From an uncultured Bacteroidales bacterium (GTDB lineage Bacteria > Bacteroidota > Bacteroidia > Bacteroidales > CAIWKO01): 64,000 bases of DNA. The notes under the pieces are model-generated. The model was not told where the DNA came from. It worked only from the letters and a program-made list of their open reading frames with translations, and searched no databases. The stretch spans positions 1 to 64,000 of the forward strand of contig CAIWKO010000020.1 in NCBI GenBank assembly GCA_903913285.1, read 5' to 3'. Shown piece after piece: positions 1-64,000 of this stretch (position 1 is the first letter of the stretch; every line of letters starts with the position of its first letter). The position numbers and the translations under genes were made by a program.

Positions 1-1
1 A

Positions 2-3000
2 ACAGCTACTATTACGGTAACCCCAACAGTAAATGGCTGTGCAGGCACATCATCGAGTTATACCATAACAGTAAATCCGACAGATAATCCGGCATTTAAT
101 TATACACCATCAACTTTATGTCAGACAGGCACTGATCCAACTGCAAATATTACTGGAGGTTCAACTGGTACTTTCACCGCTACCCCTCTAGGCATTGTAA
201 TATTGGATAATACTACAGGACTTATTGATGTGAGCGCAAGTAACACTGGTACATACACAGTTACTTTTACAACTGATGGAACATGTCCCTCAAGTAGTAC
301 TGCAACAGTTAATATAACAACAAATCCGTTAGCTACTTTTAGTTATGCGGGACCTTATTGTTCTGGAGATGCTGATCCGTTACCAACATACGATCCAGGT
401 GCAAGTGCAGGTGTTTATTCTGCTACACCTGCGGGGCTCGTTTTTGTTAGCGCATCTACAGGTCAGGTTGATTTATCAGCAAGTACTGCAGGTATATACA
501 CTGTTACAAACGATATTGCAGCTGCAGGTGGTTGTGCGGCTGTTACTGCAACAAATACGATAACAATAAATCCTAACCCTACTGTAACTGTTCCGGCAAA
601 TATTTCAGTTTGCAATAATGGCACAGTTGCCGCTACTAATTTTAACAGTACACCTGCTGGTGCAACATATAATTGGACCAACTCAAATACCGCAATTGGA
701 TTGATTGCCGGCAGTACCGGAGATGTACCGACATTTACAGCTACCAATATCAGTGGAGTACCAATAACTGCAACAATTACAGTTACACCTACTTTAAACG
801 GTTGTATTGGGACACCTTCTACATATACGATTACTGTAAATCCTGCTCCAACCGTTACTGTTCCGAATAGTATTGTTGCTTGTAATAATGGTTTGATCCC
901 AGCTACAAATTTCGTTAGTACACCTGCTGGAGGATCATATACCTGGACAAACACAACTACTTCGATCGGTTTAGCTGCAAATGGTGTTGGAAATGTTCCT
1001 GGATATACTGCGACAAATACCGGTACGACACCAATAATCGGCATTATATCAGTAGTTCCTACAGTTAATGGATGTGTAGGTGACACAGCAATGTATGCAA
1101 TAACAGTAAATATTACTCCAGATATTACTATACCTTTAGATACTGTTATCTGTAATGGACATACCCTTCCTATTGGAATAGTGTCAAGCACTTCTCCCGG
1201 GGCCACATTTTCATGGACTAACTCTAATACTTCTATTGGGTTATCAGGAGGTGGTTCTGGAAATATTCCTACTTATACAGCAACTAATACGACAACTGTT
1301 CAAGATACAGCTGTAATCACGGTTACTTCACACGCTAGCGGTTGTAATGGAATACCAACCAGCTATATTATTATTGTTAAACCATCTCCTAATGTTACTG
1401 TACCTGCTGATTTTGCAGTTTGTAACAATGATGCAGTTGCTGGGACAAATTTTTCTAGTACCACGACCGGTGCTACTTTCGATTGGATGAATTCAAACAC
1501 GGCAATTGGATTGGCTGCAAATGGTCCAGGAAATATTGCCTCATTTACAGCTTCAAATACTGGTAATACTCCTATTACTGCTACAATTACAGTTAATGCA
1601 ACTGCCAACGGTTGTGCTGGTCCCCCTGAAAGTTATACTATTACAGTTAATCCAACTCCTACTGTTACCGTTCCAGCAAATATTACTGTTTGTAATAATG
1701 GAAATGTTGCTAATGCAACATTTGTTAACTCGCCAGCAGGTGGAAGTTGTGCATGGGTTAACTCAAATACTGCTATTGGTTTGGGTGCAAGCGGCAGTGG
1801 TAATATAGCCGCATTTACTGCAACAAATTCAACTTCAGATCCGATTACGGCTACAATAACAGTAACTCCAACAGTAAACGGATGTCCCGGAACTCCATCG
1901 TCTTATACTATTACAGTTAATCCAACACCTACAGTTAACATACCTGCAAATATTGCTGTTTGTCCGGGATCAGCAATACCTGGAACTTCATTTACTAGTC
2001 CGACTCCAGGAGCTACTTTTTCTTGGGCAAATTCAAATACAGATATAGGATTGGCTATTAGCGGACCTTATGATGTTCCAGGATTTACAGCTACAAATAC
2101 TACTTCATCACCAATAACTGCAACAATTACTGTAACACCTTCTGCGAATGGATGTACAGGAACAGTTTCATCATACACAATAACTGTTAATTCGTTACCA
2201 ACAATTACTTTTGCTCCAATACCCCAATTATGTGTTTCGTATCCACCCATTACTTTAAATCAAGCATCTCCATCAGGTGGAACATATTCAGGTATAGGGG
2301 TTACTGGAAATATTTTTGATCCGGCTATTGCTGGTTTGGGAACGCATACCATTACCTATTCTTATATAGATCCGATAACAGGTTGTAGCAATACAGGTAC
2401 AACTCAGATTATTGTAAATGTTGGAATAATTGTTTCTATTACTCCGAATAACCCATTTATTTGCCCGGGAGGTAATACTTTACTAACAGCTAATGGTGCT
2501 TCTACATATAGCTGGCAGCCTTCTCTAGGACTATCATCTACTTCAGGAACAAGTGTAACAGCTTCACCTTTGTCTCCTACGACTTACATTGTTTTAGGAA
2601 CTGACCAATATGGTTGTATAGGATCTGACACTATTTTAGTAAATATTTATTCAATACCGACTATTTCAATTTTATCTATTCCAAAAGAAGGTTGTAGTCC
2701 TCTTACTGTTAATTTTAATTATTCACCAATTGGACAAATTGATACTAACTCTATTTTGTGGAATTTTGGTGAATTATCATCAAGCACTAATACTTCAAAC
2801 TTGACGAATCCCATACATGTTTTCAATGAAGGAGGATCTCATATTGTTCATTTAATAGCACAAACACTTGATGGATGTACTGTGAACCCTATGGATACAA
2901 TTAAGGTATATGTTAAACCTATCGCAAGTTTTTACAACAATCCCGATTATGCATATGCTAATAATCCGCTTATCAATTTTATTGATAATTCAATTGGTGC

Positions 3001-3454
3001 CAATACTTGGAATTGGAATTTTGGTGATCCTTCTACATATGCATTAAATACTTCAACTCTTCCTAACCAAACGCATGTTTTCTCTGATACCGGAACTTAT
3101 TATGTGAGCTTGATAGTCGAAAGTGGACCATTCTGTGCTGACACTATAATAAAAGATATTTCTATTTATCTTGATAGACTTATTTATTTACCAAATGCTT
3201 TCACTCCCAATGGCGATGAAGTTAATGATTTATTTAAGCCTGTTGTTTCAGGTGTTGAAAGCGAAAAATATAGTTTTATTATCTTCGACCGTTGGGGAAA
3301 AGAAATCTTTTCAACTAAAGATTATAATCAGGGTTGGGATGGTAATATCAATGGTAAACATGCACCAATCGGAGTTTATTCTTATATTATAGAATACAAA
3401 GAGATTAAAGGTGTTTCAGGTACTATAAAAGGGATTCTTACTTTAGTTCGTTAA
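2..3454 (+). CDS. T9SS-secreted PKD/Ig-like repeat protein, 5' end outside window
   Basis: The frame is open from the left edge, so the start and signal peptide lie outside; the TTG at 203 is just an internal codon. About 1,150 residues are visible. Two Ig/PKD-like modules come first, then six consecutive 90-residue units (578-2197), then PKD-like modules with WNFGE and WNFGDP motifs (about 2750-3150). The last 90 or so residues show LPNAFTPNGDEVNDLF, IFDRWG and WDGN. These are signatures of the gliding-motility-associated C-terminal domain, the type B sorting signal of the type IX secretion system. The protein is therefore expected to cross the outer membrane and sit on the surface or be released. 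No catalytic domain is visible. A role in adhesion or matrix formation is inference. A perfect-stem terminator follows at 3541. Confidence 0.9.
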   Translation, partial: TATITVTPTVNGCAGTSSSYTITVNPTDNPAFNYTPSTLCQTGTDPTANITGGSTGTFTATPLGIVILDNTTGLIDVSASNTGTYTVTFTTDGTCPSSSTATVNITTNPLATFSYAGPYCSGDADPLPTYDPGASAGVYSATPAGLVFVSASTGQVDLSASTAGIYTVTNDIAAAGGCAAVTATNTITINPNPTVTVPANISVCNNGTVAATNFNSTPAGATYNWTNSNTAIGLIAGSTGDVPTFTATNISGVPITATITVTPTLNGCIGTPSTYTITVNPAPTVTVPNSIVACNNGLIPATNFVSTPAGGSYTWTNTTTSIGLAANGVGNVPGYTATNTGTTPIIGIISVVPTVNGCVGDTAMYAITVNITPDITIPLDTVICNGHTLPIGIVSSTSPGATFSWTNSNTSIGLSGGGSGNIPTYTATNTTTVQDTAVITVTSHASGCNGIPTSYIIIVKPSPNVTVPADFAVCNNDAVAGTNFSSTTTGATFDWMNSNTAIGLAANGPGNIASFTASNTGNTPITATITVNATANGCAGPPESYTITVNPTPTVTVPANITVCNNGNVANATFVNSPAGGSCAWVNSNTAIGLGASGSGNIAAFTATNSTSDPITATITVTPTVNGCPGTPSSYTITVNPTPTVNIPANIAVCPGSAIPGTSFTSPTPGATFSWANSNTDIGLAISGPYDVPGFTATNTTSSPITATITVTPSANGCTGTVSSYTITVNSLPTITFAPIPQLCVSYPPITLNQASPSGGTYSGIGVTGNIFDPAIAGLGTHTITYSYIDPITGCSNTGTTQIIVNVGIIVSITPNNPFICPGGNTLLTANGASTYSWQPSLGLSSTSGTSVTASPLSPTTYIVLGTDQYGCIGSDTILVNIYSIPTISILSIPKEGCSPLTVNFNYSPIGQIDTNSILWNFGELSSSTNTSNLTNPIHVFNEGGSHIVHLIAQTLDGCTVNPMDTIKVYVKPIASFYNNPDYAYANNPLINFIDNSIGANTWNWNFGDPSTYALNTSTLPNQTHVFSDTGTYYVSLIVESGPFCADTIIKDISIYLDRLIYLPNAFTPNGDEVNDLFKPVVSGVESEKYSFIIFDRWGKEIFSTKDYNQGWDGNINGKHAPIGVYSYIIEYKEIKGVSGTIKGILTLVR
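578..2197 (+). repeat. Six in-frame 270-bp tandem repeats inside the secreted protein gene
   Basis: Units begin at 578, 848, 1118, 1388, 1658 and 1928, exactly 270 bp (90 residues) apart. Each opens with a TVTVPANI-like strand, has a CNNG or similar motif near residue 12, a WTNSNT-like strand and ends TYTITVNP-like. The first 60 bases of the window are the tail of a further unit, so the array is probably longer upstream. Units differ at many positions, so the array is old rather than freshly amplified. Confidence 0.9.
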
Positions 3455-3540
3455 TTGGAGATACGCTTTAAAAAATAAAATTTTTATAGTAAATAATTAC
3501 AAGTATAGTATTAATCAGATAAATGATTCATAATTAATTA

Positions 3541-3578
3541 AAAAAGGATATTCTGCTTTGTGCAGAATATCCTTTTTT
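3541..3578 (+). terminator. Intrinsic terminator after the repeat-protein gene
   Basis: A perfect 16-bp stem (3541-3556 with 3562-3577) closes a 5-nt loop. The right arm ends in a T run and the left arm starts with an A run, so it could work in both directions. It sits between the secreted-protein gene and the DUF4342/transketolase operon. Confidence 0.85.
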
Positions 3579-3589
3579 AATTACCTTTG
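3557..3589 (+). promoter_or_regulatory. Bacteroidota-type promoter for the DUF4342-transketolase operon
   Basis: A -7 box TACCTTTG lies at 3582-3589 and a -33 TTTG at 3557-3560, with a 21-nt spacer. This matches the phylum consensus TTG-N19-21-TAnnTTTG. The -33 element falls in the loop and right arm of the preceding terminator hairpin, so terminator and promoter overlap. The leader to the ATG at 3608 is only about 10-14 nt. Confidence 0.65.
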
Positions 3590-3607
3590 ATAAAGAAATA
3601 CGTAAAT

Positions 3608-3871
3608 ATGGAAAATGATAAAACCGAATTCAAAGTTTCAGGTGATGAGTTGATTGGTAAGATCAAACAGTTAATTCATGAAGGCAATATTCGTCGAATT
3701 ATTGTTAAGGATAATAAGGGTAATACATTTATTGAAATTCCTTTGACCATTGGTGTTGTTGGAACAGCATTAGTTCCTGTGCTTGCTGCAATTGGTGCGT
3801 TGGCTGCAATTGTGAGTAGTTTTACAATAGAAGTTGTTAAGAAAGAAGTTGATAAAACGGATAAAGCATAA
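3608..3871 (+). CDS. DUF4342 domain-containing small protein
   Basis: An 87-residue protein; the ATG at 3608 is chosen over a TTG at 3587 because the promoter -7 box ends at 3589. The first half is charged (GDELIGKIKQLIHEGN, IRRIIVKDN) and a hydrophobic segment at about residues 48-75 could cross the membrane. This layout matches DUF4342, a family of unknown function often predicted to contain one membrane segment. It is the first gene of an apparent operon, eight bases ahead of the transketolase N-terminal subunit gene. Nothing in it suggests a direct catalytic role, so its placement may be incidental. Confidence 0.75.
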   Translation: MENDKTEFKVSGDELIGKIKQLIHEGNIRRIIVKDNKGNTFIEIPLTIGVVGTALVPVLAAIGALAAIVSSFTIEVVKKEVDKTDKA

Positions 3872-3879
3872 GCCTACCT

Positions 3880-4710
3880 ATGGTTTTTCAGAAGATAAAT
3901 GAGATTGCAGAACTAAAGAATATTTCCTATGAAGTACGGAAAGATATTATCTGTATGCTTGCTGAAGCAGGTTCAGGACATACAGGTGGTTCATTGGGAT
4001 TAGCCGATATATTTACTTGTTTGTATTTTTCTGCTATAAATCATGATCCCGAAAATCCTTCATGGAAATACCGTGACAGATTAATTCTTTCCATCGGTCA
4101 TGTTGCTCCGGTTTTATATGCTACATTGGCAAATGCGGGTTATTTTCCAAAGCAAGAATTACTAACTTTAAGAAAGTTTGGGTCTCGTCTTCAGGGCCAT
4201 CCTGGCAGAGATCACGGTTTGCCCGGAATAGAACTTTCTGCCGGATCGCTCGGACAAGGTCTGTCTGTTGCTGTTGGTATGGCGATTGCTGCTAAAATAG
4301 ATTCTGAGAATCACACTATATATTGTATCATGGGTGATGGTGAAATTCAGGAAGGCTCTGTATGGGAAGCTGCTATGAGTGCTGCTCACTATAAACTCGA
4401 TAATCTTATAGGCATAATAGACAGAAATAGTCTTCAGATTGATGGAAGAAATTCTGATGTTATGGAAATAGAACCTCTTACTAAAAAATGGAGATCTTTC
4501 GGATGGTTTGTAGTGGAATGTAATGGTAATGACCATTCTGAAATTATTTCTGCAATTGAATTATGCAAATCACAGTGTAATATGCCTCGTTTATTAATTG
4601 CAAATACAATTATGGGTAAAGGTGTTAAAGAAATTGAAAATGATTATCATTGGCATGGTAAAGCTCCTTCAAAGCAACAAGCTGCTCAGTTCATTGCTAT
4701 GTTAGAATAA
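3880..4710 (+). CDS. Transketolase, N-terminal (thiamine diphosphate) subunit
   Basis: A 276-residue protein matching the N-terminal domain of transketolase, which moves two-carbon units between sugar phosphates in the non-oxidative pentose phosphate pathway. Visible motifs are GSGHTGGSLGLAD near residue 31, GHVAP, the GHPGRDHGLPGIE loop, and the thiamine diphosphate/Mg motif GDGEIQEGSVWEA followed by NLIGIIDRN. It lacks the C-terminal pyrimidine-binding domain, which is encoded by the next gene six bases downstream. This two-gene form is well known in many bacteria and archaea. ATG at 3880 places the first helix correctly. Cytoplasmic. Confidence 0.93.
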   Translation: MVFQKINEIAELKNISYEVRKDIICMLAEAGSGHTGGSLGLADIFTCLYFSAINHDPENPSWKYRDRLILSIGHVAPVLYATLANAGYFPKQELLTLRKFGSRLQGHPGRDHGLPGIELSAGSLGQGLSVAVGMAIAAKIDSENHTIYCIMGDGEIQEGSVWEAAMSAAHYKLDNLIGIIDRNSLQIDGRNSDVMEIEPLTKKWRSFGWFVVECNGNDHSEIISAIELCKSQCNMPRLLIANTIMGKGVKEIENDYHWHGKAPSKQQAAQFIAMLE

Positions 4711-4716
4711 ATTACT

Positions 4717-5679
4717 ATGGTCGAAAAATATATCAGTAAGGGAAATAGATCAACCAAAGCGGGCTTTGGCGAAGGTATTCTTGATGCAGGTAAACAAAAC
4801 AATAAACTTGTTGTCTTGGGAGCTGATATCACTACTTCGGTAGGATTAAATTTATTTGCTAATGCTTATCACGAGCGTTTTTTTTCATTGGGAATTGCAG
4901 AACAAAATTGTGTGGGAGTTGCTGCAGGGTTAGCTTTGAGTGGTAAGATTCCTGTTTTTTCTACCTATGGCGTTTTTGCTGCATTAAGAACAGCTGATCA
5001 TATACGGGTTTCTATATGTTATAACAATCTTCATGTAATCATAGGCGGAGCTCATGCCGGCATATCTGTCGGACCTGACGGCGCAACTCATCAGGCTCTT
5101 GAAGATATTGCAGTGATGCGCGTTATGCCTTACATGACTGTGCTTTCGCCTTGCGATGCAACACAAGCTAAGTTATTAACGCTGTTGGCTGTAGAAAAAT
5201 TAGCCGGTCCGGTTTATATTCGTTTTGGCAGGGAGCCTGTTCCTGATTTTACGAGTGTCGATCAGAAGATTGAGATCGGAAAAGGGCAGGAGATGACTTC
5301 AGGTAACGATATTGCACTTATTGCTACTGGCCACATGGTTTGGGAAGCTTTGCAAGTGGCTTATCAACTTCACGAGAATGGCATAAATGCCCGAGTAATT
5401 AATTTGCATACCATAAAACCCATTGATAAGGACATGGTCATTAAGGCAGCTAAAGAAACAAAACGGGTTGTAACAATTGAGGAACATCAGGTTAATGCAG
5501 GATTTGGAAGCGCTGTTGCGGAAGTTATTGTTCAAAATTATCCTGTTAAAATGAAAATGATTGGCATGAACGATTGTTTTGGAGAATCGGGAAAACCAGA
5601 AGAACTGATGAAAAAATACAAACTCTCTGCTGACGAAATTTATAAAACTGTAAGCCAATTTATTCATGACAGCAATTAA
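4717..5679 (+). CDS. Transketolase, C-terminal (pyrimidine-binding) subunit
   Basis: A 320-residue partner of the preceding gene. It contains the transketolase pyrimidine-binding domain (VVLGADITTSVGLN, GIAEQNCVGVAAGLALSGK, STYGVFAALRTADHIR) and the C-terminal transketolase domain (VRINLHTIKPID-like region, VVTIEEHQVNAGFGSAVAE). Together with the N subunit it would form the active heterotetramer. The two are immediately adjacent and probably translationally coupled. It could also be labelled 1-deoxyxylulose-5-phosphate synthase-like, but the neighbour and length favour transketolase. Confidence 0.92.
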   Translation: MVEKYISKGNRSTKAGFGEGILDAGKQNNKLVVLGADITTSVGLNLFANAYHERFFSLGIAEQNCVGVAAGLALSGKIPVFSTYGVFAALRTADHIRVSICYNNLHVIIGGAHAGISVGPDGATHQALEDIAVMRVMPYMTVLSPCDATQAKLLTLLAVEKLAGPVYIRFGREPVPDFTSVDQKIEIGKGQEMTSGNDIALIATGHMVWEALQVAYQLHENGINARVINLHTIKPIDKDMVIKAAKETKRVVTIEEHQVNAGFGSAVAEVIVQNYPVKMKMIGMNDCFGESGKPEELMKKYKLSADEIYKTVSQFIHDSN

Positions 5680-5686
5680 TATCGAA

Positions 5687-6526
5687 ATGAAAATTTTTAA
5701 ATCAAGCACCATTCTTATTGTAATTTTATTGATTCTTATGGTTGCATATTATTTGATATTGCAAAATTATAAGGCACACGACACGAATAACATGCCAACT
5801 GATGCTCACAACGACACTTTGGTTCATAAAAAACAAATTAATAATAAAGTGTCAATAGATACTATTGTAAGTGTCGACTTTTTAACCGGTAAATTTAATC
5901 CTGCAAAAGATACTTCCTTTACACTGGTTGATCCCGAGTATGGTGGTAGGTCAGATATGTATCTGCTCAAAGATACCTACAAAGCCTTTATAAAAATGTT
6001 TTATGCTGCTCAGCATGATGGTGTCAAATTATATATTATCTCTGCTACTCGCAACTTCGTTTATCAGAAAAGCATATGGGAGCAAAAGTGGAACGGGAGT
6101 AAACTTGTTGAAGGAAAAAATCTTGCAACTTCCGTTAAAGATCCGGTAAAACGTGCCGAAATAATATTAAAATACAGTTCTATGCCTGCAACCTCACGCC
6201 ATCATTGGGGTACTGATGTAGATTTAAACAGTATGGATGATAAATATTTTTCCACTACTGAAGGTAAAATAGTATATAATTGGCTTTGTGCTAATGCCTC
6301 GAAATATGGATTTTGTCATCCCTTTAATTCTAAAAATGAGCGATCAAGTGGTTATGAGGAAGAAAAATGGCATTGGTCATACATGCCTCTGTCTAGAATA
6401 TTCTTAAATCAATACAAGAACAAAGTTACCTATGCAAATATTACAGGCTTCTCGGGTTGCGAAACAGCTTTAAAACTCGAAGTAATTAAAAACTATGTTT
6501 TGAGTATCAACTCCGAATGTAAATGA
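5687..6526 (+). CDS. M15-family D-alanyl-D-alanine carboxypeptidase-like protein
   Basis: About 279 residues from the ATG at 5687; an upstream ATG at 5666 would overlap the transketolase gene and add seven residues. One N-terminal membrane segment (about residues 5-25) anchors it, with the rest in the periplasm. The zinc-binding motifs of the VanY/M15B fold are present: SRHHWGTDVDLN and EKWHWSYMP, with a tyrosine-rich region before. Such enzymes trim D-Ala from peptidoglycan stem peptides or precursors. Last gene of the operon that starts at 3608. Its link with transketolase looks positional rather than functional. Confidence 0.85.
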   Translation: MKIFKSSTILIVILLILMVAYYLILQNYKAHDTNNMPTDAHNDTLVHKKQINNKVSIDTIVSVDFLTGKFNPAKDTSFTLVDPEYGGRSDMYLLKDTYKAFIKMFYAAQHDGVKLYIISATRNFVYQKSIWEQKWNGSKLVEGKNLATSVKDPVKRAEIILKYSSMPATSRHHWGTDVDLNSMDDKYFSTTEGKIVYNWLCANASKYGFCHPFNSKNERSSGYEEEKWHWSYMPLSRIFLNQYKNKVTYANITGFSGCETALKLEVIKNYVLSINSECK

Positions 6527-6554
6527 GGCTGTATGTTGGGCAAGATTGCTATTC

Positions 6555-6905
6555 TTAAAACTTTCCGAAAAAGTTCGAAATATCAAAGTAGACTTCCTTT
6601 TTTTTCCCGTTTGTCGTGGTGATGTTTAAAATATCGTAGGGTTTACCTTTATAGTTTGTCAGCGATTGGTCGCCCATTTTGTAACCGGTATAATGACTCT
6701 TCAACCATTCATATTCGGCAGCCACTCCTTCAGTTTCCGATTTTTTTGTTATGATAATTGCTTTCTCATACGAACTCCCGTCGCTCTGCACATTTTGATC
6801 GGTCACGGTTCCGGCCTTCGATGATGTTGGATGCATTTTTTGAGTGCACGAAACCATTAAACTCGATAATATTGCGAATAAGAAAATTGTTTTTAGTGCT
6901 TTCAT
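6555..6905 (-). CDS. Small predicted lipoprotein
   Basis: A 116-residue protein with a lipoprotein signal: a short basic start, a hydrophobic stretch and SLMVSC, with Cys20 as the likely lipidated residue. The mature part ends in a conserved-looking block (YKGKPYDILNITT, KEVYFDISNFFGKF). I believe this block occurs in other Bacteroidota hypothetical proteins but can assign no function. The gene follows the exported protein at 7442-6933 after 27 bases, so the two may be co-transcribed. It ends 28 bases from the convergent M15 peptidase gene. Confidence 0.75.
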   Translation of the reverse strand: MKALKTIFLFAILSSLMVSCTQKMHPTSSKAGTVTDQNVQSDGSSYEKAIIITKKSETEGVAAEYEWLKSHYTGYKMGDQSLTNYKGKPYDILNITTTNGKKKEVYFDISNFFGKF

Positions 6906-6932
6906 AATAATTTATTTTAATGAGTAAAAGTA

Positions 6933-7442
6933 TTATTTAATCTTTTTGCTTTTTCCTTCTATGTAAGTAATGAATTTTTCACCATCGTTCGACATTTCAA
7001 ATTTTGTGTTCAGCATTTCGTCTTCCAACAAAGTATAAGTTAGTCTGAATAAGGGAGTGTTTGCTGATTTTTCACTTGTCAGAACAATTGATTTATCAGC
7101 GTAAACTATCGAATAGTTTATCGTATGCCCTTCATTGTCAAAATAGATGGCTTTTGATGGATTTCCGGTCATATCACAATACACTATCATCAGATCATCG
7201 TGTATAACCTTTGGTTTATTATCTGCCGAAGCATACTCCGAATGACTTTTTCTAAGAAGAATTTTTTGGTTCAGATTTAAAGCAAGCGAAAATGAACCGC
7301 CGCCTTGCCCGGGTTGTCCGTTTCCGCTTCCTTGCCATTCGCCTATCAATGAATTCCATTGATCAAAATTTGTTTTTTGCTGAGCATGGCAATTTGTATA
7401 TAAAGCAAACGCCAAAATACTAAGTATAACTTTTATTTTCAT
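6933..7442 (-). CDS. Exported beta-barrel-like protein of unknown function
   Basis: A 169-residue protein with a Sec signal peptide (hydrophobic residues 4-16, cleavage near CHAQ-Q). The mature part begins WNSLIGEWQGSGNGQPG and continues as alternating strands, which resembles small lipocalin or THAP4/DUF1579-like barrels. That is a shape resemblance only. Two candidate -7 boxes lie just upstream on this strand (TAGATTTG at 7455-7448 and TATATTTG at 7472-7465). The nearer one would give an almost leaderless transcript. Confidence 0.7.
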   Translation of the reverse strand: MKIKVILSILAFALYTNCHAQQKTNFDQWNSLIGEWQGSGNGQPGQGGGSFSLALNLNQKILLRKSHSEYASADNKPKVIHDDLMIVYCDMTGNPSKAIYFDNEGHTINYSIVYADKSIVLTSEKSANTPLFRLTYTLLEDEMLNTKFEMSNDGEKFITYIEGKSKKIK

Positions 7443-7637
7443 CGATCCAAATCTAAATTTTTATCAAATATAAGTCGAATTCACAGTTTAGCATAAAATA
7501 AAAACAACTAAATTGAACCAGATATTTTCGCAATATTGCTAATAGCCAGTAGACATTATTTCTTAAATTGTATTTTAACTTTTGGTTTGATTAAATTATT
7601 TTCTGTAATAAATGCTTAAATACTTATCTGAGTGGGC

Positions 7638-7911
7638 GCGCAGACCATTGACTGTGTCGCGCAGACCATTGACGGTGTCGCGAAGATGTTTGCGACTGAC
7701 GCTTTGTCAGGTGGGACTGACACAATGTTAGGTGAGAGTGGCGTATAGCCATATTTTGAGTGACGCTTTGACATGTGAGAGTGACGCGAAGATGTGTGAA
7801 GGTGACGCGAAGATGTTTGCGACTGACGCTTTGTCAGGTGAGACTGACACAATGTCGGTTGAGAGTGACGCTTTGATGTGTGAGAGTGACGCTTTTTTTT
7901 TGACAGTGAAT
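7638..7911. repeat. 21-bp tandem repeat array A (about 13 units)
   Basis: Degenerate units with anchors at 7638, 7659, 7680, 7701, 7722, 7743, 7765, 7786, 7807, 7828, 7849, 7870 and 7891; all steps are 21 except one of 22. The typical unit reads GAGAGTGACGCTTTGATGTG plus one base. A three-unit block of 63 bp (7680-7742) recurs at 7807-7869 with few changes, showing a higher-order duplication. Both strands are open because the unit is a multiple of three. The array lies in the 587-base gap between the exported protein gene (start 7442) and the 3' end of a histidine kinase gene (8030). I see no other gene in that gap. Confidence 0.9.
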
Positions 7912-8029
7912 TGCGAAAAAAATTAACTAGTGAAATAATGGTTAATGCCAGTGTATTTATAGATTCAAGGTCGTAACCTGTATATTCTAGGTAGTAATTA
8001 AAGAAAATAGGAATAAAATAAATTAGAGA

Positions 8030-9541
8030 TTATTCTTTTTTCAACAATGGCAAACTAAAATAAAACTCGGCTCCTTTATTAACTTCAGCGTAGGCCCAAA
8101 CTTTGCCCCCATGACGTTTAATAATCTGGTGAATAATTGCTAACCCTACGCCACTACCTTCAAATTCTTCATTTGTATGCAATCTTTGAAAAACTCCGAA
8201 AAGTTTATTGGCATGGTCCATATCAAAACCAACACCATTGTCATTTACACAAAAAATACAAAAATCCTTTTCATTTTTGCATGTAATAGAGATTGTTGGG
8301 TTTTCAGATTTTGAACTATATTTTATTGCATTCGTAATTAAATTGGTCCAAACTTGTTTTATCAGAATAGAGTCTGCAAAAACATTGCATACATCACCGA
8401 TTTGTAAATCTATTTTTTCGCGAACGGCAATATCAGTATTATCAAGATAAATCGAATCGATCAATTCTCTCGTGTTAATTACAGTTTTATTTATCTCTGC
8501 CCGGCCTGATCGGGAAAACTCCAACAAACTATCAATCAAATGCCCCATTTTTTGTGAATTATTTTGAATCACCCCACATATTCTTTTGGCTTCATCATCA
8601 AGTTGCGGTAAATAATCTTCCATCAAAATATGTGCAAATCCATTAATGCTTCTGAGTGGCGCCCTAAGATCGTGCGAAACTGAGTACGAAAAAGCTTCTA
8701 ACTCTTTATTCGCAGCTTCTATCTGTTCCGTTCGTTCAATAACCCGTTGTTCAAGAGAATCGTTTAGTTTTTTGATCTTATTTTCTGATTGCATAAGTTC
8801 AGTAATATCATTTACAACAGTAAAACGATATTTTTTATCCTGAATATAAATGTTTTCTGCTGATAACAACACATGTTTAATGTCACCATTTTTTGCTTTC
8901 AGATCGGCTTCTATGTTAATTGCTTTACCATTCTTGTCTATTTTTTCTAACAAAGCGCTTCTTGCTTTATCTGTAAAAATACCTAATTCCGTGGCAGTTT
9001 TACCTATCACTTCATCCTTTTCAAATCCAAATAATGTGTAAAAAGCATCATTAACTTCAACGTATTGTTGGTTTTCTATATCACTTAATCCGCAGGCAGA
9101 AGGATTGATATGAAATACTTTGGAAAACTTTTCTTCAGAAAGTCTGACTTTTGAAATATCTTTTGATATACCGAAAATTGCCGGTTTATCATCCCAATTC
9201 CCCAGAGTTACTCTGGTTTCTACTTGAATTTTAACTCCTGATTTAGTTTGAATAGGTACAGGACAAAATTCAGCTTTTCCGTTTAGCATTTCGCCTACAA
9301 TTTTGTTTGCTTCATCTCTGCGTTCGGGAGGGTGAACTATCAGAACGGATTTTCCTATTAACTCTTCTTTGGTATAGCCTAAACGAGTAATAACTGTTGA
9401 ATTCATGTGAGTAATATTCCCTTTTTTATCTAAAACCCAAAGAAATTCATCTATAGTATTGAAAAATGATTCGTAGTTTAGGCGGACCTGATCTAATTTT
9501 TCGAGGTGTCCCTTAAGTCCTATGAAATTATTTTTTATCAA
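8030..9541 (-). CDS. Cytoplasmic PAS-PAS sensor histidine kinase
   Basis: A 503-residue protein starting at TTG 9541; no ATG is available before residue 47, which lies inside the first PAS domain. There are two PAS domains (about residues 20-135 and 140-255) and a short coiled linker ending [20 protein letters not shown] HisKA domain follows with His290 in [12 protein letters not shown], then a HATPase domain with NAIKYSS, DNGVGFD and GSGVGLAI. No membrane segment is visible, so it senses a cytoplasmic signal. The kinase core closely resembles those at 9684-14486 and 22771-26148. No response regulator is fused. A candidate -7 box TAAATTTG lies at 9587-9580. Confidence 0.9.
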   Translation of the reverse strand: MIKNNFIGLKGHLEKLDQVRLNYESFFNTIDEFLWVLDKKGNITHMNSTVITRLGYTKEELIGKSVLIVHPPERRDEANKIVGEMLNGKAEFCPVPIQTKSGVKIQVETRVTLGNWDDKPAIFGISKDISKVRLSEEKFSKVFHINPSACGLSDIENQQYVEVNDAFYTLFGFEKDEVIGKTATELGIFTDKARSALLEKIDKNGKAINIEADLKAKNGDIKHVLLSAENIYIQDKKYRFTVVNDITELMQSENKIKKLNDSLEQRVIERTEQIEAANKELEAFSYSVSHDLRAPLRSINGFAHILMEDYLPQLDDEAKRICGVIQNNSQKMGHLIDSLLEFSRSGRAEINKTVINTRELIDSIYLDNTDIAVREKIDLQIGDVCNVFADSILIKQVWTNLITNAIKYSSKSENPTISITCKNEKDFCIFCVNDNGVGFDMDHANKLFGVFQRLHTNEEFEGSGVGLAIIHQIIKRHGGKVWAYAEVNKGAEFYFSLPLLKKE

Positions 9542-9683
9542 ATTTTTATTATTTTGTTTTACTTTTTATTTAAGCACTTCAAATTTAGGATAATTTCTGT
9601 AAGTATAAACTTTTTTTTGTTTTTTTTCGAAGTTTTAATTGTTATTTAATAGTACATAAAAGATTGTGTGCAGATAATCTCTT

Positions 9684-12600
9684 TTATTCTTCTGCTCGCA
9701 ATGGCAACGAGAAATAAAATTCAGCGCCTTTACCAACTTCTGCTTTTGCCCACACTTCGCCTCCGTGTCGGCGAACAACGCGTTGTACGATAGCCAGACC
9801 AACACCCGTACCTTCAAATTCTTTATCGGTATGTAAGCGCTGAAAAACCCCAAAGAGTTTGTGGGAGTATTTCATATCAAATCCAACGCCATTATCTTTT
9901 ATGCAATAAATACATTTACCGTTTTCCTTTTTACTGCTAACAGAAATCGTTGTTTTTTCGCATTTTGAACTATACTTAACAGCATTTGAAAGCAGGTTGG
10001 TCCAAACATGAGTTATCATAGTTAAATCAGCAGGGGCATTTTGAATATCTTCCATTTGTAGATGGATTTTTTCACGTGATATATCATCAGTAAGTTCGGT
10101 AAAGATGTTGTTGATAATCTCTTTCATGTTCACTTCAGATTTTTGTATATCAAATCGCGAAAGACGCGAAAATTCAAGCAGATCGTCAATAAGGTTACTC
10201 ATTTTTTCAGTATTATTTTGAATGATTTTGCAAATTCTTTTGCCTTCATCATCAAATTGAGTTGCATATTCTTCTTCTAAAATTTGAGTAAATCCATGGA
10301 TTGCTCTCAAGGGTGTACGTAAGTCATGAGAAACGGAAAAAGAAAATGATTCAAGTTCTTGATTAGCAGCCTCGAGTTGTTCAGTTCGTTCAACAACTCT
10401 TTGCTCTAAACTTTCGTTAAGTTTGCGTATCTGGTCTTCAGCAATTTTTTGTTCTGTAATATCGACAATTATTCCACGTAATCCAACAGCTTTATTTTCT
10501 TTATATATCGGGTTGGAATAGATGAGTGCTTTAAAAACAGAACCATCTTTACGAACCATTGAATATTCATAATTTGATATATCTTTACCTGCCATTCTGT
10601 CTTCCATGTTTCGAAGACCTCTTTTTCTATCTTTTGGCAGATAAAAATCAATTGCATTTAATCCATAAATAGGATAATTATCAGGATACCCCAGCATATT
10701 AAATGCCTGTTTGTTAACGTAATTTAACTTTCCATGCGCATCAGTTTCGAAAACAATTTGGGGTAACATATCAGCCATTTCCCTGAATTTTTCTTCACTT
10801 TCTTGCATAGCTTCTAAAGCCATTTTTCTTGACGTAATATCACGAAAATTTATTACTATTGAATCAACACTTGGATCGGCTAGCAAATTACTGAATGTAC
10901 TTTCTATCCATAGCCAATTATTATTTTTATCTTTGTATCTATATTGCAATGTTGGAATATAGGTTGGATCAACATAAATTTTGCTTAGTTCTGACAGTAC
11001 TATATGCAAATCCTCGGGATGAGTATAATCTGCTGGATTCCCATTGATTTCTTCAGAAACTTTGTACCCAAACATTTTTTTTGCAGATTGACTAACGAAT
11101 TTAAAATTTCCTTCGGCATTTAACAGAACAATCCCATCTGTTGCTTTTTCAATAAGAGCCTGATAATGTTGACCTATTTTTCTAACCTTTTCTTCTGCAA
11201 TTTTGCGTTCATTGATATCACGAAGTGCCCCGTCGATATGTGTTGGTTTTCCATCGTCTCCAAAAATCAAACGGGCGTTGACCGAAACATATTTTTGTTC
11301 CCCGGTTCTTACTTTAAGTCTTAATTCATAGTCTCTTATTTCTCCGTTTTTCATCAGTTCTTTTAAAAGAATATCTCTGTCTTTAGGATCAAAATAAATA
11401 TTGGAAACAGGACTCCCAATAATTTCATTTAGGTTATATTCTGAAAAATATTTTATGGATGGGCTGATATCTTTTACTATCCCATTAAGATCTGTTTGAT
11501 AAAATACATCCTGAACGTTTTCGAAAATATTACGATACTTTTCTTCACTCTCTTTCAAGGCTTGTTCGGCTAATTTGCGTTCAGTAATATCGTGGGAAAC
11601 ACCGATCAGACCTATTATATTACCTAGTATGTCACGTCGAGGAACTTTAGTAGTAAGAAATGTATGTGCTTTTCCATCAACACCAGTAACTTCTTCTTCG
11701 ATGTTCACTATTTGCCCGGTTTCAATAACATGTTTATCATCAGCAATAAATTTGGCAGATTCAACAGGATTAGGATGAAAATCGGCTTTAGAATGACCAA
11801 TTAACTGCTCCAATGTTTTTCCATTCAATCTGCACCCGGCCGGATTGATAAAAACAAAGCGACATTCCGTATCTTTAACAAAGATTACATCGGAAGTTGT
11901 TTCTGCAATTGAACGTAAAAGCGATTCACTTTGCACCAAAGCTTCCTCAGTTTGTTTACGTTCAGTTATATCGCGGGCTGAACCAACTAACCCAATGAAT
12001 TCATTTTTTTCATTATATAAAGGTGCTTTATGAACATCCAAATAGAGAAACTTTCCTCTCACATTTCCAAATTCATCGAATTGCATTTTCTTCATAGATT
12101 TTTTGGTGATTTCATCTGAATCAACGCAAAGTTCTCCGAATGTATACCATTCCTTATTGTCTGGATGAGCGTTCCGTTCCCGATATGTAAAGAAATAATC
12201 ATCTTTACCGATAGGCTCGTCAGTGTCGACTGCGCAAAGCAAGTTTTTACAAACCGCTTTGTTTGCAAAAATAAACCGGTTATTAATATCTTTTGCCCAT
12301 AACAAATCAGGCATGGTATCGCTCATCAATCGCATTAGAGTATAAAGATTATAGTACTTTGATTCACTTTCCCGCAAGGCTTTTTCAGCTTTTTTATGTT
12401 CAGTGATATCAATAGAAACCGAAAGTATGCCTGGTCTATTGTTTGGTAATGTTATGGATGATTCTCTTAAAATAATGTCACAAAATGTTCCGTCTGACTT
12501 TTTGTTTACAACTTCTTGTTCGAGAATTTTCCCTGCTAATATTTGTTGTATATTCTTTGTTATAAGATGGTGTTTATCAATGGTAGATAATATTCTTACA

Positions 12601-14486
12601 TCATTTCCAATTAATTCTTCGCGAGAATAAAGTAAAGTTTTTACGATAGCTTCATTTACTTCAACAATAATACCATTTTCATCTAAAACCATGATACCTG
12701 CAGGAGAAGTTGAGAATAGTGTTCTGTAGCGTAACTCGCTTTCCTGCATAGCATCTTGTGATATTTTTCGTTCCGTAATATCTCTGGTCACTCCAATAAG
12801 TCCGATACAAGTATTATTTTCATCGAAATTTGGCGTTACAAGTATTTCCCCTGTTTTGTAACTTCCGTCTTTACAGCGATAATCCAAAATCATCATTTTT
12901 TGATAATCCTCAGGTGGAGTAGCTAATAGAGTATTGAAGGCCACTTCATTATTAAAAGTTTCGAGAGCCAGTTTGGCAGATTCCGGAGTAAACCTTTCAT
13001 TAAAAGTTTGAGAAAGATATTCTTCTACTGTAAAGCCTGTAAATTTTTCTATTGATGGCGAAACAAAGAGACTTTTCCCGTTCAGATCCATTTGCCAAAC
13101 TACATCATTGATTCTTTCGGTAATTAATCGGTATTTATTTTCACTTTCTTTTAAAGCTTCTTCAGCCAATTTACGCTCAGTGATATCGTTATGCTGAATA
13201 ATAACGTGTTCTAATTGTCCATCTTCGTTTAGTACTGGATAAGCTCTGTTAAAAAACCAAACTTTCTTTTTCTCCTTAACTTCAATTTTTTGAGAATCGG
13301 CGGCTAATCCAATGTCAAAAAACACTTCCCATTCAGCAGTCTTTTTTTCTTTAAAAACTTTTTCAAGATGCGGAATAACGCCACCCTGTTTGATACCTTC
13401 ATCCATAAAGATATTATAGACCTTGCCTTCAATATTTTGAGGAGCTACACCGAAAAGTTGGCTTAGTTTTGGATTAATTCGTTCGCACCAACCATCCTTA
13501 TCAAGTATTTGTGTGCTAACTGAAGATTGCATAAAAGTTTGTTCGAAAAAATGCTGCTGTTTGCTTAGTTCTTCTTCTGCTCTTTTACGTTCGGTTATAT
13601 CATCAAAAATTGTTGCAAAAAGACCTTCGGCAGGGCAATAGGCAGAAATTGCAAAATATTTATTTATAGGAGGAAAATAAGCTTCAAATACCTTTGGTTT
13701 ACCGGTAAGAGCCACTTGTAAGTATATATCAAAGAAAGGCGGTTCATCAACTTGATAAACTTCTTTGCTGGTTTTGTCGATAGCATTTACTCTTGGAATG
13801 CCTAAATGCTTTTCGAATGCAGTGTTGGTTTCAATAATGATATAATCTTCAGGTTTACCTTGTTTGTTATATAAAATTTTATGAAGAGCAGCACCTTCGA
13901 TCATATTCATGTATAAAGAATGAAATCGGCGCTCACTATCTCTGAGAGATTCTTCGGCTATTTCTTTTGCATCAATTTCTTTTTTAATATCATCAAGCAG
14001 ATTGAGGGTTGCTGTATTGGTTATACTAAGTTCTCGGGTTTTTTCTTCAACCAATTTTCTGAGATGTTCTTTTTCGTTTAGAGTTCTTAATGCAGCAGTT
14101 TTAATTTTTATCATGGCGCGAACCTGAGCCGTAAGTTCGCTTTCGTCGATAGGTTTGGCCAAAAAAGCTTCAGCACCGCATTCCAGTGCATGCACCCTGC
14201 TGGCTTTATCTCCTTTGAGCGCTGTTATAAAAACCACAGGAATATCGCATAGTTCCGGGTCGGCTTTAAGTTTTTCACAAACTTCATAACCATCCATACC
14301 GGGCATCACTATGTCGAGCAGAATTACATCGGGATCTTCAAGAGAAGCCAATTTAAGACCGATCTTTCCGTTTAAAGCCGATAAAAATAAAGCATCAGGG
14401 AAAGATTCTCTAATCAAAGCTTTTAAACTAATAAGGTTATCTTCGTTATCGTCAATAGCGAGTATTTTAATTTTATTACTTTCCAT
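9684..14486 (-). CDS. Receiver-(PAS)9-histidine kinase
   Basis: About 1,600 residues from the ATG at 14486; a longer frame to 14558 exists, but this ATG overlaps the upstream stop by 11 bases, the usual sign of coupling. A receiver domain comes first (VILLDIVMPGMDGYE holds the phospho-Asp), then nine PAS/PAC units. Each unit ends in an ITERK-type linker or a near variant. HisKA (SFSVSHDLRTPL) and HATPase (NAVKYSS, DNGVGFD, GTGVGLAI) close the protein. No transmembrane helix is evident. Last gene of the operon running from 22154. With the receiver at the N-terminus, it could accept phosphate from the hybrid kinase just upstream. Confidence 0.92.
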   Translation of the reverse strand: MESNKIKILAIDDNEDNLISLKALIRESFPDALFLSALNGKIGLKLASLEDPDVILLDIVMPGMDGYEVCEKLKADPELCDIPVVFITALKGDKASRVHALECGAEAFLAKPIDESELTAQVRAMIKIKTAALRTLNEKEHLRKLVEEKTRELSITNTATLNLLDDIKKEIDAKEIAEESLRDSERRFHSLYMNMIEGAALHKILYNKQGKPEDYIIIETNTAFEKHLGIPRVNAIDKTSKEVYQVDEPPFFDIYLQVALTGKPKVFEAYFPPINKYFAISAYCPAEGLFATIFDDITERKRAEEELSKQQHFFEQTFMQSSVSTQILDKDGWCERINPKLSQLFGVAPQNIEGKVYNIFMDEGIKQGGVIPHLEKVFKEKKTAEWEVFFDIGLAADSQKIEVKEKKKVWFFNRAYPVLNEDGQLEHVIIQHNDITERKLAEEALKESENKYRLITERINDVVWQMDLNGKSLFVSPSIEKFTGFTVEEYLSQTFNERFTPESAKLALETFNNEVAFNTLLATPPEDYQKMMILDYRCKDGSYKTGEILVTPNFDENNTCIGLIGVTRDITERKISQDAMQESELRYRTLFSTSPAGIMVLDENGIIVEVNEAIVKTLLYSREELIGNDVRILSTIDKHHLITKNIQQILAGKILEQEVVNKKSDGTFCDIILRESSITLPNNRPGILSVSIDITEHKKAEKALRESESKYYNLYTLMRLMSDTMPDLLWAKDINNRFIFANKAVCKNLLCAVDTDEPIGKDDYFFTYRERNAHPDNKEWYTFGELCVDSDEITKKSMKKMQFDEFGNVRGKFLYLDVHKAPLYNEKNEFIGLVGSARDITERKQTEEALVQSESLLRSIAETTSDVIFVKDTECRFVFINPAGCRLNGKTLEQLIGHSKADFHPNPVESAKFIADDKHVIETGQIVNIEEEVTGVDGKAHTFLTTKVPRRDILGNIIGLIGVSHDITERKLAEQALKESEEKYRNIFENVQDVFYQTDLNGIVKDISPSIKYFSEYNLNEIIGSPVSNIYFDPKDRDILLKELMKNGEIRDYELRLKVRTGEQKYVSVNARLIFGDDGKPTHIDGALRDINERKIAEEKVRKIGQHYQALIEKATDGIVLLNAEGNFKFVSQSAKKMFGYKVSEEINGNPADYTHPEDLHIVLSELSKIYVDPTYIPTLQYRYKDKNNNWLWIESTFSNLLADPSVDSIVINFRDITSRKMALEAMQESEEKFREMADMLPQIVFETDAHGKLNYVNKQAFNMLGYPDNYPIYGLNAIDFYLPKDRKRGLRNMEDRMAGKDISNYEYSMVRKDGSVFKALIYSNPIYKENKAVGLRGIIVDITEQKIAEDQIRKLNESLEQRVVERTEQLEAANQELESFSFSVSHDLRTPLRAIHGFTQILEEEYATQFDDEGKRICKIIQNNTEKMSNLIDDLLEFSRLSRFDIQKSEVNMKEIINNIFTELTDDISREKIHLQMEDIQNAPADLTMITHVWTNLLSNAVKYSSKCEKTTISVSSKKENGKCIYCIKDNGVGFDMKYSHKLFGVFQRLHTDKEFEGTGVGLAIVQRVVRRHGGEVWAKAEVGKGAEFYFSLPLRAEE

Positions 14487-17445
14487 AAAGTGTTTCGTTA
14501 ATGGTTTTGAAAAATACTTTTTGGTCGATAGGTTTTGGAATATAAGCTTCGAAACCATAGGACAGAATGATCTCGCGGTCGGAAGTCATAGCGCTGGCCG
14601 TTAAAGCAATGACAGGTATGTGTTGTAAATGCACATCGTTTCTGATAATTTTAAATGCTTCAATTCCGTCGAGGTTGGGAAGCGCAATATCCATTAATAT
14701 AAGATTGGGCTTATGCATTTTTGCCATTTCAATACATTTATTTCCGTCATTAGCTTCAATTACTATATAATCATCATCGAGAAGCGCTTTAACCGTTAGC
14801 ATATTATCCGGATTATCTTCAACAACCAACACTGAAGGTTTGCCGACTATGTTTTGCAGTTCAGGCCCATGTTTCTCTTTTGCTGAAGTTTCGGGCATTA
14901 CCATGGTTTTAACTGACTTAAGCAATTCTTCCCGGTTTACATCGCCTTTCTGAATTAGTTCGTGAATATTGTTGCGTTTTAAAAAGCTGAGTTCTTCTTT
15001 TGTAATGTGTTTTGCAGTTAGTATCAGAACTGGTATGCGTGCAGTTAATTCCGATTCGCGGATAGTTTTCAGTACTTCATATCCATCAACATCAGGCATC
15101 ATCAGGTCTAAAATAATAGCATCGGGTAGGGTTTGCTCTATAATTTCAAGCGCTTTTAAACCGTTGTTTGCTACCAGAATATTGTAATCGCTCTCTTCCA
15201 GTATATCTTTCATCTGAATAATAGCCGGTTCGCTGTCTTCAACAATTAAAATAGTTTTGGTTGATGTGGTGGAAACGTTTAGGGGAGGAGAAGGCAGTGC
15301 GTATTTAGAAGGAGCATAAATTTCTGTATCCATAATTCTTTTCTCGGCCGAATACTGAACAGGCAAGGTAAGTGTGAACTCCGAACCTTTTTCCAAGGTG
15401 CTTTTTACCGTTATGGTACCCCCCATAAAGTTGGCATATTTTTTTGCTATGGCCAATCCAAGTCCTGTACCGCCATATTTGCGCGAAGTGCTGCTATCGG
15501 CCTGACGGAATTCGTCGAAAATATGCGGCAGATTGCTTTCGGAGATACCGATACCGGTGTCGATAACTTTAATCACTATGTTTTTGTCTTGTTGCTGTGC
15601 AGTAATTTCTACCTTACCTTTTTCGGTAAATTTAACGGCATTGCTAATCAGGTTCTGCAAAATATGGCGACACTTATTGCTATCGCTTCGTATCGTCAAA
15701 TTTGTTTTGCTATCAGGATGCAGTAATTGAATCTTTTTATGTTTTGCCTGTGGTTGTAACATGGTAACCACATCGGTAAGTAAAGTGTTTATATTAAATT
15801 CTGCTATCTCCAGTTCTTCGCGTCCGGCTTCAATGCGCGATATATCGAGAATATCGTTGATAAGTTCCAGAAGATGTTTGCCGTTACGTTCAATTACTTC
15901 CAGATAGCTGCACTCTTCTTCGGGAATTTGATTGGAAAGACGGCGGTTCAATACGCCCGAAAGTGCAATAACCGAATTAAGGGGTGTGCGCAATTCGTGA
16001 CTCATATTCGACAAAAAGTTTGTCTTGAGTCGATTTGCTTCGTTCAATTGGTTTTTTTGTATTTCGAGTTCTGTATTTTGTTCAACCAACTCGGCTGATT
16101 GCGATGCAAGTTCTGTTTTTTGAGCTTCCAGTTCGTGATTCTGTTGTTCGAGTTTTTTAGAAAACTCTTTAATTTTATGGTATGCCATAATACCTTCAAT
16201 ACGGGCGCAAAGTGTTACATGAATATTATCGATCAGTTGTAATGATTGCAGGGAATATTTGCTGATGGTAGCCAGCGAAATTATGGCGGTTACATTATTA
16301 TCGGCAAGTATGGGAATGGTAATAATTTCGTTTGGAATAAACTTACCGCTAACGGTATGAAAAACAAAACGGGTATCGTCGGGTATATTTTTTATGTATT
16401 GAACTTTGCCAGAGGAAAGAGCAAGTCCGAATTGACTTTCATAGTTGTCGGCAGCAAATGATCTGCGCGCATTATCATCTATCCCCAGCGATTCGAAATG
16501 TTCAAATGTTTTTTTATCATCGCTCAACAAATAAATTGCAGCAATTTGCGAATTTGTATGGGTAGCTAATGCACTGAGAGTAGCCTGAAAGAATTTTTTT
16601 GCATCGTATTCACTCATCATCAAACCCGCAAGACTTGCTGTTTTTTTATCCAGATCGGTGTTTACCTGAATATGCTCTGCTAAGGTATTGAATGAAGCAG
16701 ATAGTATTCCGAACTCATTTTTTGATTCATGAGCACTTCTGGCATTCATATCACCGTCGTGAAAGCGTTTCGTGGCGCTGTTTATTTCCAGCAAAGGCTT
16801 GCGAATATTCCGCAGTAAAAAATAATTGATAATAACGGCAAGTATTATTATAAGAATAAAAATTAGTACTAATTGAATAGTTAGAAACCGATATAATTTA
16901 TTAGATTGGTCATATAACTCATCACCTTTATTTTTCGAAAAGTTGCTGATCTTTTGGAGGTATTTTAACACTACATTTAATTGCGCTTCTTCAATCCCGT
17001 TATTATTGATACGGGCCAGAACTTCAGGGGTACGTTCAATTCTTATTAAGCGTATCGATTCGTCAGCAATGGTGTGCCATTTTACCAAGGCTTGTTTTAA
17101 CGAATCAATATCAGAAACAGGGCCGAGATAGTGCTCATATAATAAATCGATCTGCTCTAAAGTATTTGTTCTGCATAGTGCATATTGACTCAGGTCCATA
17201 AGGATCATTTTTTCGTCGGTATTGATATACAGATCTTTCATTTCAACACGGGATGCATATAAATCGGAACGAAACATATCAATAGCGCGCCGCACTTTTA
17301 CCGGATGGTTATACATAGTTTCTGTTTGTTTGTTGATCTGTCCCGATTGGATAAAGGAAAGCACTCCCAGTGCTATTATTAATACCAGCATAGCAACAAA
17401 GCTCAGTACCAGTTGTTTTCCGATCTTCAGGTCTTTTAGTTTCAT
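14476..17445 (-). CDS. Membrane hybrid histidine kinase: 4HB sensor-HAMP-GAF-HisKA-HATPase with two receivers
   Basis: 989 residues from the ATG at 17445, ten bases after the cheR stop; the upstream TTG-type extension is discarded. Order: membrane segment (about 12-34), a periplasmic four-helix-type sensor, a second membrane segment (FLTIQLVLIFILIIILAVII), HAMP, GAF, a long coiled coil of Q/E repeats, HisKA (FLSNMSHELRTPLNSV), and HATPase (DTGIGIS, GGTGLGLAI). Two receivers follow, with LPDAIILDLMMPDVDGYE and LILMDIALPNLDGIEAF. This is the layout of Bacteroidota hybrid kinases with chemoreceptor-like input. Its 3' end overlaps the next kinase gene, so the two proteins are probably made together. 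Confidence 0.92.
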   Translation of the reverse strand: MKLKDLKIGKQLVLSFVAMLVLIIALGVLSFIQSGQINKQTETMYNHPVKVRRAIDMFRSDLYASRVEMKDLYINTDEKMILMDLSQYALCRTNTLEQIDLLYEHYLGPVSDIDSLKQALVKWHTIADESIRLIRIERTPEVLARINNNGIEEAQLNVVLKYLQKISNFSKNKGDELYDQSNKLYRFLTIQLVLIFILIIILAVIINYFLLRNIRKPLLEINSATKRFHDGDMNARSAHESKNEFGILSASFNTLAEHIQVNTDLDKKTASLAGLMMSEYDAKKFFQATLSALATHTNSQIAAIYLLSDDKKTFEHFESLGIDDNARRSFAADNYESQFGLALSSGKVQYIKNIPDDTRFVFHTVSGKFIPNEIITIPILADNNVTAIISLATISKYSLQSLQLIDNIHVTLCARIEGIMAYHKIKEFSKKLEQQNHELEAQKTELASQSAELVEQNTELEIQKNQLNEANRLKTNFLSNMSHELRTPLNSVIALSGVLNRRLSNQIPEEECSYLEVIERNGKHLLELINDILDISRIEAGREELEIAEFNINTLLTDVVTMLQPQAKHKKIQLLHPDSKTNLTIRSDSNKCRHILQNLISNAVKFTEKGKVEITAQQQDKNIVIKVIDTGIGISESNLPHIFDEFRQADSSTSRKYGGTGLGLAIAKKYANFMGGTITVKSTLEKGSEFTLTLPVQYSAEKRIMDTEIYAPSKYALPSPPLNVSTTSTKTILIVEDSEPAIIQMKDILEESDYNILVANNGLKALEIIEQTLPDAIILDLMMPDVDGYEVLKTIRESELTARIPVLILTAKHITKEELSFLKRNNIHELIQKGDVNREELLKSVKTMVMPETSAKEKHGPELQNIVGKPSVLVVEDNPDNMLTVKALLDDDYIVIEANDGNKCIEMAKMHKPNLILMDIALPNLDGIEAFKIIRNDVHLQHIPVIALTASAMTSDREIILSYGFEAYIPKPIDQKVFFKTINETLYGK

Positions 17446-17455
17446 GTTTTTCCTT

Positions 17456-18316
17456 TTAATGTTTTTTTTCAATGAGCTTAAATATTGCCGATTGAGCATA
17501 TATTTCGCTGAAATTATTTTTTTCTAAGATGTCTCTTTCTGTTTCGCCGCTTATCAAATACCCGTCTTTCGAAATGCTTTTTTTTATTTTTGCAAGTATA
17601 AGTTTTCGATATTCGGGTTTGTAGTAAAATAAAAGATTTGCACAGATCACCAGATCGAAGTCGCCGAATATGCTTAAGGGCGGGCTACTTAATCGTTCGT
17701 CGAACAGATCGAAAACAGAGAAATCAATATGTTGTTTCAATTCTTCTTTAACAGCATAATATTCTTTTTTCTGGCATTTTCCGTGTTCTTGTTTATGGAA
17801 CCATAGTCTCAGGCGCTGTATATTTAAGTTGTTTAATGTTTCAGAAGAAAAATTTCCTGATCGGGCTTCATTGACTTTTGATTCAGATTGGTCGGTGGCA
17901 AAAATACGATAATTGAACTTCGAATGACTCCTGTTTTTATATTCTTCCATGATCATTGCCACGCTGTATGGTTCTTGCCCTGCTGCGCAGGCAGCCGACC
18001 AGATACGTATTTCTTTTTGGCCCGTGGTTTTCTTTTTCGAAACGATAACCGGAATTATAATTTGTTCTAAAACCGAAAAAGTTAGCGGGTTGCGAAAAAA
18101 CTCGCTGTAACATATCTGTAATGAGTCGGTAAAAAGAGCGCATTCTTTTTTGTTTTGTTCCAATAAAATAAAATATTCTTCCACTGTGCTGCAATGTGTA
18201 GTTGTAATTCTTTTTTGAAGTGCTTTCTCCAAAAAGGTATCATCATACATCGACACATCAATGCCTGATTGTTGTTGTAATAAATGTATTATTTGATCAT
18301 TTATCTTTTTCATCAA
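17456..18316 (-). CDS. cheR: CheR-type protein-glutamate methyltransferase
   Basis: A 286-residue protein with the CheR fold: an N-terminal helical domain (about 1-75) and an SAM-binding domain with IRIWSAACAAGQEPYSVAMI. Further features are YRIFATDQSE, and LVICANLLFYYKP near the C-terminus. CheR methylates glutamates of chemoreceptors. No CheB, CheW or classical receptor gene is in the window. Its start overlaps the 3' end of the eight-PAS protein gene by 20 bases and its stop is ten bases from the hybrid kinase start. It therefore belongs to this signalling operon, and its substrate may be one of the neighbouring sensors (inference). Confidence 0.9.
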   Translation of the reverse strand: MMKKINDQIIHLLQQQSGIDVSMYDDTFLEKALQKRITTTHCSTVEEYFILLEQNKKECALFTDSLQICYSEFFRNPLTFSVLEQIIIPVIVSKKKTTGQKEIRIWSAACAAGQEPYSVAMIMEEYKNRSHSKFNYRIFATDQSESKVNEARSGNFSSETLNNLNIQRLRLWFHKQEHGKCQKKEYYAVKEELKQHIDFSVFDLFDERLSSPPLSIFGDFDLVICANLLFYYKPEYRKLILAKIKKSISKDGYLISGETERDILEKNNFSEIYAQSAIFKLIEKKH

Positions 18317-21300
18317 CGATATTATATTTTTCTTCCATTCCTAGTTGTTTTAATAATGCATTTATTTCTTTTTTGAGTTCAATCATTTTTAGTTCACGAC
18401 CAACAGTGAGCTTGTGAAAACGCATAAGTTCGTCCATTTTAATTTGCAATGCTTCTTCAGCTTGTTTGCGCATCAATGCAGTTCCTATATGAGAAGCAAT
18501 CCCTTCAAATAGCTGAATGGTATTTAATGTGAAACGATCTTTACATTTGTCGTTTAACTGAATTAATCCTACTATGCGTTCGCTGTTTCGTATCGGAATT
18601 AATGCAAATGATCTATATCCCTCATGGACACATATATTTCTTGGTTGGAATCGGGGATCCTTATCAGGCGGAATATTTAATATCATTGATGAATCGTTTA
18701 TCCAAAAACTTCCACCAACAGTAAAAAATGGAAGAGATGGATCAGTTTTTCCTGAAATTACAAGACCACAAGTACACTCCAGTTTAATATTTCCTTCTTT
18801 ATCTTTGCATATCAATCCTTCTGACGTTTTACCTTGAAGTGTATTTTCTGTTTTCAGAAACTCCTTAGAAAAACCCTGATTGGCATAATACAAATAATCA
18901 TCCTTCACTTGCAGCCGAATACCCACTGCATCGAACTTCGTGCCTTCTTTCAATATTGTTATAACTTTTTGAATAGATTTTGCCCAATCATAAGGCTCGT
19001 TCAAAATTTGCAATACCTCGCGTCCTAATGCATTATATTTTTCGATAAGTTTACGCTCGGTTATATCAAATGTTCTGCCTCTTATTTTTTTTAACTGATA
19101 CTGTTCATCACGTACTATTATCATTGAGGTGAATCCATATCCTTGTGTTTTGTCTTTGCGAATAAATTCCAGCTCATAATCGGCCCGGTCTCTGAGTTTA
19201 TGATACTCTTTTTTTTGAAGGTTAATCATACCATTTTTAAATTCTTCTTTGATCATCTGAGCTGATTCAGGTGTCAGGAAATCATCCAGAGTATGTTTTA
19301 TGTGCTCATCAACAGTATAGCCCATTAGCTTGGTCACTGATGGTGAAATATACTCGAATTTTAGATCTGCATTCATGGTCCATAGCAGATCGTCAGTATT
19401 TTCAACAATAAATTGATATTTTGATTCACTATCTTTAAGTGCTTCTTCAGCCAACTTGCGTTCTGTAATATCTTCGTGCATGAAAACAAAGCGGTCGGGT
19501 TTTCCGGCGCTGTCTTTCAGCGGGAAAATAATGGCCCGTATCCATTTTGGGTTATCGGGCAATTCAGGTGAAATATCGTGTGTATTGTATAAAATATCGG
19601 GTAAATGCACCACTTGTCCGCTTTTTGCAAGCTCAATATGTTTCTTAACATGAGGGTATCTGGTTTGCAGATCACCAAATATTGAGAAATCGGGTGGGGG
19701 CGGAGACCCGAAAAGCAAGGTGTTGGCAGGGTTTGTTTTCAGTGTGTGACCATTGATGTCCACTATCTGAATCGACATCGGATTTTTTTCAATGATATCA
19801 TTTAATGTGGCTTCTGCTATTTTTCGATCGGTGATGTCCTGGATAATGCCGAAAACTATTTTCCGGTCTTTATCAAATGTGGCTTCCGAATGAATATCCC
19901 GTATTTCGCCTGCGTTTGCTTTATTAATTTTAAAATCTAAGTTATAAGGCTTGTTATGTTCAATCAATTTTTTTAAAGCTTTATCAAGTATAGGTCTATA
20001 TTCAGGCAATGTGAATTTTTTTATTTCTTCATAACCAATATAATCCTTATCAACTCCATAAACATTTCTTAAACCTTCGGACGAGATTATGGTTTTTGTA
20101 TCGAGATGCAGTTCCCAGTTGCCTGATAAGGAAGCAAGTTCGGCACGTTTTAAACGGGCTTCGTTTAATTTAATGGCTTCTTCGGCTTGTTTACGTTCGG
20201 TAATATCCAGTATTGAACCCTCAAGTATTTGAGTATCTCTGTATAATTTTAATGATGTAATACATCGTCTCACTTCACCCTTTTTGGTCAAAATGTCGAA
20301 TTCCAAATCATAAACATAACCATCAGCTTTAAGCCTCTCAAGCATCTTGTCGCGTTCATTTTTATCAGCCCATATGTTTACAGAAGGCTTTCCTTTTACT
20401 TCATCAGGATCATAACCAAGGATCTGAAGATACTTTTTATTAAATTCTATGATCTCCGAACCATCGAGTCGGGTTCTGTACATTCCCACTTCTGCATTGT
20501 TAAACAGGTTGCGAAATTTCTCTTCGCTCAATTTTATTCTTTCTTCTGCCAGCTTTCGTTCGGTTGTTTCATGAGTAACACAGATATAGCCATTGATAGT
20601 ACCGTCTGTTTTACGGAGTAATGTTGCCTTAACCTCTCCGTAAAATATTGTTCCGTCCTTTCTCACCAATTTGTATTCAACAGGAGGAATTTCTTCTCCA
20701 TTCAAACGACGCTGCATAATTTGTGCAGAATACTCTCTCGATGATAAAGCAACCATCTTGGTAGCATGAAGGCCAATCATTTCTTCAGGTGAGTTATATC
20801 CATAAATTTTTGCATGAGCAAGGTTCACCATTTCAAACTTTCCGTCAAGCCCAATGTGAGTGATGCCGTCGGGGCTTGAATCGAAAAGCAAGCGGTAATG
20901 ATCTTTACTTTGTTTCAAATCTTCTTCGGCTTGTTTTTGTTCAGTAATATCCATAGTATATCCTGCCAGCAGATTTTTTCCACCAAGTTTGATAGGAAAT
21001 TTGATAGAGGTATAATTTCGGTTGTTTAAGTTTTCTTCAAGAGTAAGTACCTTTTCATTTAAAATAACTTTCCAGTCGTCGGCAGTCATTTTTGCAGCAA
21101 ATTCGGCAGGAAATAATTCGTACATTGTTTTGCCAACCATATCAATTGCTTTCTTCCCTATCATTTCTGCGAAATTTTTACTTGCAACCACTACCCGGCT
21201 TTCAGTTGGTGTAACTTCTTTAATGTAGGTATAAACAGGGGAGTATTGCAAAAACAGGTTAAACTTTTCGCTATTCTCTTTGAGTTCTTCTTCTATCTTT

Positions 21301-22154
21301 TTTCTTTCTGTTATTTCATCACCAGATATTAGCATGCAGGGTTTGTCGGATATTTTTACAATTTCAACCGATATAAGCATGGTGCCATTGGTTCCATCCT
21401 TTTTGTTGATTTCCACTTCGAAACTTTTTATATATCCTTGCGATTTGAGTAATGACCTCATTTTTTCACGATCGGCAATATTTTTCCATAAATTGATGTC
21501 GCGAAAAGAACGCCCGATAACTTCATGACGCGAATAGCCTGTTACTTTCAAAAAGGCTTCATTCACTTCTATCCAGTTTTCGGTGTCGATTTCCGACAAG
21601 CTTATGGGAATAGGGCTGGAATGAAATAATGTGGTAAAAAGCGTTTCATTTTCGTTAAGATCTTTTTCTAAGTTTTTACGTTCGGTAATATCAATATGAT
21701 TAGCCTGATAATGGATTATTTTGCCTGTTTCATCTTTAATAACGCTTGCTGAAACCAAAACGAAAAAATGAGTTCCATCGCGGCGCACTACTTCTATTTC
21801 GCACGGTTCCATCTTTTCGTATTTTTTCAAGATATCAATTACTTCATTTCTTTTATCTCTGTTAGCGTAAAACTGTCCGACGTTTATACCTGAAGTTATC
21901 ATTTCCTGTGCATTTTCATAACCGTACATGCGGGCATAGGCAGCATTGGCCTGAATCAAAAACCCTTCAAGGTCAACTATTGATATAGCCATCAGCGAGT
22001 TCTCAAAGAGTTCGCGATATCGATACTCCGATTGCCGTAGTGATTCTCCAACCTCATACTGATCATTAATTTTATTCGTTTTCGGATCTGGAGACGGAAT
22101 TTGTGTTTTTACTTTGGGAAAAATTGATTTTTTTGGAGTAGGAGTTTTTTTCAT
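18297..22154 (-). CDS. Kinase-less multi-sensor protein: eight PAS domains and a GAF domain
   Basis: About 1,285 residues from the ATG at 22154 (MKKTPTPKKS), preferred to the TTG at 22175. Eight PAS/PAC units can be counted by their ITERK-type ends. A GAF domain follows (VITILKEGTKFDAVGIRLQV ... GLIQLNDK), then a C-terminal coiled tail with RFHKLTVGRELKMIELKKE. I see no HisKA, HATPase, GGDEF, EAL or methyl-acceptor region, so the protein has input domains but no visible output. The coiled tail probably docks to a partner. The overlap with cheR and the following kinases suggests that partner is in the same operon. No membrane segment is visible. Confidence 0.88.
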   Translation of the reverse strand: MKKTPTPKKSIFPKVKTQIPSPDPKTNKINDQYEVGESLRQSEYRYRELFENSLMAISIVDLEGFLIQANAAYARMYGYENAQEMITSGINVGQFYANRDKRNEVIDILKKYEKMEPCEIEVVRRDGTHFFVLVSASVIKDETGKIIHYQANHIDITERKNLEKDLNENETLFTTLFHSSPIPISLSEIDTENWIEVNEAFLKVTGYSRHEVIGRSFRDINLWKNIADREKMRSLLKSQGYIKSFEVEINKKDGTNGTMLISVEIVKISDKPCMLISGDEITERKKIEEELKENSEKFNLFLQYSPVYTYIKEVTPTESRVVVASKNFAEMIGKKAIDMVGKTMYELFPAEFAAKMTADDWKVILNEKVLTLEENLNNRNYTSIKFPIKLGGKNLLAGYTMDITEQKQAEEDLKQSKDHYRLLFDSSPDGITHIGLDGKFEMVNLAHAKIYGYNSPEEMIGLHATKMVALSSREYSAQIMQRRLNGEEIPPVEYKLVRKDGTIFYGEVKATLLRKTDGTINGYICVTHETTERKLAEERIKLSEEKFRNLFNNAEVGMYRTRLDGSEIIEFNKKYLQILGYDPDEVKGKPSVNIWADKNERDKMLERLKADGYVYDLEFDILTKKGEVRRCITSLKLYRDTQILEGSILDITERKQAEEAIKLNEARLKRAELASLSGNWELHLDTKTIISSEGLRNVYGVDKDYIGYEEIKKFTLPEYRPILDKALKKLIEHNKPYNLDFKINKANAGEIRDIHSEATFDKDRKIVFGIIQDITDRKIAEATLNDIIEKNPMSIQIVDINGHTLKTNPANTLLFGSPPPPDFSIFGDLQTRYPHVKKHIELAKSGQVVHLPDILYNTHDISPELPDNPKWIRAIIFPLKDSAGKPDRFVFMHEDITERKLAEEALKDSESKYQFIVENTDDLLWTMNADLKFEYISPSVTKLMGYTVDEHIKHTLDDFLTPESAQMIKEEFKNGMINLQKKEYHKLRDRADYELEFIRKDKTQGYGFTSMIIVRDEQYQLKKIRGRTFDITERKLIEKYNALGREVLQILNEPYDWAKSIQKVITILKEGTKFDAVGIRLQVKDDYLYYANQGFSKEFLKTENTLQGKTSEGLICKDKEGNIKLECTCGLVISGKTDPSLPFFTVGGSFWINDSSMILNIPPDKDPRFQPRNICVHEGYRSFALIPIRNSERIVGLIQLNDKCKDRFTLNTIQLFEGIASHIGTALMRKQAEEALQIKMDELMRFHKLTVGRELKMIELKKEINALLKQLGMEEKYNIVDEKDK

Positions 22155-22283
22155 AGCAGGTATTTTATAGTTCAACTATGTTTTTTGCTTTTTCAGTTGT
22201 AAAAGTAAGAATTTTATCTGATAAATAAAAACAAATCGGAATATTTATTTCTCGGAAGTTCATTGAACTTAAGTTTTTTTTCT

Positions 22284-22741
22284 GGAAGGTTCTACTTGTC
22301 ATAAGGAAGGTTCTCCCATACTTAAGAAAGGTTTTCCTTGTCATAAGAAAGATATTTCTGAGCTTATAAATTGATATTTCTAAATGGAGGAATCCTTTTC
22401 TTAATTGGAGAAATCATTTTCTTAATTGGAGGAATCATTTTCTTAATTGGAGGAATCATTTTCTTAATTGGAGGAATCATTTTCTTAATTGGAGGAATCA
22501 TTTTCTTAATTGGAGGAATCATTTTCTCAATTGGAGGAATCCTTTTCTCAATTGGAGGAATCCTTTTCTCAATTGGAGGAATCATTTTCTTAATTGGAGG
22601 AATGATTTTCTTAATTGGAGGAATCCTCTTCTCAACTGGAGGAATCCTCTTCTTAATTGGAGGAATCCTTTTCTCAATTGGAGGATTCATTTTCTCAATT
22701 GGACGAATCCTTTTCTCAATTGGAGGGATGATATTAAAAAA
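22284..22741. repeat. 21-bp tandem repeat array B (about 22 units, diverged at one end)
   Basis: From 22385 to about 22741 seventeen near-identical units step by exactly 21 bp; the unit contains TTGGAGGAATC and a C/T-rich half such as TTTTCTTAA. To the left the same 21-bp step continues at 22284, 22305, 22326, 22347 and 22368 with different sequence (GGAAGGTTCT-type units with TTGTCATAA). Period is thus kept while sequence drifts. The array fills the 616-base gap between the start of the eight-PAS gene (22154) and the end of the upstream kinase gene (22771). If the operon is transcribed through, the array would lie in its leader. Confidence 0.92.
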
Positions 22742-22770
22742 AGAAATTAAACTTTAAGTTTTGATTCTAC

Positions 22771-25700
22771 TCACAGGGGAAGTGAAAAATAAAACTCGGC
22801 ACCCATTCCCACTTCGCCTTTTGCCCAGACTTTTCCTTTATGTTTGTCAATAATTCTTTTAACAATGCCAAGACCAATCCCGGTTCCTTCAAATTCCGTG
22901 ATGCTGTGCAATCGTTGAAAAGCTTCGAACATTTTCGCTGAAAAAGCAGCATCGAATCCGACACCATTATCTTTAACACAATATACAGCCATATTGTTTT
23001 CAACAGTGCAATTGATAGAAATAAGCGGATGCTTGCGGTGTGTAGAGAACTTAATTGCATTCGAAAGTAAATTGGTCCAAACTTGTTGCATCATATTATA
23101 ATCGGCATTAACATGCTTTAGTTCGCCAATTTCCAAGGTAATTTTATCGTGTATTTCTGCAGATGTGATCTCAGTAAAAATGTTTTCAACCAGGGCTTTC
23201 ATATTTATATTTGCTTTAAGGATTTCAGCACGGTTCAATCTTGAAAATGCCAGCAGATCATCAATAAGTACCCCCATTTTTTTTGTATTATTTTCAATAA
23301 CCATGCATATCCTTTTGCCTTCTTCGTCAAGTAAAGAAGCATATTCATCTGATAGAATGTGCGAGAAACCGTTAATGGAACGTAGGGGTGCTCTCAAGTC
23401 GTGCGATATTGAATAGGAATAGGCTTCCATCTCCTTATTTGCTGCATCAAGTTGAGCGGTGCGTTCAATAACACGTTGTTCAAGTGTTTGGTTCAGATTA
23501 TGAATTTCTTGTTCTGCTCTTTTCTTTTCAGTGATATTTCGTGCAATACCGTGAATGATTAATGGTTTCCCTTCTGGCCCTATAATTAGTCGGAATTGAA
23601 TCTCAATATCGATAATAGAAAGGTCTTTACATACCAATTGAAGTTCGAAATTGCGAATTCTATTTGAATCAACGTTTTCTTTTATATCTTTTTCGAATTC
23701 GTTCTTAACCTCCATCATAAATCTCTGATATTTACCGGGAGCCATAAATTGAATTAACTTCATTTCCTGTGCTTCATTTACCTTATAGCCCATAATACGT
23801 TCAATAGAAGGACTTAAATAAATAAAATTAAGTGCTTGATAATCCAATATCCATATAATATCAGTGGAGTTTTCGGCAAGCATTCGGAACATAGCTTCGC
23901 TTTCGCGTAATGCTTTTTCTGAACGCTTCCGTTCGGTTATATCGTGAAATATTGATTGATAGGTTCCATCAGGCATTCGCTTAGTATGCATTTCGATCGG
24001 AATAAGTCTGCCATCTTTATGGATAATATTTCGGGTATTCAATACTATTTCACCCATTGCCAGAGCGTCAAATTGTAAAGGCATTTTTTCAATAGCATCC
24101 GAACTGAACAATGCTCGTGTTTCCATTCCTATAAGTTCATTCAAACTCCTGCCAGTTAGATTTACCATATATGAGTTTGCTCCAATAATGATTCCTTCAG
24201 GTGAACCCAACAAGATACCATCCACTGCAAGCTCTATCAATTCGCGAAATTTATTTTCGCTTTTTTGCAGCGATTCTTGTGTTTCTCTGCGAACTGTTAT
24301 ATCTTCAATAATACCTGTACCACCTTTTATTTGTCCATCTTCAAAAACAATAGGTTGGAAAAGTGCTCTTACCGGAGTTGTTTTTTTCGAAGTAACAGAT
24401 TTATATTCGTCTTCATACAAACCTTGGTTTCCATTTAATGCAGATTGAACGGCAGCTACCAGTTTTTTATCGGGAAGTTTGAGCATATTCAATCCTACCA
24501 AATCTTTCATCGAAGAACCAATAATTTGAACAAAATTGTTGTTGCAGGTAATAATTACGCCATTTTCATCAAATGACAATATACCTAAAGGTGAGTTTTC
24601 GAATATTAGTCTGAATTTTTCTTCACTTTTTTTCAATTCTTGTTCGGCATACTTGCGATTTGTTATATCACTAATAGTTCCAATAAGTTTTACAGGTTTG
24701 TTATTTTCATTCAATTCAAGTTCAGCGATTCCATAAACCCATCTTTCTTTATTGTCTTCCTGCCTAATGATTTTATATTCTTTATCGAACTTTTGGTGAT
24801 TTTCTAGAATATTATTTTTAACATAATCGATCATCATATCACGCCAATCGGGATGAATAATGTTTGCCCAACCTTCAAGAGACCGAATGTATTGTTCATT
24901 AATGCCGAAGATCTCATCCAGAATTTCAGAACTTTCCCATAGTCCGGTTGATATATCCCAAACAAAAGTACCTAATCGGGCTACTGATTGAGTTGCTCTC
25001 AGCAAGCGTTCGCTTTCCATTAAATCTTTTTCGGCATGTTTGCGTTCTGTGATATCATTTGATACTGAAAGAATACCTCTTTTCTTATCGGGCAATGTGA
25101 TAGCGGTTTCCCTAAGTGTGAAAATGCCTGTTGTTCTGTCTTTTCTTAAGCTTAAAACCTCTTGATCTAAAATTTCCCCTCCAAGTATCCTACTAATATT
25201 TTCGCTAACATGTCCATCGATACCGGGAGGCGTTAATATTCTAATATCACTTCCAATAAGTTCCTCGTGCGAATACAGAGTATTCTTCGTAACTTCCTCG
25301 TTGGCTTCAAGAATGATCCCGTTTTCATCCAGAACCATAATTCCGGTCGGAGAAGTCTTGAAAAGAGTTTTATATCGTTGTTCGCTGTCAAGCAATGCAT
25401 CTTGAGAATGTTTGCGTTCGGTGATATCATTCGAAACGGAAAGAATACCCCTTTGGCCATCGGGCAGCACTATAGCGCTTTCTCTTAAAAGAACTATACA
25501 AATTGTTCCATCTTTTCTCAGACTCTCGAATTCTGTGTCCAGAATCTCACCTTCCAGAATTCTGCGAATATTATCCTTGACTAAGTCAGCCTTATCGGGT
25601 TCAGATAAAAGTAAAATATTCTTGCCAATCAATTCTTCATGGGGATATTGTGTAATTTTCGATACAGTATCATTTGCTTCCAGAATAATACCATTTTTAT

Positions 25701-26148
25701 CAAGGACCATAATTCCCGAGGGTGAAGTTTCGAACAGGGTTCTGTATCGCAATTCGTTTTCCTGCATAGCCTTCAAAAAACCTGAACGTGTTAGTTGATC
25801 TGAAAGAACTTTACCGATAAGTAGTGTGGCAAGAGGATATATAAGCATTACTGAAAGCGAAATTTTCTCCAGAGTTGGAATTGCTATATCTAAAGGTAAT
25901 GTGAACATGCACAAAAGCATCACTATTTGTACAATAATACCAAGCAGAAGTAATTGTCGGGTAGTTGCACCTTTTTCTTTTCGGGGGCGGCGATAATAGA
26001 AAAGCAAGCCCCAAAGCGATGAAGACAAAATGGTTAGTATTCCCGGTAACAAACCAATACCCCCCTGAAATAAACGTAATCCAATGCCAATAGCAGCTGC
26101 AATTGCAACAGCAATAGGTCCGAAAAACAAACCGCATAAGCTCAGCAT
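22771..26148 (-). CDS. Six-PAS histidine kinase with truncated 5TMR-LYT membrane domain
   Basis: 1,125 residues are readable from the ATG at 26148. The N-terminus holds the later helices of a 5TMR-LYT-type membrane domain ([16 protein letters not shown] onward, to about residue 115). Six PAS units follow, of which the first two are close duplicates. HisKA ([12 protein letters not shown]) and HATPase ([22 protein letters not shown]) complete it. The preceding 57 codons of the same membrane domain are intact in the same frame upstream but separated by a TGA (see 26173-26346). The full gene would be about 1,191 residues. The truncated form may still insert in the membrane, or the gene may be inactive. 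Confidence 0.85.
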
Positions 26149-26172
26149 AACAGTTCTTCCATCAATAAATAA

Positions 26173-26346
26173 TCAGGGAACTATGTTTAACGGATTCAGC
26201 ATGCCAATCACCACTGCCACACCAAAAATAATACCTTGCAAAGTTGGTCCCTGCCAGCGATATTTGTTAAGCTTGCTTGCAAAACCCGAAAGTATGCTTA
26301 ACGCTAATAGTAATGATAGGTTATAAATAAGGTCTATAATAATCAT
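26173..26346 (-). pseudogene. 5' fragment of the six-PAS kinase gene, ended by an in-frame TGA
   Basis: Read on the minus strand from the ATG at 26346, 57 codons encode MIIIDLIYNLSLLLALSILS ... GIIFGVAVVIGMLNP, the typical start of a 5TMR-LYT domain. Codon 58 is TGA (26175-26173). The same frame then reads [19 protein letters not shown] into the annotated kinase at 26148. In this family the stop position is normally a small residue such as Gly before a hydrophobic-hydrophobic-x-DGR motif, so a single GGA-to-TGA change explains the break. No frameshift is needed. Confidence 0.85.
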
Positions 26347-26585
26347 AAAATGATCTTAATCAATAAACAACTTAGTTTATACTGATAAATTTGTGTTTAG
26401 TTGCCTAAAATTACAATAAAAATAAAAGAAAAAGAAGAGAATTGTTGCCTTTTAACGTTTTTTAACGCAATTTGTGGTTGTCAGAAAGAATCACACATTA
26501 TTTCTACTTCATAGTTCCATAATGCATTATTAATTTTCGGAATAATAAGCATGCCTCAGCATACAAGCTTTTACTTGTAATTCTC

Positions 26586-27647
26586 TCAATAATAACCGTC
26601 GTAATTATCATACATGGAAGAATCATCATCTGTATCCATTTCGTAGCCATCTTCTTCCCTGTCGTTGATATAACTGCTAAAGTTAATCGGAAAACGGAGA
26701 AATGTGTTTACAGCTTTATTGTTGCATTGCGGTACGTTAAATTTAGTTTCTGAAATACAAGACTGAATAAGTGGAATCGCTTTTTTTTGCACTTTGCGTT
26801 CCATATTAGTAACTCTTTTATAATTATAAATTCGGATACTTTCGTCTTGTTTCTTGAAATATTCGGCTTTCAATGTAGCGCTTTTTACAGTTCCTGTGCT
26901 GTCGATCAGAAGTTCAATATTAGCTCTTCCTTGCGTATTGAAAATTTTCATAAAGCATGGATATCCTATACTCTTTTTCAGGCATGTCAGTATTTCTTTT
27001 TGTTTGTCAGTCGCCAATACTTTATTAGTAATATCATCGGGCGAAATAACTATCATGGCATTTTTTGCTTCAAAAACAGTATTATCTATTGTTTTCGTTT
27101 CTTTGGTTTGAAGTTCCTGAATTAAGATATAATCCTGGCTTTCTGCAACCAATTTGATTAAGGTGCCCGGAAATAGGTTGGGGTAGGTGTAAAACTTGTT
27201 GGTGGTATTTTTTTCTTTTGCAATATAAAAAGTAACCTTTAATGCGGTTTTTGAATACCGATACACTTCGCAATCTTTATTTTCTATTGTTGCCGAGCTA
27301 TCCAGCTTTACTATTTTATAAGCTGATACAGAGCTTACCTGATTTTTGAGCCAATATAATGTATTGTTCGAACGTATGTAGTAAGTCTTGTTGCTATTGT
27401 CGTAAATGGTAGTCTTAAGAATATCAGAGTTAAAGTAACGTTCGGCACGATAATTCCCATTTTTTATGCTCACCGATTCTGAAGTGCCGAATTGATGTTC
27501 TAGATCGCGGCATTTCACATGTTTTGATTTGGGAATATAATGAATCTTATACACTAAAGTACCTTCAAACTGTTGCGCTAACAAATGATTCGTAAATGCA
27601 GTAGCAAACAATAAAACAAAAAGACTGATCAACCTGATATTTTTCAT
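26586..27647 (-). CDS. Exported protein of unknown function
   Basis: About 353 residues from the ATG at 27647 (MKNIRLISLF), chosen because a good Sec signal peptide starts there and ends near LLAQ-Q. The mature part starts FEGTLVYKIHYIP, resembling Bacteroidota exported proteins of the GLPGLI/DUF4412 type. It continues as a beta-rich region, then a TonB-C-like stretch (IELLIDSTGTVKSATL), and ends in an acidic tail rich in D, E and Y. I cannot name a function. A -7 box TATTTTTG lies at 27685-27678 on this strand. Confidence 0.75.
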   Translation of the reverse strand: MKNIRLISLFVLLFATAFTNHLLAQQFEGTLVYKIHYIPKSKHVKCRDLEHQFGTSESVSIKNGNYRAERYFNSDILKTTIYDNSNKTYYIRSNNTLYWLKNQVSSVSAYKIVKLDSSATIENKDCEVYRYSKTALKVTFYIAKEKNTTNKFYTYPNLFPGTLIKLVAESQDYILIQELQTKETKTIDNTVFEAKNAMIVISPDDITNKVLATDKQKEILTCLKKSIGYPCFMKIFNTQGRANIELLIDSTGTVKSATLKAEYFKKQDESIRIYNYKRVTNMERKVQKKAIPLIQSCISETKFNVPQCNNKAVNTFLRFPINFSSYINDREEDGYEMDTDDDSSMYDNYDGYY

Positions 27648-27677
27648 AAAGTTTGAAAATAGAAAATAAATTTGAAT

Positions 27678-27685
27678 CAAAAATA
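27678..27685 (-). promoter_or_regulatory. -7 box for the exported protein gene at 27647
   Basis: TATTTTTG on the minus strand matches TAnnTTTG, 30 bases before the ATG. No clear -33 TTG is visible. Confidence 0.45.
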
Positions 27686-27756
27686 CAAATCATTTCGGAA
27701 ACCATTGATTATTTTCAAATCATAGCCAACAAAGTTGAGAATAATAGATTTCAAAT

Positions 27757-27790
27757 AAAAAAGAAGCCCACCTTTTCGGGCGGGCCTCTT
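27757..27790 (-). terminator. Intrinsic terminator after the Asn-rich protein gene
   Basis: On the minus strand AAGAGGCCCGCC pairs with GGTGGGCTTCTT around a short A-rich loop, followed by a T run. The stem has two G-T pairs. It lies about 35 bases past the stop at 27825. Confidence 0.75.
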
Positions 27791-27824
27791 ATCAATTAAT
27801 TTTAGAAAATTATTTTATTTTATT

Positions 27825-29153
27825 TTATTTTCTTCCTTTTCCACCGCCACCTTTATGACCTCCGGCTTTTCCCTGTTTCATTCCGCCGCTTTTATGTCCC
27901 ATACCATTTCCGCCCATACCTTTGTTTACTCCGTTCGAATGTATTTGATTCCCTCCGCCATTTTTAGGTTTACTTTGCTGCATTTGTCCGCCGTTGTTTA
28001 GCTTGCTCTGATTGTTATTGTGTTCGATCTGGTTAGTGTTAGCGGGTTTATTCTGATAGTTGTTGTTGGGTTTTTTAGAATTATTGTTAGCGGGTTTGCT
28101 CTGATTGTTATAATTGTGTTGAATTTGGTTATTGGTGTTGTTAGTGGGTTTGTTCTGATAGTTATTGTTGGGTTTATTCTGATTGTTATAGTTGTGCTGG
28201 ATCTGGTTATTATTGTTTGGTTTTATCAGATTGTTGCCATTGTTGTTTGGCTTAACCTGATTTTGATTGTTGTTGCCTCCTTTGTTGCTGTTGTAATTAC
28301 CAAGATTATGATTCAGGCTATTGTTGTTAGGTTTGTTCTGTTGATTGTTTTGATTATAAAACTGATGATTGCGATGCTGATTGTATTCCTGATGAGCATT
28401 ATAATAATGGTTCGATACGTAGCTTGATGCACGGCGGTATGGAGTATAAAGGTTGTGAGCGTAAACTACTCTGTGTTCATAAACCGGGCGATACCCGTAA
28501 TAATAGTTCGAGCAGTAGTTATAATGTCTGTACCAGGGCATTGGTTGCCAGGGATTCCACCAAATTGGATAATAATCCCAATAATAGGGTGATTCGTAAA
28601 CATAATAATCAGGCATATACATGTAAGTGACGCACGGCCAGAACCAAACATTAACAAAGAAGAAATTCAAATTTTGCAGTTTCCCGCTGGGTCCGCTTCC
28701 GTCTGTTTTGCCTGCCGAAGGATCAACAGGTTCAACATAAGTGCTGTCGCCATAAAGTTCTTCATCGCCTACAATTTGTAACATGGCCGATTCGTTGCCT
28801 TGTTTTTCAATTTCGATAACAGCAACATCCTGCGATTCGGTTTTGCTTATAGCAACCTGAAGAACTATTGCATGAGCGCCGTCTTTCATTTTATCGATAA
28901 CACGTACGTAGTCGGTTTTGCCATCGCCATTCAGGTCGAGGTTGTTTACATAATTATCAGCGGTGTTGAGTTTCTTTTCCAAATCAGCAGGTGATTTCGA
29001 TTGTTTAAACATTTCGAGGGCACCCTGCAAACTGAAATTATCGCCGGGTAATCCGGTGCTGTCCGACTGAGTTGTTGTTGATGTTTGCTGAGCAAACAAT
29101 GTTCCTACTGACAGAAGTAGGCAAACAATGATCAATACACTATATTTTTTCAT
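27825..29153 (-). CDS. Exported protein with aromatic region and Asn/Gln-rich tail
   Basis: A 442-residue protein with a Sec signal peptide (cleavage near LFAQ-Q). Residues about 60-140 form a compact domain with LDLNGDGKTDYVRV, an EF-hand-like or FG-GAP-like calcium loop. A Trp/Tyr/Pro-rich stretch follows (about 170-240; PYYWDYYPIWWNPWQPMPWY). About 150 residues of N, Q, K and P repeats come next (NKPNNN, QIQHNYNNQ) and a Gly/Lys-rich end. I recognise similar low-complexity exported proteins in Bacteroidota but no function. Terminator at 27757; candidate -7 box TAGTTTTG at 29205-29198. Confidence 0.75.
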   Translation of the reverse strand: MKKYSVLIIVCLLLSVGTLFAQQTSTTTQSDSTGLPGDNFSLQGALEMFKQSKSPADLEKKLNTADNYVNNLDLNGDGKTDYVRVIDKMKDGAHAIVLQVAISKTESQDVAVIEIEKQGNESAMLQIVGDEELYGDSTYVEPVDPSAGKTDGSGPSGKLQNLNFFFVNVWFWPCVTYMYMPDYYVYESPYYWDYYPIWWNPWQPMPWYRHYNYCSNYYYGYRPVYEHRVVYAHNLYTPYRRASSYVSNHYYNAHQEYNQHRNHQFYNQNNQQNKPNNNSLNHNLGNYNSNKGGNNNQNQVKPNNNGNNLIKPNNNNQIQHNYNNQNKPNNNYQNKPTNNTNNQIQHNYNNQSKPANNNSKKPNNNYQNKPANTNQIEHNNNQSKLNNGGQMQQSKPKNGGGNQIHSNGVNKGMGGNGMGHKSGGMKQGKAGGHKGGGGKGRK

Positions 29154-29326
29154 GACTTTAAGGTTTTAATATGGTTACTCTTTATTACCGGTCTGCACAA
29201 AACTAAGTGAAAATCGGGTTGTGATTTAATATTTGATAAACATATTTTCAAATAACACTGACGAATGCCGTTAATGCAAAAAGTTTACCAAACTTTTTAA
29301 AAATGAAATTTAAATGAAATAAAATT

Positions 29327-32300
29327 TTATTTCCAGCAGGAGAGAAGGGGTGTGTGTGTTTCGGCTCCGAAGCTATTTGCTTCAATTAAATCAAATTGCT
29401 TATGAAATTTCAGATAGCAATCGAATTGAATGGCTCCGCTTTGATCGGCTTTAAAATTGGTGAACCAATAATTGTTGAGTATGTATAAAAACAATGTAGA
29501 AGAAGGAGGTTGTGAATCTTTCCAGGCTTTGTAGCCCTGATTAGTGGGTTGTTCATTGGTCATACTTCCTATCTCGAACAAAGCACCCTGTGGGGAACTC
29601 ATTGTAACACCATAACCATCTCCACATACATCTATCCAACGTTGCACTGAATAAAAATCGTGATTAGCACCTGGGATCTGGCCTGTACCTGGAATATAAC
29701 AGGTGTCTGAAATTCCTATTCGATTTACAGAATTTGTTATATTGAACGGAAATGCAATATGCATGGCCTCTTTTTCTCGCACTGCTTTCTTATCGAAACA
29801 GATGTTTAGCTCAATGTAGTTCAGGTATTCAAACAGATTAATGTAATACGTAAGGGATATAGAACCTTCAAGTTCACAATCAATTCGGATAGTAGTTTTA
29901 ATAATTCCCCTGTCTGTAATTTTAATGCTCTTTACTTTCGTCGTGCTGAGTAATGCCGGGTTTAAACCTTTTACATACAGCATTTGTCCCAAACCGGTAA
30001 ATGTCTTTGCATTAACAAATTCCTTCCTAAATTGGATAAAACTTTTAATGGCACCTGTGTTGCTGTCGATAGCATATCTGTGTTCAACAGCTTCGGCAAT
30101 TATACCTTCATTTGCATTTATAAGTCGATATGTTTTGTACCCATTAGCGGGTATGTTTTCGGCAACAAAGCACTGGTTGCCATCACTTAATGATTGCAAA
30201 TAAACGGTATTTCCATTTTCATCTACAAGCAAACTTTTTTCTTTTCCATCAGGTAATTTAATTTCTACATATCCGCTTCGTATATGATCGAGTGTGTTAT
30301 AAACTTCCAGTTTGCTAACATCCTTTGCAGGAGAGAGTAATACAGATTCAATTTTGCTGACATATTTTTGTGATGAATCAATAAAAGCTTTTTTGTAATT
30401 CCATTGATTAACGGCAAAAGCATCATCAGGCGATGAAATGCTGTTCCAAGCGCCCCAGGTATGTTCGTGAAACATTACGATGTTCTTGCGGGCTTCGTAG
30501 AACCATGATTGATCGACTTTTTTCTCAGGAAAGATAGCAGATAGTTTTTCCAATTGGCTTATATAATCACTCAACACCCTGGTTTCACCTTCTTCATATG
30601 CAGTTGAATATGCTCCGTCTTCCCAGTAGGGAGTGAAATCTCCTGCATAAACCGGTAATCTGTTCCCGTATTTTTGTTCGAACTTTTGCATCATATTATT
30701 TACCCCGGAGATGCATAATTTCGGTGAAATGTATTTTGAGTTCCAATTTTGGACAAATTCACTCAGATTTTTATCCACAGGTCCGTTATCAGATTTAATA
30801 GTATAACGAAGTTGTACCATATCGTAAGGATATTCGCTCGTATCCAATTCATTTAGGTAGGAAATCAGTTTGTCCTTAATCTTAACGGATAGATCACCGT
30901 CGGGTATCTGGTGAAAAGCACAATATCCTCTTCCGGCTGTCCAAACTAATATCTTTCCCTTGCCGGTGGTGGTTTTCCAATAAAATGGCTTATCACCCAA
31001 ATCACGTAAAGTAGAACCGATCCTGTCGCCGTTGTCCGGATGATTTTCATTATAATTCGGCCCGTTCGATAAATAGCGAAAGCCATTTTTATAAAGTGCA
31101 TCGGTAATGCTCCAGCTTAATCCGGGAATATCGGAAAGCATTGCTGATATCAATGGAATGTTGTATGTTTTCCGCAAATAAACAGCATATTCTGTAATCC
31201 AATTTAATTCTTCAGCGGAACAAAGACCTGTCATCACACCCACATAGAATCCGCTAAGAACAATACTTTTATTTTGTATAGCATCGATCAGACGTTTTAT
31301 GTTGTTCGAACCTGCGTTTTTTATGAAATATTCCACCGGCCATAGTGTTTCTTCGTTCCAAATAAAACGACTTCCTTCGGGATAATTATTGGTGCTGTCG
31401 ATCATGTCAAGAGCGTCAATCAGGTTTTTGTACTGTATTTTAATTACATCTTCCTGAACATGAGAATAGCCTATATCGTTGTGACTATGATGTATGATAT
31501 CAACTTCTCTACGGTGGACTGGCATTTGCATCAATTCATACTTATGAACAAATTCTTTTCCGATTTTTGTAACAATTGATAGGCGCGTAGGTATTATTAC
31601 AGTATCTATCGGAATCTCAAAATAATTATAGCCGATATTAACAGGAAAGTTTGTTGATTTATTATTAATGGTTATTTGAATTGTTTTCTCCTGCGGATAA
31701 ATGTGGTCTGCAGAAACCGCAAGCAGTTGTTTTATTCCGTTTACAGTCTTTACCAACAATGGTGTCGGTATGATCCTTAATTTTTCGGAATACGAATAAC
31801 GAAATACCATAAACCAATTGTTGCTGTTCTCATTATGCCCGCAAATTGAAAGTTCAAGGGGTTCGCCGGGTCTAAGTAAACTTTTTGGTACGCATAGATA
31901 CATGTTGCCAAAAACATCTTTATGAATGTCTGTCTTGGTAGCTTCAAACACCACTGCCACGGAATCTTTTCCAGAAAAACTCCAGTAAAATGGGGCTATT
32001 TTATTTATAGGAGTGATAAATGTCAGGTAAACCACACCGTTAATCTTTAAATCAAATTTGCTGTCTGTTGTACTTGTACCGCTTGAATGACCCGACAACC
32101 AATAAAAATAATAATACTTGTCATTGAGTTGCTTTGGAGCAGGTGCAGTCTTCCAGGTAATGATCTTTTTTCCGTCTGTACAGCGGGTTAATAAAGCATC
32201 CGTTGCAAATTGCGGGCTCGATGAATAGTATGGTAGTATTTCGCCTTCAACATTGGTTTCATATCCACTCAGTAAATTATGATTTCCGAACCATGGCATT

Positions 32301-32383
32301 GATTGCTGACTAAAAGCATGTACACTGATAAATATTAATATACAAAATGCTGTTTGTGATTTAATCAGATTTGATACCCGCAT
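29327..32383 (-). CDS. Glycoside hydrolase family 38 (alpha-mannosidase-like), exported
   Basis: A 1,018-residue protein with a signal peptide ending near HAFSQ-Q. The GH38 catalytic region starts with a zinc-site motif HHSHNDIGYSH, continues through RFIWNEETLWPVEYF and ISAMLSDIPGLSWS, where the Asp fits the nucleophile. It includes FHEHTWGAWN, the later zinc His. An all-beta C-terminal part follows. Family members cleave alpha-mannosides from glycans, so this may process glycans in the periplasm or at the surface; the substrate is not readable. It is 40 bases behind the dihydroorotate-dehydrogenase-like gene and may be the last gene of a truA operon. Confidence 0.85.
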   Translation of the reverse strand: MRVSNLIKSQTAFCILIFISVHAFSQQSMPWFGNHNLLSGYETNVEGEILPYYSSSPQFATDALLTRCTDGKKIITWKTAPAPKQLNDKYYYFYWLSGHSSGTSTTDSKFDLKINGVVYLTFITPINKIAPFYWSFSGKDSVAVVFEATKTDIHKDVFGNMYLCVPKSLLRPGEPLELSICGHNENSNNWFMVFRYSYSEKLRIIPTPLLVKTVNGIKQLLAVSADHIYPQEKTIQITINNKSTNFPVNIGYNYFEIPIDTVIIPTRLSIVTKIGKEFVHKYELMQMPVHRREVDIIHHSHNDIGYSHVQEDVIKIQYKNLIDALDMIDSTNNYPEGSRFIWNEETLWPVEYFIKNAGSNNIKRLIDAIQNKSIVLSGFYVGVMTGLCSAEELNWITEYAVYLRKTYNIPLISAMLSDIPGLSWSITDALYKNGFRYLSNGPNYNENHPDNGDRIGSTLRDLGDKPFYWKTTTGKGKILVWTAGRGYCAFHQIPDGDLSVKIKDKLISYLNELDTSEYPYDMVQLRYTIKSDNGPVDKNLSEFVQNWNSKYISPKLCISGVNNMMQKFEQKYGNRLPVYAGDFTPYWEDGAYSTAYEEGETRVLSDYISQLEKLSAIFPEKKVDQSWFYEARKNIVMFHEHTWGAWNSISSPDDAFAVNQWNYKKAFIDSSQKYVSKIESVLLSPAKDVSKLEVYNTLDHIRSGYVEIKLPDGKEKSLLVDENGNTVYLQSLSDGNQCFVAENIPANGYKTYRLINANEGIIAEAVEHRYAIDSNTGAIKSFIQFRKEFVNAKTFTGLGQMLYVKGLNPALLSTTKVKSIKITDRGIIKTTIRIDCELEGSISLTYYINLFEYLNYIELNICFDKKAVREKEAMHIAFPFNITNSVNRIGISDTCYIPGTGQIPGANHDFYSVQRWIDVCGDGYGVTMSSPQGALFEIGSMTNEQPTNQGYKAWKDSQPPSSTLFLYILNNYWFTNFKADQSGAIQFDCYLKFHKQFDLIEANSFGAETHTPLLSCWK

Positions 32384-32422
32384 GGAGTCAGATTGGGTTA
32401 TTAATTAGATTATTTGATAGCG

Positions 32423-33457
32423 CTAAATTTTTGAATACAATTTCATGAACTGAACCCTTTCAAATGAAGCAGGATTCTTAACACTCAGTTGATTCATTTT
32501 TCCTTTGAAATCGGATATTTTAGTAAACCCTTTTGCTTCCATCCAGGTTTTAATACCATTCAAAATTTCAGCAATTGAATCAAAGCCTTTTTCATAAAGC
32601 ACAGAAGCAATTTGGATAGCATCGGCGCCTGCCAAAAGTTGTTTTACAGCAGCTCTGTATTCATGAACGCCTGTTGCAGCTGCCAGATCGCATCCAAGTC
32701 TGCCGGAAAGAATAGCCAACCAACGCAGAGTGTGGGCATAATCATGTTTTGAACTGAAAATATTTGAAGTTGTTATTTCAAATTTATCAATATTGAAATC
32801 GGGCGTGAAGGGTCGGTTAAAGAGAACTAATGCTTTTATACCTGAATTTGAGAGTTCATTTATGGTTTTTGAAAGCCCTGAAAAATAATAGCCTAATTTT
32901 AATGCAATAGGAATATTGACTTGTTTTTTAACAGCTTCAATAATTTCAAAATACTTTTTCTCCAGTTCAATTCCATCCATATCGATTTGTGAAGGCAATA
33001 GATAAATGTTCAGTTCAATGGCATCGGCACCTGATTCTTCGATACGATGTGCAAAATAGTGCCAGTTTTGAGCAGACACACAATTGATGCTTGCAATAAT
33101 TGGAATTTTCAAGGTTTTTTTAGCTTCTGTAATCAGGTTCAGATAATCGAATAGAGTTTGTTCCTGAGCATAATCGCGCACATATTCATAAGCCTCATCA
33201 TATTGATAGCTTTTTTGCTTTATAATATTATCGAATGAAGTAGAAAATGTCTGCATTTTATCAGTATCATTTTTTTGAATGAACTTTTCAGTATCCGCTA
33301 TTATTTGTTCTTCAAAAATAGATTTCAGAACAATAGCTCCTATACCTTTTTCCTCCAATTGTTTTAAATGGGAAATGTCATTGGTTAAGCCTGAACTTGC
33401 TGCGATGAGTGGGTTTTTAAGGGTCAGACCCATGTAGTTTGTAGTTAAGTCGGTCAT
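32423..33457 (-). CDS. Dihydroorotate dehydrogenase-like FMN oxidoreductase
   Basis: A 344-residue TIM-barrel protein starting TTNYMGLTLKNPLIAASSGL, typical of dihydroorotate dehydrogenase-like proteins. Further signatures are AIVLKSIFEEQI, IPIIASINC, ADAIELNIY, PIALKLGYY and GADAIQIASVLY, the last near the FMN phosphate site. This subgroup is common in Bacteroidota and distinct from the true PyrD. It may act on another substrate, and the true reaction is unknown. Neighbours truA (52 bases upstream) and the GH38 enzyme give no pathway hint. Confidence 0.85.
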   Translation of the reverse strand: MTDLTTNYMGLTLKNPLIAASSGLTNDISHLKQLEEKGIGAIVLKSIFEEQIIADTEKFIQKNDTDKMQTFSTSFDNIIKQKSYQYDEAYEYVRDYAQEQTLFDYLNLITEAKKTLKIPIIASINCVSAQNWHYFAHRIEESGADAIELNIYLLPSQIDMDGIELEKKYFEIIEAVKKQVNIPIALKLGYYFSGLSKTINELSNSGIKALVLFNRPFTPDFNIDKFEITTSNIFSSKHDYAHTLRWLAILSGRLGCDLAAATGVHEYRAAVKQLLAGADAIQIASVLYEKGFDSIAEILNGIKTWMEAKGFTKISDFKGKMNQLSVKNPASFERVQFMKLYSKI

Positions 33458-33508
33458 AGTTTGGTTTCTTTAGTTATTATTTATAGTTCCACCTTATTAA
33501 ATATCAGA

Positions 33509-34264
33509 TTATTCTATCTTCATATTTTCGGGATATATTACCTTATCTAAAAAAAGACCTTTTGCAGGAACAGATACTCCCGCATCAGAACGGTTTCCAT
33601 TCAGAATAATTTTCCTGAGGTCATGAATGTCGATTTTTTTTAAACCTATTTCTATCATGGTGCCAACTATAGCACGAACCATATTACGAAGAAAACGGTT
33701 GGCACTTATAGTAAATATCAAAACATCATGGTCCTTTGTCCATAAGGCCTCACTGATTTCACATACAAAATTATTGACTTGTGTATTGGATTTTGAAAAA
33801 CAGGCAAAATATTTAAATTCCATCAATGCCAGGCAAGCCTCATTCATTAGTTCAAGATCAAGATTCGGACTGTAATGATATTCAAATCCCCGATTAAAAG
33901 GAATCCTTTTTGGGTTGATATAATATTTGTAGGTCCTTTTTATTGCTGAAAACCTTGCATGATAGTCATTGTTTACCTTTTGAATATTTATAATAGAGAT
34001 GTCGGGAGGAAGAAGTGCATTAATATGATAAACAGAATATTCAATGCCTTGCATTTCTTTTTCAAGATCGACATGAGCGTAATATTCGCGGGCGTGAACA
34101 CCTGTATCAGTTCTGCCACAACCGCAAATCTCAATGGGTTGCTTTAAAATTATTTCTAAAGTTTTTTGTAATATTTCCTGTACGCTAAGCGCATTATTTT
34201 GAATTTGCCAACCATGGTATGCAGTTCCGTCATAGGCAAGTTTTACAAAAAATCTGGCTGGCAT
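33509..34264 (-). CDS. truA: tRNA pseudouridine(38-40) synthase TruA
   Basis: A 251-residue protein with the TruA signature GCGRTDTGVHARE; Asp53 is the catalytic residue. It also has KLAYDGTAYHGWQ at the N-terminus, the RTYKYYI region and FLRNMVRAIVGTM near the C-terminus. It isomerises uridines 38-40 in the anticodon stem of many tRNAs. Transcription diverges from the LutA-like gene at 34350. A -7 box TAATTTTG on the minus strand lies at 34295-34288. Confidence 0.95.
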   Translation of the reverse strand: MPARFFVKLAYDGTAYHGWQIQNNALSVQEILQKTLEIILKQPIEICGCGRTDTGVHAREYYAHVDLEKEMQGIEYSVYHINALLPPDISIINIQKVNNDYHARFSAIKRTYKYYINPKRIPFNRGFEYHYSPNLDLELMNEACLALMEFKYFACFSKSNTQVNNFVCEISEALWTKDHDVLIFTISANRFLRNMVRAIVGTMIEIGLKKIDIHDLRKIILNGNRSDAGVSVPAKGLFLDKVIYPENMKIE

Positions 34265-34287
34265 AAATAAAAATTATAAATTCTCAT

Positions 34288-34325
34288 CAAAATTACTAAA
34301 AACTTTAATTTTATATTTACATTTG
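34288..34325. promoter_or_regulatory. Divergent promoters of truA and the LutA-like gene
   Basis: TAATTTTG on the minus strand (34295-34288) faces truA and TACATTTG on the plus strand (34318-34325) faces the gene at 34350. The two -7 boxes are only 22 bases apart, so the two promoters overlap and could compete for RNA polymerase. Confidence 0.55.
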
Positions 34326-34349
34326 TTTTTTAATGGCTAAATTACAGAA

Positions 34350-35069
34350 ATGATTGTAGACTTATTTATCCCATGCTTTGTCGATCAGGTATATCCCCAG
34401 ATCGGAATGAATATGGTGAAAATACTGGAAAAACTTGATGTGAGTGTTAATTACAATACTGAGCAAACCTGTTGTGGTCAAATGGCTTTCAACAGTGGTT
34501 TCTGGAACGAAGCCAAAGCAATGGGAGAGAAATTTATTCATGATTTTTCAAATAACAGGATGATTGTTGCTCCTTCAGCTTCTTGTGTCGGAATGGTTCG
34601 CAATTATTACCCTGAATTATTTAATAATACATCTCTGCATAACCAGTTCAAACAAATACAAAAGAATATCTACGAGTTTACGGATTTTTTAGTCAATGTT
34701 ATGAATGTTACTGAACTGGGCGCAGAATTTGAATCGGTTATTACCTATCATGACGCCTGTGCAGCATTGAGAGAATATGGAATAAAAGAACAACCACGTA
34801 AATTATTAAATAATGTAAAGGGGTTGAAACTCATTGAAATGATTGGAAATGATGTATGCTGTGGATTTGGAGGTACATTTTCAGTAAAATTTGAACAAAT
34901 TTCGACTGCAATGGGTGAACAAAAAGTTCAGAATGCTATTGAAACAGGGGCCGAATATATTGTTTCTACTGAGGCATCATGTCTTATGCATTTAGAAGGG
35001 TACATAAATAAACAAAAATTGCCAATAAAAACAATGCATATTGTAGATATTTTGGCTTCAGGTTTGTAA
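34350..35069 (+). CDS. LutA/YkgE-like (Fe-S)-binding protein
   Basis: A 239-residue protein with two cysteine-rich CCG domains: TCCGQMAFNSGFWNEA and PSASCVGMVRNYYPE in the first half, HDACAALREYG, VCCGFGGTFSVKF and TEASCLMHLEGY in the second. This is the layout of LutA, the Fe-S subunit of the LutABC lactate oxidation complex. lutB and lutC are not adjacent in this window, so the partner may be elsewhere and the substrate is uncertain. Confidence 0.88.
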   Translation: MIVDLFIPCFVDQVYPQIGMNMVKILEKLDVSVNYNTEQTCCGQMAFNSGFWNEAKAMGEKFIHDFSNNRMIVAPSASCVGMVRNYYPELFNNTSLHNQFKQIQKNIYEFTDFLVNVMNVTELGAEFESVITYHDACAALREYGIKEQPRKLLNNVKGLKLIEMIGNDVCCGFGGTFSVKFEQISTAMGEQKVQNAIETGAEYIVSTEASCLMHLEGYINKQKLPIKTMHIVDILASGL

Positions 35070-35189
35070 AAGAACAAAATATTTCTAATTTTTTTCAAGT
35101 GGAATAGTAATAGATGATTGGATGCAGTATAAAACTCGTTAATTAATTTCACATAATAATTTGTAGGATTGTTTGTTGCGTTTTTTATT

Positions 35190-35221
35190 TTGTTTTTTTA
35201 AATAAAAAAATAGTATTTTTG
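35190..35221 (+). promoter_or_regulatory. Promoter of the single-domain response regulator
   Basis: -33 TTG (35190-35192, in TTTTG) and -7 TATTTTTG (35214-35221) with a 21-nt spacer fit the Bacteroidota consensus. The leader to ATG 35288 would be about 60 nt. Confidence 0.6.
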
Positions 35222-35287
35222 CACTGAAAAAATCTTTATGAATTTATTAAATAAGTAGAGGTTGTTCAAAATATTATTTTATTGTAT

Positions 35288-35719
35288 ATGGAAAACAAAC
35301 TTATAGTGATAGTTGAAGATAATCCTGACGATAGAGAATTAATAATTAGAGCTTTTAAAAAGAATTCTATTGGATCTAGGCTTATAGTTCTTAATGATGG
35401 TGTGGAAGCACTTCAATATTTAAATTGTGAAGCAGCTTATAAAGATCGGGATGTTAAAGAATTGCCTAATTTGATAATATTAGATATTAAGCTTCCCAAA
35501 ATTGACGGTAAAGAAGTGCTAAAATCATACCGAGCTAATACACATTTTAAAAATATTCCAATAGTAATATTATCTTCTTCCAGCGAAAAAAAGGATATTT
35601 TTGATACTTATTCATTAGGAGCGAATAGTTACGTAAAAAAAAATATCGATTTCAGCCGTTTTCTGGATATTATCAATACTACCTATAAGTATTGGATAGA
35701 AATAAATGAATCTTTATAA
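35288..35719 (+). CDS. Single-domain (Rcp1-like) response regulator
   Basis: 143 residues from the ATG at 35288 (the frame extends two codons to a TTG). It is only a receiver: VEDNPDDRELI acidic site, Asp66 in LIILDIKLPKIDG, the switch serine in VILSSSSEKKD, and a late Lys in YVKKNID. No output domain. Rcp1-like regulators commonly serve PAS or phytochrome-type histidine kinases like those at 8030-26148, so one of those may be its partner (inference). Confidence 0.9.
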   Translation: MENKLIVIVEDNPDDRELIIRAFKKNSIGSRLIVLNDGVEALQYLNCEAAYKDRDVKELPNLIILDIKLPKIDGKEVLKSYRANTHFKNIPIVILSSSSEKKDIFDTYSLGANSYVKKNIDFSRFLDIINTTYKYWIEINESL

Positions 35720-36195
35720 ATAGGATTCTTATTTTTTATTTTCAATAGACCTTCCAGTAGACTTGAATTTTTTCAATTTTTTTTTTTCAATATTTTTAAC
35801 ATGCTGTGTGACATATCATGCAATTGTCATTACTTATTAATTAATCATAAATATTTCTTGCCAGTTTTCAGCACTATTAAATTCTGAAATACTCGTTTCT
35901 TAGTATTTTGAGGATAAATTCCTTCTATCTTTTCGTCTAATAAAAGATATGTAGTTCATTTTAAAATCTTTTTATAATTCGTTACATAATTATTTGTGAT
36001 TTTTTTTCATGAATTTAATTAATGGAGTATAGTTTATTTAATATGTTTTAAGCAGGTAAAAAAACCTAATTAATTGATTCGCATTTTGCTAATAAATTCA
36101 AGGCTTTTACCTCTTGCATCTCCCTGCCTGAATTATAGATATTTGTAAAAAAAATATTGGAAATCATTTTCCATGTCAATTAATTAAAAAATAAA
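35720..36195. other. 476-base intergenic region, AT-rich
   Basis: No ORF of note. A weak hairpin AAATACT/AGTATTT lies near 35887-35910 and there are several T runs. I found no TAnnTTTG box close to the ATG at 36196. Confidence 0.5.
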
Positions 36196-39100
36196 ATGAA
36201 ATACATACATATTCAGTTAGTTAGAATCTTTAAAATAAAAAGTACTATTTCGAAATTTTTATTTTTATTCTTACTGTTTTGCAATATTCAAAATTATACC
36301 AAAGCTGATAATTATTATTGGGTTGGTGGTTCGGGAAATTGGTCTGACATTTCTCATTGGGTAACAACGTCAGGGGGGCAAACAAATCACTTGAAAGTAC
36401 CATCAGCATTTGATGATATTTTCTTTGATTCTAATTCATTTAATGCATCAGGACAATCAGTTATTGTTAATGCTGATAATTATAGCTGTAGAAATATTGA
36501 CTGGACAGGTGTAACAAATATTCCCGAATTTACTAATACAAATGGTTATAAATTTGCTATTTATGGATCATTAATATTAAATTCTGATATGAATTTTAAT
36601 TATAATGGTCAGATTGATTTCGAATCAACAAATTTAGGTAATACAATTTTAATGAATGGACAACAATTTCATGGAAATGTTTTTTTCTATGGAATTGGCG
36701 GAAGTTGGACTTTTTTAGATACATTTAACGCTGGTTCAAGTACAATTTATATGTGTAATGGGACATTAAACACAAATAATCATACAATAAACTGTGGACA
36801 ATTTTCCACTTATTATTCTACCGTTAAAACATTAAATCTTGGGTCATCAATAGTAAACACTATTTCAGGTATAAGTCTTAACGCTACTGGTCTTACACTA
36901 ATTCCAGGTTCATCAGTTATTAATGTTAGTTCAATAAATGGTAATGTTGCTTTGTCAGGTAGCATAATATTAAATAATGTAAATTTTACAAATATTAGTG
37001 GAACATCTACATTACAGACTAATTCTGGTGTTCCATCCTTTAACAATGTAACTTTTAATAATAATGCATTTATATCAGGTAATAATAGCTTCAATAATTT
37101 AACTTTTAAAGGTGACAATAATTGGTTGAAAGAAGGAAATACACAAACTATTATTAACTATTTAAATGCAAATGGAACGTGTGCAAATGCAAAAAACATA
37201 TTTTCAACAAGTGATACTGTTCAATCAAATATACTAAAAATAAATGGTTCAATAAATTTGGACTATATATTTCTAAAGAGTATTAAAGTTTCTGGTGGCG
37301 GAATTTTTAATGCAACAAATTCATGTGATATTGGAAATAATTCGGGATGGAATATTAGTAGTCCTGTATCACATAATTTATTTTGGGTTGGAGGAACTGG
37401 TAATTGGAATGATCCAAATCATTGGTCGTATACAAGTGGTGGTAGTGGGGGAGCGTGCACACCTTCTCCTTTTGATAATGTTTCTTTTGATGCGAACTCA
37501 TTTTTAATAGCTAATCAATCGGTTACAATTAATTGTTTAAATGCATTTTGTAAAAATATGATATGGACTGGTGTAATAAATTCACCTTCTTTGAGTGGAT
37601 CTTCATCCAATTGTCTATATATTTATGGATCATTGAAATTTGATCAAAATATGAGTATGGATTTTTCCGGATATACTTATTTCAAAGCTTCAACAATTAA
37701 TAATTCCATATTATCTTCATCTAAAATATTCAAAAATCATGTAATTTTTGATCGGTCAAATGGCGGGTGGATATTGTCGGATCAATTCAATGCCAATGGT
37801 TATACAATTTATTTAGTAAACGGTACTTTAAATCTAAACAATCAAAATGTAACATGTGCAGCATTTTATTCTGATTATTCAAATGTACGTCAATTATATC
37901 TTACAACTTCAATTATAAATGTTACTTCAAATAATTCAAGAGCGTGGACATTAAATAAATCGAATCTGTTTTTTAGTTCAGGAAGTTCGATTATTAATTT
38001 TACTACATCATTTGGTGGAATGTATAATACCGGAAACGATTCACTTAAATATAATAATGTTACTTTTCAACAAAATACTGGAAATGCATCGTTAGTAAGT
38101 AGTTCAGTTGTTGGAAAATTTAATAATGTCATTATTAATAGTGACGGATTAATATCAGGTAATAATGTATATAGTAATCTTACATTAGCCAAAAACTTTT
38201 ATCAATTAGGTTCAGGCAATACACAAACTATATATAATAATTTGACAATTAATGGATATTGTAATTCAAATCTTTATTTATATACAACAACTAATGGAAC
38301 ACAAGCTTATATTAAAAAATATAGTGGAAATATAACTTTAGATTTTGTTATATTAAAAGATATTCAAGTTATTGGGAGTGGCGTTTTTACTGCAAATAAT
38401 TCAGTTGATCTTGGAAATAATTCAGGATGGATTATGAATACTCATATTCCTTCAAATTTATATTGGGTGGGAGGAACTGGGAATTGGAACGATCCATTAC
38501 ATTGGTCATATACAAGTGGAGGAGTTAGTGGAGCTTGTATTCCTACGCCTATAGATAATGTTCTTTTTGATGGGAATTCTTATTCTTGTATAGGACAATA
38601 TACGAATGTTAATCAGTCAATTGCATTTTGTAATAACATTACTTGGTCTAATGTAAATTACAATCCCCAATTTAAGACCTCGTTAAATGGTATTTTAAAA
38701 ATATTTGGTTCGTTGGCTTTTTGTTCAGGCATGACTAATAATTATTCAGGACCAATAACTTTTGAATCAACAACATCAGGTAAAACAATTTTAATGGCTG
38801 GAAATAAATTTTTAAATGATATTTATTTTATTGGAATTAAAGGTGCTTGGATATTACAAGATAAATTAAGTTGTGAGCAGAATGTTTTTGTTAATAATGG
38901 AAGTTTATTAACAAATAATAAAGATATTACTGTATCTACATTTAACTCTTTATGTAACTCATATAGAACCATAGATTTTGGATACTCAAATATTAATATA
39001 GTCTCAAATTCTTCTTACGCATGGTCAATAAATGCTAATAATCTTAATTTAAATTTGAAAAACAGTATTTTAAAATTTTTAAGTGCAAATGGTGGAATGT

Positions 39101-41385
39101 CTAATATTTCATCTGATACAATAAAATTCAATAAAGTATGGTTTGTCGATTCGAGTGGCGTTTCAAATATTTTAAATAATGGAAGTAATTCAAAATTTAA
39201 AAATGTATTTTTTAGAAGTGATGGAGGAATATATGGATCTAATGCTTTTGATACACTTAATTTTTATCCTTCAAAAACATATACTCTTCAATCATTAAAA
39301 ACACAACGAATAAATAGTATGTTAAATATGTCAGGAAATGGTTGTTTTCCAATTGCTTTAATATCCTCTGATATTGGAGTACAATCATCAATTTATAAAT
39401 CATCTGGAATTGTATCTGCATCTTATGTTATAATGAAGGATCAAAATGCATATGGTGGTGCAGGATTTTATGCCGGAAATAATAGTGTGAATATAGCGAA
39501 TAATAGTGGATGGTATTTTGGTACACCTCCTGGTTTCGTTTTTGGACTACCTGATACTGCTTATGTTTGTTACGGTGATACTTTAGTTTTAAATACCTAC
39601 AACTTTATTGGAGGAGTTAAATTTAAATGGCAGGATGGAACAGCAAGTAGTACATATAAAGTTTTTAATGAGGGAAAATACTGGGTTGAAGTTACCTATG
39701 CTGATCATTGCTTCTTAGTTGATACTGTTAATGTGTTTTATAAGTTTATACCATCAGTTACCATGTGTAGTAATTATACAATATGTAGAGGTATATCAGT
39801 TTCTTTAAGCGCAAATGCAACGAGTGGTACAACTTATTTATGGAATAATAATATGACTACACCAACAATTAATGTAAATCCAATTATCTCAACAACCTAT
39901 ATTGTAAATGCAGCAAATGTTTGCGGTTCGGTTTTCGATTCAGTTAGTGTTACTGTAAACCCTTTGCCAATAGCTGATGCAGGAAATGATACAGTAATTT
40001 GCATAAATGGATCAGCTAATCTACAGGCAAATGGTTTTCCTGGTTCCACTTATCAATGGAGTAATTCTTTAGTTGGAAACAATATTATAGTAGCACCAAC
40101 ATCAACTACATCTTATATTGTAAGTGTTACAGATCAAAATTCGTGCGGTGTTGCAATTGATAGCATGACTGTTTTTATTATGTCACCAATTACAGTTAAT
40201 TTAGGAAATGACTTATCTATTTGTTCAGGCTCAGATGCAACACTAAATGCTGTTACTTTTCCTGGTTCAACATATCATTGGAATACTAATCAAAGTACTT
40301 CTAACATTTATGTGACCCCACTTGTAACATCTAATTATACTGTTACAGTAACAGATTCATTATCTTGTTCTCATGCAACGGATGAAATATCTGTAAATGT
40401 TTTGTTTTCTCCGACTGTCGATGCTGGTAATGATTTTACTATTTGTGAAGGAAATTCTGCAATAATAACTGCAAATACATCTTCTAATAATGATATTTTG
40501 TGGAATACAAATGATACCTCATTGATAATAAGTGTTCAGCCCAATACTACAACTATATATTCAATTACGGTTTCTAATGTGTGTGGAAGCACAAACGATC
40601 AGGTAACAGTATTTGTAAATGCTCCTATACAAGAAAATGTTTCTGTTTCAAATACACATTGTGGTCAAAATAATGGTGAACTTACTGCAGCCGAAGGGCT
40701 CGTTTATTATTGGTCCACAGGCGAAACTACTCCAACAATAAGTAATTTAACTTCTGGGATCTATTATCTCACTGTGAGTAACGGCGTTTGTAATAAAATA
40801 GATTCATTTGAAGTAGTAAATACAGCTGGCCCAAAAGCTGATTTTGATATTGAAAATAATAATATCTATTCAAACTTTGGAGAGGTAAAATTTATTGATC
40901 AATCCTCAGGAGAAATAGCAAATTATAAATGGGATTTTGGTGATGGGTATTCTGTAGAAAACAATCAGAACCCGGTACACTATTATAATAATAAAGGAGA
41001 GTTTTATACCAAACTAAAAATTAATGATAAGTTCAATTGTGTTGATAGTATAATCAAAAAAATAGAGGTTACAATACCAAATGTACTGACAATACCAAAT
41101 GCTTTTACACCAAATGGAGATGGATTAAATGATGGCTTTGGCCCAATATGGCTTAGAGATGAAGAAATAGTTAAATATCAAATGCTGATTTATGATCGTT
41201 TGGGTAAGATTGTTTTTGAAACAAATGATAAAAATGAACTTTGGGATGGTTCTGAAGCTTCAACGCATAAACTATTACCTGAAGGTGTTTATACCTGGAG
41301 AATACAATATGAGCAAATGATTGATAATAATATACTAGCCAATAATAAAGCAGGTGTAATTACCCTGATAGAAGAGCGTAAATAA
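36196..41385 (+). CDS. Giant T9SS type B surface protein with three WVGG modules
   Basis: A 1,729-residue protein with an N-terminal signal region (FLFLFLLFCNIQNYTKA). Three homologous modules of about 358 residues begin with WVGGSGNWSD, WVGGTGNWND and WVGGTGNWND (36310, 37381 and 38459) and each is rich in N, S, T and short beta strands, suggesting a beta-helix. About five Ig/PKD-like domains follow (39550-40800), then a PKD domain (KWDFGDGYS). The C-terminal sorting domain has IPNAFTPNGDGLNDGF, IYDRLG and WDGSE. It is expected to be exported by the type IX system. Flanked by regulators on both sides. Adhesin-like role is inference. Confidence 0.9.
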   Translation: MKYIHIQLVRIFKIKSTISKFLFLFLLFCNIQNYTKADNYYWVGGSGNWSDISHWVTTSGGQTNHLKVPSAFDDIFFDSNSFNASGQSVIVNADNYSCRNIDWTGVTNIPEFTNTNGYKFAIYGSLILNSDMNFNYNGQIDFESTNLGNTILMNGQQFHGNVFFYGIGGSWTFLDTFNAGSSTIYMCNGTLNTNNHTINCGQFSTYYSTVKTLNLGSSIVNTISGISLNATGLTLIPGSSVINVSSINGNVALSGSIILNNVNFTNISGTSTLQTNSGVPSFNNVTFNNNAFISGNNSFNNLTFKGDNNWLKEGNTQTIINYLNANGTCANAKNIFSTSDTVQSNILKINGSINLDYIFLKSIKVSGGGIFNATNSCDIGNNSGWNISSPVSHNLFWVGGTGNWNDPNHWSYTSGGSGGACTPSPFDNVSFDANSFLIANQSVTINCLNAFCKNMIWTGVINSPSLSGSSSNCLYIYGSLKFDQNMSMDFSGYTYFKASTINNSILSSSKIFKNHVIFDRSNGGWILSDQFNANGYTIYLVNGTLNLNNQNVTCAAFYSDYSNVRQLYLTTSIINVTSNNSRAWTLNKSNLFFSSGSSIINFTTSFGGMYNTGNDSLKYNNVTFQQNTGNASLVSSSVVGKFNNVIINSDGLISGNNVYSNLTLAKNFYQLGSGNTQTIYNNLTINGYCNSNLYLYTTTNGTQAYIKKYSGNITLDFVILKDIQVIGSGVFTANNSVDLGNNSGWIMNTHIPSNLYWVGGTGNWNDPLHWSYTSGGVSGACIPTPIDNVLFDGNSYSCIGQYTNVNQSIAFCNNITWSNVNYNPQFKTSLNGILKIFGSLAFCSGMTNNYSGPITFESTTSGKTILMAGNKFLNDIYFIGIKGAWILQDKLSCEQNVFVNNGSLLTNNKDITVSTFNSLCNSYRTIDFGYSNINIVSNSSYAWSINANNLNLNLKNSILKFLSANGGMSNISSDTIKFNKVWFVDSSGVSNILNNGSNSKFKNVFFRSDGGIYGSNAFDTLNFYPSKTYTLQSLKTQRINSMLNMSGNGCFPIALISSDIGVQSSIYKSSGIVSASYVIMKDQNAYGGAGFYAGNNSVNIANNSGWYFGTPPGFVFGLPDTAYVCYGDTLVLNTYNFIGGVKFKWQDGTASSTYKVFNEGKYWVEVTYADHCFLVDTVNVFYKFIPSVTMCSNYTICRGISVSLSANATSGTTYLWNNNMTTPTINVNPIISTTYIVNAANVCGSVFDSVSVTVNPLPIADAGNDTVICINGSANLQANGFPGSTYQWSNSLVGNNIIVAPTSTTSYIVSVTDQNSCGVAIDSMTVFIMSPITVNLGNDLSICSGSDATLNAVTFPGSTYHWNTNQSTSNIYVTPLVTSNYTVTVTDSLSCSHATDEISVNVLFSPTVDAGNDFTICEGNSAIITANTSSNNDILWNTNDTSLIISVQPNTTTIYSITVSNVCGSTNDQVTVFVNAPIQENVSVSNTHCGQNNGELTAAEGLVYYWSTGETTPTISNLTSGIYYLTVSNGVCNKIDSFEVVNTAGPKADFDIENNNIYSNFGEVKFIDQSSGEIANYKWDFGDGYSVENNQNPVHYYNNKGEFYTKLKINDKFNCVDSIIKKIEVTIPNVLTIPNAFTPNGDGLNDGFGPIWLRDEEIVKYQMLIYDRLGKIVFETNDKNELWDGSEASTHKLLPEGVYTWRIQYEQMIDNNILANNKAGVITLIEERK

Positions 41386-41542
41386 AATACGACTTATAAT
41401 AATGACTTTCAAATTGTTTTATAATAATTTGTCTAATTTTATTTTTTCAATTATAGTATTTTTAAATTAAATTACTTGTTGAATTATTTACTTCCTAAGT
41501 TATTCAGTCGAATATTTTTTTAATAAAATAATAAAATAGTAT

Positions 41543-41550
41543 TAAATTTG
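41543..41550 (+). promoter_or_regulatory. -7 box for the receiver-PAS-kinase gene
   Basis: TAAATTTG, about 90 bases before ATG 41640, with no clear -33 TTG. The preceding 250 bases hold no gene. Confidence 0.4.
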
Positions 41551-41639
41551 AACCTAATAATTTAATTTCAGTTTTCTTGTTAAATATTGGATTAGTAATG
41601 AATTCTTTTTTTTATGAGAAAATATAAATACGATTGTTG

Positions 41640-43085
41640 ATGGAAAACAAAATACGAGTATTAATCATTGAAGATACGGATTCAGATGCTTTATTATTAT
41701 TAAAAGAGATACAAAAAGGTGGGTTTGAAGTTTATTACAAACAAATTGAGAAAGAAGATCAACTGAAACAAGAATTGAAAGAATTGGAGTGGGATATTGT
41801 TTTTGCTGATTATATGCTGCCCCAATATGATGGTATTAATGCCCTTAAACTGATAAAAGAGGTTAAACCTGATTTGCCATGTATAATGCTTTCGGGTAAA
41901 GCAGGAGAAGAAAATGCCGTTGAAGCTATGAAGGCTGGTGCGGTTGATTATATTTTGAAAGATAATTTCTCCAGATTATTACCTGCATTAAAGCGTGAAT
42001 TAAATGAAGTAAGAATAAAAAAAGAAAAAAAAATAATTGAACAGCAATTAAAAGAAAAAGAAGAACAATTCAGGGAAAGCGAAAATCGTATAAGAAATCT
42101 TATTGAGCAAAACGATGATATTATTTTTACTCTGGATTCAAAAGAAAACCTAGTCTCAATAAATCCCATTGGCGAAAAATTAATTACCGGTAAATTTGAA
42201 AGGAGTGTTCCAATTAAGGAGTTTCTATCTATAGAGTCATATAAGAATTTAAGAATAGCTGTCAGAAAATCATTTCTAAATAGAGAAACATTCTTTGTTC
42301 AGGAAATAAACCTATTTTCAATAAATGCTACATTACTCACTCTAGAGCTTATTTTAAATATTTATTATCAGGAAAATAAGATAAAAGAAATTTTTGGAAT
42401 AGCTCGGAACATTACAAAAAGTAAGCTTTCACAAAACGAAGCTTTAAGTAAAGTTATTGAAGCTGAGGAACGTCAAAAAAAGTTGTTTGCTCAGGAGTTG
42501 CATGATGGATTGGGGGCTTTATTATCGACAATCAATATTTATGTTGGATTACTGATGAAAACTGAAAAAAGCAGAAAACAACGTAAGGAATATTTGGAGA
42601 ATCTTAAAAGTTTAGTTAATGAAGCTGTTACCGATGTTCGTTATTTTGTTGATACATTAGCCCCAAATGTTTTAAATGATTTTGGTTTGGTTACTGCTAT
42701 AAAATCATTCTGTGATAAAGTAAATGCTACATCTAAAGGTCTAATTAAATTTAAGGAACCAAAACGACGAATTGAAATACTGAAAATTATTGAGATAAAT
42801 TTTTATCGTATAATCCTGGAACTTATCAATAATTCACTGAAATACTCTGAATCAACTAAAATTAGTATAGAAATTATTGATGAAAAAGACCATGTTATTT
42901 TAAACTATTCTGATAATGGCAAGGGGTTTGACGTTAATGAGGTTTTAAACACAAACCTTTCAGGAATGGGAATTAAAAATATTATTGCCAGAATTAATTC
43001 ATTGAATGGTACATGTGATTTTAAAAGTAATTTTGGTTCAGGTACACAAATAGCAATTAATGTTTTAAAAAACCTTAATAAATAA
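41640..43085 (+). CDS. Receiver-PAS-HisKA_3 histidine kinase
   Basis: 481 residues from the ATG at 41640; TTG codons just upstream are ignored. N-terminal receiver (VLIIEDTDSDALLLL, VFADYMLPQYDG, MLSGKAG), coiled coil, one PAS domain (about 145-260). A NarL-partner-type kinase core then follows, with His288 in FAQELHDGLGALLSTI, and HATPase motifs ELINNSLKYS, DNGKGFD and GMGIKNI. The receiver at the front suggests it is itself a phosphorelay target. The LuxR-type regulator 105 bases downstream is the obvious partner. Confidence 0.92.
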   Translation: MENKIRVLIIEDTDSDALLLLKEIQKGGFEVYYKQIEKEDQLKQELKELEWDIVFADYMLPQYDGINALKLIKEVKPDLPCIMLSGKAGEENAVEAMKAGAVDYILKDNFSRLLPALKRELNEVRIKKEKKIIEQQLKEKEEQFRESENRIRNLIEQNDDIIFTLDSKENLVSINPIGEKLITGKFERSVPIKEFLSIESYKNLRIAVRKSFLNRETFFVQEINLFSINATLLTLELILNIYYQENKIKEIFGIARNITKSKLSQNEALSKVIEAEERQKKLFAQELHDGLGALLSTINIYVGLLMKTEKSRKQRKEYLENLKSLVNEAVTDVRYFVDTLAPNVLNDFGLVTAIKSFCDKVNATSKGLIKFKEPKRRIEILKIIEINFYRIILELINNSLKYSESTKISIEIIDEKDHVILNYSDNGKGFDVNEVLNTNLSGMGIKNIIARINSLNGTCDFKSNFGSGTQIAINVLKNLNK

Positions 43086-43112
43086 TTTTTTTTTAATATT
43101 AAATAAATTTAC

Positions 43113-43120
43113 TAATTTTG
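43113..43120 (+). promoter_or_regulatory. -7 box for the NarL-type regulator
   Basis: TAATTTTG, about 70 bases before ATG 43191. It suggests the regulator has its own promoter besides read-through from the kinase gene. No matching -33 TTG. Confidence 0.4.
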
Positions 43121-43190
43121 AAATCACAAAATCATTAATCACAAAGTGAAATTTAAAAGGATAATTTTTATCCCGTTAATTTAAATCATT

Positions 43191-43850
43191 ATGAAAAATA
43201 AAATAAAATTATTAATTGTTGAAGACCAGTTAATATTTCGCAATGGGTTAAAGATATTATTAAAAGAAATTCCTGAAATAGAATTTATTGGAGAATGTTC
43301 AAATGGTCTTGAATTTTTAGAATTTATTGAAAAAAAAATGCCTGATGTAGTATTAATGGATATCAAAATGCCTATGATGGATGGATTTGAGGCTACCAAA
43401 ATCGCTACTCAGAAATTTCCTGATATAAAAATCGTTATTTTATCTATGTTTGGTGAGGAGAATTATCTTGTTCGTATGCTTGAAGCAGGAATTAAAGGCT
43501 TTTTATTAAAAAATGTTGAAGAAGATGAATTGCGTAAAGCATTATTCTTGGTGTCTGAAGGAAAAAATTATTTTTCAAATGAATTACTTCCGGCACTTAC
43601 AAACTCTTTTATGAAAAAGAAAAATAATGATGAAGAAAAAACAAATATTATCGAAAAGCTGACCAAACGAGAACTTGAAATTTTGCAACTAATCTCCAAA
43701 GGATATACAAATAAAGAAATTGCTGAGTTTTGTTTTATTAGTCCAAGAACAGTTGGTGGACATCGAACAAATTTACTTAGCAAAACTGCCAGTAAAAATA
43801 CAGCTGATCTAATCGGTTTTGCGATAAAATACAATTTGATAAATTTCTGA
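43191..43850 (+). CDS. NarL/LuxR-family response regulator
   Basis: 219 residues. Receiver with LIVEDQLIFRNGL, Asp57 in VVLMDIKMPMMDG and LSMFGEENY; C-terminal HTH with LTKRELEILQLISKGYTNKE and SPRTVGGHRTNLL. It is expected to bind DNA as a dimer after phosphorylation by the kinase encoded just upstream. Possible targets include the two downstream genes with duplicated promoter modules (44056 and 44356) and the giant surface protein gene, but no operator can be read with confidence. Confidence 0.93.
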   Translation: MKNKIKLLIVEDQLIFRNGLKILLKEIPEIEFIGECSNGLEFLEFIEKKMPDVVLMDIKMPMMDGFEATKIATQKFPDIKIVILSMFGEENYLVRMLEAGIKGFLLKNVEEDELRKALFLVSEGKNYFSNELLPALTNSFMKKKNNDEEKTNIIEKLTKRELEILQLISKGYTNKEIAEFCFISPRTVGGHRTNLLSKTASKNTADLIGFAIKYNLINF

Positions 43851-43920
43851 TCATTTTAAATAGAATACTTCATCCTTAATTAATAGGTTTTTTTACTAGA
43901 TAAACTTCTTTATCTGACGG

Positions 43921-44008
43921 AGTAAAATACCTGTTTTTTTCCCTCTTTTTTAAACACAAAATCAGGTTTTAATACTCTTGTATTAGCTTTAATATTAGAA
44001 TAATTTTG
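43921..44008 (+). promoter_or_regulatory. Hairpin-plus-promoter module 1, upstream of the small ORF
   Basis: -33 TTG at 43978-43980 and -7 TAATTTTG at 44001-44008 with a 20-nt spacer: a full Bacteroidota promoter. Just before it ACCTGTTTTTTTCCC (from about 43929) and AAATCAGGTTTT (from about 43959) can pair through ACCTG/CAGGT, forming a terminator-like hairpin. The same order of elements recurs at 44260-44343. Confidence 0.6.
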
Positions 44009-44055
44009 TAATATTAAATTATTACTTTATTGTATTAAAGTTCAAATATAAAATT

Positions 44056-44247
44056 ATGGGATACCGGGATGTAATATTATTGGTTCTTCAAATGAGAAAA
44101 TCAATTATTTGTCACGAGGATCATTTTAAAAATGATTTTAATAATAACGAATCTTCTTCTGAGGATATTAGTAAATGGTGTAGCATTCATAAAATCTCCT
44201 ATAAAAAGATTTCAAATAATAGATTGAAGCTAAAGTTGATAAAATAA
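44056..44247 (+). CDS. Small ORF of 63 residues with its own promoter and terminator
   Basis: No family recognised. The product begins MGYRDVILLVLQMRK, has a charged, Asn-rich middle with a few Cys and His, and a basic end. Support comes from context: a complete promoter 48 bases upstream (43978-44008), a terminator-like hairpin starting at its stop codon, and a duplicated control region shared with the exported-protein gene at 44356. It could be a real small protein or the transcript could be a small RNA. Confidence 0.4.
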   Translation: MGYRDVILLVLQMRKSIICHEDHFKNDFNNNESSSEDISKWCSIHKISYKKISNNRLKLKLIK

Positions 44248-44272
44248 ACCAGGTTAAAGAACCTGTTTTCCC
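44246..44272 (+). terminator. Terminator-like hairpin after the small ORF
   Basis: AAACCAGGTT and AACCTGTTTT pair with one mismatch around an AAAG loop, ending in T's. The AACCTG arm could instead pair with CAGGTT at about 44298-44303, which is followed by a T6 run, so two alternative hairpins share one arm. Confidence 0.5.
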
Positions 44273-44311
44273 CAAGCTATTTACGCAGCTGCAAATCAGG
44301 TTTTTTCTATC

Positions 44312-44343
44312 TTGCATTAAGGGGTTCGATTATGGTAAATTTG
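44312..44343 (+). promoter_or_regulatory. Promoter module 2, upstream of the exported protein gene
   Basis: -33 TTG at 44312-44314 and -7 TAAATTTG at 44336-44343 with a 21-nt spacer. The ATG at 44356 leaves a leader of only about 5-8 nt. Upstream elements match module 1. Confidence 0.65.
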
Positions 44344-44355
44344 TAAATTAAGAAA

Positions 44356-44841
44356 ATGAACCAAGTTATGAAAACACAAACTCAATTAAAAAATGCTTTT
44401 CTTACAGTTGTAATTATGATACTTCTTGCAGGAAACGGAGTTGTACTAGCTCAATCACCGGTTAATAGTGATTTGTTAATAGCTTCAAACAATGTGAAAC
44501 CTGAAGACGGATTTCAAAGTTCAATTAATGACTTTAATGTAAGTATTCTTGAAAATACGGCATTCATTAAATGGACCGTTACCGGCGAAACTTCAAAATG
44601 CATGTACATTATTGAGCGTTCGTCAGATGGATCTAATTACCAATCCATTTTATTTAAAGAAGGTGTTCCTTCTCCAACAAAAGATACAGAATTGATGTAT
44701 TGCCTGAAAGATAACACACCTATGGATAATAGTTCTTTTTACAGAATTAAACAAGTTCGTTCCGATGGTTCGGTGAACATTCAAACGATTAATGTAATTA
44801 ATAACACTGCATCAACTTATGCAGCTAATAATACAAGATAA
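44356..44841 (+). CDS. Exported fibronectin-like small protein
   Basis: 161 residues with an N-terminal signal (hydrophobic LTVVIMILLAGNGVVLAQ). The mature part contains FNVSILENTAFIKWTVTGET and YIIERSSDGSNYQSI, then SSFYRIKQVRSDGS. This is the pattern of the beta-sandwich module that often precedes type IX sorting domains in Bacteroidota proteins. Here no sorting domain follows, so the protein may stay in the periplasm. A second ATG at 44368 is possible. Terminator at 44910. Confidence 0.75.
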   Translation: MNQVMKTQTQLKNAFLTVVIMILLAGNGVVLAQSPVNSDLLIASNNVKPEDGFQSSINDFNVSILENTAFIKWTVTGETSKCMYIIERSSDGSNYQSILFKEGVPSPTKDTELMYCLKDNTPMDNSSFYRIKQVRSDGSVNIQTINVINNTASTYAANNTR

Positions 44842-44909
44842 TTCTGGTTTGTAATATAGTACTCCAATTTATTTGCGGTTTTCTGTTTCGATTATATTAT
44901 GTTTAAGAT

Positions 44910-44937
44910 AAAAGGTTGGCAATTTGCCAACCTTTTT
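44910..44937 (+). terminator. Intrinsic terminator before the xerD-like gene
   Basis: AAAAGGTTGGCAA pairs perfectly with TTGCCAACCTTTT, followed by T's. It ends the transcript of the gene at 44356. Confidence 0.85.
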
Positions 44938-44950
44938 CTTTAAATAATAC

Positions 44951-44958
44951 TAATTTTG
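44951..44958 (+). promoter_or_regulatory. -7 box abutting the xerD-like start codon
   Basis: TAATTTTG ends six bases before the ATG at 44965, so the transcript probably begins at or next to the ATG (leaderless). No -33 TTG at the usual distance. Confidence 0.5.
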
Positions 44959-44964
44959 CGAATC

Positions 44965-45864
44965 ATGAAACTGGATAATTATATTAATGGCTATAGATCG
45001 TACTTAAGACTCGAGAAGTCGCTTTCCGAAAATTCAATCGAATCTTATCTTTTTGATATCAATAAATTTAAACAATTTCTCGAATTAAAGAATTTGGATA
45101 TAACTCCTGTTGATATCAACCTGAATCATTTACAAACGTTTATTTCATGGATCAATGAGTTAGGAATGAGTTCACATACACAAGCCCGCGTGATTTCCGG
45201 CTTAAAATCATTCTTTAATTACTTGTTGCTTGAAAATATTATCAAGAGCGCCCCAACCGAGCTACTGGAATCGCCCCGCCTTGCCAGAAAATTGCCGGAT
45301 ACACTTAGTATTGATGAAATAAACCGCTTAATTGATGCTATTGATCTAAGCCAGGCTCAGGGGCAACGAAATAAAGCTATACTCGAAACATTGTATGGAT
45401 GTGGTTTGCGGGTTAGCGAACTTATCAATCTGAAGATATCCTGTCTCTTTTTCAATTCTTCATTTATTCGTATCATCGGCAAAGGTGATAAAGAACGTTT
45501 GGTCCCCATTGGCCGAACCGCGCAGAAACAGATCTCAATATACATGGAAACTATTCGCTGTCATCAGGAAATTAAAAAAGGTAACGATGATATTGTTTTC
45601 TTGAACCGATATGGCGCCAAACTCACCCGTGCTATGATTTTCACCATCATCAAGCGTTTGGCCGTGAAGATTAATTTGAAAAAAACAATAAGCCCCCACA
45701 CATTCCGCCATTCATTTGCTTCGCATCTGATTGATGGAGGGGCCGATCTGAGAGCCGTTCAGGATATGCTGGGACACGAATCGATTACCACTACTGAAAT
45801 ATATACTCACCTCGACCGCGAGTTTCTGAGAGATGCTATCATTCAATTTCATCCACGAAAATAA
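44965..45864 (+). CDS. xerD: XerC/XerD-type tyrosine recombinase
   Basis: 299 residues from the ATG at 44965; the TTG at 44956 lies inside the -7 box and is rejected. N-terminal SAM-like DNA-binding domain (about 1-90) and catalytic domain with Arg149 (GCGLRVSEL), Lys173 (GKGDKERLVP), His245-x-x-Arg248 (HTFRHSFASHL), His271 (LGHESITTT) and the nucleophile Tyr280 (EIYTHLD). All catalytic residues are present and the length fits XerC/XerD, which resolve chromosome dimers at dif. XerD is the closer impression, but C and D cannot be separated with certainty. No mobile-element features surround it. Confidence 0.88.
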   Translation: MKLDNYINGYRSYLRLEKSLSENSIESYLFDINKFKQFLELKNLDITPVDINLNHLQTFISWINELGMSSHTQARVISGLKSFFNYLLLENIIKSAPTELLESPRLARKLPDTLSIDEINRLIDAIDLSQAQGQRNKAILETLYGCGLRVSELINLKISCLFFNSSFIRIIGKGDKERLVPIGRTAQKQISIYMETIRCHQEIKKGNDDIVFLNRYGAKLTRAMIFTIIKRLAVKINLKKTISPHTFRHSFASHLIDGGADLRAVQDMLGHESITTTEIYTHLDREFLRDAIIQFHPRK

Positions 45865-45961
45865 ATCCTGTGTTGGAAAATAATTCGGAATTATGAAGTG
45901 CTTAAAAGTTAAGATATAACGTTCAATCTTTGAAGTTATTAAATAGTTTTACCCCCATTTA

Positions 45962-46105
45962 TTGAAAAAACCCCCGTTTATTGAAAAAAACCTCATTAGG
46001 TTGGAAGAAACCCTCATTAGGTTGGAAGAAACCCTCATTAGGTTGGAAGAAACCCTCATTAGGTTGGAGAATACCCCTTTTGAGTTGGAAAAAACCCCAT
46101 GGCGA
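45962..46105. repeat. 21-bp tandem repeat array C (about 7 units)
   Basis: Units start with TTG at 45962, 45981, 46001, 46022, 46043, 46064 and 46085; four central steps are exactly 21 bp, the first two are 19 and 20. The unit reads TTGGAAGAAACCCTCATTAG plus one base. It sits in the 563-base gap between the xerD-like gene and tRNA-Lys, which transcribe toward each other. Open frames across it on both strands are a by-product of the period. Confidence 0.88.
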
Positions 46106-46247
46106 CTTTTTTGGAAAAAATGGAAGATAAGTTTGATGATGAGATGATTTGAAATTTTGAAAATGAAGTAAACCACAACGAACACAAAGTAAAATTAAGT
46201 ATAAGAAAGAATGATGGATTGGGGATGCGCAGTTTATTTATTGAAGG

Positions 46248-46354
46248 CTGTTTGCCTTCGCGTGAGGGATTGGAGTGAAAAGCCCGCAATGGAGCGTAGC
46301 GGAATGAGGACTTGGAACGAAAAGCCCGAACCGCCGTTGGGCAGACACGCCCAA
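46248..46354 (+). repeat. Interspersed repeat, copy 1 (about 105 bp)
   Basis: Contains AAAAGCCCG, then AATGGAGCGTAGCGGAATG and GGACTT, a second AAGCCCG, and ends at GCCCA. Nearly the same order and spacing occurs on the opposite strand at 54951-54848. The end TTGGGC/GCCCAA can form a small hairpin. No ORF or transposase is attached. Confidence 0.8.
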
Positions 46355-46390
46355 ATGAGATTGAAGTTAATGTAAAAGTGAAGAGGTAGG

Positions 46391-46422
46391 AAATAAAAAA
46401 AGCAGAAGAAACATCTTCTGCT
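46391..46422 (-). terminator. Terminator of the tRNA-Lys transcript
   Basis: On the minus strand AGCAGAAGA pairs with TCTTCTGCT around a short loop and a T7 run follows. It lies directly after the tRNA 3' end. Confidence 0.85.
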
Positions 46423-46427
46423 TAACG

Positions 46428-46500
46428 TGACAATGCTGGGATTCGAACCCAGGACCCCCGCCTTAAAAGGGCGATGCTCTACCAGCTGAGCTACATTGTC
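46428..46500 (-). tRNA. tRNA-Lys (anticodon TTT)
   Basis: Minus-strand cloverleaf: acceptor GACAATG/CATTGTC, D arm GCTC-AGCTGGTA-GAGC, anticodon loop CTTTTAA (anticodon TTT), T arm CTGGG-TTCGAAT-CCCAG, discriminator A at 46428. The CCA end is not encoded. The only RNA gene recognised in the window. Confidence 0.96.
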
Positions 46501-46637
46501 TCCTCTTTTTTTGAGGGTGCAAAAATACAGACATTATTTTAATTAGCAAAAGATTATTTTGAAAAAAAAATAAATAGTATACAATATAATGCTAATCAGT
46601 GATGTGTGGAATGTTTTTTATTTATTCATACATGTAA

Positions 46638-46669
46638 TTGTTTTTTCATAAAATAAATGAATAATTTTG
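46638..46669 (+). promoter_or_regulatory. Promoter of the SDR gene
   Basis: -33 TTG at 46638-46640 and -7 TAATTTTG at 46662-46669 with a 21-nt spacer. The -7 box lies inside the longest frame (ATG 46657), which is why the second ATG (46684) is taken as the start. Confidence 0.6.
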
Positions 46670-46683
46670 AAAAAAAATCTGTG

Positions 46684-47490
46684 ATGAAAGATAAGGTATG
46701 TATTATTACGGGAGCCTCTTCAGGCATCGGAAAAGCTCTGGCGTTTGAACTTGCCGGCTATAAGGCAAAACTGGTTTTAGCCGCCCGGAATGAAAAAGAA
46801 CTTGAAGAATTAAAACCACAGCTCGAAAAACTCGGAGCCGAAGTTATGGTTGTGAAAACCGATGTCAGTATTGAAGCCGATTGCAAAAATCTGATCGAAC
46901 AAACTATCACACGTTTCCATAGCATCGATGTTCTTATTAATAATGCCGGGATTTCGATGCGTGCTATTTTCGAAGATGTTGAACTGAGCGTGTTAAAACG
47001 ATTGATGGATACGAATTTTTGGGGAACCGTGTATTGTACTAAATATGCTTTACCGTATTTGCTTGCTTCGAAAGGCAGCGTAACCGGTGTTTCGTCGATA
47101 GCCGGTTATAAAGGTTTGCCGGGGAGAACGGGATATTCGGCATCGAAATTCGCTATGCAGGGCTTTTTGGAAGTTCTGCGAATTGAAAATTTAAAGAAAG
47201 ACCTGCATGTTTTGATAGCATGCCCGGGTTTCACCGCTTCAAATATCCGCAATACAGCCCTGGCAAAAGACGGGTCGATGCAGGGAGAATCGCCGCGCGA
47301 TGAAGATAAAATGATGACTGCTGCTGAAGTTGCAAAACATATTGTGAACGCCATCCGGAAGCGTAAGAACAAAATAATTCTTACCTCTATGGGAAAAATG
47401 ACCGTTACATTAAACAAGTTCTTCCCGAAATTTATGGATAAAATGGTTTATGGCCACATGGCAAAAGAACCAAATTCTCCGATCAAATAA
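46684..47490 (+). CDS. SDR-family NAD(P)-dependent oxidoreductase
   Basis: 268 residues from the ATG at 46684 (MKDKVCIITG). Rossmann motif TGASSGIG, NNAG at about residue 87, catalytic Ser in VSSIAGYKG, and Tyr151/Lys155 in GYSASKFAMQG. C-terminal half has a basic HIVNAIRKRKNKIIL helix like SDRs of the DltE/YqjQ kind, which often work on lipids or ketones. The substrate cannot be read from the sequence. Upstream ATG 46657 would place the promoter -7 box inside the gene. Confidence 0.88.
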   Translation: MKDKVCIITGASSGIGKALAFELAGYKAKLVLAARNEKELEELKPQLEKLGAEVMVVKTDVSIEADCKNLIEQTITRFHSIDVLINNAGISMRAIFEDVELSVLKRLMDTNFWGTVYCTKYALPYLLASKGSVTGVSSIAGYKGLPGRTGYSASKFAMQGFLEVLRIENLKKDLHVLIACPGFTASNIRNTALAKDGSMQGESPRDEDKMMTAAEVAKHIVNAIRKRKNKIILTSMGKMTVTLNKFFPKFMDKMVYGHMAKEPNSPIK

Positions 47491-47616
47491 TTTTATTGAT
47501 AAACACTCGTTTGTTTATAAAAAAGCCATTTTATATAAATGGTGTTGCTTGAATTTATGTAAATTCGCATACTTTTTTAACAAACAATCACAAATCACAA
47601 ACCATAAATCCAACTT

Positions 47617-48348
47617 ATGTTTCCCCTGTTAAGCAAAGAAATAAGCAGTTTTTTAAGTTCGCTTATAGGTTATATTGTCATTATTGTCTTTCTGGCAATA
47701 AATAGTTTGTTTCTATGGGTTTTCGACAATGATTTCAATATTATTTCTTCAGGGTATGCTTCGCTCGATGGATTGTTTATGATAGCACCTTTCGTTTTTC
47801 TGTTCTTGATTCCTGCCATTACCATGCGATTGTTTGCCGATGAAAAAAAATCAGGTACTATTGAATTATTACTAACCAAGCCGATCAGCGATCTGCAAAT
47901 CATACTTTCGAAATATTTTGCCGGATTGTTTTTGGTTATTTTTTCATTACTGCCCACACTGATTTATTTCGCTTCCGTTTATTTTTTAGGATACCCTAAA
48001 GGAAATATTGATGACGGAGCGGCATGGGGGTCATATATTGGGCTGCTATTTTTGGGAGCTGCTTTTGTTGCCATCGGACTTTTTTGTTCTACATTAACCG
48101 ATAAACAAGTTTTAGCTTTTGTATTATCGGTTTTTTTATGCGGCTTTATGTACATCGGTTTTGAGTTTATTTATTCCCTGGATGTTTTTGGAAAGATCGA
48201 TCTGCTGATCCAATCGATTGGAATTAATGCACATTATATTTCAATAAGCAGGGGAGTGATTGATACAAGAGATATCATTTATTTTTTCAGTCTTATAATA
48301 TTTTTTATTTTGTTGTCTAAAATTTCTTTAGAAAAACGTAAATGGTAA
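47617..48348 (+). CDS. gldF: Gliding-motility ABC transporter permease GldF
   Basis: 243 residues with about six membrane helices. The start MFPLLSKEISSFLSSLIGY, the segment MRLFADEKKSGTIELLLTKP and the order gldF-gldG are typical. GldF is the permease of the GldA-GldF-GldG ABC complex needed for gliding in Flavobacteria; the ATPase gene gldA is not in this window. The gene is followed after 17 bases by gldG, so both should be co-transcribed. Presence of this complex does not prove that the organism glides. Confidence 0.9.
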   Translation: MFPLLSKEISSFLSSLIGYIVIIVFLAINSLFLWVFDNDFNIISSGYASLDGLFMIAPFVFLFLIPAITMRLFADEKKSGTIELLLTKPISDLQIILSKYFAGLFLVIFSLLPTLIYFASVYFLGYPKGNIDDGAAWGSYIGLLFLGAAFVAIGLFCSTLTDKQVLAFVLSVFLCGFMYIGFEFIYSLDVFGKIDLLIQSIGINAHYISISRGVIDTRDIIYFFSLIIFFILLSKISLEKRKW

Positions 48349-48365
48349 GCTTTGATTAACTTCTT

Positions 48366-50123
48366 ATGAAAATGGGAAACAAGAAAAAAAGAATTAAAAA
48401 ATATAATCTGATCCAACTCGGGTATAGCTTAATAATCATAATTCTGGTAAACATAGTATCTTATTACTTATTTACCCGAATCGATCTCACTTCTGAAAAA
48501 CGTTATACTCTCTCGAAATCAACCAAGACCTATTTGAAAAAGGTTGATGATGTCGTTTATTTTAAAGTATATCTGGAAGGGGACTTCCCGGCTGGTTTTA
48601 AGCGACTGAGAACGGAAACTAAAGAGATGTTGGACGAATTCAGAGCCTATAACGATAATATTCAGTATCGTTTTATCAATCCCTCGGAAGGAAGTGATAA
48701 AAAAAAGGTAAGAAACACTCAGTTACAGCTCGAACAGAAAGGTCTCCAACCTACAAACCTAAAGGTGAAAACTGCCGATGGAAGTTCGCAACAAACTATT
48801 TTTCCGTGTGCGTTGGTTACATACAAAGATAAAGAGCTTCCAGTACAATTATTGATGAATCAATTGGGAACTCCTTCCGATCAGGTATTGAACAATTCAA
48901 TCCAGAACCTTGAGTACAATTTGATCAATGTGATTCGAAAATTGATCGTGAAAGATAAACCCCGTATTGCATTTTTGGAAGGTCAAAAAGAACTTGACAA
49001 TACACTTCTTGCCGATATCATGTATTCATTATCGGATTATTATGCTGTTGAACGTGTTAAAATAGATGGAAAGATCAATAGTTTGATGGTTCGCGGAACA
49101 AAAGAAAAACCTTTTATTAATAAGTATGCCGCACTAGTTATTGCCAAACCCGATACTGCTTTTAATGAAAAAGATAAATACTTTATTGATCAGTATGTAA
49201 TGCACGGTGGTAAAATTCTGTGGCTTATCGATCCGGTTGTCGCTGAAATGGATAGTTTGAGAAAGGCTCCGGGTGAAACTATCGGTTACGGAAGAGATTT
49301 GAACATCGATGACATGCTTTTTAAATATGGTGTTCGGGTTAACACGAATTTGATACTAGATTTGAATGCATTACCCATTCCATTTGTTACAGGTCAATCA
49401 GGAGGCCAGCCACAAATTGAAATGGTTCCCTGGTATTATTTCCCGATTATCATGCCATCGATAAAACATCCGATAGTGAATAATCTGAATGCTATAGATC
49501 TGGAATTTGCCAGCACTATCGACACGGTAGGCGGGAGAGGAATTAAGAAAACAATATTATTAATAACTTCTAAATTATCCAGAGCCGTAAATACTCCTGC
49601 CCGAATTTCTTTGGATATCATGCAGAATAAACCTGATGAGAGATTGTACAATATGCCGAATTTGCCTGTTGCTGTGCTGCTCGAAGGGAAATTTCAGTCG
49701 GTATATCAAAACCGCATACCACGTTCCATTTTTTCCGACAAAGAAAGTTTTGATTATAAAGAGATCAGCGTGCCAAGCAAAATGATCGTTGTTTCTGACG
49801 GAGATATTATTAAAAACCAATTAGAAAAAAAATCAGGGAAACCATATCCTCTGGGATTTGATCAGTACACAAGCCAAACCTTCGGTAACAAAGATTTTAT
49901 TTTAAATTGTGTCGATTATTTATGCGATGATAGTGGAATGTTGGCTATCAGATCGCGTGAGTTGAAAATGAGAATACTGGATAAAAGTTTAATAGCCAAG
50001 AGAAAATTGACATTTCAACTGATAAATACAATACTTCCGATATTGATAATCCTGCTTTATGGCATTATTCAACTTATTCGCAGAAAATATAAGTTCACTC
50101 ACAAAAAATCTAACAGAATTTAA
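48366..50123 (+). CDS. gldG: Gliding-motility-associated protein GldG
   Basis: 585 residues: N-terminal membrane helix (about 16-36; SLIIIILVNIVSYYLFT), then a large periplasmic domain of the ABC auxiliary (IFT52-like) type with DLTSEKRYTLSKSTK at its start. It includes RIAFLEGQKEL, LVIAKPDTAF and GGKILWLIDPV, and ends in a C-terminal helix before a basic tail. A second ATG two codons in (48372) is possible. It partners GldF. The next gene (50127) begins three bases after its stop. Confidence 0.9.
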   Translation: MKMGNKKKRIKKYNLIQLGYSLIIIILVNIVSYYLFTRIDLTSEKRYTLSKSTKTYLKKVDDVVYFKVYLEGDFPAGFKRLRTETKEMLDEFRAYNDNIQYRFINPSEGSDKKKVRNTQLQLEQKGLQPTNLKVKTADGSSQQTIFPCALVTYKDKELPVQLLMNQLGTPSDQVLNNSIQNLEYNLINVIRKLIVKDKPRIAFLEGQKELDNTLLADIMYSLSDYYAVERVKIDGKINSLMVRGTKEKPFINKYAALVIAKPDTAFNEKDKYFIDQYVMHGGKILWLIDPVVAEMDSLRKAPGETIGYGRDLNIDDMLFKYGVRVNTNLILDLNALPIPFVTGQSGGQPQIEMVPWYYFPIIMPSIKHPIVNNLNAIDLEFASTIDTVGGRGIKKTILLITSKLSRAVNTPARISLDIMQNKPDERLYNMPNLPVAVLLEGKFQSVYQNRIPRSIFSDKESFDYKEISVPSKMIVVSDGDIIKNQLEKKSGKPYPLGFDQYTSQTFGNKDFILNCVDYLCDDSGMLAIRSRELKMRILDKSLIAKRKLTFQLINTILPILIILLYGIIQLIRRKYKFTHKKSNRI

Positions 50124-50126
50124 CAC

Positions 50127-51227
50127 ATGAAAAAAAATCGTGTAGCAATAATTATTATCTTGGTTCTGGCAGTTTTAACTGTTGTTCTTTTCATGTTGAA
50201 ATCTAAGACGAATACTCTTGAAAACGAAACTAATGAATTTGCTGTAGAAGATACGGCTTCAATTACCAAAATATTTATTGCAGATAAGAACAATAATTTC
50301 ATCACATTAAAACGAATGAATTGTAGCGAGTGGACGGTTAATGACACATTTAAAGCCGCAAAAGAAAATGTTGTTACCCTATTAAAAACCTTGATGTATG
50401 TGGAAGTTAAAGCCCCTGTTGCCAAAGCTGCACGTGAGAATATGATTAAGATGTTAGCTACTAACTCCATTAAAGTTGAAATTTATCAGAAGGTATATAG
50501 GATCGATCTTTTCGGAAAGATCAAATGGTTTCCGCACGAAAAACTTACTAAAACATATTATGTGGGTACTGCAACTCAGAATAATCTTGGAACATATATG
50601 CTAATGGATAAATCAGAAACACCTTATGTTACCCACATACAGGGGTTTAATGGTTTCCTATACACGCGCTACAGCCAATATTTAAAGGATTGGCGCGATC
50701 ATGGAATTTTTAATTTCCATTACAATCAACTAAAGTCTGTTGAAGTTAAATATTTCGATCAACCGGAAAAATCGTTTAAAGCAACCAAGTTGACTCCCCG
50801 TGATTTTGAGCTTGTTAGCTTGCAAACAAACTCGAAAATTCAGGCTTATGATACTTTAAAGATAATGGATCTGTTTTCCTCTTTCGAAAATATTCGTTTC
50901 GAAGCGCTGGAGGATGATATGAAAAAAATGAAAAAAGATTCGGTCATAAGTCAGATTCCATACAATATAATAACCTTGACAGATAGTGCCGGCGAAACAC
51001 ATTCGATCAAAACATTTTTGATAAAATCACCACCCGATGAAATTGACCAAACAGGTAAACCTATTATTTATGATAGAGACCATCTGTTTGCTTTGATAAA
51101 TAAGAACCGCGATCTGGTTTTGATTCAATTTTTTGTCTTCGACAGGATATTTAAGCCGCTTGATTTTTATTTACACAGTTCAAAAGAAGATAAGCCTGTA
51201 TATACGGATGTTCAGGAAATTAAATAA
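50127..51227 (+). CDS. DUF4340-like membrane-anchored protein
   Basis: 366 residues: one N-terminal membrane helix (VAIIIILVLAVLTVVLFML), then a periplasmic region with ITKIFIADKNNNFITLKR and VVTLLKTLMYVEVKAP, which fits DUF4340 proteins often found beside GldG-like auxiliary proteins. No function is known. Tight spacing with gldF-gldG suggests it joins the same transporter complex. It is followed by dnaN with its own promoter box. Confidence 0.8.
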   Translation: MKKNRVAIIIILVLAVLTVVLFMLKSKTNTLENETNEFAVEDTASITKIFIADKNNNFITLKRMNCSEWTVNDTFKAAKENVVTLLKTLMYVEVKAPVAKAARENMIKMLATNSIKVEIYQKVYRIDLFGKIKWFPHEKLTKTYYVGTATQNNLGTYMLMDKSETPYVTHIQGFNGFLYTRYSQYLKDWRDHGIFNFHYNQLKSVEVKYFDQPEKSFKATKLTPRDFELVSLQTNSKIQAYDTLKIMDLFSSFENIRFEALEDDMKKMKKDSVISQIPYNIITLTDSAGETHSIKTFLIKSPPDEIDQTGKPIIYDRDHLFALINKNRDLVLIQFFVFDRIFKPLDFYLHSSKEDKPVYTDVQEIK

Positions 51228-51268
51228 TTGAATAAAATTTATTTTCGAAAAAGAATCAAATTTTTTCT

Positions 51269-51276
51269 TATTTTTG
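51269..51276 (+). promoter_or_regulatory. -7 box for dnaN
   Basis: TATTTTTG, about 50 bases before ATG 51327. No canonical TTG at -33 (TTCG is at the expected place). Confidence 0.45.
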
Positions 51277-51326
51277 TGATGTAAGAATAAAATAATAAAA
51301 GACGAATATAATTAAAACTTAATCTA

Positions 51327-52451
51327 ATGAAATTTATCGTATCAACTTCAGTATTGTTAAAAAATCTTCAGTCGATAAGTGGTGTGCTTAATTCAAGCAA
51401 CACTTTGCCAATACTTGATAATTTTTTGTTCGAATTAACCGACGAAAAACTCAGAATAACAGCTTCCGATCTTGAAACAACCATTACCGTTTCGATGCAG
51501 GTGAATAAAGCAGATGAAAACGGCAATATTGCAATTCCTGCTAAATTTCTTGTTGATATTTTAAAAACATTCCCCGATATCCCCATGTCATTTAATATTA
51601 ATAACGAAACATTTCATGTGGAAATATCTGCCGGAGAAGGAAAATATAAACTGTCAGGTTATAACGGTGATGAATTCCCCAAAGCTCCGGTTGTTGAAGA
51701 CGGAACAAGTATTACATTAAATTCCGGCACACTGGCTAAGGCCTTTAATAAAACATTATTTGCTACAGGCAGCGACGATATGCGTATTGTTATGACCGGC
51801 GTTTTCTGTCAGGTTTCCGATCAGGATATCACCTTTGTTGCCACCGATGCTCATAAATTGGTAAGATACCGCAGAACCGATGCTAAATCGAATGAAACCG
51901 GTTCGTTCATTATCCCCAAAAAACCTTTGAATCTTATTAAAAATATTTTGGCTTCATATGATGTTCCTGTGAAGTTCGAATACAACAATACCAATGCCTT
52001 GTTCGAATTTGAGAACTTTAACCTGATATGCAGACTTATCGACGGTAAATACCCCAATTATGAAGCTGTTATTCCGGTAAATAATACCAAGAAACTCACC
52101 ATCGATCGTCAGCAGATACTCACTTCTATTCGCCGGGTATCTATCTTTTCAAATCAATTAACCCGTCAGATTCGTTTCTCTATTTCAGGAAAAGAACTGA
52201 TTTTAGCTTCAGAAGATACCGAATTGGCCAACGAAGCTAAAGAACGACTCACCTGCAGTTTCGACGGTGAAGATATCGATATCGGATTCAATTCCAAATT
52301 TATCCTAGAAATGATCACCAATATCGATTCGGATGAAATTTGTATCGAAATGTCGGCTCCGAATCGTGCTGCTTTGATCTTTCCGGTTAACAACGAAAAC
52401 AAAGAAGAAGATATATTGATGCTGGTGATGCCTGTTATGCTGAATCAGTAG
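51327..52451 (+). CDS. dnaN: DNA polymerase III beta subunit (sliding clamp)
   Basis: 374 residues with the three-domain clamp fold: MKFIVSTSVLLKNLQSISGV, then ASDLETTITV, GEFPKAP-type linker (YNGDEFPKAPVV), FVATDAHKLVRYR and the end MLVMPVML. The length matches the family. The protein dimerises around DNA and tethers the replicative polymerase. It lies downstream of the gld genes, away from any dnaA or origin visible here. Confidence 0.97.
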   Translation: MKFIVSTSVLLKNLQSISGVLNSSNTLPILDNFLFELTDEKLRITASDLETTITVSMQVNKADENGNIAIPAKFLVDILKTFPDIPMSFNINNETFHVEISAGEGKYKLSGYNGDEFPKAPVVEDGTSITLNSGTLAKAFNKTLFATGSDDMRIVMTGVFCQVSDQDITFVATDAHKLVRYRRTDAKSNETGSFIIPKKPLNLIKNILASYDVPVKFEYNNTNALFEFENFNLICRLIDGKYPNYEAVIPVNNTKKLTIDRQQILTSIRRVSIFSNQLTRQIRFSISGKELILASEDTELANEAKERLTCSFDGEDIDIGFNSKFILEMITNIDSDEICIEMSAPNRAALIFPVNNENKEEDILMLVMPVMLNQ

Positions 52452-52468
52452 TTTTTTATCAACTAATT

Positions 52469-52498
52469 AAAGCAGGATCTTCGGTCTTGCTTTTTTTA
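52469..52498 (+). terminator. Terminator after dnaN
   Basis: AAAGCAGGA and TCTTGCTTT pair around a TCTTCGG-type loop, followed by T7. Confidence 0.75.
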
Positions 52499-52511
52499 AA
52501 CCCCAAAATAA

Positions 52512-53390
52512 ATGAATTCACCGGGCTCAAATAAAGAACTTGAAGCATTGGTCGATCTGATCGATGAACCCGATGAAACGATTTATCTTAAAATTAAAAC
52601 CCGCATTATTTCGTACGGAAAAACCGCTATACCTTTCCTCGAATCGGCCTTTGAGAACAATCTCAAACAACTGCCTCAAAAACGGATAGGAGTACTTCTG
52701 AATAAACTGCGCTTCGATGCAGTTATTAATGATCTGTCGGATTGGTATATGCTGGGTGCATCCAATCTGCTGCTGGCATACATGATCATTACAAAGTATC
52801 AGTATCCGCACCTCGACGAACTTTATATTAAAAATGAATTCGAAAAGATCCGGAAAGAGATCTGGATAGAATTTAACTCCGATCTGACGGCTCTTGAAAA
52901 GGTAAACCTCATCAATCACATTTTATTTGATGTAAATAACTTTGAGGGCGACCGCACAAATTTCCATTCTCCGCTGAACTCCTATTTAAATACGGTGTTG
53001 GAAACCCGCAAGGGAAATCCCTTATCGCTTTCAATGATCTATATGATCGTTGCTCATTTGCTCGAGATACCCATCTATGGTGTGAACCTTCCCGAGCATT
53101 TTGTGCTGGCCTATGTCGATCAGCATTCGTATATACCGGGGAAGCTGAGCGAGAAGTCCAATATTTTGTTTTATATCAACCCTTTTAGCAAAGGCACCGT
53201 GTTTACCAAAAGCGATGTCGACGAGTTTCTGAAGCAGATCAAGGTAAAAGCCATTCCGTATTATTACCAGCCATGCAGCAACGCCGATATCATCAGGCGA
53301 TTGTTGCGAAACCTGATATTTTCATACGAAAGTTCAGGGAATAAGGTAAAATCGCTGGAGCTGGAAAAGCTGCTCGAGATATTGAAATAA
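52512..53390 (+). CDS. SirB1-type transglutaminase-like protein
   Basis: 292 residues. Helical N-terminal half, then RKGNPLSLSMIYMIVAHLLE, YGVNLPEHFVLAYVD and INPFSKGTVF, the pattern of SirB1/transglutaminase-like proteins (PF13369 type). The position of the usual catalytic Cys is occupied by non-Cys residues, as is common in this subgroup, so transglutaminase activity is doubtful. Function unknown. It ends at a bidirectional terminator shared with rocD. Confidence 0.82.
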   Translation: MNSPGSNKELEALVDLIDEPDETIYLKIKTRIISYGKTAIPFLESAFENNLKQLPQKRIGVLLNKLRFDAVINDLSDWYMLGASNLLLAYMIITKYQYPHLDELYIKNEFEKIRKEIWIEFNSDLTALEKVNLINHILFDVNNFEGDRTNFHSPLNSYLNTVLETRKGNPLSLSMIYMIVAHLLEIPIYGVNLPEHFVLAYVDQHSYIPGKLSEKSNILFYINPFSKGTVFTKSDVDEFLKQIKVKAIPYYYQPCSNADIIRRLLRNLIFSYESSGNKVKSLELEKLLEILK

Positions 53391-53420
53391 AAAAGCCTCT
53401 GAATTTTCAGAGGCTTTTTT
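53389..53420. terminator. Bidirectional terminator between the SirB1-like gene and rocD
   Basis: AAAAGCCTCTGAA pairs perfectly with TTCAGAGGCTTTT, with an A run on the left and T run on the right, between two convergent genes. Confidence 0.88.
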
Positions 53421-53425
53421 GTTGG

Positions 53426-54661
53426 TTATTCGAACGATAATATCGATTTTTTAATGATCTCAATGGCTTCGTGCATTTGTTCTTCGGTGATCACCAAAGG
53501 AGGAGCGAAGCGAATGATGTGGCCGTGGGTTGGTTTGGCCAGCAATCCGTTGTCGCGCATCTTCAGGCAAACATCCCAGGCTTCTTTACCGTTTTTCGGA
53601 CGGATGATGATGGCATTCAGTAAACCTTTTCCGCGAACCAGTTCTATCATATCCGATTTGATCTTGCGGATCTCTTCACGGAATATCTTACCCATACGCT
53701 CGGCGCGTTCGCAGAGTTTTTCGTCGGTAACCACCTGCAGGGCTGTAATAGCTATTTTAGCTGCAATGGGGTTGCCACCAAATGTAGAGCCATGTTCGCC
53801 GGGTTTAATGGTGAGCATAATATCGTCGTTTGCCAAAACGGCCGAAACGGGGAAGGTTCCTCCCGAAAGAGCTTTACCTAATATCAACACATCGGGTTTC
53901 ACATTTTCGTGGTCGCAGCACAGCAGTTTGCCGGTGCGGGCAATGCCTGTCTGAACTTCGTCGGCGATGAACAACACGTTTTTGGCTTTGCACATGGCAT
54001 AAGCTTTCGATAAGTAGCCTTCGTCGGGAACAAAAACCCCGGCTTCGCCCTGTATCGGCTCTACCAGAAAACCAGCCACGTTCTTATCTTCAAGTGCTTT
54101 TTCCAAAGCGTTCAGATCGTTGTAAGGTATGGTGATAAATCCGGGCGTGAAGGGACCGAAATCCTTGCGTGCATCGGGGTCGGTCGACATCGAAATGATG
54201 GAGATGGTGCGCCCGTGGAAATTGTTTTCGCAGCAAATGATCTTGGCCTGGTTTTCGGGAATTCCTTTCACTTTATAAGCCCATTTGCGGGTGAGTTTCA
54301 GCGCGCTTTCGTCGGCTTCGGCACCCGAGTTCATCGGCAACACTTTATCGAATCCGAAATATTCGGTAATAAATTTTTCGTAAGGTCCCAAACAATCGTT
54401 GTAGAATGCACGCGAGGTAAGGGTGAGGGTTTTTGCCTGTTCTGTCATGGCGTTCACGATGCGCGGATGGCAGTGGCCCTGGTTAACGGCCGAATAGGCC
54501 GAAAGGAAATCGAAATAGCGTTTTCCTTCTACATCCCACATAAATACTCCTTCGCCTTTGCATAATACCACGGGTAGGGGGTGATAGTTATGCGCTCCGT
54601 ATTTGTTCTCCATATCCATCGCGGCCTGCGACTTGGTGTTTGCTTTTACTGTGTCTTCCAT
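53426..54661 (-). CDS. rocD: Ornithine aminotransferase
   Basis: 411 residues of a class III PLP aminotransferase: [18 protein letters not shown] and [18 protein letters not shown] at the start, [52 protein letters not shown] and the PLP Lys in [15 protein letters not shown]. These are ornithine-aminotransferase signatures rather than those of acetylornithine or GABA enzymes. It interconverts ornithine and glutamate semialdehyde. Noticeably GC-richer than its surroundings. Monocistronic with its own promoter (54693-54725). Confidence 0.93.
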
Positions 54662-54692
54662 ATATTGTAAGTTTTAGATTTCAAATTTTCAG

Positions 54693-54725
54693 CAAACCTA
54701 CAAGATTTTTTTAACATACCCAAAA
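54693..54725 (-). promoter_or_regulatory. Promoter of rocD
   Basis: On the minus strand TTTTG (54725-54721), 20-nt spacer, TAGGTTTG (54700-54693): one of the best matches in the window. The leader is about 25-30 nt. Confidence 0.7.
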
Positions 54726-54847
54726 GCTGCAGAAAATTTCTATATTTTCAGCACTGCTTATTTCATTCCTGAAAATAATGTAATTTTGCTCATGGCTCGA
54801 GGCTTTTGGCTAACTCGTCCCTTTCAACTTGTTCCTTGTTCCTTTTT

Positions 54848-54951
54848 TGGGCGCCCCCTCCTAAAGTCGGGCCGGGCTATACACTGCAAGTCCCATTCCG
54901 CTACGCTCCATTCCGGGCTTTTCATTACAATCCGTGGCGCAGGGGCAAACA
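54848..54951 (-). repeat. Interspersed repeat, copy 2 (inverted relative to copy 1)
   Basis: On the minus strand TGTTTGCC, then AAAAGCCCGGAATGGAGCG, TAGCGGAATG, GGACTT, TAGCCCG and GCGCCCA. This matches copy 1 (46248-46354) in order and spacing. The open frame 54786-54968 on the plus strand is a product of this element and the sequence before it, not a gene I support. It borders the defence island. Confidence 0.8.
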
Positions 54952-55044
54952 GCAGGTCAATTAATTAACTTCACTTCGCCAATCAATCATTTGGATTATT
55001 AAACACTCAATCTATTAAATTCTAAAAAAAATATTTTTTTTTAC

Positions 55045-55052
55045 TATCTTTG
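55045..55052 (+). promoter_or_regulatory. -7 box abutting the methyltransferase start
   Basis: TATCTTTG ends five bases before the ATG at 55057, implying a leaderless transcript. No -33 TTG seen. Confidence 0.5.
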
Positions 55053-55056
55053 GTGC

Positions 55057-56358
55057 ATGACATTTCATATAAAAGAACCTGAACTTGATTTATTCCCTGA
55101 TGAAGTAATAATTGAACAGAATTACTCCGCAACCTTTGCAGATAATATGAGTTTGCCTGTTCACAAATGGTATCGTTATACTGCGGGTTTCTCTGCTACA
55201 TGGGTAAACCAATTAATTAAACAAGAAAAAGAAAATGGAAGAGTAAGAATAATTGACCCGTTTGCAGGTTCAGGAACTGTATTAATTGAAAGCGAATTCG
55301 AAGGTGTTGAATCTTATGGCATTGAAGCACATCCCTATATTTATAAAATTGCAAAAGCTAAACTTAATTGGAATTACCCAGCGGATAAATTTAAATCAGA
55401 AGCACTTGCTTTATTAAAAAAAGCAACCTCAATAAAAATTACCAAAACAGACTTCCCTAAATTGATTTTGAGTTGTTATCCGATTGAGGTTATTCAAAAA
55501 CTAGAAGCACTCAAACAATCATGGCTTTTATCAGATCAGGAAGATGAAATTAAAAATTTCAATTGGTTTGTTATTACTTCAATTTTACGAATAACATCCC
55601 CAGTAGGGACAGCACAGTGGCAATATATTCAGCCAAACAAAACAAAATCAAAAGTTATCGATCCGTTTATTGCGTTTGAAGGCAAAGTTCACGACATGTA
55701 TTCGGATATGAAACGAACTCAAAATCGTTTTAAAAATGTCGTTGATTCAATTATATTAAACGAAGATGCGAGGAATATTAAATCAATCCCAAACGGTTGG
55801 GGTGATTTAGTAATTACTTCTCCACCTTATGCAAATAATTATGATTATGCAGATGCAACCCGACTTGAAATGACCTTTTGGGGCGACATAAATGGATGGG
55901 CTGATTTGCAAGATAATATTAGAATAAATTTAGTCAGAGCCTGCACCCAACATGTTTCAAAGTTGGGTGAAAATATTGAACAGATATTGTCCAATCCAAA
56001 ATTATCAGCCATTCAGTCAGAATTGCTCGAAGTTTATGAAACATTAAAATTAGAACGGCTGAAACATGGAGGTAAAAAGAATTACCATTTCATGATTGCC
56101 GCCTATTTTAATGATCTTGCTGATGTTTTTCTTTCCCTGAGAAAGGTGACAAGCAACAATGCTAAAATGTGTTTTGTTATTGGTGACTCCGCTCCATATG
56201 GAATCTATGTACCGGTCGACAAATGGTTAGGTAAATTAGCAGTATCAGCAGGATTTAGCGACTATTCGTTTGAAAAACTCAGAGACCGCAATATAAAATG
56301 GAAAAATAGAAAACATACCGTTCCTTTGCACGAAGGACGTCTTTGGATAAACAGTTAA
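55057..56358 (+). CDS. DNA methyltransferase (SPPY type) of a predicted type II restriction-modification system
   Basis: 433 residues. SAM-binding motif DPFAGSGTVLIE (residues 67-78) precedes the catalytic TSPPYANNYDY (Ser255-Pro-Pro-Tyr258). SPPY is typical of N4-cytosine methyltransferases, though some N6-adenine enzymes share it. The motif I-before-IV order differs from the common beta-class order. The recognition site cannot be predicted. It would protect the host DNA from the nuclease encoded two bases downstream. It begins the defence island, right after the interspersed repeat at 54848. Confidence 0.88.
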   Translation: MTFHIKEPELDLFPDEVIIEQNYSATFADNMSLPVHKWYRYTAGFSATWVNQLIKQEKENGRVRIIDPFAGSGTVLIESEFEGVESYGIEAHPYIYKIAKAKLNWNYPADKFKSEALALLKKATSIKITKTDFPKLILSCYPIEVIQKLEALKQSWLLSDQEDEIKNFNWFVITSILRITSPVGTAQWQYIQPNKTKSKVIDPFIAFEGKVHDMYSDMKRTQNRFKNVVDSIILNEDARNIKSIPNGWGDLVITSPPYANNYDYADATRLEMTFWGDINGWADLQDNIRINLVRACTQHVSKLGENIEQILSNPKLSAIQSELLEVYETLKLERLKHGGKKNYHFMIAAYFNDLADVFLSLRKVTSNNAKMCFVIGDSAPYGIYVPVDKWLGKLAVSAGFSDYSFEKLRDRNIKWKNRKHTVPLHEGRLWINS

Positions 56359-56360
56359 TT

Positions 56361-57215
56361 ATGGCAAAATCATTATCACACAAATTCGGACAAATTGTAG
56401 GCGATTTATTGGAATTGGCATTATTACCTCAACTTGAAAATTTTGCTAAACAAAATAAACTTTTCCTTGACAAATATGGCATAAGAAAAGCAAGATCAGG
56501 TAAAAAAGTTACTTGGACAGATGTGAGTGGCAATAAACATGATCTAGATTTTGTTCTTGAACGAGGTGGTTCGAATGAAAAAATTGGAACCCCGGTGGCA
56601 TTTATCGAATCTGCTTGGCGAAGAGGTACAAGACATTCCAAGAATAAAGTTCAGGAAATTCAAGCTGCAATTAATCCAATTGTTCTTAAAAATAAGGCAA
56701 CAGTTTGTTTTAAAGGAGCAATTCTTGGGGGCGATTTTACAAAACCATCATTTAAACAATTAGAATCAGATAATTTTTCAATTTTATATTTTTCAACAGA
56801 CATATTTGTAAAGACTTTTAAGAAATTTGATCTTGATATTTTTTCAGATGATGCTACTGAAGAATCTGAATTCGCGAGAAGAATAGAATCATGGGCATCT
56901 TTTGATAAAAAAGATAAATTATGCAAAGAATTAGTTAAATTAAATAAAGAAAAAATTAATGAGTTTTTTGCCTCTCTAACTGAAGCTGTTTCTAGGTATA
57001 TAGAACAGGTAATAGTTTTACCTCTTCACGGAGAAGAAACAATATCAAAATCAATTAATGAAGCAATCGATTTTCTCAAAAAATATTCCGACGAAAAAAC
57101 TAAACTTCCATTACTAAAGTATGAGATAATTGTAAAATATAATAATGGGGATCGTATTGAAGCAAGCTTTAAAGATAAAAAGGATACAATAAAATTTTTG
57201 GAATCTTATTTATAA
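56361..57215 (+). CDS. Predicted type II restriction endonuclease (PD-(D/E)XK-like)
   Basis: 284 residues from the ATG at 56361, two bases after the methyltransferase stop. HDLDFVLERGG (Asp61/Asp63) and PVAFIESAWRRGTRHSKNK (Glu83) are spaced like the acidic residues of a PD-(D/E)XK nuclease; the usual Lys after the Glu is not obvious. The N-terminal SHKFGQIVGDLLELALLPQL and IQAAINPI regions recall families I associate with methyltransferase-linked restriction enzymes. Gene pairing supports the call more than the motif does. It ends six bases from the convergent kwaB gene. Confidence 0.7.
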   Translation: MAKSLSHKFGQIVGDLLELALLPQLENFAKQNKLFLDKYGIRKARSGKKVTWTDVSGNKHDLDFVLERGGSNEKIGTPVAFIESAWRRGTRHSKNKVQEIQAAINPIVLKNKATVCFKGAILGGDFTKPSFKQLESDNFSILYFSTDIFVKTFKKFDLDIFSDDATEESEFARRIESWASFDKKDKLCKELVKLNKEKINEFFASLTEAVSRYIEQVIVLPLHGEETISKSINEAIDFLKKYSDEKTKLPLLKYEIIVKYNNGDRIEASFKDKKDTIKFLESYL

Positions 57216-57221
57216 TAGATT

Positions 57222-58175
57222 TTAAATTGGCGATTTCCCTTTTATTTTATATAAACTGCCAGAAAATTCCGAATGTAAATAATCATCGTTTAGCATCTCA
57301 ACAAAAGCAACAGCCGATTTCTTGGTACTAATCGAAAGTTGTTTCTCATTTGTTGTCATTTTAAAATCGATCTTATATTTCTTTGCAAGTCTAACAATCT
57401 GTTTTGGCTGTTTTAATAATATTTTACTTTTAGGGTTTATATTTAATATTTTACGTAAAGTTGTTTTGTTTTTTGACAATTCAGCAATTTTTTCCATTCC
57501 TTCTGCAGATACTAAATTTGTTTTGGTAATTACATCTACATTAACTTCTGCAGTAGCTTGCATAGCATCTATATAATCAAAAGCCTTTTCAAATTCGGTT
57601 CTATTAATTATTATAAGCTCCTTTTCAATTAGCATAACATCGAAATGATTACTTAATCGAAGTAAATCTTTATCAAATAAACTTAATTTTCTATTTGAAA
57701 AAAATATTGAATAATTGTTCTCCTTTCTCAGGGTGCTTAATGAATAATTACGTTTCCAAAGAAACAACGTTCCCTCCATACATTGTACTTTGTAAATGTA
57801 AGACCATGCGTCCTTTAATTCTAGATTAGTTGGGTAATCTAATGCCGTATCCTTAACAACTTCATCAAAGATTAATTCAGCCTTTGGGATTTTTTTTGCG
57901 TTAACGTGAAATATTTGCCTGATATTATTTGCCTCTGCTGTATGAGCGCTAACAACTTCATACTGAAAATTTTCATTCTCTATAAAAAACAATCCCTTTA
58001 TTTGATTTCTTACCATTTTTTCTAACGCTGAACTTAATTTGTTTTCCTCTGCTGCAGGTAAATATGTATTAATATTCCCCAATTCATCTTCGTATTGAAG
58101 ATAAAGTTCGACACCAAAACTTTCATTTTCCTGTATAAAAGGTTGAAGTTTCTCTTGAAGTTGTACTTTGTTCAT
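57222..58175 (-). CDS. kwaB: Kiwa anti-phage system protein KwaB (DUF4868)
   Basis: 317 residues, the usual KwaB length. The C-terminal half (SLFDKDLLRLSNHFDVMLIE, IINRTEFEKAFDYIDAMQA, then a basic stretch SKILLKQPKQIVRLAKKYKI) matches the DUF4868 pattern. KwaB is the cytoplasmic DNA-binding partner of the membrane protein KwaA; together they stop some phages. Its start overlaps the kwaA stop by four bases (ATGA), indicating coupling. No other gene follows; the convergent endonuclease gene ends six bases away. Confidence 0.85.
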   Translation of the reverse strand: MNKVQLQEKLQPFIQENESFGVELYLQYEDELGNINTYLPAAEENKLSSALEKMVRNQIKGLFFIENENFQYEVVSAHTAEANNIRQIFHVNAKKIPKAELIFDEVVKDTALDYPTNLELKDAWSYIYKVQCMEGTLFLWKRNYSLSTLRKENNYSIFFSNRKLSLFDKDLLRLSNHFDVMLIEKELIIINRTEFEKAFDYIDAMQATAEVNVDVITKTNLVSAEGMEKIAELSKNKTTLRKILNINPKSKILLKQPKQIVRLAKKYKIDFKMTTNEKQLSISTKKSAVAFVEMLNDDYLHSEFSGSLYKIKGKSPI

Positions 58176-58744
58176 TTTTTTTCTGTTTTAATAAAATAAA
58201 TATCGTCTCCTAGTTCTTTGTATTTATATGAATTGTTCTTTTTCAACTTCCCATAACATATGACAGTCCTTTCTTCTCCATCTTCGAATGTTACCGAAAA
58301 AATATAATAACCAAATAAAGCAAGGGTTGGATTAGCGTATAATAAATTCGTTTTTGTATAAATGAATCCAATAACAACAAATAATAGTGTTGTTGCAAGT
58401 AAATTGTTCCAAGAATCAAACTTAAGTCCAATAAATGGTATTATATAAGTGGCTAGATAAGAAAGGTATTCTACTCCTGAATTTTTTATTCGAATGATCT
58501 TTTTAGGATTTCGAAAACCAGCACTACTATTTGCTCGAATAAATAATAAATAATAAAAAAAGGACAACAATGAAATTAATAATAATATAAATGGCAATAA
58601 ATTATTATGGAAAATTTGGCCAGAAGTATAAGCAACTCCCTTATCATCGAACAACTTGCAATTTAAATTTTGAACTGAAAGAATGAAGAACAATGGAATA
58701 TACGATACTAAGAATAGTGCAAACAGAGTTGTTTTTCTAATCAT
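58172..58744 (-). CDS. kwaA: Kiwa anti-phage system membrane protein KwaA
   Basis: 190 residues with four predicted membrane helices (about 5-25, 50-70, 92-110 and 113-131). A short cytoplasmic beta-rich tail follows, beginning YANPTLALFGYYIFSV, a segment typical of KwaA. KwaA is thought to sense phage-caused changes at the inner membrane. The gene is 32 bases behind the PD-(D/E)XK gene and overlaps kwaB, so the four genes from 60119 to 57222 probably form one transcript. Confidence 0.83.
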   Translation of the reverse strand: MIRKTTLFALFLVSYIPLFFILSVQNLNCKLFDDKGVAYTSGQIFHNNLLPFILLLISLLSFFYYLLFIRANSSAGFRNPKKIIRIKNSGVEYLSYLATYIIPFIGLKFDSWNNLLATTLLFVVIGFIYTKTNLLYANPTLALFGYYIFSVTFEDGEERTVICYGKLKKNNSYKYKELGDDIYFIKTEKK

Positions 58745-58776
58745 TTTATTATCATTTTTTCATTTTCTTTGATTAA

Positions 58777-59817
58777 TTAATTCATCTCCTTCGAAATAAT
58801 ACAACCGACTAAAAACTCCTTATATCTATTAAGACGTTTAATAATTGCCGGTTTATCGATAATCGAATTTCCGAGTCCAAGCCAAACATCTCTTTCAACA
58901 ATAGCGGCAGTCATATAATTGCCACTTCCAAATCTATCGGGTCTTCTGACTTCAGAAATACCAATTGATTTTGCTTTAGCTAAAATAATACTATTCCATT
59001 TATTTCTAATTTCGCCTCTATTAAACTCATAATCTACATCAATTTCATCTGGAGCAGTGGCAATTTTAAAACAAAGTTTCCCTTGTTCAATTTGAAGGTA
59101 AACAGGAAATCCCTCCCAATCCTCCCAGTTTAAACATGCATTCCAAAATCCACCTCCACCAGGAGGATTTACATAATGCCAATGGACTAGTCCAATTTCA
59201 TGTTCAAGAAATTGGTAAAACCCTATCCAGCATTCGTCATTCCAATTATCAATTTTGGTTGTTAGAAAAGCATTATAAGTAGCCTCAACATTCAATAAAC
59301 GGTCAGTAAAATCTCTGAAAATATTATTATTGATATCCTTATGTTTTTCTAATAATTTTATAAAATCTTGCCTATTAAAAGTATGAAAACCTTTGGAACG
59401 AATCAAATTTAATATTCTTTCTGGTTCACTGCCGGTTTTAATGTACACTAATACAAGTTTAAAATTATTCTTCGCACAATAATCCTCTCCTGTCTTTTTA
59501 TATCTTATAAGTTGGTCTGAATGTTCAGAGGAAAAAGTTTTGTCTTCAATTATTAATAAATAATTGTCTTCAGGAGTATTAACAAGTGCCCAAATATCAA
59601 TATATTCCCATCCGCCTCTGCCTGCTTCAACTTTTGTAATCGTGGAAAAGGTTTGTTGATGTTGGGCTGCAATAAGCTGTCTTAAAAACTCCTGTGCGCA
59701 AGAATGAAGAAGATCGTCATGTTTTTTGTTTTCTGGGTCGGCCCATTGAATAAGCCACGCAATAAAAGCGTCTTGATGTAACTCTTTGGTTGCAATATCA
59801 AAAATGTTTGGCTTCAT
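58777..59817 (-). CDS. PD-(D/E)XK nuclease superfamily protein (PDDEXK_4-like) in the Kiwa operon
   Basis: 346 residues. The nuclease core is clear: WEYIDIWALV with Asp74, then NYLLIIEDKTFSSEHSDQL with Glu91-Asp-Lys93 and Gln102, as in the PDDEXK_4 family. The N-terminus ELHQDAFIAWLIQWADP is also typical of that family. The C-terminal half (GFYQFLEHEI, PPGGGGFWNACLNWEDWEG, VYLQIEQGKLCFKI) is a separate beta-rich domain that may recognise a ligand or DNA. All three core residues are intact, so nuclease activity is plausible. Its ATG overlaps the stop of the 100-residue protein gene (TAATG), and kwaA follows after 32 bases. Confidence 0.8.
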   Translation of the reverse strand: MKPNIFDIATKELHQDAFIAWLIQWADPENKKHDDLLHSCAQEFLRQLIAAQHQQTFSTITKVEAGRGGWEYIDIWALVNTPEDNYLLIIEDKTFSSEHSDQLIRYKKTGEDYCAKNNFKLVLVYIKTGSEPERILNLIRSKGFHTFNRQDFIKLLEKHKDINNNIFRDFTDRLLNVEATYNAFLTTKIDNWNDECWIGFYQFLEHEIGLVHWHYVNPPGGGGFWNACLNWEDWEGFPVYLQIEQGKLCFKIATAPDEIDVDYEFNRGEIRNKWNSIILAKAKSIGISEVRRPDRFGSGNYMTAAIVERDVWLGLGNSIIDKPAIIKRLNRYKEFLVGCIISKEMN

Positions 59818-60119
59818 TATGCGCTTCTTGTGTTTAAAAGTTTACAATTTTTATCATAAGTTTTCATCCAGCTACCTTCCTTACAAGTAAACGTTTGGCC
59901 CGATGCAACTCGAACTATTTTTCCACTACTCGACATAACTGCAATTTGTTTACATTTCTCATCATAAGTTTTTATCCATGAGCCTTCATTGCAAACGAAG
60001 AAATCAGAACTAATACCCACTACCTCTTTTCCAGATGCGGACATTACTGAAATCTGTTTGCCTTTTTCATCGAAAGTTTTTATCCAACTTCCATCTGTTT
60101 TTACGTCTGATATTGCCAT
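59817..60119 (-). CDS. 100-residue protein made of three GSW(I/M)KT repeats
   Basis: Three units of about 33-37 residues: GSWIKTFDEKGKQISVMSAS, GSWIKTYDEKCKQIAVMSSS and GSWMKTYDKNCKLLNTRSA. Each pair is joined by a GKxVxxxxSGQTFTCKE-type link. No signal peptide or membrane segment; likely a small beta-repeat protein in the cytoplasm. I remember similar short proteins in other Bacteroidota and can name no function. The stop overlaps the next ATG by one base, which ties its production to the PD-(D/E)XK protein. It is the first gene of the operon that ends in kwaAB. Confidence 0.75.
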   Translation of the reverse strand: MAISDVKTDGSWIKTFDEKGKQISVMSASGKEVVGISSDFFVCNEGSWIKTYDEKCKQIAVMSSSGKIVRVASGQTFTCKEGSWMKTYDKNCKLLNTRSA

Positions 60120-60120
60120 A

Positions 60121-60175
60121 ATTTTAAGTTTTAATTTTCGCCTACTCTTTTCGGTTTTCGGCTTCTCCGTTTTCT
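60121..60175 (-). repeat. Leader-like sequence shared with the gene at 60740
   Basis: On the minus strand the last 55 bases before ATG 60119 (AACGGAGAAGCCG, AGTAGG, GAAAATTAAAA) resemble those before ATG 60740 (AACGGGGCGCAAC, AGTAGG, AAAATTAAAA). Similarity is partial. It may be a dispersed repeat or a common control sequence. Confidence 0.4.
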
Positions 60176-60236
60176 TTTTTATATAGAAAATTACTTAATT
60201 CTGTATAATTCTAATAGCTTATTATTTATCTTTATT

Positions 60237-60740
60237 TTAAAAAGAAACTTTTACTCCATATTTATTATCCATAATTCTTACTTGTTTTGGCTCAAAATGA
60301 TATTCCTTTCCTTCGATTTGAAGAAGATAAGGTTGAAGCAACATTTCACCAATATTGTTTACATTTACATCAATAAATGGCTCATCCGTCACAGCAGTTC
60401 CATTAGGTTTTACATTATCAATTTGTAGATTTTTCTTTTCTCCTAAATAGTCTCCTTTCTTACTTTTTAATGAAACATCAACCCAAAAATTATCAATTGT
60501 TTTATTAAGTAAACTTTTAAGTTCAAATTTTATATTACCAGTACCATAACTATTCCACATTTTAACTAACTTTAATTCAAAATATTTATTCGTATCAGGA
60601 GTTTGTTTATTTTTAGCATCTGTTGTAATTGAATCCGTTTTCACATTGTCTTTTTTTTCTTTTTCTTTTGCAAATTGTCCACAAGAAGAAAAAAACATTA
60701 ATAAAACAACTATGGTTGATGCAATTAATGATAATTTCAT
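60237..60740 (-). CDS. Predicted lipoprotein
   Basis: 167 residues with a lipoprotein signal (LIASTIVVLLMFFSSCGQ; Cys20 lipidated). A charged K/D/T linker follows, then a beta-rich domain (FELKLVKMWNSYGTGNIKFE, VDVSLKSKKGDYLGEKKN). The domain looks like an extracellular immunoglobulin-like fold of unknown role. It is 117 bases upstream of the defence operon in the same direction and shares the leader-like sequence, but I see no direct sign that it takes part in defence. Confidence 0.7.
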   Translation of the reverse strand: MKLSLIASTIVVLLMFFSSCGQFAKEKEKKDNVKTDSITTDAKNKQTPDTNKYFELKLVKMWNSYGTGNIKFELKSLLNKTIDNFWVDVSLKSKKGDYLGEKKNLQIDNVKPNGTAVTDEPFIDVNVNNIGEMLLQPYLLQIEGKEYHFEPKQVRIMDNKYGVKVSF

Positions 60741-60880
60741 TTTTATAAATTTTAATTTTCCTACTATCTGGCTTTTCAGTTGCGCCCCGTTTTTTTAAGT
60801 GGTTTCTGGTTTCCACTTTATTATACTTCAAAAATAATTAATTTTCAATACAAAATAAAAATATTAACATAAAAAAAAAC

Positions 60881-60917
60881 TCCCTCAGCCATTTCAACTA
60901 AGAGAGTTTTTAATTCG
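60881..60917 (-). terminator. Probable terminator of the regulatory-domain protein gene
   Basis: On the minus strand AAAAACTCTCT pairs with AGGGAGTTTTT with one mismatch, followed by T's, 20 bases past the stop at 60936. Confidence 0.6.
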
Positions 60918-60935
60918 TAAACTAATAACTGGTAA

Positions 60936-61895
60936 TTAGCTACCTAAAGGAACAACAGGAGCTGTCAAATCAGCATCCAGTGCAAAATCCAGACTAACCT
61001 CGCTATCCTTGGTTATTTCAACATTCTTAACCGTATTTTCCAGATAGGTAGCCGCCGTAACCCGTACTGTGTATTTCCCCACGGGCACACTTTCAAAATA
61101 ATACGCCCCGTCTTCATCCGTCGTCACCACCAAATTCAGCTCAACGATCATAACCGTGGCTTCCTCTATCACACTTCCGTCCACGCTGTTCGTAACCGTT
61201 CCCAACAAAATCCCCGTACCTGTTATTGGCTTCACTTTCCTGCGTTTTCCCACAAAATCGTCTATCGCTCTCGCCTTAAAATAATGGCTCGCGAAATCAG
61301 GGTTGGCATCGGCGGCAACTTTCACCACGCGGTCCATCTTCAGTTTCATCAGGCTCAGTCCTTCTCTCACCAGCGCGTTAATGGTTTCCATCAGGTCCTT
61401 ATGGTCATCTATCTCTTGTTGCGAAGCAGGTATAATGGCATCAAAAACGGTGATGGCGGCATCCAGATTTGTCAGATCTGTTGCGCTGATTCCGTAATCT
61501 AACAGGGCGGTCTTATTGGCCTGCCCTATAAGTAGAATATCTTTACAAATATTTACAAGCTTAATGTCTTTCATTTTCTTCAGCTTGTACTCAGGGTAAT
61601 TGGCTTCATAAGCCATTTCAGGGTTACTGCTGTCATTGCCATAAGCAAAAATGGCATTAGCCACTTTCGAGGCAACACTGGCAAGATTCAGCTTATTCAT
61701 TTTCTTTTTCTTCCGCATGCCAATCTTAATGGCTTCGGCTTTAAGGGTAGCGGCATCAATTCCATCGAGTATATCCCCGAGGGCAGCGGCCAGAGCTGCT
61801 AATGCCGGTATGCCTGCAACTACTGTTGCAAACGTGACCAAAACTGCTTTAACGACCTTCATCATCTGAATTTCGTTACTTCTTTCTCTGTTCAT
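60936..61895 (-). CDS. Helical protein with C-terminal carboxypeptidase-regulatory-like domain
   Basis: About 319 residues from ATG 61895 (MNRERSNEIQMMK); a longer frame to 61958 lacks support. A hydrophobic alanine-rich segment (VLVTFATVVAGIPALAALAA) near the start may enter the membrane. A long helical region follows (about 40-210). The last 85 residues (GTVTNSVDGSVIEEATVMIV, TDEDGAYYFESVPVGKYTVR) form a CarboxypepD_reg-like beta sandwich, a common add-on module in Bacteroidota. No catalytic site seen and no function assigned. Confidence 0.75.
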   Translation of the reverse strand: MNRERSNEIQMMKVVKAVLVTFATVVAGIPALAALAAALGDILDGIDAATLKAEAIKIGMRKKKKMNKLNLASVASKVANAIFAYGNDSSNPEMAYEANYPEYKLKKMKDIKLVNICKDILLIGQANKTALLDYGISATDLTNLDAAITVFDAIIPASQQEIDDHKDLMETINALVREGLSLMKLKMDRVVKVAADANPDFASHYFKARAIDDFVGKRRKVKPITGTGILLGTVTNSVDGSVIEEATVMIVELNLVVTTDEDGAYYFESVPVGKYTVRVTAATYLENTVKNVEITKDSEVSLDFALDADLTAPVVPLGS

Positions 61896-62086
61896 ACGCT
61901 TTTTTTTTGGTTTTACATAAACCTGAATCATTTCCCAATAATTCAGCGTAAAAATCACTTCATAAGCATATCAATTTTGCAGTTTAATAGTATAACGATA
62001 CATTAAAACCTATTATTATACACCTAAGGTCAAATTATTATATCTGAATGAAATTTTAACATTATTTAACTTTTTTTACAGACTAC

Positions 62087-62116
62087 CAGATACCATATAC
62101 CTGATACCATATACCT
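62087..62116. repeat. Short direct repeat beside array D
   Basis: GATACCATATACCT occurs twice in a row (62087-62116), just left of the 21-bp array D. Confidence 0.7.
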
Positions 62117-62124
62117 CTTTTCCA

Positions 62125-62414
62125 TTTCCAATGCCTGAGTTTCCATTTCCAATGCCTGAGTTTGCATTTCCAATGCCCGAGTTTGCATTTCCAATGCCCG
62201 AGGTAGCATTTCCAATGCCCGAGGTAGCGTTTCCAATGCCCGAGTTTGCATTACCAATGCCTGAGGTAGCATTTCCAATGCCCGAGGTAGCGATTCCAAT
62301 GCCCGAGTTTGCATTTCCAATGCCTGAGGTAGCATTTCCAATGCCCGAGTTTGCATTTCCAATGCCCGAGGCAGCATTTCCAATGCCCGAATTTTCATTT
62401 CCGTTGCAACACTA
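62125..62414. repeat. 21-bp tandem repeat array D (about 14 units)
   Basis: Units start with TTTCC at 62125 and every 21 bp to 62398 without exception. The unit reads TTTCCAATGCCCGAGTTTGC plus one base; the second half alternates between two versions (AGTTTGCA and AGGTAGCA). On the other strand the unit contains TTGGAAATGC, sharing the TTGGAA core with arrays B and C. The array sits in the 680-base gap between 61895 and 62576, both neighbours being on the minus strand. Confidence 0.92.
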
Positions 62415-62443
62415 GCCATTCCTTATGTCATTTTATGTTTTTA

Positions 62444-62515
62444 TAAATTTGCGAGCTCAAATCACCAATCACCAATCACCAAAATCATGGCTCTTGGCTC
62501 ATGGCTATTGGCCTT
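62444..62515 (+). repeat. Low-complexity stretch after a promoter-like box
   Basis: TAAATTTG (62444-62451) is followed by three AATCACC repeats and then ATGGCTCTTGGCTCATGGCT. No gene follows. The order -7 box then ATGGCTC recurs at 54781-54800. Confidence 0.5.
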
Positions 62516-62525
62516 TTATGTGGTT

Positions 62526-62558
62526 AAAAAAAAAGCCCCGAAATTCTCCGGGGCTTTT
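62526..62558 (-). terminator. Terminator of the right-edge secreted protein gene
   Basis: On the minus strand AAAAGCCCCG pairs with CGGGGCTTTT and a T run follows, about 18 bases past the stop at 62576. Confidence 0.9.
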
Positions 62559-62575
62559 AAATAAGCAATTAGTAA

Positions 62576-64000
62576 CTATTGAACGATGAGCTTGGTGCAG
62601 GAGAGTTTGTTTCCGCTTTGAACCTGTAGCACGAACAAGCCAGCCGCAATGCCGTTCAGGTCGATATCTTCGTTGAACACAGGGCCGCTGTAGTTGTTAT
62701 ATTCAGTTGCATACACCATCTTTCCTTCGAGAGTCAGCAGGCGGATAGTGATATCGGAAGTGTTGTCGAGGGCAAAACTGAGGGTAAATTTACCGTTGTT
62801 AGGGTTGGGATAGCACGAAACATCGCTTGCGAAACTGTTTTCGGCAATACCTGCGCAGGGCAGAACCGTTTGTGCTTTCGAAGCAGCATTGGTGCAGGTG
62901 TTGGCATCGGTATAAGTGTAGGTGATGGTTTGGGTGCCAACTGCCGGGTTAAACACACCTGCGGTAACTCCCGTTCCGCTATAGGTGCCTCCTGCGGGCG
63001 TTCCGCCAGTGAGAGTGAACGGAGCAGCATCAATGCAAACATCTGCAAAGGCAGCAAGTGTTACCGTTGGAGCCGTATTGACCGTTATGGTTTTTGAATC
63101 GATGCCTGAGCAATTGTTGGCATCGGTATATGTATAGGTAATAGTTTGGGTTCCTGCCGAAGGATTGAAGCTACCCAAGCTAACTCCTGTTCCGCTGTAA
63201 ACACCTCCTGCAGGCAATCCGCCAATGAGTGTATATGCTGAAGCATTGCTGCACAGATCGGCAAATGCATCCAGAGTAGCCGTTGGTGCAGTATTTACGG
63301 TTAAAGTTTGCGAATCGCTGCTTGTACAGCCATTGGCATCGGTATAGGTGTAAGTGATGGTTTGGGTGCCGGATAAGGGGTCGAAGCTTCCCCCCGAAAT
63401 ACCGGTTCCGCTGTAGATACCTCCCGTAGGATCACCTCCGGTTAAAACGATCAAACCTATATTACTGCAGGCTGCATCGAAAGCAGTTAACTGAACTACA
63501 GGCGGAGGATTGACCATTACTAATGCTGAATCTTTTTGCAGGCAACCGTAAGTATCGGTCAAAGTATACGTGACGGTTTGCGAACCAACTGAAGGATCGA
63601 AGCTGCCCGCGCTGACACCTGTTCCGGAATAAATACCTCCTGTTGGAGTTCCTTCGATGAGGGTATAGAGAGAGCCGTTGGTGCAGAGCGAAGGCAAGGT
63701 GGCCAAAGTGGCACCGTTGGTTGGACAATTAACCGTAATTGAATATGCACTGCTTCCCGTACATCCGCTGGCATCGTTCACGGTAACCGTGAAGTTGAAT
63801 GTTCCTGTCGAGTTCGGTGTTCCGGTTAATGCCCCGCCGGATGAAAGTGTTACACCGGGAGGCAGCGAGCCTGCAGCTACGGTAAAAGTGGGGGCACCAA
63901 GCGCACCTGTTTGCGATAAAGATTGGTTATAGACAACTCCTGCAGTGCCGTTGGGTAAGGAGGGAGGCCCCAGGGTGAAGGTAGGACAAACATAAGGAGT
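62576..64000 (-). CDS. T9SS type A secreted repeat protein, 5' end outside window
   Basis: The frame is open to the right edge; the ATG at 63781 is internal. About 474 residues are visible. An Ig-like (He_PIG-type) domain at the edge (LPNGTAGVVYNQSLSQTGAL ... LPPGVTLSSGG) precedes four to five repeats of about 72 residues with the motif GG-P-GG-YSGTGV and TQTITYTYTDANGC. The C-terminal 85 residues (SCYPNPNNGKFTLSFALDN ... GLFVLQVQSGNKL) are the type A sorting domain of the type IX system. Surface or released protein; no enzyme domain in the visible part. GC-richer than the repeat protein at the left edge. Strong terminator at 62526. Confidence 0.9.
   Translation of the reverse strand, partial: TPYVCPTFTLGPPSLPNGTAGVVYNQSLSQTGALGAPTFTVAAGSLPPGVTLSSGGALTGTPNSTGTFNFTVTVNDASGCTGSSAYSITVNCPTNGATLATLPSLCTNGSLYTLIEGTPTGGIYSGTGVSAGSFDPSVGSQTVTYTLTDTYGCLQKDSALVMVNPPPVVQLTAFDAACSNIGLIVLTGGDPTGGIYSGTGISGGSFDPLSGTQTITYTYTDANGCTSSDSQTLTVNTAPTATLDAFADLCSNASAYTLIGGLPAGGVYSGTGVSLGSFNPSAGTQTITYTYTDANNCSGIDSKTITVNTAPTVTLAAFADVCIDAAPFTLTGGTPAGGTYSGTGVTAGVFNPAVGTQTITYTYTDANTCTNAASKAQTVLPCAGIAENSFASDVSCYPNPNNGKFTLSFALDNTSDITIRLLTLEGKMVYATEYNNYSGPVFNEDIDLNGIAAGLFVLQVQSGNKLSCTKLIVQ
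62865..63510 (-). repeat. In-frame 216-bp repeats inside the right-edge secreted protein gene
   Basis: Three well-matched units of 72 residues (216 bp) with the YSGTG and TQTITYTYTDA motifs, plus a fourth more diverged unit upstream (to about 63690). Confidence 0.85.

Follow-up and report, generated by a model that had tools for sequence, protein, structure and literature searches.

Does a Kiwa system whose two genes stand close behind a nuclease gene and a small repeat-protein gene form part of a larger defence machine? The question is raised by a locus in the window (the whole stretch of 64,000 nucleotides of DNA from an uncultured Bacteroidales bacterium that was analysed here), in which rep, a nuclease gene, kwaA and kwaB follow one another in that order on the minus strand from 60119 to 57222. 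The layout, strand and spacing are as the original prediction had described them: rep and the nuclease gene overlap by 1 nt (TAATG), the nuclease gene and kwaA are 32 nt apart, and kwaA and kwaB overlap by 4 nt. From this spacing, a single transcript had been predicted and, possibly, a combined system that had gained the nuclease as a further effector. The features of the locus and its surroundings are as follows.

55057-56358, plus strand: type II DNA methyltransferase, convergent neighbour (PADLOC MTase_II, 1.7e-118)
56343-57215, plus strand: type II restriction endonuclease, convergent neighbour (PADLOC REase_II, 3.5e-62)
57222-58175, minus strand: kwaB (DUF4868/KwaB; Pfam PF16162, PADLOC KwaB)
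58172-58744, minus strand: kwaA, Kiwa membrane protein (NCBIfam NF041622, PADLOC KwaA)
58777-59817, minus strand: PD-(D/E)XK nuclease (PDDEXK_4, Pfam PF14281), 346 aa, overlapping rep by 1 nt
59817-60119, minus strand: rep, 100 aa, three repeats, predicted beta-propeller fragment with an IceA2-like fold
60139-60171, minus strand: DUF805b RNA (Rfam RF02914, cmscan), ending 19 nt upstream of the rep start codon
60740-60237, minus strand: 167-aa lipoprotein-like gene led by the DUF805 RNA, a neighbouring RNA-led unit before the rep unit
60754-60821, minus strand: DUF805 RNA (Rfam RF03081; cmscan 72.3 bits, gathering threshold 51.1)

At the level of family models, the assignment of kwaA and kwaB to Kiwa is confirmed. 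KwaA scores 132.9 bits against the NCBIfam model (cut-off 100) and 5.6e-40 against that of PADLOC, with hydrophobic segments at residues 6-24 and 44-72; KwaB scores 104.8 bits against the Pfam model (cut-off 26.3; 7e-30), 9.5e-33 against that of PADLOC and 116.6 against the NCBIfam equivalog, under the cut-off of 200. The presence of both genes, their order, their overlap and the family scores all agree with known Kiwa, which, however, consists of two genes, whereas here a nuclease module precedes them on the same strand. At another locus (L058), kwaA is preceded at a distance of 43 nt by an 80-aa open reading frame (5538-5780) that reaches no Pfam cut-off, suggesting that small genes may precede Kiwa too.

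The nuclease, correctly recognised beforehand as PDDEXK_4-like, matches this family at 37.9 bits (cut-off 22.3), and Asp74, Glu91, Lys93, Gln102 and Tyr106 are invariant in an alignment of 40 homologues that are 32-68% identical to it. The predicted model (pLDDT 93) consists of a nuclease domain, at about residues 7-169, with a fold matching the nuclease domains of AF1548, Can2 and Card1 (Z 7-8.5), and a separate C-terminal domain (residues 185-346) that resembles chaperone-like folds only weakly. The catalytic D...(D/E)xK signature within this predicted fold places the protein in the PD-(D/E)XK superfamily; a search of PDB sequences with the nuclease profile gave no significant match. In common with PDDEXK_4 nucleases and the PADLOC candidate PDC-S26, the protein bears D74, ExK and QxxxY in an N-terminal nuclease domain, and the PADLOC match to PDC-S26 (1e-10) is limited to residues 2-175; unlike PDC-S26, it carries a C-terminal domain outside the match and is abutted by a small gene. 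No relatives of the nuclease were found in viral contigs.

The 100-residue product of rep matches no Pfam, NCBIfam or PADLOC family above cut-off, and the three internal repeats that had been predicted are visible in the alignment. Its AlphaFold model (pLDDT 95) is an all-beta propeller fragment that superimposes on Helicobacter pylori IceA2 (PDB 7xfp) with Z 10.0 and rmsd 2.8 over 91 of 93 aa, and IceA2 is the only protein of similar size among the close PDB matches. Nevertheless, homology of rep and IceA2 is unproven, because unrelated propellers match the model with equal scores and sequence profiles built from 7 and 15 rep sequences gave no significant match in the PDB, to IceA2 or to any other chain. 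In H. pylori, iceA2 alternates with iceA1, a restriction gene, at a single locus next to a methylase (PMC13340068). The two loci share a small protein of ~93-100 aa with a matching predicted fold, a likeness to be read with the caveat that propeller fragments match many proteins, beside a restriction-related gene; the iceA2 locus, next to the hpyIM methylase, differs in belonging to another group of organisms and in the lack of detectable sequence similarity to rep. No rep was found in phages.

The four genes sit inside a small defence cluster, given that a type II methyltransferase and a restriction enzyme converge on kwaB, the endonuclease gene stopping 6 nt short of the kwaB end. A simple terminator scan of the minus strand from 60119 to 57222 gave no convincing site: matches were no more numerous than in shuffled sequence, and the sole match inside the nuclease gene is weak (5 pairs, 59166-59153). 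A scan for Bacteroidota-type promoters revealed none that is clear in the 32-nt gap between the nuclease gene and kwaA, a weak promoter-like match within the nuclease gene at 58929, 185 nt upstream of kwaA, and a promoter-like TATTTTTG that ends at 60829, immediately upstream of the DUF805 RNA. The predicted single transcript is therefore plausible for all four genes, but uncertain in view of the weak internal match at 58929. The G+C content is 34-35% in rep and the nuclease gene versus 27-30% in kwaA and kwaB, a difference that speaks for two separate modules. Farther upstream, a tandem array with 13.5 copies of a 21-bp unit (62119-62402), open on both strands, precedes a gene for a 340-aa protein (61958-60936).

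If the nuclease were an added effector of Kiwa, the two halves of the locus would be expected in each other's company elsewhere. Among 395 Bacteroidia genomes, the nuclease was matched in 10, rep in 14 and kwaA in 8, and only the window combines rep and the nuclease with kwaA. With 80 further nuclease loci drawn from the genome collection, neither kwaA nor kwaB was detected by HMM search in any of 95 nuclease loci, which are all the fetched loci with a nuclease by HMM search, some of them fetched twice. Conversely, the nuclease and rep are missing from all 12 other Kiwa loci inspected, comprising seven independent Bacteroidia kwaAB loci (HMM search) and five plasmid loci (by annotation). The closest kwaA (75% identical, G029) comes without nuclease and rep, and the closest nuclease (68% identical, L061, on a short contig) without Kiwa. 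The four-gene order, proposed as the test of a combined system, thus was not found in the other genomes searched, and homologues of the first two genes were never found near kwaAB elsewhere, the outcome that had been named as speaking against it; the other observation that would have parted the two halves, a promoter and terminator between the nuclease gene and kwaA, was not made.

The combined system can be phrased as an extended Kiwa: KwaA and KwaB would recruit the nuclease or act ahead of it. This has a biochemical attraction: KwaA is the membrane sensor of infection, and KwaB binds phage DNA without cleaving it (reviewed in PMC12904381), so an added nuclease would make sense as the source of the missing cleavage. 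The close spacing and the missing convincing terminator or clear promoter also fit one integrated operon as well as they fit two adjoining modules. However, tight spacing is weak evidence of joint function, because kwaA abuts other genes elsewhere, lying 2 nt behind hsdS (L057) and 25 nt behind tolC (in two Emticicia plasmids); a short distance to an unrelated upstream gene is no rarity in Kiwa loci. With the pairing absent from all other loci searched with the HMMs, a joint Kiwa-nuclease system is unsupported, and we consider the extended Kiwa improbable. A rare functional composite in one lineage could exist, considering that the Kiwa sample is small, about 12 independent loci. The reading that we favour, and regard as probable, is that two autonomous defence modules are stacked on one transcript led by the DUF805b RNA, since rep and the nuclease behave elsewhere as an independent mobile unit with an exchangeable small gene.

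The exchange is seen most directly among nuclease genes with 89-96% DNA identity, in which the slot in front of the nuclease holds rep (L028, with the identical 1-nt overlap and without Kiwa), a zinc-ribbon gene (L027, L127) or a DUF6140 gene (L128, nuclease 89% identical), behind leaders that are about 81-89% identical. In the closest comparison, L027 and L028 are 95.9% identical in nuclease DNA and 87% identical in the 126-nt leader before the small gene, and L027 encodes a 74-aa double zinc ribbon in place of the L028 rep. In L112 and L124, the slot is filled by Asp-box-like genes, which leave a gap of about 20 nt. Proteins of this kind upstream of the nuclease (L112, L124, L084) carry Asp-box-like YSTNDGRSW repeats, a further repeat type. 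The slot is not tied to one effector either: a GmrSD gene follows it in two loci, behind rep in L033 and behind a zinc-ribbon gene in L284, and these GmrSD proteins are only 22% identical, although their leaders are 91% identical. Either small gene thus occurs with either effector, the nuclease in L028 and L027 and GmrSD in L033 and L284, so that all four pairings are represented. Several loci in this comparison come from metagenome-assembled genomes, which may be misbinned; isolate genomes with pairs of this kind include Indibacter (L071) and Tenacibaculum (L098). A small gene before the nuclease is favoured but optional, abutting it in 16 of 47 Bacteroidota nuclease loci compared to 16 of 136 control genes, which were other large genes in the same loci (Fisher p 0.0013), and in 2 of 33 nuclease loci outside Bacteroidota.

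Some of these units appear to be mobile in an integron-like manner. In L027, L028, L127, L128 and L033, the shared segment starts at GTTACCTGCTATGTTAG and, past a hairpin, ends at ACG/TT, with the inverted copy AACACAGCAGGTAAC lying in the end of the effector gene, be it nuclease or GmrSD; one attC-like site forms a long imperfect hairpin (z -2), and in L033 and L127 several such sites are arrayed with restriction-modification genes. These G/TTACC to ACG/TT units with an imperfect-palindrome hairpin resemble integron gene cassettes with defence genes. The cassette contents in the arrays of these five Bacteroidota loci include rep with GmrSD, zinc ribbon with nuclease, and restriction-modification genes. 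An integron integrase was not found: all tyrosine recombinases score below the integron cut-off and none was seen beside the arrays. According to published surveys, Bacteroidetes have almost no integrons (PMC9024848), a point of difference, as is the window copy itself. The patterns used revealed neither a GTTACCTGCTATGTTAG-like start near the window rep nor any attC-like site between 55 and 64 kb; lacking such ends, the window copy was rejected as an integron cassette, and it either lost them or never had them.

These units also share a leader. The DUF805b RNA before the window rep (cmscan 41.9 bits, gathering threshold 35.6) has counterparts ahead of rep and nuclease (L028, L071), rep and GmrSD (L033), and BNR and nuclease (L112). 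It is a general leader and not a mark of defence, because in 40 sampled sites it usually lies 15-30 nt upstream of the start codons of many unrelated kinds of genes; preceding rhodopsin-like, secreted and many other genes, it was discarded as a defence-specific signal. DUF805b was found in 171 of the 395 Bacteroidia genomes, and the DUF805 clan, which also includes the DUF805 RNA of the window, occurs about 20 times in the window's genome, sub-threshold matches included, with several occurrences in tandem. Folding of the DUF805b leader alone is no better than that of shuffled sequences, and a literature search found no account of the function of this RNA family.

Tandem arrays of the clan lie in G000 on contigs C10 (15.1-17.0 kb and 110.7-111.5 kb), C4 (45.9-46.7 kb) and C22 (48.7-49.6 kb), and in the window at 60139-60821, each RNA leading a small gene that is often secreted or hypothetical. 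A recurring protein of ~203 aa adjoins several arrays (C10, C4, C51, C67), accompanied in C10 and C4 by a repeat-rich open reading frame; no similarity was seen between the 340-aa neighbour in the window and the 203-aa protein next to a different DUF805 array. At L219, L220, L232, L208, L225 and L230, DUF805b leads rhodopsin-like genes and short GG-motif peptides, the latter resembling secreted-peptide precursors.

What the small protein does for the nuclease can be read in two other ways. Rep and the nuclease might form a toxin-antitoxin-like or sensor-effector pair, in which rep inhibits the nuclease or senses a phage trigger and the zinc-ribbon, DUF6140 and Asp-box proteins answer to other triggers. 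The excess of abutting small genes over the controls, the four recognisable families that share the slot and the separate C-terminal domain of the nuclease are all consistent with such a pair, which we nonetheless regard as unlikely. No such small gene accompanies the nuclease in 31 of the 47 Bacteroidota loci or in 31 of the 33 from elsewhere, and L131 retains only about the first 11 rep residues (5950-6000), fused in frame to the nuclease, which suggests deletion of the small gene; therefore, rep does not appear to be an obligatory inhibitor, and it is unlikely to be an obligatory antitoxin, because the majority of nuclease homologues have no small gene at all. Besides, rep is found in front of GmrSD, an unrelated effector. 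Rep may be a genuine sensor or inhibitor, albeit one dispensable for most nuclease homologues.

Somewhat less doubtful, but still short of an even chance, is that rep is a translated leader only, that is, a strongly translated open reading frame behind DUF805b that sets the expression of the effector, the protein itself having little to do with defence. The 1-nt TAATG-type junctions, the swapping of unrelated small genes and the position of DUF805b at about 15-30 nt before many unrelated genes across Bacteroidia fit this reading. The small proteins, however, are conserved families, the rep fold is confidently predicted, and a terminator-like hairpin with a T run parts the small gene from GmrSD in L033 (5533-5606) and L284 (4443-4505), suggesting that the small gene may outexpress the effector and arguing against simple coupling. 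On balance, rep probably acts in the regulation or translational coupling of nuclease output.

Under the stacked-module model, the first module would consist of a promoter, a leader with the DUF805b RNA, an exchangeable small gene, in this case rep, and the PD-(D/E)XK nuclease, with the leader and the 1-nt overlap making nuclease output dependent on the transcription and translation of rep; the nuclease would most likely cut invading nucleic acid, such as phage DNA, independently of Kiwa. The second module would be an ordinary Kiwa, with membrane-bound KwaA sensing infection and KwaB binding DNA, and kwaAB would ride along downstream of rep and the nuclease gene. The two modules would act additively rather than jointly.

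PD-(D/E)XK defence nucleases and Kiwa are already known; the stacked order of rep, nuclease and kwaAB is new and apparently unique. The more surprising part, and the one worth following, is the exchangeable small gene. Exchangeable genes upstream of diverse immune operons have been described in CapK/CapS, CapW/BrxR and CapH/CapP (PMC13373217), which, unlike rep, the zinc ribbon and DUF6140, are DNA-damage-responsive regulators with known domains. As far as we searched, there is no description of small genes being swapped in front of unrelated defence nucleases that share a DUF805b leader. As a speculation to which we give low credence, this swapping might reflect a combinatorial form of defence in Bacteroidota, in which cassettes led by DUF805b are assembled in integron-like arrays and a small module (rep/IceA2-like, double zinc ribbon, DUF6140 or Asp-box) is swapped before a PD-(D/E)XK nuclease or GmrSD, setting how or when the effector fires; the unit in the window would have captured Kiwa.

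The tempting reading of the locus is thereby corrected, in that tight spacing by itself does not make a combined Kiwa. In its place stands a pattern open to testing: behind a DUF805b leader, small genes replace one another ahead of unrelated defence nucleases, which ties this RNA family to defence operons.
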